Shown: positions 1 through 26,558, numbered from the stretch's first letter. The stretch: DNA of 26,558 bases from a virus (IMGVR_UViG_3300031857_001173:1-26558), one strand, 5' to 3'. The notes: generated by a model not told the origin, from the sequence alone. Numbers and translations: made by a program.

Positions 1-542
<542 letters not shown>

Positions 543-564
543 CAAATAACATATTGGGGACGAT

Positions 565-1626
565 ATGAAAATCGCTGTATACGCAATTGCTTTAAATGAA
601 GAGAAACACGTTATGCGCTGGTTGGAAGCAACCAAAGATGCAGACATAAGACTGGTTGCTGATACTGGTTCAACAGATAAAACAGTTCAGTTACTACAAG
701 GGGCACCTAATGTTATCGTTCATCAAATATCGGTTCAACCGTTCAGGTTTGATGATGCGCGTAACGCTGCTCTTGCTTTGTTACCTGCTGATGTTGATAT
801 GTGTCTTTCCCTTGATATGGATGAGATTCCGCAAGATGGATTCTTTGATGTCGTAAGACAGAACTGGACACCTGATGTTAACCGTATTTGGTTAACTTGG
901 GAAACAGGATACAAGTGGCAAAACAATAATCGTTTTCATTCCAGGCACGGTTACCGTTGGGTTAAACCTTGCCACGAGGTCACAGAATATTATGGTGACT
1001 TCTTTGGTGGTGAAGAGAAAAGTATTACTTTAGATTTAACTGTTGCACACAGACCTGATGACAATAAGTCTCGGTCACAGTATTTGCCAATGTTAAAGAT
1101 GGCTGTTGCTGAAGCACCTAATGATGCAAGAATGTGGGCTTATCTTTGCAGAGAATATTTTTTTCACAGTAAGTGGAGAGAAACTATTGAATCTGCAGAG
1201 GAAATGCTTAAAGCAGGTGGTTGGTACATTGAACGTGCCGCATCTTGCAGGGCAGCAGCACAGGCTTTTGTTAACTTAAACAATAAAGAAATGGCAAGGG
1301 ACTGGTTTGTTAAAGGTGTGAAAGAAGCACCAGACCAATTAGAAGCCTGGTATTCGTTAGCACAGTTTAATTATGAGATACAGAACTGGCAAGGTTGCTG
1401 GGACTCTGCAATTAAGGTTAATACTTTAACTAAGGAAAAACATTATCTTGTTAATGATGATGTTTGGAATTGGAAATGTTTTGATTTACTAGCCATATCT
1501 GGCTGGTATCTTGGTAAAAAAGATGAAGCAATTGAATACGGAATTAAAGCAGTGCAAGGTAATCCTAGTGAGAAAAGATTGATAGATAATTTAGAATGGA
1601 TGCAAAAGAATAATGCCAACGTTTAA
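565..1626 (+). CDS. family 2-like glycosyltransferase with C-terminal TPR-like repeats
   Basis: 353 residues. The N-terminal GT-A features are visible: a start strand followed by NEE (11-13), ADTGSTD (32-38) for nucleotide-sugar binding, and LDMDE (83-87) as the DxD-type metal motif. From about residue 170 the protein becomes helical with TPR-like units (aromatic and Ala/Leu pattern, e.g. WYSLAQFNYE). Family knowledge: GT2 enzymes transfer sugars from nucleotide sugars. In a phage they usually glycosylate virion proteins or modify host surface glycan. It sits between the collagen-like fibre and structural genes, so fibre or virion glycosylation is a reasonable inference. The last 14 bases overlap the next gene, so translation is probably coupled. 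Confidence 0.85.
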   Translation: MKIAVYAIALNEEKHVMRWLEATKDADIRLVADTGSTDKTVQLLQGAPNVIVHQISVQPFRFDDARNAALALLPADVDMCLSLDMDEIPQDGFFDVVRQNWTPDVNRIWLTWETGYKWQNNNRFHSRHGYRWVKPCHEVTEYYGDFFGGEEKSITLDLTVAHRPDDNKSRSQYLPMLKMAVAEAPNDARMWAYLCREYFFHSKWRETIESAEEMLKAGGWYIERAASCRAAAQAFVNLNNKEMARDWFVKGVKEAPDQLEAWYSLAQFNYEIQNWQGCWDSAIKVNTLTKEKHYLVNDDVWNWKCFDLLAISGWYLGKKDEAIEYGIKAVQGNPSEKRLIDNLEWMQKNNANV

Positions 1627-2506
1627 AGAACTGGTTGATGAGGTAGCGTTAAACCTTCAAGGTTTCACTTTACGTCAAGACAGGTCAACACATTTAACTG
1701 CTAATGTGACCTCAACTGCTACAAGTATGACTTTAGCATCAGCAGACAATGTTGCTAAAGGTATGATTCAAATAGATGACGAACTTATTTGGGTTGACTC
1801 ATACAACAAGTCAACAGGTGTTATCACCATCCCACCATACGGTAGAGGATATTTGGGTACAACAAAGTCTTCTCACACTTCTGGTACACAAGTTATTGTT
1901 AAACCAACTTATCCTAGAAACAATATTAAGAAAGCAATTAATGACACTGTTCGTGCTGTTGGTGATACTTTGTTTGGTACTGGCACATACACTTTTGAAT
2001 ACACACCTGCACAAATAACTTACGCTTTACCTGATGGTGTTGAAAAAGTTTTGGCTGTTGCTTGGCAATCCATTGGACCAACCGAGGAATGGTATCCTGT
2101 TAGGTCTTGGCGTATAGACCCAATGGCTAACACCACAGAATTTAACTCAAACATTTCTTTATCAATCTATGACACCATTGTTCCAGGAAGAACAGTGCAA
2201 GTGTTTTACACAACTAACCCTGATACTTTTGAAATAGACCAAGACGATTATGAGGATGTTACTGGGTTGCCTTTGTCTTGTAAAGATGTAATTGTTTACG
2301 GTGCAGCATATCGTATGGCTTCAATGATTGACCCTGGTCGCTTAACTTTGACAGCACCAGAAGCAGATATTCAATCAAATAAGATTCCTTCTAATGCTGG
2401 TACTAATGCTGCAAGATACTTGTTGGCTTTGTATACACAAAGATTAGATGAGGAGTCAAGAAAACTGAGAGACCGTTATCCTATAAGGGTTCACTATACT
2501 CGTTGA
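1613..2506 (+). CDS. phage structural protein (neck/tail adaptor type, function unproven)
   Basis: 297 residues, starting inside the end of the glycosyltransferase gene. Residues about 28-90 form a beta domain of a kind often seen in phage virion proteins: a segment reading MIQIDDELIWVD, then a GVITI strand, then GRGYLGT and a threonine/histidine-rich strand. After this comes a helical stretch (PRNNIKKAINDTVRAVGD) and a mixed domain ending in a basic helix (LDEESRKLRDRYP). Such architecture is seen in small head-tail connector and tail completion proteins, but I cannot assign a named family. Gene order (first structural gene before the fibre block) supports a virion role. No membrane segment or signal peptide is seen. 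Confidence 0.6.
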   Translation: MPTFKELVDEVALNLQGFTLRQDRSTHLTANVTSTATSMTLASADNVAKGMIQIDDELIWVDSYNKSTGVITIPPYGRGYLGTTKSSHTSGTQVIVKPTYPRNNIKKAINDTVRAVGDTLFGTGTYTFEYTPAQITYALPDGVEKVLAVAWQSIGPTEEWYPVRSWRIDPMANTTEFNSNISLSIYDTIVPGRTVQVFYTTNPDTFEIDQDDYEDVTGLPLSCKDVIVYGAAYRMASMIDPGRLTLTAPEADIQSNKIPSNAGTNAARYLLALYTQRLDEESRKLRDRYPIRVHYTR

Positions 2507-2507
2507 T

Positions 2508-2921
2508 ATGACTAAAAAATGTAGCAGATGTAAAATAGAAAAAGACATCAAGTCTTTTAATAAAAGCAAAAATGCTCCTTTAGGTATACATAATCAATGT
2601 AGAGAATGTATTAAATTATGGAAACCAAGTGAAACGCAGTTAAAAAAATACAGAGAAAAAATTAAAAACTGGAATAGGTTTAAGTATTCTGGATTTACTC
2701 AAGAAGATTTTAATGCAAAATTTGCAGAACAAAATTACTGTTGTGCTATTTGTGGTACTGATGAATCTGGAGCAGTTGATTGGCACGCAGACCATAATCA
2801 TATAAGTAAAGCAAAACGTGGTATTTTATGTCATAAATGTAATACAGGAATTGGATTATTAAAAGATAGTCCAGACATACTAAAGAAAGCAATTATGTAT
2901 CTTGAAAAATATGAGTCATAA
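2508..2921 (+). CDS. endonuclease VII-type HNH nuclease (free-standing)
   Basis: 137 residues of the recombination endonuclease VII fold. A treble-clef zinc site is formed by C5-x2-C8 and C31-x2-C34. A second Cys pair (C79, C82) precedes the catalytic segment WHADHNH (D95, H96, H98), followed by GILCHKCNTGIG (C108, C111, N112), which is the family signature. T4 endonuclease VII resolves branched DNA, while many short phage relatives are free-standing homing-type nucleases. This copy lies between two structural genes, is noticeably A-rich compared with them, and is bounded by intergenic spacers of 1 and 3 bases. A homing/mobile role is therefore more likely than junction resolution. The family is secure; the role is inferred. 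Confidence 0.9.
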   Translation: MTKKCSRCKIEKDIKSFNKSKNAPLGIHNQCRECIKLWKPSETQLKKYREKIKNWNRFKYSGFTQEDFNAKFAEQNYCCAICGTDESGAVDWHADHNHISKAKRGILCHKCNTGIGLLKDSPDILKKAIMYLEKYES

Positions 2922-2924
2922 CAA

Positions 2925-3377
2925 ATGAGAAATTATACTTCAACCTTAGACGCTAAAACACTTGCTCTTGCTATGAACTCAAGTGTTACCACAATGCAGT
3001 TGAATAACCTTACAGGTATTCCTGCTTACCCTTTCACTTTAGTAATAGAACCAGATACTACTAATGAAGAAATTGTTACTGCTCTTTCTTTAGATGCTGG
3101 TACAACTGTTAATATTACTAGAGCACAAGATGGAACCTCTGCTGTTTCACACGCTATTGGTTCTGAAGTAAGACATATGATTACTGCTCGCGATTTACAA
3201 GAGCCACAGAATCATATGGCTGCATCGAGTAGTGTTCACGGTGTTACTGGTTCTGTTGTTGGCACAAGTGATGCACAGACTCTTACTAATAAAACTATTG
3301 ATTTTAATTCGAACACAATATTAAACGCCACAGGTAGTGGCGATAATGTTTCATCCCTACTTTTGATGGGAGGATAA
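2925..3377 (+). CDS. small virion/tail fibre protein
   Basis: 150 residues. The N-terminal half resembles a small beta domain of phage fibre proteins (strands around TTMQLNNLTG, FTLVIEPD and TVNITRAQDGTSA, then SHAIGSEV). The C-terminal half carries the fibre-like TSDAQTLTNKTIDFNSNT segment, widespread in phage fibre stalks (...LTNKTI...), and ends in VSSLLLMGG. That hydrophobic-Gly-Gly end resembles the end of the collagen-like protein at the start of the window. It is likely a short fibre or fibre-attachment protein. It follows the HNH gene by three bases and precedes another structural gene by eight. Confidence 0.6.
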   Translation: MRNYTSTLDAKTLALAMNSSVTTMQLNNLTGIPAYPFTLVIEPDTTNEEIVTALSLDAGTTVNITRAQDGTSAVSHAIGSEVRHMITARDLQEPQNHMAASSSVHGVTGSVVGTSDAQTLTNKTIDFNSNTILNATGSGDNVSSLLLMGG

Positions 3378-3385
3378 GGAAAAAT

Positions 3386-3715
3386 ATGGCTACATCCTAT
3401 AAGGTGCTTGGGCAATCTGCTCCTAGTGCAACTTCGGCAACAACTTTGTACACTGTTCCTAGTGCTACTGAGGCAGTGATTTCTACTATTGTTGTTTGTA
3501 ATCGTGCAGCATCTGCTGCTACATATCGCATATCAGTTAGACCTGATGGTGCTTCTCAAGCAAATCAACATTATATTGCTTATGATGCTACTGTTTCGGC
3601 TAATGATTCAACAGCATTAACTCTTGGTATTACCTTGAATGCTGCTGATGTTATTACTGTTTATGCTTCAACTGCTGATTTAAGTTTCAACGCTTTCGGA
3701 AGTGAGATAGTTTAA
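3386..3715 (+). CDS. small beta-rich structural protein
   Basis: 109 residues, preceded by an AGGA ribosome site (ggataaggaaaaatATG). The sequence is an all-beta pattern: TLYTVPSATEAVISTIVVCNR, a YRISVRP strand, an HYIAYDATVSAND loop, and an ADVITVYAST strand. This arrangement (position- or polarity-independent immunoglobulin-like sandwich) recurs in short phage proteins encoded next to fibres, often called virion structural proteins. No enzymatic motif is visible. The stop codon overlaps the next start (TAATG), so expression is coupled with the large fibre gene. Confidence 0.55.
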   Translation: MATSYKVLGQSAPSATSATTLYTVPSATEAVISTIVVCNRAASAATYRISVRPDGASQANQHYIAYDATVSANDSTALTLGITLNAADVITVYASTADLSFNAFGSEIV

Positions 3716-4923
3716 TGGCTGTTAATCGTTTAAATGTTGGTGCTACAAACCAGTTGTTGGCTAAGGCTTCAACAGGTCAGTCTACTAATATTTTGGAGTT
3801 GCAGAATACTGCTGGTGTGACTGTTGCTGGTGTTGATGCTTCTGGTAATGGTGTTGGTGGTTTGGCTCATCCTCCTACTTTTAAGAATCTGATTATTAAT
3901 GGTGCTATGCAGGTTGCACAACGTGCAACTTCTGTTACTGGTATTACTGCTGATTCACTTGCAACAGCCGATAGATGGACTTCTCAAATTGGTACTATAG
4001 GCACTTGGACTAACTCTGTTGAAAATGATGCACCAACTGGTTCTGGTTTTAGAAAATCTTGGAAATGGTTATGCACAACAGCAGATGCAAGTCCTGCCGC
4101 TGGTGATTATATGGTTCCTCAAACAAGACTTGAAGGACAAAATCTTCAACAAATTGCTAAAGGTACATCATCTGCTAAAGAGTTAACTTTATCTTTTTGG
4201 GTTAAAGCAAATGTTACTGGTACATATATTGTTGGTTTATTTGATGTAGATAATACTCGTATTGTCTCTAAATCTTATACGGTTAGTGCCTCAGCAACTT
4301 GGGAAAAGAAAACAATAACTTTTCCTGCTGATACTACTGGTGTTTTTGATAACGATAATGCTCGTTCTTTAGATATTCAATTTTGGTTAGGTGCTGGAAC
4401 AAATTTTACTTCAGGTACTTTAGCAACTACTTGGCAATCTAATACTTCTGCTAATCGTGCTGTTGGTCAAGTTAACGTTGCTGCATCAACAAACAACTAC
4501 TGGCAAATAACAGGTGTACAACTTGAAGTTGGTAGTGTTGCAACAGACTACGAGTTTAAACCATTTGATGTTGACCTTCAACAATGTATGAGATATTATC
4601 AAAAATCTTACAATCAATCAGTTTTTGCTGGAGCCACAGGAACTGAAGCACAAGCAGTAATATGGTCTTCAATAACAACAGGTGGTTACGGAAGTTCAAT
4701 ACCTGTTTTCCTTAAAGTACCTATGAGAGCAGCCCCAACTGTAACTATATATAACCCATCAACAGGTAACAGTGGAAGTATTTACGGACTTAGTGCTGCA
4801 AATAGTTTTAATGGTATTGCTGATTATATTAATCAAAATAGTTTTGCAATGTATGCAACAGCAACACAATCACCTGCTGGATATTTAATTGGTGCTAACT
4901 ATGTAGCACAGATTGAGTTATAA
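3715..4923 (+). CDS. tail fibre / receptor-binding protein with carbohydrate-binding-like domain (module A)
   Basis: 402 residues. The N-terminus (residues 1-50) has short fibre-shaft repeats (VGATNQLLAKASTGQ, LELQNTAGV, VDASGNG). From about residue 57 a segment reading KNLIINGAMQVAQRAT, then TADRW, starts a jelly-roll-like domain with ELTLSFWVKANVTGTY and WQITGVQLEVGS. These are typical of phage fibre domains related to carbohydrate-binding modules; the block ends with a YEFKPFDVDLQQCMRYYQKS segment common to that family. The remaining 100 residues are a variable tip. Probably adsorbs to host surface glycan. Codon use in the first 240 bases is rich in T and G at third positions and then changes, suggesting mosaic origin. 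A small partner gene follows after two bases. Confidence 0.72.
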   Translation: MAVNRLNVGATNQLLAKASTGQSTNILELQNTAGVTVAGVDASGNGVGGLAHPPTFKNLIINGAMQVAQRATSVTGITADSLATADRWTSQIGTIGTWTNSVENDAPTGSGFRKSWKWLCTTADASPAAGDYMVPQTRLEGQNLQQIAKGTSSAKELTLSFWVKANVTGTYIVGLFDVDNTRIVSKSYTVSASATWEKKTITFPADTTGVFDNDNARSLDIQFWLGAGTNFTSGTLATTWQSNTSANRAVGQVNVAASTNNYWQITGVQLEVGSVATDYEFKPFDVDLQQCMRYYQKSYNQSVFAGATGTEAQAVIWSSITTGGYGSSIPVFLKVPMRAAPTVTIYNPSTGNSGSIYGLSAANSFNGIADYINQNSFAMYATATQSPAGYLIGANYVAQIEL

Positions 4924-4925
4924 CT

Positions 4926-5087
4926 ATGTATAAAATATTATCAATAAACAGTAGACAAATACTACAAAGAATATCAGACAGTGCTTCTATTCCTTTTGAT
5001 GAAGCAAACAATGATTATAAAGAATACCTTGAATGGGTTGCTAACGGCAACGTGGCTGAAGTAGAGGAAATAACTAATGGCAATTAA
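4926..5087 (+). CDS. small fibre-partner protein (module A), 53 aa
   Basis: ATG 4926 follows the fibre stop by two bases; TAA is at 5085-5087, and the last 11 bases overlap the next fibre gene. The 53-residue product has a DYKEYLEWVANGN segment near residues 30-42, close to the (N)DYxxYLxWxAxGN(T) motif common in small proteins encoded after phage fibres (assembly-chaperone or fibre-assembly-type). Tight placement between two fibre genes and the motif support a real gene. Function as assembly partner or chaperone is inferred from context. Confidence 0.7.
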   Translation: MYKILSINSRQILQRISDSASIPFDEANNDYKEYLEWVANGNVAEVEEITNGN

Positions 5088-5997
5088 TAATTTCAACGTT
5101 GGTGTAGGCACAACCTCACAACTAACACGCTACAGATACGTGGCAACAGGTGGAGAAACATCCATCAGTGGTGCAGACGCAGACGGAAAAACATTATCCT
5201 ACACAGTAGGTTTAGAACAAGTGTTTTTAAACGGTGTGAACCTGGTGCGTGGGCAAGACTACACAGCAACTAATGGTACTTCTATTGGTAATTTGACTGC
5301 TTTGGTGGCTTCTGATGTGGTTGAGGTGTTTGCTTATGTTCCTTTCAATATTGCTAATGCTTTGACTGTTTCTACTGTTGATGCTAAGGGTGATTTGTTG
5401 GTTGGTACTGCTGCTGATACTGTTGGCAGGTTGGCTGTTGGTACTAATAATCAGTTGTTGGCTGCTGATTCTTCTACTGCTTCTGGTTTGAAGTGGGCTA
5501 ACGGTGGGTTGACTTTACTTACAACCACAACTTTTTCTGGTGCTACAACAGTTACTGAAACATCTTTCTTATCTAGCACTTATGATACTTATAGAGTCAT
5601 AGTTAATAGTTATTGTACAACTGCTGGTGCAGAATTAAGGTTTAGGTTTAGAAATTCAAGTGGAAATATAACTACTGGTTATTATGGAGCAGGTTTTTAT
5701 ACTGCTTATCTTGGAACTTCAGGAGTTGTTTTTGCAAAAAATAATGGTGCTGAAGCAGTTCTAAAAGATGATTCAAGTGTTTCTGGACACGAATCAATTT
5801 GTGCTTTTGATTTAGGAAATTATTCTGGTGGAGTTTCTCATCAAATTTCTGGTCAATCTAATAGTACTCAAGGTGGTTGGAATAGCCATTTTGGTTACTA
5901 TGAAGTTGGTGGTGGAACTCAGTTAACTGGGTTCCAGATTTATCCAAGTGCAGGAAATATAACAGGTAGTCTAAAGATTTATGGGTATAACAAATGA
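5077..5997 (+). CDS. tail fibre protein (module B), C-terminal tip paralogous to module C
   Basis: 306 residues. The N-terminal domain (1-105) has an EQVFLNGVNLVRGQDYTA stretch typical of phage fibre/appendage domains. A fibre-linker segment follows (STVDAKGDLLVGTAADTVG, RLAVGTNNQLLAADS, KWANGG), a pattern common in actinophage fibres. The C-terminal domain begins LTLLTTTTFSG, contains FLSSTYDTYRVIV, and ends SLKIYGYNK. The fibre at 6204-6752 has the same plan and the same GYNK end. Third-position base choice switches abruptly near base 5270, from A/C-rich to T/G-rich, then again near 5510. This marks recombination joints that coincide with domain boundaries. Likely a receptor-binding fibre. 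Confidence 0.75.
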   Translation: MAINNFNVGVGTTSQLTRYRYVATGGETSISGADADGKTLSYTVGLEQVFLNGVNLVRGQDYTATNGTSIGNLTALVASDVVEVFAYVPFNIANALTVSTVDAKGDLLVGTAADTVGRLAVGTNNQLLAADSSTASGLKWANGGLTLLTTTTFSGATTVTETSFLSSTYDTYRVIVNSYCTTAGAELRFRFRNSSGNITTGYYGAGFYTAYLGTSGVVFAKNNGAEAVLKDDSSVSGHESICAFDLGNYSGGVSHQISGQSNSTQGGWNSHFGYYEVGGGTQLTGFQIYPSAGNITGSLKIYGYNK

Positions 5998-6203
5998 AAA
6001 TTTATGTAGATGGTAAAGAAATATTTTTGTCAGGTCAAGATGAAATTGATGTTTTAAATTCTATTGAGTCTGAGTTAAGTGAAGAGCAGGTTGCGTTGCA
6101 GGTTGAACTTGCTGCTAAGGCTGCTGCTAAGGAGTCTGCTTTAACAAAATTACAGGCTTTGGGTTTGACTGAGGCTGAAGCGAAACAGATTGTGGGTATA
6201 TAA
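5994..6203 (+). CDS. small fibre-partner protein (module B), 69 aa
   Basis: ATG overlaps the fibre stop as ATGA, and the stop abuts the next ATG. The 69-residue product begins with a short beta-like segment (MKIYVDGKEIFLSG). An acidic helical stretch and a C-terminal helix follow (KLQALGLTEAEAKQIVGI). The ending (K/R-x-x-LxxLGLTEEEAxxIxG) closely matches the end of the 6749-6976 product and is common in small proteins that follow phage fibre genes. Probably a fibre assembly helper or peripheral tip subunit (inference). Confidence 0.72.
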   Translation: MKIYVDGKEIFLSGQDEIDVLNSIESELSEEQVALQVELAAKAAAKESALTKLQALGLTEAEAKQIVGI

Positions 6204-6752
6204 ATGACTAGAGCAAGAGACCTAGCAGACTTAGGTGGTAATGCTGCAACACTTGAAAAACAAGGGTTAACATTAATTAACACTACAAGTTTTTCAGGAG
6301 TTACTTCTCAACCTATAAACAACGTGTTTAGTTCAACTTATGATAATTATAAAATAATGTTATGGTGGGTTGGAGCAAGTGCTTCTGGTACATTTTCTCT
6401 TCGTTACCGAGTAGATAATGCTGATAATTCAACAGCAAATTATGCAAGACAAAATTTAGGTGCAGCAAGTACTACAGTTTTTGGTTCAAGAAATGATTCT
6501 GGAACTTCTCATTCTTTTGATTCTATACAAACAAATTATAGTTATAGAGATATTGATGTTTTCAATCCATTCAATACAGAATTAACTACTTCTTTTCATA
6601 AAATGTATTATAGAGCAGACCAAAATCAAACTTCTGAAATTCTATTACAAGGTTACTGTTTTCAAGCAACTACAAGTTTTACAGGATTTAGTTTGTTAAG
6701 CAGTGGTGCAAATGTAACAGGAAAAGTTCAAGTGTTTGGATATAATAAATGA
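6204..6752 (+). CDS. short tail fibre protein (module C)
   Basis: 182 residues. The N-terminus MTRARDLADLGGNAATL is a short fibre-attachment peptide seen in many marine and freshwater phage fibre genes. The rest is one tip domain: LTLINTTSFSG, VFSSTYDNYKIML, a variable middle, and FTGFSLLSSGANVTGKVQVFGYNK in spaced segments. The C-terminal region aligns by eye with residues about 145-306 of the module B fibre (TTxFSG...FxSTYDxY...GYNK). A tandem duplication with divergence is the simplest explanation. Translation is coupled to the partner gene downstream by an ATGATGA overlap. Confidence 0.75.
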   Translation: MTRARDLADLGGNAATLEKQGLTLINTTSFSGVTSQPINNVFSSTYDNYKIMLWWVGASASGTFSLRYRVDNADNSTANYARQNLGAASTTVFGSRNDSGTSHSFDSIQTNYSYRDIDVFNPFNTELTTSFHKMYYRADQNQTSEILLQGYCFQATTSFTGFSLLSSGANVTGKVQVFGYNK

Positions 6753-6976
6753 TGACTAATATAAATGAAGAACAAATATTTATTGGTGACGAAAATGGAA
6801 ACCCAATAGAGTTAACTGGCAAAGATAAAGAAGCATTTCTTGAGCAACGTGCTAAAGACCGAGCAGAACAAGAATTATTTGAAGCCAAATATGAAGAAAG
6901 AAAACAACAAAAAGCAGCAATACTTGAACGTATCGGATTAACCGAAGAAGAGTTACAAATAGTTCTAGGAGCATAA
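6749..6976 (+). CDS. small fibre-partner protein (module C), 75 aa
   Basis: ATG at 6749 overlaps the fibre stop (a second in-frame ATG at 6752 is equally possible). The product is helical and highly charged, with EQRAKDRAEQELFEAKYEE across the middle. It ends AAILERIGLTEEELQIVLGA, which parallels the end of the 5994-6203 product (LGLTEAEAKQIVGI). The stop overlaps the next start as TAATG. Conserved ending and repeated position after a fibre suggest a dedicated chaperone or coiled-coil partner. No enzyme motif is present. Confidence 0.72.
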   Translation: MMTNINEEQIFIGDENGNPIELTGKDKEAFLEQRAKDRAEQELFEAKYEERKQQKAAILERIGLTEEELQIVLGA

Positions 6977-9138
6977 TGGCAATAAATGATATTACCGAAG
7001 CATTAGCCATTGACCTATCCGTCTCAACAGACACACAACTCTATGGTTTAGACTCAGTATCATACGACATAGCAGTAAACGACAAACCATTCTTTATCGC
7101 TGCCACAGATGAGCAACCATACCGTAGAGAATCAGCCCCATCCAAGCGTGAACAGATAGACCAAACCACTGAACCAGGTGAACAATCATTCACAGGCTGG
7201 TGGTTTAGAAGTCAATCATCTTTTCATCTTGGTGCAGGGGCAAAGTATTTTGAACCAAGCCAGGATGAGACTTTGCGTTTCAGGTTTCAGGATTCTGAGG
7301 GTGTGGATGTTTGGACTAAGGGTCAAATCAGTTTACTGAAAGATGTTGATACTAGCCATATAACTACCACAGGTAATCTTAAACTTCGTTCCATTCGTGA
7401 ATCAAGCAGAGACGAAGCACTGCTTCTTGATGGTCACGATGTTGACAAAGTATTTCCAAGAATAACTTTCTCAATCAACAACAAAGCACTAACATCTAAT
7501 GTTGCTACTTTGACTACTACTGCAGCACACGGTTTGGCTGTTGGTATGCAAGTTGATATTAGTGGTGTTGATGCCACATTCAATGGTGAATACCGTGTTA
7601 CTGGTGTTCCAACAACCACAACTTTTACTTACGCAAAAACAGCATCTAATGTTACTTCAACTGCTGTATCACCTGTTGGTACTGGTATAACAGACCTTAT
7701 TCATTTCATTGATTACAACAGTTTAACTGATGACCCTGTTTATGCAATATGCGATGATGGAACAACAGCCTATTGGGCAACTAATGCTTTGGATACCACA
7801 AAGAAAGCACATCTTTACAAGAAGGTTTTAACTGGGGATTCCACAACTGCTAACACATTAATGTTCAACGTTAACTCATACCAATTTACTGACGGTAAAG
7901 TTGTAATGGACTGGGTTAAAGGTCGTATTATTCTTGCAGCAGATAACAAAGTTTATGAATTAACCCCATCAACATCTTCTTTACCTACACCAATATTTAC
8001 TCACCCTAACACTTCATATACTTTCACAAGTATTGCAGAATCTGGTGCAGCAATCTATGTGGCAGGTTACGCTGGCACACAATCATCAATCTACAAATTT
8101 ACTTTATCTGATGCTGGTGCTATCACTTCGCTAACATCTGCTGTTGTGTCAGCACAGATGCCTGATGGTGAACTGGTTTATGCCATCAAACAATACTTGG
8201 GCTATATGCTTATCGGTACTTCTAAAGGTATCCGTGTTGCAACAGTTTCACCTGATGATGGGTCAATTGCTTATGGTCCACTAATTGCAGAAACAGAACA
8301 ACCAGTCTATGACTTTGCTTTCAGAGATAGATTCTGTTGGGCTACTGCCGAGGTTAACGGCAAAGGTGGTCTGATTCGTATTGATTTATCCGAACAGATT
8401 AGTCCTCTCAGGTTTGCTTACGCTCACGACATCTTTAAGAATGTTGCTAAGAACTGTAAGGCTGTGGCTTTCTTGGGTACATCTGACCGTAAAATCTTTG
8501 CCCTTGACACAGACTATAGTTACATTGAAGCAGCAACCAGACTTGCTGCAACAGGATACTTACGCACAGGTTTCATTCGTTACGCCACATTAGAAAACAA
8601 ATACTTTAAGTTCCTGAAAGTTCGTGGAACTTTGAACACCACAACAACTATTGATGTTAATAGTATTACTGGTGCAGAAGTTGACACACTTTTGTACAAC
8701 GTTACCGATGAGAACTTGAACGAAGATTTGGGTGTGGCTAGACCTACTGGTGGTCAAGAGTTCTTGGCTTTTAAGTTCACATTAAAACGAGACACAGCCA
8801 ACACTGCTAACGGTGCGATTATGACTGGCTACCAAATCAAGGCTTTACCTGCAATATTTAAACAAAGACTTATCCAATACCCATTGTACTGTTATGACGT
8901 GGAGATGGATAAATATAACAACCTAGTTGGTTCTGAGGATGATAGGGCTTTTGACCGTATCACTGCCTTAGAAGAACTAGAAAGAAATGGCAACATTGTT
9001 GTTGTACAAGATTTTAGAACAGATGAAACTTTCTCTGCTCTAATAGAAGAGATTAGATTCTTTTCTGCTACACCACCAAGTGAAAGATTTAATGGCTTTG
9101 GTGGCAAACTTCTACTAACTGTTAGGAAACTATCTTAA
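6976..9138 (+). CDS. large tail protein (beta-propeller-like, baseplate/tail tip candidate)
   Basis: 720 residues, TAATG-coupled on both sides. The N-terminal 110 residues contain a domain with FTGWWFRSQSSFHLGAGAK and then ETLRFRFQDSEGVDVWTKG. Residues about 155-235 include a bacterial-Ig-like beta segment (AAHGLAVGMQVDISGVDATF). From about 245 there are repeated four-strand blades (DPVYAICDDGTTAYWAT, YVAGYAGTQSSIYKF, GYMLIGTSKGIRVA, FLGTSDRKIFALDTD), suggesting a beta-propeller. The end is a mixed domain of the type found in tail-tip proteins. Its position after the fibre set and before the lysis genes supports a minor tail or baseplate protein. The early part (7000-7200) uses A/C-ending codons while the rest does not, so the N-terminal domain may be recombined. 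Confidence 0.65.
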   Translation: MAINDITEALAIDLSVSTDTQLYGLDSVSYDIAVNDKPFFIAATDEQPYRRESAPSKREQIDQTTEPGEQSFTGWWFRSQSSFHLGAGAKYFEPSQDETLRFRFQDSEGVDVWTKGQISLLKDVDTSHITTTGNLKLRSIRESSRDEALLLDGHDVDKVFPRITFSINNKALTSNVATLTTTAAHGLAVGMQVDISGVDATFNGEYRVTGVPTTTTFTYAKTASNVTSTAVSPVGTGITDLIHFIDYNSLTDDPVYAICDDGTTAYWATNALDTTKKAHLYKKVLTGDSTTANTLMFNVNSYQFTDGKVVMDWVKGRIILAADNKVYELTPSTSSLPTPIFTHPNTSYTFTSIAESGAAIYVAGYAGTQSSIYKFTLSDAGAITSLTSAVVSAQMPDGELVYAIKQYLGYMLIGTSKGIRVATVSPDDGSIAYGPLIAETEQPVYDFAFRDRFCWATAEVNGKGGLIRIDLSEQISPLRFAYAHDIFKNVAKNCKAVAFLGTSDRKIFALDTDYSYIEAATRLAATGYLRTGFIRYATLENKYFKFLKVRGTLNTTTTIDVNSITGAEVDTLLYNVTDENLNEDLGVARPTGGQEFLAFKFTLKRDTANTANGAIMTGYQIKALPAIFKQRLIQYPLYCYDVEMDKYNNLVGSEDDRAFDRITALEELERNGNIVVVQDFRTDETFSALIEEIRFFSATPPSERFNGFGGKLLLTVRKLS

Positions 9139-9392
9139 TGAAATTAAGTGTTGTGAAAGATGTAATCTTTCGTTCTGTTGCATTGTTCTTAACAATGGCA
9201 TTACCTGCTATTGGTGCTGGTGCATTTGCTGGTGTTGAACCAGTTCAATCAGCCCTTATTGCTGGTGCCCTTGGTGTGTCCAAGGTTATTACTGATTTAG
9301 CCAAAGCATTTTTAGATGATGGCAAACTTACACAAGAAGAAGTAGATGCAGTATTTAAACGTGCTAACAAGAAATCTGAAGGTGGCAAATAA
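9138..9392 (+). CDS. holin-like membrane protein
   Basis: 84 residues with a hydrophobic segment at about 12-33 (VALFLTMALPAIGAGAFAG) and a second weaker one at about 37-58 (SALIAGALGVSKVITDLAKA). A charged C-terminal tail rich in Lys (KRANKKSEGGK) follows. Small size, two membrane segments, charged tail and placement directly before an endolysin fit a holin that permeabilises the host membrane. It overlaps the upstream tail gene by one base (TAATG) and precedes the endolysin by two bases. The role is a contextual inference. Confidence 0.7.
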   Translation: MKLSVVKDVIFRSVALFLTMALPAIGAGAFAGVEPVQSALIAGALGVSKVITDLAKAFLDDGKLTQEEVDAVFKRANKKSEGGK

Positions 9393-9394
9393 GA

Positions 9395-9790
9395 ATGGCT
9401 TCACCTATTAAAGATGGAAAGATTACCACTGCCTACAAAAAATTAGGCAAGATGTGGTCAAAAGGTTATCACACTGGTGTTGACTATGCTTGCAAAGAAG
9501 GCACAGATATTCTTGCTGTTGCCGATGGCACAGTAACTAACGCTAACTGGGGCAAGTCTTATGGTACACAAATTGTACAAAAGATTGCTGGTCAAGATGT
9601 TTGGGTTATCTACGCACACTTATCTAAATCATTAGTTAAGGCTGGCGATAAGGTAACTAAAGGACAACACATTGGTGAATCAGGTAACACTGGTAACTCT
9701 TCTGGTCCACATTTACACTTTGAAGCAAGGGATAATGTTCGTTGGTCTGCTGGTAAAGATGTAGACCCAAAGGATATTCTCGCTAGTTAA
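9395..9790 (+). CDS. M23 family metallopeptidase, endolysin
   Basis: 131 residues, essentially one peptidase M23 (LytM/lysostaphin-type) domain. Zinc ligands and catalytic residues are visible: H26 and D30 in YHTGVDY, H75 in YAHLS, and H106/H108 in GPHLHFE. Family knowledge: these zinc enzymes cut peptide cross-links in peptidoglycan. There is no signal peptide or separate wall-binding domain, so release through the neighbouring holin is expected. A virion-associated wall-degrading role cannot be excluded since it follows tail genes. The ribosome site overlaps the end of the holin gene. Confidence 0.92.
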   Translation: MASPIKDGKITTAYKKLGKMWSKGYHTGVDYACKEGTDILAVADGTVTNANWGKSYGTQIVQKIAGQDVWVIYAHLSKSLVKAGDKVTKGQHIGESGNTGNSSGPHLHFEARDNVRWSAGKDVDPKDILAS

Positions 9791-10483
9791 ATGGGTTTAA
9801 AACCTGTATCTGAATTAAAAAACAAACATAAAGATAAAGACATTTATGTGCTTGGTTCAGGTGCAACATTAAACTTTATAGATAAAGAGTTCTTTAAAGA
9901 TAAGATAACAGTATCTGTTAATGAAGTAGGTTCAGTATATTTACCTACCACTAATTACATTGTTACTAAGTATCATAGTGATGCACAGCATTGGGCTAGA
10001 CATATACCTGATGTTAAGATTGTTTGTTCTTACGGTAACACTGGTGCTAATGGTGCTGGTAAATTATCTAATGAGTTTGATAACTTGTATGAGTTTGAGC
10101 ATAATGAAAACTATGATAAGCAAACTAATATATTAAATGAGTTCCCTACTGGGGACAATCATCTGGTTGTTTCTTGGTCTAGTATAACCTCTGCTATTCA
10201 TCTGGCTGCACATCTTGGTGCTAAGAATATTATTCTTGTAGCACACGATTGTGGTGAACTTGATGATAAGGCTTGGGTTAATGGTTATGTTTATGACACT
10301 ATGCTTGATGATGAAGAATATATTAACAATGTTAAAAGTCGTGCCGTGCAATTTGAGGCTCAGACTATTCAGTTAAAACAAAAACTTCAAGAAGTATATG
10401 GATGCAATATCTATAGTCTTAATCCTTTTATTAACTATAGTCTTGAGGGTCACAAGTATCGTGGCACTTCAGTAATCAATTAA
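9791..10483 (+). CDS. Rossmann-type protein resembling Maf/MptE-like (DUF115) glycan enzymes
   Basis: 230 residues. The N-terminus reads KDIYVLGSGATLNFID then KITVSVNEVG (residues 16-46). This matches the 'GxGPSL...D......VIGVN' type nucleotide-binding opening of the Maf/MptE/DUF115 and sialyltransferase-like families. A second strand-loop, KNIILVAHDCGELDDKAW (about 154-170), carries an Asp-Cys-Gly element. Several such enzymes transfer nonulosonic acids or phosphorylated groups. A role in modifying virion or cell-surface glycan is plausible because two glycosyltransferase-like genes lie nearby, but no substrate can be named. It ends one base before the convergent leftward gene. Confidence 0.5.
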   Translation: MGLKPVSELKNKHKDKDIYVLGSGATLNFIDKEFFKDKITVSVNEVGSVYLPTTNYIVTKYHSDAQHWARHIPDVKIVCSYGNTGANGAGKLSNEFDNLYEFEHNENYDKQTNILNEFPTGDNHLVVSWSSITSAIHLAAHLGAKNIILVAHDCGELDDKAWVNGYVYDTMLDDEEYINNVKSRAVQFEAQTIQLKQKLQEVYGCNIYSLNPFINYSLEGHKYRGTSVIN

Positions 10484-11017
10484 CTATTTAGTTTGTTTAT
10501 GTGTAATAAAGGGTGGGGCAGTAAAGACATTATTCTTTGCTGCAATACTCATAGCCTGTTTCCAAGAAGCACCTGCGTGTAAAGCACCTATGGCATAAGA
10601 TGCCCCACTACCTATGCCATAGATACCATCATCTCTCATAAGCACAGACAATGTGTCATCTATTTCGTAGATGATACCGTTTAATGCTATGAGAAAAATA
10701 AAATCTTGGTCTTCTGATTCTTTATCAGGTTGATAACCATTCATTGATAAAGTAAATCTTAATGATGGAACAACTGTTTCAACCATATAATGGTATGGGT
10801 CTTTGTTTGCCACTGGTGTTAGTGATGGTGGTTTCCAAATGTGTTGCACAATATCGCAAGGTAATGTTAACCCTGCTCCTGCTATAAGAAACTTGCCACG
10901 TTTAGTTATTTTAGTAACCACTGGATGAGTATAGGTTCTTCCTGAATCATCTGTAATTCTTGAATCAGCAACAAGTAAACAGTGGTCTGGTTTTTGTAAA
11001 CCAATAATTGTTGTCAT
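10484..11017 (-). CDS. proteasome/HslV-like Ntn-hydrolase (threonine peptidase)
   Basis: The start is set at ATG 11017, which overlaps the upstream stop as ATGA; a GTG at 11032 would add five residues. With this start the product is 177 residues and reads M-TTIIG at the N-terminus, so Met removal exposes Thr1 like mature HslV. Family positions follow: D17 in VADSRIT, a Lys at 35 in VVTKI (HslV Lys33 region), a LIAGAG strand, and YGIGSGASYAIGALHAG, equivalent to the IGSGGxYAxAAARAL segment of HslV. Length also equals HslV (about 175). Family knowledge: these assemble into ring proteases driven by an ATPase partner. No HslU-like or Mpa/ARC-like ATPase is in the window, so host ATPase use or self-standing activity is open. 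Confidence 0.8.
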   Translation of the reverse strand: MTTIIGLQKPDHCLLVADSRITDDSGRTYTHPVVTKITKRGKFLIAGAGLTLPCDIVQHIWKPPSLTPVANKDPYHYMVETVVPSLRFTLSMNGYQPDKESEDQDFIFLIALNGIIYEIDDTLSVLMRDDGIYGIGSGASYAIGALHAGASWKQAMSIAAKNNVFTAPPFITHKQTK

Positions 11018-11604
11018 AGTAATGTACCCCACTTTTCTTCAAAGTATGTTTGGTCTGCTTTGGTAAGTTTCATTAATTCTTCATTAGTAGATGTTAAATG
11101 GTTCGGGTGTATGTGTTCTACTTCTACTGGAACATAAGCAATCTCACCTTGTAGTGCTGCCCTGATTCTAATATCATCATCACCATACCACCATCTAAAG
11201 TTCTCATCTGCCCTAATGTTTGATTTAATATCAAGCACCCAGCAGTATCCTGGAATATGCCCTGTGTATGGTAAAGGGTATCCAATTACAGCATTAAGTT
11301 CTCTCATACTATAAGCAATTTTATTTATAGGATTATTCTTCAGTCTTAAGTCATCATTTAATACAGCAATATAATCAGCACCAAATGTTCTAGCAACATC
11401 TATACCACGATTCCACCAACGGTGGATATTGATTGGTTCTAAGTCCCAAATATTATTAACACCCTCTATGGGTTCTGATTCAACTGTATGTACAATCACA
11501 ATTTTTTCAGGAGACACTTGACTTTCTTTTATAATGTCTGCAAGGTATTGACGGCGCGTTCCAGTAGGAATGGTCATCCAAATGTTTAAATTATTATCTG
11601 TCAT
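11014..11604 (-). CDS. GT-A glycosyltransferase-like protein
   Basis: 196 residues. The features are WWNRGIDVARTFGADYIAVLNDD (65-85 in two parts: NRG and LNDD), a classic family 2-type Asn-Arg-Gly helix followed by the metal-binding NDD motif. A later WWYGDDDIRIRA segment matches the acceptor-side acidic motif of GT-A enzymes. It is probably cytosolic, with no membrane segment. The ribosome site AAGGATAAAG lies about 11 bases before ATG 11604; an alternative ATG at 11577 would avoid overlap with the divergent gene. It is co-transcribed with, and ATGA-coupled to, the Ntn hydrolase. The sugar and acceptor are unknown. Confidence 0.75.
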   Translation of the reverse strand: MTDNNLNIWMTIPTGTRRQYLADIIKESQVSPEKIVIVHTVESEPIEGVNNIWDLEPINIHRWWNRGIDVARTFGADYIAVLNDDLRLKNNPINKIAYSMRELNAVIGYPLPYTGHIPGYCWVLDIKSNIRADENFRWWYGDDDIRIRAALQGEIAYVPVEVEHIHPNHLTSTNEELMKLTKADQTYFEEKWGTLL

Positions 11605-12505
11605 AACTATCTTTATCCTTACTACCCTGATTGCTCAACCATCATACTCTGATGATGTGACAATCAACTTAGACTCTACCACACCTTATGTGGATATACC
11701 TGTCACTGTTAGTGAACCTGTTGATGCAACTATATCAACCACTACTGGCACACCTAACGATGTTGGATTCATTGATTCTTGGATTGAACTCTGGCAAGAC
11801 ACTGTTCGCATTGCTTACAATGATGATGGTGCTCATAGTGCTAGCAATGTGTTAGCATCCATAATCACTATACCATTGCAGGTTGGTGAGTATTTTATTC
11901 GTGCAACATCTTATGCTTACATATGTTGCAACGTATATCCTACTGGTTCTTACTTACTATCTACTAATTTAGTAGTAGTTAGTCCAAGCCCAACTCCGTC
12001 TTTATCACCGATAATCGATGAGCCAACTCCTGAGCCTTCTTCTCTTTCTCCGTCACCGTCTGATACTCCTTATCCATCAGAATCTCCAACGGTTCCAGTT
12101 GTTCCAAGTCAAGAGCCATCCGTGCCAGACCCTGTAGTTTTATTAGAGTCTTCAACGCCTGAGCCATCTCCGACTCCAAGTGTTCAAGATACTTTAGAAG
12201 CAGTTGTTGATTCGTCACCTAGCGTTTCACCTTCTTCTGAACCTTCTTTTTTGATACCTGAAGTTGAGCCAACTCTTTCTGCCATTGACGCAAATCAAAC
12301 TCAGCCTTCAATTCTTGATAACCTAGTACCACAATTTCTTTCAGAATCAATCCAACAAATATCTGAAACCATAACTGCTGCATTAGACACTGTTTCCAAT
12401 CTTGGTTCCGAGTTCACACCCGAAGAACGTGAACAAGCCCAACAAGTAGTGTTGGGTGCTATAATTGTAACACAACTATCCACATCTGCAAGGAGAATAA
12501 AATGA
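11582..12505 (+). CDS. secreted Ser/Pro-rich protein with N-terminal beta domain
   Basis: The start at 11582 (AGGA twelve bases upstream) yields 307 residues; ATG 11570 sits directly on the AGGA and is unlikely. Residues 1-23 form a signal peptide (MFKLLSVITIFILTTLIAQPSYS). An extracellular beta-domain of about 100 residues follows (DVTINLDSTTPYVDIPVT..., YICCNVYPTGSYLLS). Then comes a long Ser/Pro/Thr/Glu linker (PSPTPSLSPIIDEPTPEPS and similar) and a C-terminal helical segment with PEEREQAQQVVLGAIIV, possibly amphipathic or membrane-associated. Such low-complexity stalks are typical of exported actinobacterial proteins and may span the wall. It could take part in lysis or superinfection exclusion; function is unknown. 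The next gene overlaps by ATGA. Confidence 0.65.
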   Translation: MFKLLSVITIFILTTLIAQPSYSDDVTINLDSTTPYVDIPVTVSEPVDATISTTTGTPNDVGFIDSWIELWQDTVRIAYNDDGAHSASNVLASIITIPLQVGEYFIRATSYAYICCNVYPTGSYLLSTNLVVVSPSPTPSLSPIIDEPTPEPSSLSPSPSDTPYPSESPTVPVVPSQEPSVPDPVVLLESSTPEPSPTPSVQDTLEAVVDSSPSVSPSSEPSFLIPEVEPTLSAIDANQTQPSILDNLVPQFLSESIQQISETITAALDTVSNLGSEFTPEEREQAQQVVLGAIIVTQLSTSARRIK

Positions 12506-12699
12506 GAAACATATCAAGATTCATCTGGAAATATCTTGATGCTTGGGCTGGCGAAGCCTTTACCCTTGTGGGTCTATGTATTGCTTGGATTGTCCTTCCC
12601 CCTGGCGAAACTAGAGATGTTGTTGGTATTATCTGTTTGGGTGCTTTTGCGATGTGGACATTGTTTAAAGTTACCCTTAACTCAGAGGATGATAAGTGA
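12502..12699 (+). CDS. small membrane protein with two transmembrane helices (holin-like candidate)
   Basis: 65 residues with hydrophobic helices at about 20-33 (TLVGLCIAWIVLP) and 40-56 (VVGIICLGAFAMWTLF), a short GETRD turn between them, and a charged end (NSEDDK). The size and topology resemble phage holins or small membrane helper proteins. It is translationally coupled to the secreted protein upstream (ATGA) and to the HNH gene downstream (GTGA). With the other holin-like gene at 9138, the phage has two candidates for membrane disruption. Confidence 0.6.
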   Translation: MRNISRFIWKYLDAWAGEAFTLVGLCIAWIVLPPGETRDVVGIICLGAFAMWTLFKVTLNSEDDK

Positions 12700-12962
12700 A
12701 AAGAGTTTACGGACCATATAAAGGTTCTAAGCAAAACAAAGGTCGTCCCATCTATGTTATTAAAAAAGATGGTGGCAAGAAGACTACTTCAACTAACAAG
12801 GCTCGTTTAGACTACAAGAAGAAGACTGGTAAAAGCCTTCCTAAAACAACCCACGTTGACCACAAGGACAACAACAAGCATAACGACTCAAAGGGTAACC
12901 TGCGTGCTGTCAGCCGAAAGAAAAATATCGGCAAGGAGAACAAGCGTAGAGTGGGCAAATAA
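12696..12962 (+). CDS. small basic HNH-type endonuclease
   Basis: 88 residues with GTG start overlapping the previous stop (GTGA). The product is strongly basic (KGSKQNKGRP, KKDGGKKTTSTNKAR). The HNH core is seen in THVDHKDNNKHNDSKGNLRAVSRKKN: VDH is the catalytic His region, followed by the D-x-N and the NLR...N...N residues typical of HNH/HNH_3 domains. Many phage HNH proteins act in packaging with terminase, others are homing nucleases. Here the neighbours are membrane proteins, so the role is unclear. A terminator follows 30 bases after the stop. Confidence 0.75.
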   Translation: MKRVYGPYKGSKQNKGRPIYVIKKDGGKKTTSTNKARLDYKKKTGKSLPKTTHVDHKDNNKHNDSKGNLRAVSRKKNIGKENKRRVGK

Positions 12963-12992
12963 GCCAAAATAAGGGCAAAATTCACGACTTAA

Positions 12993-13030
12993 GGCAGGAA
13001 TAGGTATCACTACCTACCCTGCCTCTTTTT
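12993..13030 (+). terminator. hairpin terminator after rightward cluster
   Basis: Arms GGCAGG/CCTGCC (12993-12998 and 13018-13023) and TAGGTA/TACCTA (13001-13006 and 13011-13016) stack around a TCAC loop, with a small AA/C internal bulge. TCTTTTTG follows on the plus strand. The 3' arm also carries the stop codon and final codons of the convergent sigma-like gene. Confidence 0.75.
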
Positions 13031-13664
13031 GCGTTTTTAAAACAGGATAATCTGTGTCGCGATATGGAGCATAACCACCCAGTTTTTTGATGATTGCATC
13101 AATGGCTCTAGTCACTCTCATACGAGCAGCCTTCTCATTAGGTAGGTATAATAACTTGGCTAATGACTTAGAATCTTTACCTGATTCATACCACATATAG
13201 AGGACATTTTGCTGGTCTTCTTTTAGTTTTTCAAATGCTCTAGATATATCTGCTTGCATAGCAAGAAGATTTCCACCTTCACTAGGCGTTCTACTACTTC
13301 TATCAGAGTTAACATCGTTAATGTTTTCTGGTTGAGTAAACTCACCACTTAAGACAGAAGGAAGTAACTCTTCCACAATGTCTCTTTTGTAATAGAACAC
13401 ATCAGTTATTTCATAACCAGTAGTTCTAGCCTTTTCGTATTGACAATACTTACTTGTAGCGTTGTGTAATGCTCTAGCAAATAATCTCACTGCATCTTTT
13501 TTATTTTCTAATGAGTGCCACTCTTCTGTTTTCTTTGGATGTTCTACAAACCAAAGCCAGCACTCTTGAGTTATATCTTGAATAGGAACCATTGGGTATT
13601 CTTTGCTTTTAGCATAAGATACCGAATTAACTAATGATTCGTATTCTTCTATGTAATTTACCAC
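13014..13664 (-). CDS. phage sigma-70-like (ECF-type) factor
   Basis: 216 residues from a GTG start that overlaps the upstream gene by seven bases. The N-terminal region has a sigma region 2-like pattern (IQDITQECWLWFVEHP, with aromatic RNAP/-10-contacting residues, and a following helix). A polar linker of about 60 residues follows. A C-terminal region 4-like HTH is seen in AFEKLKEDQQNVLYMWY and then SKSLAKLLYLPNEKAARMRVTRAIDAIIKK. Similar divergent sigma factors occur in actinophages and are thought to switch late transcription. It is the last gene of the leftward replication operon, consistent with expression before the late genes. DNA target unknown. Confidence 0.7.
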   Translation of the reverse strand: MVNYIEEYESLVNSVSYAKSKEYPMVPIQDITQECWLWFVEHPKKTEEWHSLENKKDAVRLFARALHNATSKYCQYEKARTTGYEITDVFYYKRDIVEELLPSVLSGEFTQPENINDVNSDRSSRTPSEGGNLLAMQADISRAFEKLKEDQQNVLYMWYESGKDSKSLAKLLYLPNEKAARMRVTRAIDAIIKKLGGYAPYRDTDYPVLKTQKEAG

Positions 13665-14413
13665 TTATATAATTTACCTTCTACGACAAATGAATTACCT
13701 ATCATTGGTACTGGCACTGGTGTAACTTTACCTTTATCTATATAGAGTAAACCAAAACCAGATGCCCAGTTGGCACTTCCTCCCTTGAGGTAGGTTGCCT
13801 GTTTTAAATCCATTATGTTTCCAACTTCAAAACCATAAAGACTTGATGTTACTTTTCCATTATACGCAGTGTTAAAATGTAGGAGTCCGAGTTTATGCGT
13901 ATGTCCACAAAGTACACTCATACCAATTTTTTTAGCAAGAGCCATCGCTGTACCACCTGCATAACGTGATGATGAACCTTCATCACCGTGACCCATTACC
14001 CAACCAGGAGCGAAGTTCCAAAGTTTGTTGTGGTAAGTAATTCCTAAATCACGATAACCAAGAAGTTTCTCATACTTTAAATCTCTTAACGTTGCAAGGG
14101 CTGGCGCATCGCGCTCAATGTATCTTTGTATTCTATCGCCGTGATTTGACCTCATTAAATGAAATTCACGGTCTCCAATTGCTTTACGAAACTTACTCAT
14201 AATAGATGTAGTTTCATCTAAATCTCTTTGCAGATTAGAATGTTCTGCAACATATCCCTTAGACCAGCGTGCTGGTGCTAAACAATCTGCTTCATCACCA
14301 ACGCAGAACAGTTGGTCTGGTTGATAATCTTTAACGAACTTTATTACTGCATTAATTGCTGGTTTATTATGCAGAGGAATCTGCATATCCGATAGGACTA
14401 CTATGCGTTTCAT
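13658..14413 (-). CDS. calcineurin-like metallophosphoesterase
   Basis: 251 residues. The five metallophosphatase motifs are present: D9-M-Q11 (Gln replaces the usual His in DxH), GDEAD at 39-43, SNHGD at 89-93, GHGDE at 141-145 and GHTH at 170-173. These bind two metals and cut phosphomonoesters or diesters. Phage members may process nucleotides, RNA or DNA ends. ATGA overlap with the DUF1599 gene and an upstream GGAAGG ribosome site support the start. Gln at position 11 is unusual but not disabling in some subfamilies. The substrate is unknown. Confidence 0.85.
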   Translation of the reverse strand: MKRIVVLSDMQIPLHNKPAINAVIKFVKDYQPDQLFCVGDEADCLAPARWSKGYVAEHSNLQRDLDETTSIMSKFRKAIGDREFHLMRSNHGDRIQRYIERDAPALATLRDLKYEKLLGYRDLGITYHNKLWNFAPGWVMGHGDEGSSSRYAGGTAMALAKKIGMSVLCGHTHKLGLLHFNTAYNGKVTSSLYGFEVGNIMDLKQATYLKGGSANWASGFGLLYIDKGKVTPVPVPMIGNSFVVEGKLYKW

Positions 14414-14703
14414 TCAACGCCTTCCCATTGTTTATCTAGCACCATCATCGCGATGATTGCGTAGTTTGCTATATCTAAAAACGAATCTCTTAATGATTCA
14501 TTTTCTGGCTTCGCACCTGTTTCAACTAGATTGTTAATGCGAGCAAGTTTGTCAAACATTCTTACTCTTAATCCGTTTAATGGACCACCAGGTGAATCAG
14601 ATATATTTTTTGGACCATAATCTTTTTGTTTCTTAATCAACAACTCTGCTAAACCATCTGTGTATACATAAGTTAATTCAGCAAATCTTGCTTCGTTGTA
14701 CAT
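14410..14703 (-). CDS. DUF1599/nucleotide-modification-associated domain protein
   Basis: 97 residues matching the DUF1599 pattern by eye: LIKKQKDYGPKNI, then GGPLNGLRVRMFDKLARINNLV, then LRDSFLDIANYAIIAMMVL. The KxxDYG and the RxxDKLxRxxxL and DxANY elements are typical. This all-alpha family is related to MazG-like nucleotide pyrophosphohydrolases and is often phage-encoded, sometimes beside DNA base-modification genes. No modification enzyme is visible here. TAATG coupling to the primase gene places it with DNA metabolism. Confidence 0.8.
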   Translation of the reverse strand: MYNEARFAELTYVYTDGLAELLIKKQKDYGPKNISDSPGGPLNGLRVRMFDKLARINNLVETGAKPENESLRDSFLDIANYAIIAMMVLDKQWEGVE

Positions 14704-15323
14704 TAGGCTGCGACCTCAATTTTTTCTGTTAGTAGGTGTTGTTGATTAGATGCAAATAAACTATTTACATCTTCTCCTTCTGGAATATTAATCTGAATTA
14801 CTCCAGGGATTCTTCTTGCTAAGTCTTTAGCAAATTCTTTACCTGCAGAATCTCCATCTGCAAATACATAAATTCTATCGAAGTCAGATAAAATTCTAAA
14901 ATGATGTGGCTTGATGTTCTTAACTCCAGGGACACCAAATGCTGGGAATCCTAGTTTAGATAAAGTGATTGTATCAATCTCACCTTCACATAAACATATC
15001 CAATCAGTTGCTTGGAAGTACGCACCAACATTATATAAATGTGTTGTTGCTCCAGGTATTCCTAAATACTTTGGTTCGGTTCCATCAATAGAACGAAATC
15101 TAATATCAACTACACCTGCTTCAGTGATATAAGGAATTGATAATCTTCCTTTGTATGCTTCGTGTCCAACTGCAGGTTCAGCAACAACACCTAACTTAAA
15201 TCTCTCTACGTCTTGCAGTGAGAGACCCCTCTTTGCTAGGTACTCTTCTGCCAAGTTTACGTGCTGTTGGTACTTTAATGCTGTCTGTTCCAGCAATTTC
15301 TTCTGCTCTGGACTTTGCTTCAC
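14703..15323 (-). CDS. DNA primase catalytic chain (TOPRIM), separate from its zinc-finger chain
   Basis: The start is chosen at GTG 15323, which has a strong AGAAGGAG ribosome site with nine-base spacing (15333-15340); an ATG at 15386 has none. The product is 206 residues. A helical N-terminal part (EYLAKRGLSLQDVERFKLGVV) matches the start of DnaG catalytic cores. TOPRIM motifs are CEGEID (Glu113) and DGDSAG (156-161). The zinc-finger portion is encoded by the preceding, overlapping gene in another frame (128-base overlap). Either the primase is a two-chain enzyme or there is a +1 programmed frameshift. It makes RNA primers with the helicase encoded upstream. Confidence 0.88.
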   Translation of the reverse strand: MKQSPEQKKLLEQTALKYQQHVNLAEEYLAKRGLSLQDVERFKLGVVAEPAVGHEAYKGRLSIPYITEAGVVDIRFRSIDGTEPKYLGIPGATTHLYNVGAYFQATDWICLCEGEIDTITLSKLGFPAFGVPGVKNIKPHHFRILSDFDRIYVFADGDSAGKEFAKDLARRIPGVIQINIPEGEDVNSLFASNQQHLLTEKIEVAA

Positions 15324-15537
15324 TGAATGATACTCCTTCTTGCTCCATAATAATCTTGAAAATGTCACCTTTAACATCACAAGCAAAACATATAAATGCG
15401 TTGTCTTCGTTACTTACTGTCGCCGATGCGTTCCTATCAGAATGGAATGGGCATTTCATAGAACGCCACCCTCTACCTGATGGTACACTACTTGCGCCGT
15501 AAGACACAAGTACCTTAGCAATTGGCGAATCAGACAT
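15196..15537 (-). CDS. DNA primase zinc-binding chain (CHC2-type)
   Basis: The ATG at 15537 (AAGGGAAC just before) gives 113 residues; a TTG one codon earlier is possible. A CHC2 zinc finger is formed by C29, H32, C50 and C53 (CPFHSD ... FICFACDVKGD), followed by an amphipathic helix (EGVSFSEAKSRAEEIAG) that ends the standard domain. It then runs out of the primase pattern into an Arg-rich tail (RKLGRRVPSKEG, then ARRREI), which is the part that overlaps the catalytic gene. Contributes template recognition to the primase. Overlaps the resolvase-like gene by eight bases. Confidence 0.87.
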   Translation of the reverse strand: MSDSPIAKVLVSYGASSVPSGRGWRSMKCPFHSDRNASATVSNEDNAFICFACDVKGDIFKIIMEQEGVSFSEAKSRAEEIAGTDSIKVPTARKLGRRVPSKEGSLTARRREI

Positions 15538-15865
15538 CAAGTTCCCTTATTAAAGATAAGAACATATAAAATGGCATAGTTGCATACCATTCGCCAACAT
15601 CTGTTGTTCCTTTTCTTTTGTGAACTACAGCACCTGTTACGGCATTTGCGTTATCTACTTCAACTACTAACTCTTTAACCCAACCAGATAGTTCCATCTT
15701 TTTATGGTCTTTGACTTCAAAAACAACATCATCAATACCTGAGATGTCACCCTTATCTAGACTTCCTTGTAAAGCACGGCGTTCTGCTTTAGGAAATCCA
15801 TTGGCTTTAAGGTATTTAACTACAGCAGTTTCTGCAGCAGTACCTTTCTGTTTAGATTTACTCAT
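15530..15865 (-). CDS. PD-(D/E)xK nuclease, Holliday-junction-resolvase-like
   Basis: 111 residues from ATG 15865 (GTG 15871 also possible). The fold residues are E12 in GTAAETAVVKYL, a RRALQGSLDKGD element giving D40, and E50-V-K52 in FEVKDHKK. This is the typical E...D...ExK active site. The opening KGTAxE with the RRALxGxxDxGDI signature is common in phage resolvase-like or restriction-like small nucleases. It is located between the primase chain and the helicase, so it probably processes branched DNA during replication or recombination. Confidence 0.75.
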   Translation of the reverse strand: MSKSKQKGTAAETAVVKYLKANGFPKAERRALQGSLDKGDISGIDDVVFEVKDHKKMELSGWVKELVVEVDNANAVTGAVVHKRKGTTDVGEWYATMPFYMFLSLIRELDV

Positions 15866-15950
15866 CTTCACCTATATTCGATTCGTTATTGCAAGTGCAA
15901 TACCACGTCTTAAGACATATATAACATTTGCCATCATTATCCTTAGACAT
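15858..15950 (-). CDS. 30-aa zinc-knuckle microprotein
   Basis: A 31-codon frame from ATG 15950 to TAA 15858-15860. It overlaps the helicase stop by eight bases and the resolvase start by eight bases, so it fills the apparent gap exactly. The product has C9-x2-C12 and C18-x-C20 in a CYICLKTWYCTC segment, similar to CYECYADWHLCIC in the 21870-22106 product. The CTTAAG palindrome lies inside the gene. Real by tight packing and cysteine pattern; function is unknown, possibly zinc-bound protein or nucleic-acid contact. Confidence 0.6.
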   Translation of the reverse strand: MSKDNDGKCYICLKTWYCTCNNESNIGEDE

Positions 15951-16737
15951 TAATCTCTCGGTCAATATCATCAAGGTTCATATATTCAGGATTAAACTTT
16001 AGATACACAGCATCAGTACCACTAGCATTTGCAGCACCATATCTATTCTTAACAGGTGATACAGCCATATCTCCTGCTGGTGTTATTGCCATTGTACAAA
16101 TCAATGCTGGCATCTGTGAAACTTTACCTTGAATACTTGAACGTGGTGGACAAGGGTTTCCATCAAATGCTTCAGAGGTATGATGTAGTAAAAGAATTGC
16201 AGCGTTAGTATCTCTTGCTAAGAATTTGATTTCTTTCATAGTAGAGCGCATCGCTGACCACTCTTCTCCACCACCATCTGAAATATCTACAAGGTTATCT
16301 AAAACAATTAGATGTGGATTCTGTCCGTGCACTTCTTCAAATGCTAAAACTTCTTCATCTAAATCTGTTAATGATGGGGCTGCTTCAAATGACCAAAAGA
16401 TATGTTTAGCGTTCTTATTAATAATATCTTTAGCCCAAGATTGTTCTTCTGAAAGTATTCTTTCTGCTTCATCTTGTGTCTTACTTGTAACCATAGAAAA
16501 CAAACGCATACTCATTGTGTGTGCGCCAGTATCTGCTGAAACATAAAGTGTTGGAACATTAGAACGAAGAGCAATAGCGAGGGCAAGAGTTGACTTGCCC
16601 ACGCCTGGTGCTCCAGCAAACATTGAAACTTCAGAACGTCTAAGAATTATTTTCTTCTTCTCAAATGCTCTGAAGACAGGACGAAGAGGTTCCCCTCCTG
16701 CTTCAGTCTTGCCAATTGTTCTGCTGAGAGTTCTCAT
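15943..16737 (-). CDS. RecA-fold replicative helicase/ATPase (RepA/DnaB-like)
   Basis: 264 residues. Walker A is at GAPGVGKST (42-50), and Walker B is at LIVLDN (143-148). A sensor-like segment reads ILLLHHTSEAFD, followed by SSIQGKVSQMPALI, typical of RepA/DnaB C-terminal ATPase domains, where H-H and an RNA/DNA-proximal loop occur. It lacks an N-terminal DnaB domain, so it resembles short phage helicases or loaders. It lies next to the primase pair, resolvase and nuclease, in line with a replisome role. Confidence 0.82.
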   Translation of the reverse strand: MRTLSRTIGKTEAGGEPLRPVFRAFEKKKIILRRSEVSMFAGAPGVGKSTLALAIALRSNVPTLYVSADTGAHTMSMRLFSMVTSKTQDEAERILSEEQSWAKDIINKNAKHIFWSFEAAPSLTDLDEEVLAFEEVHGQNPHLIVLDNLVDISDGGGEEWSAMRSTMKEIKFLARDTNAAILLLHHTSEAFDGNPCPPRSSIQGKVSQMPALICTMAITPAGDMAVSPVKNRYGAANASGTDAVYLKFNPEYMNLDDIDREINV

Positions 16738-16740
16738 TGT

Positions 16741-17127
16741 TTAGACCCAGCCTGGCTCTCCACGCTTAATCCAAATTGGTTCGCATTGGTCTGAAGTTCC
16801 TTTAGCAGATGGACACATCCACGCTTGCCAAGGTCCTTTACCACTTGCTCCTGCTTTGTGTTTGCGTGTTCCGTGTTTGCAACTTGGTGATGGTGTACTT
16901 GGTGCAGCAACATTAATTGCTGTAACAGTTCCACCAACAGCACTTGCAATTTCAGAAATAGACATTGGACTCATTACTTCTTCCAATGCACCAATAACTG
17001 ATTCAACTTTTCCAGCAACAGCATCACTTACGTTTTTGCTGAAGGCTGACCAATCATCACCACGAACGGTAAGGATTGTTCCTTTCGGTGTCTTTACGTT
17101 TGCTACAAACGTTGACTCACTTGACAT
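16741..17127 (-). CDS. actinophage-type zinc-finger protein, partner of the nuclease operon
   Basis: 128 residues with GGAGAAGT ribosome site ten bases before ATG 17127. The N-terminal portion (FVANVKTPKGTILTVRGDDW) is a beta hairpin region, followed by a helical stretch. The C-terminus is a zinc finger with CKHG (about 83-86), W-M-C-P (about 106) and DQCEPIW. Similar short proteins with a CxHG...CPS...QC.P.W ending are often found next to RecB/Cas4-type exonuclease genes in actinophages, and an ssDNA-binding or recombination role is suspected but unproven. It overlaps the nuclease gene by 11 bases. Confidence 0.6.
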   Translation of the reverse strand: MSSESTFVANVKTPKGTILTVRGDDWSAFSKNVSDAVAGKVESVIGALEEVMSPMSISEIASAVGGTVTAINVAAPSTPSPSCKHGTRKHKAGASGKGPWQAWMCPSAKGTSDQCEPIWIKRGEPGWV

Positions 17128-17806
17128 TGATTACTTCTCCTAACGGAAGATGGTTCTTACCATCTACCCAATAGCAGTGCTCCTGATAGGAACACAGTTT
17201 ACATCCCTCGAAGTTAGGCAGATATAAATTATTCTCTCTCGCTTTTTGAAAGAGACTAACCATTTCATCTAACTTTCTTAATGTAAATTTATCTAGGCTA
17301 GTAGGAATACTTGTGCTTCCTTGTCTAGCCATCCAGTATACGCCGTAAGACGGACGTATTCCCAATGCACGTTCCATCATACAAGCATAAACTTGTAATT
17401 GTAAATCTGATTGTGGTGTTCTTATTCCTGTCTTAAGGTCTAAGATTACTAATTCACCTTCAGGTGTAACGAATACTCGGTCAATGGCACCTTTCATAAA
17501 GATGTCACCAATTTTAATTTCAATCATTAATTCAATGGCAGGTCTACCTTCAGGTGTTGTCCATAGTTTCCAACCTGAACCTTTACGCCACTCAACCCAG
17601 TTGTTTAAGAACGTTTTTCCATTCTCAAACCACCAATCATAGTTCTCACCATTAGGGTTAGCCTTAGTTGTTCTTGTTGATTGTCTAAATGAATCTTTAG
17701 GTATTAAGTCATAACTTCTGTCTTTAGATTCAAATGTCCAAGCGTCTGACCAAATCTTATTAATATCCAATTTGATTAAGCCTTTCTCTTGGAATAATTT
17801 TACCAT
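17117..17806 (-). CDS. RecB/Cas4-like nuclease, C-terminal part of a split gene
   Basis: 229 residues from ATG 17806 (AGGA weak), or 217 from TTG 17770 with AAAGG at good spacing. Family motifs: IELMIEI (Glu about 92), KGAIDRV (D109), ILDLKTG (D123, K125), QLQVYA (Q136-138), and a C-terminal CKLCSYQEHC (C202, C205, C211) that supplies three of four iron-sulfur ligands. The first family motif (the GxxxH and the first Cys) is missing here and found in 18223-18432. These nucleases resect DNA 5' or 3' ends. The two pieces are separated by an unrelated gene. Confidence 0.85.
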   Translation of the reverse strand: MVKLFQEKGLIKLDINKIWSDAWTFESKDRSYDLIPKDSFRQSTRTTKANPNGENYDWWFENGKTFLNNWVEWRKGSGWKLWTTPEGRPAIELMIEIKIGDIFMKGAIDRVFVTPEGELVILDLKTGIRTPQSDLQLQVYACMMERALGIRPSYGVYWMARQGSTSIPTSLDKFTLRKLDEMVSLFQKARENNLYLPNFEGCKLCSYQEHCYWVDGKNHLPLGEVINVK

Positions 17807-18233
17807 AACTTTCTTGTATTCCTATGTTCCAACCGTCCTCGGCGCGTATCCAACCAAGCACTTCAACTTCTTTAAACTCTGGCGCAATAGCAATAGCACC
17901 AACAATTATTAAATCTCTGTTTAAATCTTTATGTCTTACGGCAGGACCAGATTTAGTTCTGACTCTTCTAACTTCAATGTTAGTTCCAACATCAGGAATA
18001 AATTTATTATTTTCGTGTTTACTTTCATCCCAAATAGATGCTGTCCAATATTGATTCATCGCTTTAGCAACTGCTAATTCGCATATAGCACTAGCAACTT
18101 GTGCTGTTCTATCATCTTCCATACGAGACCTATCGTAATAAGATGCATCAGATTTATCCCAGTTCGCTGTAAATCTTCTGATACCTATATAACTTGCGTA
18201 TTCATATTCCCAAGGTTCAAGTTTAATTAACAT
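17760..18233 (-). CDS. uncharacterised protein inserted between nuclease halves
   Basis: 157 residues with a clear GGAGAC ribosome site that lies inside the codons of the upstream nuclease piece. It overlaps that gene by 11 bases and the downstream piece by 47 (or 11 with the TTG start). Helical N-terminus (LEPWEYEYASYIGIRRFTA, AQVASAICELAVAKAMNQYW) with a beta core, DVGTNIEVRRVRTKSGPAVR then RDLIIVGAIAIAP and EVLGWIRA. The ELAVAKA...D...IEVRR...VGA pattern resembles small PD-(D/E)xK-like phage proteins (Glu, Asp, E-x-R), so a nuclease fold is possible. No confirmed family. It occupies a clean cassette position that splits the nuclease gene. Confidence 0.6.
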   Translation of the reverse strand: MLIKLEPWEYEYASYIGIRRFTANWDKSDASYYDRSRMEDDRTAQVASAICELAVAKAMNQYWTASIWDESKHENNKFIPDVGTNIEVRRVRTKSGPAVRHKDLNRDLIIVGAIAIAPEFKEVEVLGWIRAEDGWNIGIQESYGKIIPRERLNQIGY

Positions 18234-18432
18234 TATTTTCTGTCTCCCATAATTCTAAATCATAGATTTCTGTTGCCTTGTGTACTGCTGAACCACCAAG
18301 ATTCCAGATTGCTGGTTGCTCATCAACTTTTGCTATGCGTCCAAGATAGTACTGCCATCCACAGTTTAACCAAGTTGTTAATGATGAATATGAAACGTGT
18401 TCTGGTACTTGATGACCATTAATTTCTAACAT
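18223..18432 (-). CDS. RecB/Cas4-like nuclease, N-terminal part of a split gene
   Basis: ATG 18432 is chosen because CAGGAGATAAA immediately precedes it; a longer frame to 18537 would have no ribosome site. The 69-residue product has the classical opening of RecB-family nucleases: EHVSYSSLTTWLNCGWQYYL (C24 first iron-sulfur Cys), then WNLGGSAVHKATEIYD (G47-x3-H51, E55). The domain is cut after this point: the core D, D-x-K and three other cysteines occur in 17117-17806. The active enzyme must therefore either be reassembled from two chains or be inactivated. First gene of the leftward replication operon. Confidence 0.82.
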   Translation of the reverse strand: MLEINGHQVPEHVSYSSLTTWLNCGWQYYLGRIAKVDEQPAIWNLGGSAVHKATEIYDLELWETENNVN

Positions 18433-18463
18433 TTTATCTCCTGTCTCTTTGTCTCTAAGGATA

Positions 18464-18494
18464 GTCAGGGAGGGGGAGACAACCCTTCCCTGAC
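18464..18494 (-). promoter_or_regulatory. leader hairpin of the replication operon
   Basis: GTCAGGG (18464-18470) pairs with CCCTGAC (18488-18494), and inner bases AGGGG/CCCTT extend it to about 12 pairs with one G-T pair, leaving a 6-base AGACAA-like loop. It sits 31-62 bases upstream of the first gene of the leftward operon, with no long T run. Possible leader structure or attenuator. Confidence 0.5.
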
Positions 18495-18542
18495 CAAAGG
18501 AGGAAGTGCAAAACACTTCTAAGTAAAACAATACCAAAGGTT

Positions 18543-18570
18543 TATCATTTATGCAAACGCATAAATGATA
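18543..18570. repeat. perfect 12-bp inverted repeat
   Basis: TATCATTTATGC (18543-18554), a 4-base AAAC spacer and GCATAAATGATA (18559-18570). It is either a dimer binding site or the hairpin part of a terminator or origin element; it lies at the edge of the AT-rich block. Confidence 0.8.
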
Positions 18571-18581
18571 TTAATATAATT

Positions 18582-18644
18582 ACTACTATAGTAGTTATAT
18601 TATATTATATATATTAATACTATAGTATTTAATACTATAGTATT
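18582..18644. repeat. triple palindrome with TACTATAGTA core
   Basis: ACTACTATAGTAGT (18582-18595) and two identical AATACTATAGTATT copies (18616-18629, 18631-18644, 15-bp phase) share the 10-bp core. They lie in nearly pure A/T DNA. Likely operators for a divergent pair of transcripts, or unwinding/iteron elements of an origin. Confidence 0.7.
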
Positions 18645-18753
18645 TAATAATATATATCCCCACCCTGCCACCCTCTAGTTTAGTACTAGAACTTTAGGTT
18701 TGTCAAATCCCTAATGCTTGTGGTAAGGTGGTCCGTACGAACAAAGGAGATAA

Positions 18754-19098
18754 ATGTTCATACCAATAATTCTTTTAAGTTTCCCTCCTGCTGTAATGTC
18801 GGAGCAAATAAAAGAATCTCCTGTCTTAAGTCGTGCTTATGTACGAGGTCAAGCAGAAGTTAAAGGTTGGACAGGTAATCAATGGAGTTGCCTTGATGAA
18901 TTAGTTTGGCGTGAATCTAAGTGGAAGATAGACGCAGACAATCCTAAATCATCTGCTTTTGGTTTATTCCAGATGTTAAAGACTCCCGAAGATACCGAAA
19001 TCGAGGAGCAAACAAAACGAGGTTTAAGATATATCGAACATAGATATAAAGAACCTTGTTCTGCCTTAAGACATCACGATAGAAGAAATTGGTACTAA
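18754..19098 (+). CDS. secreted lytic transglycosylase-like protein
   Basis: 114 residues preceded by AAAGGAGATAAATG. The N-terminus (MFIPIILLSFPPAVMSEQ) is a short hydrophobic signal or anchor segment. The core has WSCLDELVWRESKWKIDADN then SAFGLFQMLK, which matches the transglycosylase SLT signature with catalytic Glu in the WRESxW context and the SxxxGLFQ motif. GLRYIEHRYKEPCSALRHH follows the later GxxYI...Y..PC..W pattern. It cuts the glycan backbone of peptidoglycan. It is the only rightward gene in a 10-kb leftward zone, and its stop overlaps the convergent gene by four bases (one CTTAAG site lies inside the gene, another near the end). Confidence 0.8.
   Translation: MFIPIILLSFPPAVMSEQIKESPVLSRAYVRGQAEVKGWTGNQWSCLDELVWRESKWKIDADNPKSSAFGLFQMLKTPEDTEIEEQTKRGLRYIEHRYKEPCSALRHHDRRNWY
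18822..18833. promoter_or_regulatory. CTTAAG palindrome site (TGTCTTAAGTCG)
   Basis: Ten of twelve bases match the TGTCTTAAGACA consensus. It lies inside the transglycosylase gene. Confidence 0.45.
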
Positions 19099-19319
19099 TC
19101 CTCTAATTCTAATTTAGAATCTATTGGTATAGGTGGTGTTACTGTTGCTCCACAAGACCAGCAATAAGCCCCTTGTAAGCCATATGCGTCTATTTCGTAT
19201 GTCTCTGTATCAAAATGTACAGGAATCATAATCCACTCGCCATCACACCTAGTGCATCGCGCACTAGGTATGTTGGTGAAATCTTCTTTATTCTTTTCCT
19301 TCTTCTTCTTCCACTTCAT
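19095..19319 (-). CDS. small zinc-ribbon protein
   Basis: 74 residues from ATG 19319 (preceded by an in-frame TTG). The first part is a poly-lysine stretch that is the out-of-frame overlap with the upstream gene's acidic end. A zinc ribbon is formed by ARCTRCDGEW (C-x2-C) and AYCWSCGATV (C-x2-C) separated by about 28 residues. There is no obvious ribosome site, so start is uncertain. Such ribbons may bind nucleic acid or proteins. Convergent with the transglycosylase gene, overlapping by four bases. Confidence 0.6.
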   Translation of the reverse strand: MKWKKKKEKNKEDFTNIPSARCTRCDGEWIMIPVHFDTETYEIDAYGLQGAYCWSCGATVTPPIPIDSKLELED

Positions 19320-19572
19320 CAAGATTTAGCATATCCTCGTCTATTAAAATTGTTGTGGCATCAGCAAATTTCATAGCCAATGCACCAATAGTACCTATAA
19401 TTAAAAGTCTAGTGTTATGACTGGTACTAGCATCTTGCCAAGTATCGTCATCTCTCACAAGTCCGTTAATTATATCTACAACATTTTCACTTTCTTCAAC
19501 TGCTTCAACTACTTCTTTTTTAAATGCGCTGTTGATGAGTTCTTCAATACGATACTCGTTATTATCAGGCAA
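19288..19572 (-). CDS. unknown protein, TTG start, acidic tail
   Basis: The frame is open further upstream, but only TTG 19572 follows the recurrent GGAGACGAGG ribosome site of this region. The 94-residue product is helical and acidic (VVEAVEESENVVDIINGLV), followed by a hydrophobic segment (RLLIIGTIGALAMKFADATT), and ends EVEEEEGKE. The start overlaps the WhiB stop by eight bases. No family is recognised. Possible membrane association of the hydrophobic part. Confidence 0.5.
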   Translation of the reverse strand: MPDNNEYRIEELINSAFKKEVVEAVEESENVVDIINGLVRDDDTWQDASTSHNTRLLIIGTIGALAMKFADATTILIDEDMLNLDEVEEEEGKE

Positions 19573-19900
19573 CCTCGTCTCCTCTCTTATCCCAAGAACC
19601 AAACGCATCTCGTTGCGCTGTATCAAATATCTCTGCAACAATACCTAATTCTTTGCGTGCTCGTCTTCTCTCTGTATAGGTAGTTCCTCCCCATACTCCA
19701 CGAACATCAACGTGTAAAGCGTATTCATAACATTGTCTTAAGACAGGACAATCTTGACAGTACGCCTTTTGCTCTGGCGCTATCTCTTCTCTTCTCCTAT
19801 TTGAACCATAATTAAAGAACCAATCAGGGTCAGGGTGAGATAAGCACTTCGCTGTTTCAAAGTATGGTGTTATATAGCGAGTACTGATTGGCTTTGCCAC
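19565..19900 (-). CDS. whiB: WhiB-family iron-sulfur transcription regulator
   Basis: 111 residues with GTG start after GAGGAG. It has the four WhiB cysteines C19, C48, C51 and C57 (AKCLSHPDPDWFF ... AYCQDCPVLRQC) and the G-(V/I)-W-G-G turn at 68-72, followed by a basic segment (TERRRARKE). Family knowledge: WhiB proteins bind a 4Fe-4S cluster and the sigma factor region 4 and act in Actinobacteria; phages such as TM4 carry homologues that interfere with host division or superinfection. This is the strongest marker for an actinobacterial host. One perfect TGTCTTAAGACA palindrome lies within this gene. Confidence 0.95.
   Translation of the reverse strand: MAKPISTRYITPYFETAKCLSHPDPDWFFNYGSNRRREEIAPEQKAYCQDCPVLRQCYEYALHVDVRGVWGGTTYTERRRARKELGIVAEIFDTAQRDAFGSWDKRGDEVA
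19734..19745. promoter_or_regulatory. CTTAAG palindrome site, perfect consensus
   Basis: TGTCTTAAGACA inside the WhiB coding sequence. One of three perfect copies in the window. Confidence 0.6.
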
Positions 19901-20364
19901 GATTTTGTAATCTCCTCTTCGATAGTGGTTTCGCCATTTCGTACTCGATAAATAATTGCGCCAAGGTCAATGATGTCACTCTTAACCCAGCGTTGTCTCT
20001 CATCATCACGACTTAAGACATAAAGAGATTTACTTGATGGGTCAAATATGTATGCGTATTCGGTACACATAACATCTTTGGATTCCCAAGTAATCCACAG
20101 TTCTTGTTTGTGTTGGCTAGGTATGCCATAGCCAGCGATATGGTCGTCTTCTTCTTTAAGATAGTCAGGTCTTTCAAAACTAAGCGATGACCAACTAGGT
20201 TGCTCAAAGACTAGCGTTGATACGACATCATTTAAGTTATGTCTTAAGACTAACTCAATTAGAGTTGGAACCATATTGCTTGGGTATCCGTCCCAATGTA
20301 CATATTTACCAATCCAAATATCTTCATCTCCAACTGTTCTTCCTACTACTGACCTTGTTGCCAT
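19870..20364 (-). CDS. conserved phage hypothetical protein (HWDGYP family)
   Basis: 164 residues with AAGGAGGCAAATAAAATG, an excellent start. The opening is MATRSVVGRTVGDEDIWIG followed by KYVHWDGYPSNMVPTLIELV. This sequence (GxYxHWDGYPxxxGxxL) recurs in actinobacterial and phage genes of unknown function. The C-terminal half is beta-rich and acidic (LYVLSRDDERQRWVK). No catalytic motif that I can name. The 3' end overlaps WhiB by 31 bases, so the two genes are probably co-translated. Confidence 0.65.
   Translation of the reverse strand: MATRSVVGRTVGDEDIWIGKYVHWDGYPSNMVPTLIELVLRHNLNDVVSTLVFEQPSWSSLSFERPDYLKEEDDHIAGYGIPSQHKQELWITWESKDVMCTEYAYIFDPSSKSLYVLSRDDERQRWVKSDIIDLGAIIYRVRNGETTIEEEITKSWQSQSVLAI
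20240..20251. promoter_or_regulatory. CTTAAG palindrome site (TGTCTTAAGACT)
   Basis: Eleven of twelve bases match the TGTCTTAAGACA consensus; located inside the 19870-20364 gene. Confidence 0.5.
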
Positions 20365-20365
20365 T

Positions 20366-20512
20366 TTATTTGCCTCCTTGTATTAAGTCAAACGATACCT
20401 TACCGATTGACTTTTCTTGCTCTAACTCTTCTTCTGTTGGCACATAAGATAACTCTCTGATTATGTGCCTTAACATAGTTTCAATGCGTTCTAATCTTTG
20501 TTCAATCGTCAT
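20366..20512 (-). CDS. small coiled-coil-like protein
   Basis: 48 residues from ATG 20512, with in-frame ATGs at 20521 and 20518 as alternatives, none with a strong ribosome site. The product begins MTIEQRLERIETMLRHIIREL, a heptad pattern that suggests a short coiled coil, and continues acidic (TEEELEQEKSIGKV). The gene overlaps the end of the upstream small gene by 11 bases and its stop is two bases from the next ATG. Function unknown. Confidence 0.55.
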   Translation of the reverse strand: MTIEQRLERIETMLRHIIRELSYVPTEEELEQEKSIGKVSFDLIQGGK

Positions 20513-20654
20513 TGTCATCATCTCTGTCTGTGTCCCAATCCCACTCGTCAATCATTTGTTGTTTGTAATCTCGGTATGCTTCTGCTTCGCATATCTCGCA
20601 AAAGTTTCCCCAACTCCTACCGTGACAGGTGATTGCATTATCTAAACTACTCAT
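20502..20654 (-). CDS. 50-aa zinc-knuckle microprotein
   Basis: Frame from ATG 20654 (overlapping the preceding stop as ATGA) to TGA 20502-20504. It contains ITCHGRSWGNFCEICEAEAY (C10, H11, C19, C22), suggesting a zinc site, followed by an extremely acidic end (DEWDWDTDRDDDNDD). Context of ATGA-coupled tiny genes supports reality. An acidic tail could be a DNA mimic, but this is speculative. Confidence 0.6.
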   Translation of the reverse strand: MSSLDNAITCHGRSWGNFCEICEAEAYRDYKQQMIDEWDWDTDRDDDNDD

Positions 20655-20719
20655 CGTTGCCCCCATACTAAATACATTAGCACAACGAATCCGATAGATA
20701 TGATAAGTTCAACAATCAT
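20651..20719 (-). CDS. 22-aa single-helix membrane microprotein
   Basis: ATG 20719 to TGA 20651. GAGGACGACAAATG is the ribosome site. The product is MIVELIISIGFVVLMYLVWGQR, cut here into two parts by description only: MIVELIISIGF and VVLMYLVWGQR. Almost all of it is one hydrophobic helix ending in a positive residue. Coupled by ATGA overlaps with both neighbours. Small enough that a chance frame is possible, but both overlaps and the ribosome site agree. Confidence 0.5.
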   Translation of the reverse strand: MIVELIISIGFVVLMYLVWGQR

Positions 20720-20811
20720 TTGTCGTCCTCACTTGTCTTGAAATCATCACGACAATCATCGCAATACTTACCACCAGTTTTTTCTTGATGTTCACATATC
20801 TCGCATAGCAT
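20716..20811 (-). CDS. 31-aa zinc-finger microprotein
   Basis: AAGGAGATAAATAATATG gives a strong start. The product has two close zinc pairs: C3-x2-C6 (CEIC) and C17-x2-C20 (CDDC), with a charged C-terminal end (RDDFKTSEDDK). It ends with the ATGA overlap on the 22-aa gene. Cys4 pattern supports a small zinc ribbon. Confidence 0.65.
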   Translation of the reverse strand: MLCEICEHQEKTGGKYCDDCRDDFKTSEDDK

Positions 20812-20812
20812 A

Positions 20813-20980
20813 TTATTTATCTCCTTCACAGTTAGAACATATTGTAACTCCATTGTAAATATGTCCACCCTCTTCGTCAAGGTCTACAACATTAGAACAA
20901 GAACCACATTTAGTTATTGAATCTATATGTCTTAAGACATCAAGAGTTTCTGGCTTAAGTAGTTCTGCAATTGTTGGCAT
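20813..20980 (-). CDS. small zinc-ribbon protein
   Basis: 55 residues from ATG 20980, which overlaps the previous stop as TAATG and has a GGGGAAC ribosome site; a TTG 15 bases upstream is possible. The product carries KCGSCSNVVDLDEEGG and TICSNCEGDK (C-x2-C pairs spaced by about 20), a standard zinc ribbon. The TGTCTTAAGACA palindrome (20928-20939) lies inside the gene, and encodes DVLRHI-like residues. Confidence 0.7.
   Translation of the reverse strand: MPTIAELLKPETLDVLRHIDSITKCGSCSNVVDLDEEGGHIYNGVTICSNCEGDK
20928..20939. promoter_or_regulatory. CTTAAG palindrome site, perfect consensus (extended to 14 bp)
   Basis: ATGTCTTAAGACAT at 20927-20940 is a perfect 14-bp palindrome inside the zinc-ribbon gene. 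Confidence 0.6.
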
Positions 20981-21255
20981 TAGTATGTTCCCCAATCTAA
21001 TCCAGATACTTCTTCACCAAACTCATTTTCAAAGGTGAGTTCTTTCAATGGCACATTGAACTCCATTGAAATCTCATCTGTTAACCACGCGACCACATCA
21101 TCTAGGTCTGGGTCTTCAATGTCCCACTCTTTCATACTTGCTACTGCTTTATCTACATCAAAGGTAACTAATCTAGTTACGATTAGTTTCTTTGGTAGTT
21201 TTATTTCAGCGTCAAGCGCAGGACTTGTTGTCATATCTTCTGACTTAAGACTCAT
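20980..21255 (-). CDS. unknown acidic protein
   Basis: ATG 21255, following GGAGGATAGGAAT, gives 91 residues; an earlier ATG (21270) has no ribosome site. The product is mostly helix and strand with no recognised motif (TRLVTFDVDKAVASMKEW, DDVVAWLTDEISMEFNV, VSGLDWGTY). It overlaps the upstream microprotein stop (ATGA) and the downstream ATG (TAATG). The second half includes many acidic residues. Function unknown. Confidence 0.6.
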   Translation of the reverse strand: MSLKSEDMTTSPALDAEIKLPKKLIVTRLVTFDVDKAVASMKEWDIEDPDLDDVVAWLTDEISMEFNVPLKELTFENEFGEEVSGLDWGTY

Positions 21256-21395
21256 ATTCCTATCCTCCAATCATTAGAATTTTTATGTCTTACGCAATCA
21301 CAATAAAGACACATATCGTAATCTGTTTCGTCATTAGCATAAACATAATCGTGTTCTTCTTTGATATGTATTTCTATATATTCTTCAATCTTCAT
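21252..21395 (-). CDS. 47-aa Cys-rich microprotein
   Basis: AAGGAGACAAG precedes ATG 21395; TGA 21252-21254 overlaps the next ATG. The product is MKIEEYIEIHIKEEHDY, then DMCLYCDCVRHKNS (C29, C32, C34, H37), consistent with a small zinc site. The coupling to both neighbours and the standard ribosome site support a real gene. Confidence 0.62.
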   Translation of the reverse strand: MKIEEYIEIHIKEEHDYVYANDETDYDMCLYCDCVRHKNSNDWRIGI

Positions 21396-21613
21396 CTTGT
21401 CTCCTTATTGAGTTGACCAATCATTAGGGAAACTTTAGCGCATAATTCCTCTTCGTTATCTATAAACACGCCGTCTCCTTCGTATGCATACTGCCACATT
21501 TCTTCTCTTGGATTGTACACAGTTCCGTCATTGAAAACAGTGCCTTCAGTTTCGGTGTCGTGTATCCACTCGTTTGTTACATCATCAAACATAATTACAT
21601 AATGATGTTGCAT
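21392..21613 (-). CDS. unknown small acidic protein
   Basis: 73 residues starting with MQHHYVIMFDDVTNEWIHDTET, beta-rich and acidic, with YNPREEMWQYAYEGDGVFI in the middle. The start overlaps the upstream stop (TAATG) and has a GAGGTGAG ribosome site. Ends by ATGA overlap on the microprotein gene. No family is recognised. Confidence 0.6.
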   Translation of the reverse strand: MQHHYVIMFDDVTNEWIHDTETEGTVFNDGTVYNPREEMWQYAYEGDGVFIDNEEELCAKVSLMIGQLNKETR

Positions 21614-21840
21614 TATTCGCTCACCTCGTATTCTCTCAACACATTAAGTATTTCTTCACTAATAACTTGTGATGAGAAATCGAGATGGTTGTCATCGACT
21701 TCTTTAGTAACCTTAGACCAAACATCATCGGTTATAGGACTCTCTTCAGTATCGAAGATGTCCTTGCTCCACCAAAGGATTACAACTTCTTCTTCGGGGT
21801 TTAGTTCTTTCATATTTTTAATTACATCTTTTGCTTTCAT
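21613..21840 (-). CDS. unknown small acidic protein
   Basis: 75 residues with AAGGAGACAAG just before ATG 21840. Helical-looking and acidic (MKAKDVIKNMKELNPEEEVVILWW, shown in part; KDIFDTEESPITDDVWSKV). The beginning (DVIxxxxxLNPEEEVVILWW) resembles very short phage proteins with a 'LxxLxPddeVVI' opening that occur in several phage genomes. Function unknown. Confidence 0.6.
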   Translation of the reverse strand: MKAKDVIKNMKELNPEEEVVILWWSKDIFDTEESPITDDVWSKVTKEVDDNHLDFSSQVISEEILNVLREYEVSE

Positions 21841-21865
21841 CTTGTCTCCTTGTCTCCGTGTCTTA

Positions 21866-21877
21866 TGTCTTAAGACA
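21866..21877. promoter_or_regulatory. CTTAAG palindrome site, perfect consensus
   Basis: TGTCTTAAGACA about 26 bases upstream of ATG 21840, at the junction with the previous gene stop, and followed by two GGAGAC boxes. Confidence 0.6.
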
Positions 21878-22106
21878 GGTTTTCTATCGTTCCTACTGAT
21901 ACTGCAACTAACAACATAATCAAAGTTGCAAGCGCTGTCAAGACTCGCTCGCCTCTTTTTGTTAGTTTCATACCACCTATATACATAGGTGAATCTTTAT
22001 CTGGTTGTGTAGCGAAAGCGAAACCTCGTACGCTCTCTTCACATATGCACAAGTGCCAATCTGCATAGCACTCGTAGCAATACTTATGTCTTAAGTCTTG
22101 ATTCAT
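21870..22106 (-). CDS. zinc-knuckle plus membrane-helix protein
   Basis: 78 residues with GGAGACGAAATG. The N-terminus has CYECYADWHLCIC (C10-x2-C13, C20-x-C22), similar to the 30-aa microprotein at 15858. The C-terminal 30 residues include a transmembrane helix (RVLTALATLIMLLVAVSVG). A cytoplasmic zinc head on a membrane helix is the apparent arrangement. The CTTAAG palindrome overlaps codons 4-7. Confidence 0.65.
   Translation of the reverse strand: MNQDLRHKYCYECYADWHLCICEESVRGFAFATQPDKDSPMYIGGMKLTKRGERVLTALATLIMLLVAVSVGTIENLS
22087..22098. promoter_or_regulatory. CTTAAG palindrome site (TGTCTTAAGTCT)
   Basis: Ten of twelve bases match the consensus; it lies a few bases inside the start of the 21870-22106 gene. 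Confidence 0.45.
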
Positions 22107-22114
22107 TTCGTCTC

Positions 22115-22510
22115 CTAATCCATTTCTTCTATGATTACATTTGCTTGTTTCATATCTTCTTTACATATATTACACAATCCAACTACATTTGTAGTGATTC
22201 CTTCGGGCGTGTTCCAAGATAGAAGAAACTTTCCGATACTTCTTCCTGCCATCTTCTTTGATTTAATTTCTGGGCAATCTCCCATATCGCATAGGTCTAA
22301 TGTTGGGACATTGTTTCTCTTAAACAATCTATGAATAAAATCAAAAGCCTCAGACTTGTTCTTAAAATTCTGTCTTAAGACTTGATTTATACTTTTCAAT
22401 GATTGTGTATTTCTTGTACCAAATCTTAAATCCCACGCTAGACTTTGATACACACCTATAAGTGCTACGTGTTGCATAGCGCTTAGGCTAATCATTTCTT
22501 CTTTCTGCAT
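22115..22510 (-). CDS. unknown protein with two Cys pairs
   Basis: ATG 22510 is chosen because GGAGACGAA precedes it; ATG 22531 lies upstream of that box. 131 residues. Helical N-terminal half (LSAMQHVALIGVYQSLAWD, FKNKSEAFDFIHRLFKRNN). C-terminal half with CDMGDC and LCNICKED pairs, probably one zinc site, separated by a KSKKMAGRSIGKFLLSW stretch. No named family. One TGTCTTAAGACT site lies inside. Confidence 0.6.
   Translation of the reverse strand: MQKEEMISLSAMQHVALIGVYQSLAWDLRFGTRNTQSLKSINQVLRQNFKNKSEAFDFIHRLFKRNNVPTLDLCDMGDCPEIKSKKMAGRSIGKFLLSWNTPEGITTNVVGLCNICKEDMKQANVIIEEMD
22371..22382. promoter_or_regulatory. CTTAAG palindrome site (TGTCTTAAGACT)
   Basis: Eleven of twelve match the consensus; inside the 22115-22510 gene. 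Confidence 0.5.
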
Positions 22511-22535
22511 TTCGTCTCCTTTGTTTTTCATAATT

Positions 22536-22622
22536 CTAATTTATAGCCTCGTACTCTTTCCTGTCAAGGATATTTAGATAACGATTTGATAACGATTTTA
22601 TAGCCTCGTATTCTCTTATCAT
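22536..22622 (-). CDS. possible 28-aa microprotein with repeated EYEAI ends
   Basis: AGGAGACGGCGAA precedes ATG 22622, matching the local ribosome-site pattern. The product begins MIREYEAIKSL and ends DRKEYEAIN; the EYEAI repeats reflect two copies of a 'tatagcctcgta(c/t)tct' DNA repeat near the two ends and two GATAACGATTT copies in the middle. It could be a real microprotein or a repeat-based regulatory element; moderate doubt. Confidence 0.4.
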   Translation of the reverse strand: MIREYEAIKSLSNRYLNILDRKEYEAIN

Positions 22623-22684
22623 TTCGCCGTCTCCTCTCCTCTAGTTTGTTTGTGTCGGCTCTGGCTTTTTAGTTCCAGAAGAAA

Positions 22685-22710
22685 GGGCTTACGTCCTAAG
22701 ACATAAGCCC
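22685..22710 (-). terminator. 11-bp hairpin, terminator-like
   Basis: GGGCTTACGTC and GACATAAGCCC with a CTAA loop form an 11-bp stem with one mismatch. TTTCTT follows on the minus strand. It lies after the stop of the 56-aa gene and contains a CCTAAG degenerate version of the palindrome, so it may be both a terminator and a site. Confidence 0.55.
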
Positions 22711-22722
22711 TAACTTCCGTAT

Positions 22723-22893
22723 CTAACTAGCAACCTCTTCTAATTTGCCTAAGTAATCTAAGCAAATTCGAATCGCGTCATCTGGTCCCTCGCAGGAATT
22801 TACCTCTTTAGTAAATTCGTCTGCGCTCTTTCCTGCTCTTCTGTACTGCTTGTATACCTCAGCCATAAAATAGCGTGGGTCATCTGTAAACAT
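22723..22893 (-). CDS. 56-aa helical protein
   Basis: Frame from ATG 22893 (AAGGAGACAAGAAATG) to TAG 22723-22725. The product, with YFMAEVYKQYRRAGKSADEF and DAIRICLDYLGKLEEVAS, is all helix. Ribosome site and length are good. No family is recognised. Confidence 0.65.
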   Translation of the reverse strand: MFTDDPRYFMAEVYKQYRRAGKSADEFTKEVNSCEGPDDAIRICLDYLGKLEEVAS

Positions 22894-22922
22894 TTCTTGT
22901 CTCCTTCTCCTTTGGCTAACCT

Positions 22923-22977
22923 TTAGCCTCAGGGTCAGGACTTATGCCTTAAGACATAAACCCTGCCTCCGATTCTA
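22923..22977. repeat. leader repeat copy 1 with palindrome hairpin
   Basis: About 55 bases, 3'-overlapping the stop of the next gene. It shares with copy 2 the sequence beginning TTAGCCTCAGGGT and ending CCTCCGATTCTA. Internally, CAGGGT (22930-22935) pairs with ACCCTG (22960-22965) and TTATG with CATAA, with CTTAAG at the centre (22948-22953). Confidence 0.7.
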
Positions 22978-23175
22978 AATTTTTGCTTTGAGTGATTCCT
23001 CTTTTTCTCTAATTGCTTTTTCGAATCTGAATATATCGAATCTAGGATTATCTATTAGTGCTTGTTCTTCGAACAGGCGTACAGTTTCCCAAATTGCCTG
23101 CTCTCCTGCTCCTAGATTATTTACTAACGCTTTGCCAAATATGTCGGCAATTAGTTGGTAATCTTTTCTGCTCAT
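22975..23175 (-). CDS. conserved small phage protein (NPRFDxxRF family)
   Basis: 66 residues with AAGGAGACGAAATG. MSRKDYQLIADIFGKAL and then DNPRFDIFRFEKAI match a motif (M-x-R-K-x-[YF]...IA ... NPRFDxxRFxxA) seen in many short phage proteins of unknown role. All helix with a Lys-rich end. It lies between the two copies of the leader repeat. Confidence 0.7.
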   Translation of the reverse strand: MSRKDYQLIADIFGKALVNNLGAGEQAIWETVRLFEEQALIDNPRFDIFRFEKAIREKEESLKAKI

Positions 23176-23200
23176 TTCGTCTCCTTGTCTCTTCCTGAGA

Positions 23201-23257
23201 TTAGCCTCAGGGTGAGGCTCTTAAGTCTTAAGACCTAAGAACCTCCCTCCGATTCTA
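23201..23257. repeat. leader repeat copy 2 with palindrome hairpin
   Basis: About 57 bases, 3' end overlapping the SprT stop. Holds AGCCTCA-GGG-TGAGGCT (23203-23219), a 7-bp hairpin, and a 30-bp inverted repeat 23215-23244 (AGG..TCTTA..GTCTTAAGAC..TAAGA..CCT). The same layout as copy 1. Confidence 0.7.
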
Positions 23258-23905
23258 TTCTGCGTTTTCTTCTGCGATAAATTCACTATCACAATTTTGG
23301 CACATTGGACGGCAATTGTCTAGCACCTTTTGAGATAATCTTATGATTTCTCCACAGTTGCAGACGGCTTTGATTCCGTTTTTATTTCTTGATTTCTTTT
23401 GCCCTTTTTCTACCTGTAAAGCCGTAACTGATAGGGCTTTTTCTATTTTCTCGATTTCTTTTTTCCACCTTTTCAATGCGTGTTCTGGCATTGATGTTTT
23501 GGATAGTCCAATGCTTTTCTTCTCGCTTTTTTCTATCTTAAGACTGAAGATTTCTTGAGCCGTATTTTGGAATTTCTTATTATGATACCCCTCTTTTGTC
23601 ACGTCTTGAATTTCATTTTTGAAATTATAGGCGTGTGCTAACTCGTGGAGCAGAGTTCCCATAGTATCTACGGCACCTCTGCTCAAGGATTCAGCAGATA
23701 GGAAAATCTCATTTGCTAATTTCTCGCCTTTTTTCCAAGGTGTGAAATGTGTGAAATGACCGTGAACTTTCCCCTTTTCTTCACGAGCCAATGAAACCAC
23801 AATTTCTGGAAATTCGATTCCGATTTCTTGGATAACTGAGTTCTTTACATCTTCAAGAACTGAGAGCAATCCTGATAGTTCCTGAGTCTTTTCTTTTGTC
23901 TTCAT
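23255..23905 (-). CDS. SprT-like zinc metalloprotease
   Basis: 216 residues with GGAGACAAAAAATG. The SprT-type HExxH is HELAH (87-91), then a second His at 108 in the EGYHNKKF segment that completes the zinc site. A linker of about 60 residues is followed by a zinc ribbon at the end (CNCGEI and CRPMCQNCDSEF). Family knowledge: SprT/Spartan-like proteases cleave DNA-protein crosslinks. In phages the target is unknown; it may repair crosslinked phage DNA or degrade a host DNA-binding protein. First gene of the leftward early series, downstream of a CTTAAG site. Confidence 0.85.
   Translation of the reverse strand: MKTKEKTQELSGLLSVLEDVKNSVIQEIGIEFPEIVVSLAREEKGKVHGHFTHFTPWKKGEKLANEIFLSAESLSRGAVDTMGTLLHELAHAYNFKNEIQDVTKEGYHNKKFQNTAQEIFSLKIEKSEKKSIGLSKTSMPEHALKRWKKEIEKIEKALSVTALQVEKGQKKSRNKNGIKAVCNCGEIIRLSQKVLDNCRPMCQNCDSEFIAEENAE
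23534..23545. promoter_or_regulatory. CTTAAG palindrome site (TATCTTAAGACT)
   Basis: Ten of twelve match the TGTCTTAAGACA consensus; inside the SprT-like gene. Confidence 0.45.
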
Positions 23906-23918
23906 TTTTTGTCTCCTG

Positions 23919-23930
23919 TGTCTTAAGTCG
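23919..23930. promoter_or_regulatory. CTTAAG palindrome site (TGTCTTAAGTCG) at the head of the early operon
   Basis: Ten of twelve match. It lies directly upstream of the SprT-like gene ribosome site, where an operator for the leftward early transcript would be expected. Confidence 0.55.
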
Positions 23931-24467
23931 GAACTATTTCCGACCTACTAGAAAAATGTATCATATGCCAATCGTGAGGGGTCAAGGGGAAAATCGGACA
24001 TTTTCAAACTATTTTTGTGAAGTACGTCACACAGACAAATCGGACAAATCGGACATCTGTGAGGGGATTCGTGAGGTCGTGGGGAATCGTGGGAGAATCC
24101 TCAACCCTCAAGGATAGGTCGAGGGTTTGCCTATGGATTAGATTCTGCCCTTAACTTTCAAGACTTAAGGCTTAAGAGTTGACTATCCAATCTATTTATG
24201 CTAAAAGATTACAACTAGGGGGAGGGGAGGGGAATAAATAAGAGGGGAGATAGTCTTCTCTCACATAATCTATATATACCAACACAAACCAAAACTAGGG
24301 CTAGAAATGCTCTTCCAATCCATAAACTAGCCACTAAAAACACTACCCCCCATTGTTAATTTTTGGTGTGCGTGTATGCGCTAGCATCCCATCTAAAATT
24401 TTCCTGGGTTATTACACCCCTTCTGACCTGCGATAATACAATCTGTAAAAAAAACTTTATAAAATGC

Positions 24468-24490
24468 TGTTACCAAACCTCTCGGTAACA
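24468..24490. repeat. hairpin 1, GTTACC/GGTAAC arms
   Basis: TGTTACC (24468-24474) and GGTAACA (24484-24490), nine-base spacer. The upstream flank (TTTATAAAATGC) is shared with hairpin 2. Confidence 0.75.
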
Positions 24491-24527
24491 CCTTATATAT
24501 AGTAGAGGACAAAATAATTTTATAATA

Positions 24528-24553
24528 CTGTTGCCTTAACCCATCGGCAACAG
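24528..24553. repeat. hairpin 2, GTTGCC/GGCAAC arms
   Basis: CTGTTGCC (24528-24535) and GGCAACAG (24546-24553), ten-base spacer. It differs from hairpin 1 by a compensating A-T to G-C pair in the arms. Confidence 0.75.
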
Positions 24554-24565
24554 GGTAGTATTTAC

Positions 24566-24591
24566 GCAAGTCATCTTTGTTGATGACTTGC
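24566..24591 (+). promoter_or_regulatory. perfect inverted repeat overlapping the terminase -35
   Basis: GCAAGTCATC (24566-24575), a six-base TTTGTT loop and GATGACTTGC (24582-24591). It resembles a terminator stem followed by TTTAATAT, but its position across the -35 element of the terminase promoter also suits an operator. Confidence 0.6.
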
Positions 24592-24607
24592 TTTAATATA
24601 ATATAAT
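24580..24607 (+). promoter_or_regulatory. terminase promoter, sigma-70-like
   Basis: TTGATG (24580-24585), a 16-base spacer and TATAAT (24602-24607), 43 bases before ATG 24650. The flanking AT-rich run offers other -10 choices. Confidence 0.55.
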
Positions 24608-24649
24608 ATTATATATAATACTATCCCTGGAGCAAAAGGACAAATTCCA

Positions 24650-26554
24650 ATGGCAGCAAAAGCAGGATTATCGCACCACCTTAAGGCTGAGTCAGCCAAG
24701 AAAAAAGAGGATTACCTTAAGGGTATAGCCTCGGGGATGACTAACGATGCCGCCTCTAAGTTGGCTGGCATCAAACCTGATACGGTCAAGTATTGGATTA
24801 AATCTGATAAGGCTTTCCGCGCTGACCTTGATAACGCCAGAACTGATAGGGATGACGTTCGGGCTAAAACCAAGGACGCAGACAAGAACAACATAGGCTT
24901 TGAAGCCTTCTCTGAGGAATACCTAGAGATGAAGGTTTTCCCCCACCAGCGCAATTTCATATCCCTTCTAGAAAAGGGTGAGCCTGAGTGGATTCATCCT
25001 GCGATGACATATGAGCCTTCTGTAAAAAATCGCGTTTTAATAAACATACCTCCTGAGCACGCTAAGTCAACCACAATTACGGTTAACTACTCAACCTATA
25101 GAATTGCCCTAGACCCTAATGTTCGTATCATTATCGTTTCTAAGACTTTGGCTAAGGCACGCGAATTTGTGTATGCCATTAAACAACGCCTTAGCCATCC
25201 TCGCTGGCAGAAGATGCAGCAAATGTATGGACCTGAAGGTGGCTGGAAAGAAGACTCAGAGACCTGGCGAACCGACACAGTTTACCTAGGTACTGAAACT
25301 AGAGACTCTGGCGAAAAAGACCCAACACTTCAAGCCCTTGGTATGGGTGGACAAATCTACGGTGCTCGCGCCGACTTGATTATCCTTGATGACGTTATAA
25401 CTGGTGCCAATGCCCACGAGTGGGAAAAACAAATTAACTGGTTACAAAAAGAAGTTATAACTCGTCTTGGTAAAAATGGTAAACTTTTAGTTGTAGGTAC
25501 ACGCATAGGTTCTATAGACCTATATCGAGAACTTCGAAACCCTGAGCACTGGTCTGGAAATAAAACTCCATTCACATATCTGGCTATGCCAGCAGTACTA
25601 GAGTTCAACGAAGACCCAGAGAAGTGGGTAACACTATGGGCGAGGTCAGACAGACCTTGGGATGGCGATGAGGACACGACACCTGACGTAGATGGATTTT
25701 TCCCTAAATGGGATGGTCCTACGTTATTCCAGAGACGCTCCGAAGTTACCCCTTCTACTTGGGCTATGGTTTATCAACAACAAGACGTTGAAGACGATTC
25801 TATTTTTTCACCAGTATGTGTACAAGGTTCTATCCAAGGTATGCGTAAAATTGGGGTATTGCATTTTGGCGCACCAGGTTATCCTAAAGACCCTGGTAAC
25901 TATCGCGTAGTTATGGGTATTGACCCTGCTATGTCTGGAGCAACTGCAGCAGTAGTAGTGGCTGTAGATGTTGATAACAAGAAGAGATATGTTCTTGATG
26001 TCTGTAATATGACAGACCCAACTCCAGAAAAAATTAAAAACCTAATCCAAGAGTGGGCTGTTAAATATCAGCCTAACGTGGTAGTAGCGGAGAAAAATGC
26101 CTTCCAACTCTTCCTCACCAAAGACGAGGGAATACGTGACTTTCTATCTTCGCGCGGAATCGTATTCCGTGAGCATTTCACTGGCAACAACAAATGGGAC
26201 GTTGATTTCGGTGTTGCGTCTCTGGCTCCACTCTTTGGAACGACTACAAACGAAAAATTCGTAAAGAACTCAAATATGATTGAATTGCCTTCAACTGAGA
26301 AGTCTGAAGGTGTTAAGGCTTTAGTAACCCAGTTAATAACTTGGAAACCAGAAGCGCGTAAACGTCAACCTACTGACTGTGTTATGGCTTTATGGTTTAC
26401 CGAAATTGTTATACGTGAGTGGTTAGAACGTGGAAACCATCTTACCCAGTTTACTAATAGTAGATGGCACTCCAGAAGACAACTTAATGCAAGATATGTA
26501 ATTGATTTAGATGAGGCATTTGCCGAACAACAAGCAGAAGTATTTTACCAATAA
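24650..26554 (+). CDS. terL: terminase large subunit with N-terminal HTH-like domain
   Basis: 634 residues, preceded by AAAGGACAAATTCCA. Residues 20-62 form an HTH-like helix-turn-helix (YLKGIASGMTNDAASKLAGI and then VKYWIKSDKAF), resembling the DNA-binding part of small terminase subunits. The ATPase follows: PPEHAKST (134-141, Walker A) and LIILDD (243-248, Walker B and catalytic acidic residue), GTRIGSIDLY motif, then the nuclease GIDPAMSG (D425), VAEKNA (E481) and a later acidic region. It translocates and cuts DNA for packaging. Two CTTAAG sites near its start are weak matches (ACCTTAAGGNT). The stop is four bases before the window edge; other packaging genes are presumably beyond it. 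Confidence 0.93.
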   Translation: MAAKAGLSHHLKAESAKKKEDYLKGIASGMTNDAASKLAGIKPDTVKYWIKSDKAFRADLDNARTDRDDVRAKTKDADKNNIGFEAFSEEYLEMKVFPHQRNFISLLEKGEPEWIHPAMTYEPSVKNRVLINIPPEHAKSTTITVNYSTYRIALDPNVRIIIVSKTLAKAREFVYAIKQRLSHPRWQKMQQMYGPEGGWKEDSETWRTDTVYLGTETRDSGEKDPTLQALGMGGQIYGARADLIILDDVITGANAHEWEKQINWLQKEVITRLGKNGKLLVVGTRIGSIDLYRELRNPEHWSGNKTPFTYLAMPAVLEFNEDPEKWVTLWARSDRPWDGDEDTTPDVDGFFPKWDGPTLFQRRSEVTPSTWAMVYQQQDVEDDSIFSPVCVQGSIQGMRKIGVLHFGAPGYPKDPGNYRVVMGIDPAMSGATAAVVVAVDVDNKKRYVLDVCNMTDPTPEKIKNLIQEWAVKYQPNVVVAEKNAFQLFLTKDEGIRDFLSSRGIVFREHFTGNNKWDVDFGVASLAPLFGTTTNEKFVKNSNMIELPSTEKSEGVKALVTQLITWKPEARKRQPTDCVMALWFTEIVIREWLERGNHLTQFTNSRWHSRRQLNARYVIDLDEAFAEQQAEVFYQ

Positions 26555-26558
26555 GGAA

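Follow-up and report, generated by a model that had tools for sequence, protein, structure and literature searches.

Gene order and fibres of the cassette

The window analysed here, a stretch of 26,558 bases, is a whole IMG/VR virus record in which three modules, each composed of a fibre gene and a small partner gene, follow one another on the + strand from 3715 to 6976. An earlier note had described three such modules joined by ATGA overlaps or a two-base gap, and all six ORFs were confirmed at their positions. Fibre 1 (3715-4923, 402 aa) is separated by two bases from partner 1 (4926-5087, 53 aa), which overlaps by 11 bases with fibre 2 (5077-5997, 306 aa). ATGA overlaps link fibre 2 to partner 2 (5994-6203, 69 aa) and fibre 3 (6204-6752, 182 aa) to partner 3 (6749-6976, 75 aa), with a gap of zero between partner 2 and fibre 3. 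Partner 3 shares a single base with the next gene, giving spacings of +2, -11, -4, 0, -4 and -1 bases along the cassette. This downstream structural gene (6976-9138, + strand; phrog_11667) is conserved, has homologues in Streptomyces phages and bounds the cassette. A megablast search of the window against isolate phages returned no match.

Two of the fibres are recognized by tail-fibre PHROGs. Fibre 1 matches phrog_4492 (E 4.9e-71) and has homologues in Pelagibacter, Puniceispirillum, cyanobacterial and Pseudomonas phages; its core of carbohydrate-binding type is conserved and its variable C-terminus ends in AQIEL, while a sequence search of this fibre against solved structures found none. Fibre 2 matches phrog_38058 (E 2e-22) and combines a conserved N-terminal part with a C-terminal tip of ~156 aa that ends in KIYGYNK. 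Fibre 3, a short N-terminus followed by a tip domain, has no match among the PHROGs. We count it as a fibre because its whole domain is homologous to the tip of fibre 2: an iterated profile built from fibre 3 recovers the last ~156 residues of fibre 2, together with dozens of fibre C-termini on other contigs. Tip types are named here from their last residues, 'EL' for fibre 1 and 'YG' for fibres 2 and 3. The AlphaFold2 model of fibre 3 is an all-beta domain (pLDDT 89). Its resemblances in the PDB, to lectin-like and GH32 beta-sandwiches (Z up to 8.0) and to an archaeal virus tail fibre (7.1), are middling, so that we claim no receptor class for this fibre; in a viral library the fold search retrieved many proteins of uncultured phages, some of them named tail fibre.

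Two families of small partners

Partner 1 belongs to a family that we call class B. It carries the motif DYKEYLEWVANGN and, as announced in the earlier note, the YKEYLEWVANGN motif, and it corresponds to phrog_20370/34019; the family pattern reads MYKL...SDNAxIPFDxANTDYQEYLEWLAEGNTPEPAD. At least 559 confirmed relatives occur in viral contigs, and the family extends to isolate phages of Pseudomonas putida, Acidovorax, Xanthomonas, Synechococcus, Prochlorococcus and Methylophilales. Its members there are annotated as 'hypothetical protein' in nearly every case and once as 'tail fiber assembly-like'. Since the class B loci were picked by the partner, the partner-to-fibre direction is unbiased: a gene of the fibre 1 family lies directly upstream in 81 of the 87 distinct class B genes that have an upstream neighbour. 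Two of the remaining six are chance motif matches from another gene family and most of the others adjoin truncated fibres. The ending E[LI] is found in 77/80 genes directly upstream of class B, against 8/374 other genes of the same loci. In the opposite direction, which is partly selected, almost every EL fibre precedes a class B gene or a less strict form of one (79 strict cases and most of 12 others).

In three relatives (L119, L130, L146) the class B head runs on into the Phage_tail_APC domain PF16778 (49-52 bits, cut-off 26.6), and in Pseudomonas phage Luutsna-3 into sequence with matches to tail-fiber-assembly PHROGs. The window's partner 1 retains the head alone. With the tail absent it shows no obvious trimerisation element, which counts against a scheme of trimerising helpers, and its sequence search against solved structures gave chance-level matches only.

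Partners 2 and 3 form a second family, class A, which is undescribed in Pfam, PHROGs and NCBIfam. Its alignment shows a variable head followed by a conserved helical tail, KESALxKLxALGLTEEEhKxhhG, with the closing motif GLTExE. For partner 2 the head spans 5994-6114 and the tail, a GLTEAE module, 6115-6203. Partner 2 is predicted to fold into a beta-hairpin (residues 2-11) and two helices, a long one (14-55) and a short one (60-67), at a middling confidence (pLDDT 79.5, pTM 0.39). The ends of both partners had been called near-identical LGLTEEE motifs. What they share is GLTExE; the ends themselves read LGLTEAEAKQIVGI and IGLTEEELQIVLGA, with 32% identity over the last 36 residues. This common ending is not a matter of chance, since none of the other small ORFs of the window (132 in total) ends in GLT[ED][AED]E.

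The C-terminal module of class A was found behind fibres in ~60 other viral contigs. By tblastn against isolate phages neither partner 2 nor the partner of locus L058 gave a match, but a more distant member, from L093, finds HTVC034P and HTVC025P. In HTVC034P and other pelagiphage-type loci, heads of class A type are joined to PF16778 (48-52 bits) and not to the GLTExE tail. Two of these PF16778-joined heads beat 1000/1000 shuffles when compared with class A heads, while against class B heads they stay within the range of shuffled scores; profile comparison alone of PF16778-joined with class A heads is weak (P 0.0012, probability 19%). Judged from these fusions, the GLTExE tail takes the place of the C-terminal domain in known tail-assembly chaperones. 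A shared ancestry of the class A heads with those of class B was considered as well and is unsupported (hhalign P 0.42).

Heads are joined to tails in further ways. A class A partner at L063, which accompanies a different tip type, has an XkdW head (PF09636, 54 bits) and a GLTEAE tail. Glycine-rich tips (..IVIVRYAK) at L011 (3178-3522), L013 (9429-9773) and L043 are followed by a partner of the type phrog_7759, MAHFAQIENNIVTQV.., and at L043 a head of this type is fused to a GLTEEE tail.

The window partners themselves are not recognized by such models. Searches of partners 1-3 against the chaperone models in Pfam and NCBIfam gave no match, which counts against a chaperone function. The same holds for the Pfam tail-fibre-assembly models of T4 gp38 / Mu Tfa type, for XkdW (PF09636) and for PF16778, which relatives with the same heads do match.

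Exchange and pairing of tips and heads

The earlier note had suggested that the modules are exchangeable, and alignment of the window to two close relatives, L004 and L005, shows such exchange directly as a mosaic of three blocks. Identity amounts to 82-100% up to ~3820 and drops to 22-60% over ~4525-5040, in a block (4525-5073) covering the C-terminus of fibre 1 and partner 1. It is back at 72-99% in the N-terminus of fibre 2, falls to 17-58% over ~5530-6115, in a second block (5511-6114) made up of the fibre 2 tip and the partner 2 head, and returns to 94-96% at 6121-6220, covering the tail of partner 2 and the first bases of fibre 3. It falls again over 6220-6956; in this third block (6223-6973) fibre 3 and partner 3 are replaced as a whole, and identity recovers at the downstream gene. 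As each of the three drops extends over a fibre C-terminus and a partner N-terminus, the exchanged unit is 'tip + head', across the gene boundary.

The class A partners of these phages are re-assorted in addition. In its head, partner 3 shares 52-57% identity with the partner 2 heads of L004 and L005, whereas their partner 2 tails are 86-89% identical to that of the window partner 2 and just 27-30% to that of partner 3, and thus heads and tails recombine. In place of module 3, L004 (5374-5990) and L005 (4202-4827) encode a fibre of ~145 aa and a cysteine-containing partner of 61 aa, MFKLICDKNECANKDV..., without a match among the PHROGs; we class this replacement as a fourth module type with a third partner type. 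Just upstream of the cassette the window encodes an Endonuclease VII-type gene (2508-2921, + strand; PF02945, 61.9 bits) that is absent from L004 and L005, where the neighbouring genes overlap. It is possible that this gene promotes local exchange of the cassette.

Across the class A loci, given tips recur with given heads. Tips ending in KLYGIK or VYGYNK are paired with heads of the type KLIITPEG...LTAEEIAQRE, ITLMEIAA tips with XkdW-like or DGDNYxGLxW heads, and FIRLGD tips with LHxGQWFGW heads; the isolates HTVC034P and HTVC025P obey the same pairing. Adjacency of fibre and partner, whose lack of conservation had been named as an argument against the modules, is conserved in phages of Pseudomonas, Acidovorax, Xanthomonas, cyanobacteria, SAR11, Methylophilales and uncultured hosts. 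No natural fusion of a fibre with its partner was present among the loci examined.

Such co-variation with the tips would also be expected if the partners were permanent tip adhesins similar to gp38 of phages S16 and T2, which stay at the fibre end and bind the receptor; adhesins of the gp38 type join the distal fibre tip after production (PMC7289586). We regard this as improbable. Proteins of 53-75 aa, in the case of partner 2 with a predicted hairpin and helix, would offer little receptor-binding surface, and the variable, adhesin-like part is the all-beta tip domain of the fibre itself. Moreover, relatives carry these heads joined to an assembly-chaperone domain.

The pairing was quantified by Mantel tests on 56 non-redundant pairs of class A. 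Tip similarity among the fibres correlates with head similarity among the partners at r=0.567, a value reached by 0/2000 permutations (maximum 0.13), while the values are 0.18 for tip versus partner tail and 0.29 for fibre N-terminus versus head. An equal-linkage control, in which the partner tail is set against the start of the next gene, gives 0.21. The excess over this control argues for tip-head matching beyond adjacency, though not as proof, since part of the tip-head association could be plain linkage or shared descent. Both the Mantel tests and the mosaic blocks show that variation in the partner follows the fibre tip more closely than it follows the N-terminus of the fibre.

These values also bear on the view that the partners are passive passengers, i.e., unrelated small ORFs caught in exchange blocks and held there by linkage without any function. 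Blocks do move as DNA segments, and linkage alone creates some association, as the control illustrates (0.21). The tip-head pairing (0.57) is nevertheless far above that level, class B is tied to one fibre family over several host phyla, and heads occur in combination with different tails and with known chaperone domains, which makes mere hitchhiking very unlikely. Equally unlikely is a purely structural role, in which the partners would be small linkers or trimerisation caps that remain part of the virion and connect the fibre with its neighbours but do not help it fold. Small helical products of genes coupled to a fibre gene could be stoichiometric components of the structure, and the conserved tail could serve as docking element, but this tail is the sole conserved part and the head tracks the distal tip over the virion-proximal fibre N-terminus (r 0.57 versus 0.29).

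Proposed tip-specific assembly helpers and their wider occurrence

We propose that 3715-6976 comprises three tail-fibre modules, each consisting of a fibre and a very small assembly chaperone, or transient cap, that is specific for the tip and translationally coupled to the fibre, and assign to this reading a probability of roughly 0.78. The fibre-chaperone pairing suggested in the earlier note is supported here by the fusion of partner heads to a Pfam tail-assembly-chaperone domain in relatives. The conserved N-terminus of the fibre would attach to the virion, and the variable C-terminal tip would recognize the host by receptor binding. The N-terminal head of the partner, a predicted beta-hairpin in partner 2, may bind the nascent tip physically. 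In partners 2 and 3 the helical GLTExE tail would trimerise and so gather three helper copies, in a putative 3:3 complex in which the three tips fold in register; the helper would afterwards depart or remain as a cap. Because the head must fit the tip in such a mechanism, viable recombinants would be those in which 'tip + head' moved jointly, as a single cassette flanked by conserved sequence.

Mu Tfa and T4 gp38 are cognate tail-fibre helpers encoded beside their fibre. Helpers of this type measure ~20-22 kDa (PMC7289586), whereas the window partners are smaller and lack a Pfam tail-assembly match; the PF16778 domain, absent from all three, is carried by the same heads in relatives. A close parallel is found in the fibre and phage-encoded chaperone pair gp24/gp25 of myocyanophage Pam3. 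In Pam3, a non-conserved N-terminal beta domain of gp25 binds the gp24 fibre tip and the C-terminal helical domain trimerises, and the authors compared gp25 with Mu Tfa and intramolecular chaperones (PMC9608196). A head/tail layout is also seen in the class A sequences and in the partner 2 model (pTM 0.39), where a trimerising role of the tail would be putative, while partner 1 has a head only. Pam3 gp25, with 162 aa and a beta-sandwich head, is larger than the window partners (53-75 aa), of which partner 2 has a head predicted as a hairpin, and the window holds three tandem modules with two partner families. In Alteromonas phages A5 and V22, the host-recognition module of a fibre and its cognate chaperone is common to distant phages, and the chaperones have a helical body with hairpin tentacles (PMC10579305). 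Their helper is larger (V22 gp27, 21.8 kDa) and the likeness is drawn from the layout: as modelled, the hairpin and long helix of partner 2 resemble the head/tail layout of both Pam3 gp25 and the Alteromonas chaperones. XkdW, which provides the head of the L063 partner and has no counterpart among the window partners, is listed as a protein of unknown function (PMC3909814). The kind of system is therefore known already (T4 gp37/gp38, Mu Tfa, Pam3 gp24/gp25); new are the tiny size, the interchangeable heads and tails, and the undescribed family.

The earlier note had assigned each fibre a dedicated helper. This holds in the window, but in some relatives several fibre paralogues share one partner, and some YG fibres have none of their own (L102, L103 and the triplet loci described below). 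A dedicated helper is thus not always needed, and one helper per fibre is ruled out as a general rule. The array of L102 comprises six fibre genes (four YG and two EL); each EL fibre has its own partner there, and there is one class A partner for all four YG fibres.

Among loci collected specifically to look at YG runs, 34 of the 47 complete runs consist of exactly three genes, usually followed by one partner or one further fibre. Examples are L183 (2691-4828), which is Pelagibacter phage HTVC034P gp37-gp34, and L188, L193, L196, L216, L238, L008, L057, L074 and L088. In a quick tree with many related loci the triplets fall into two well separated clades, marine and actinophage-type. Positions 1, 2 and 3 of the actinophage-type triplets form separate clades in this quick tree (support 88, 94 and 99), and over all triplets, many from related loci, the closest relative is a sibling in just 3 of the 147 genes. 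As a lead from outside the window, this suggests that triplets encode three non-redundant subunits, possibly of a heterotrimeric fibre, for which our literature search found no described case. More tentatively, and as a possible rather than a probable extension of the chaperone reading, aquatic phages may use a combinatorial code of tiny chaperones with tip-fold-specific heads and swappable tails (GLTExE helix, PF16778 or none), whose 'tip + head' cassettes cross lineages; in some lineages one chaperone would assemble three paralogous subunits into a heterotrimer. The triplets make the question of heterotrimeric fibres directly testable in the isolate HTVC034P.

Most partner genes are annotated as 'hypothetical protein'. 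Their recognition supplies fibre biochemists with the missing co-expression partner and gives annotators a rule for pairing a fibre with its helper. Host-range studies gain the correct unit of exchange, which spans a gene boundary.

With regard to the host, the window encodes a WhiB-type transcription factor (19565-19900, - strand; PF02467) that, together with the Streptomyces phage homologues of the downstream structural gene, suggests an actinobacterial host. Ahead of the fibre cluster lies a collagen-like protein with GPTGATG repeats (3-542, + strand), cut by the window start. A glycosyltransferase-like gene with a TPR match (565-1626, + strand) and an MptE-like gene (9791-10483, + strand) are both located within the structural gene cluster.
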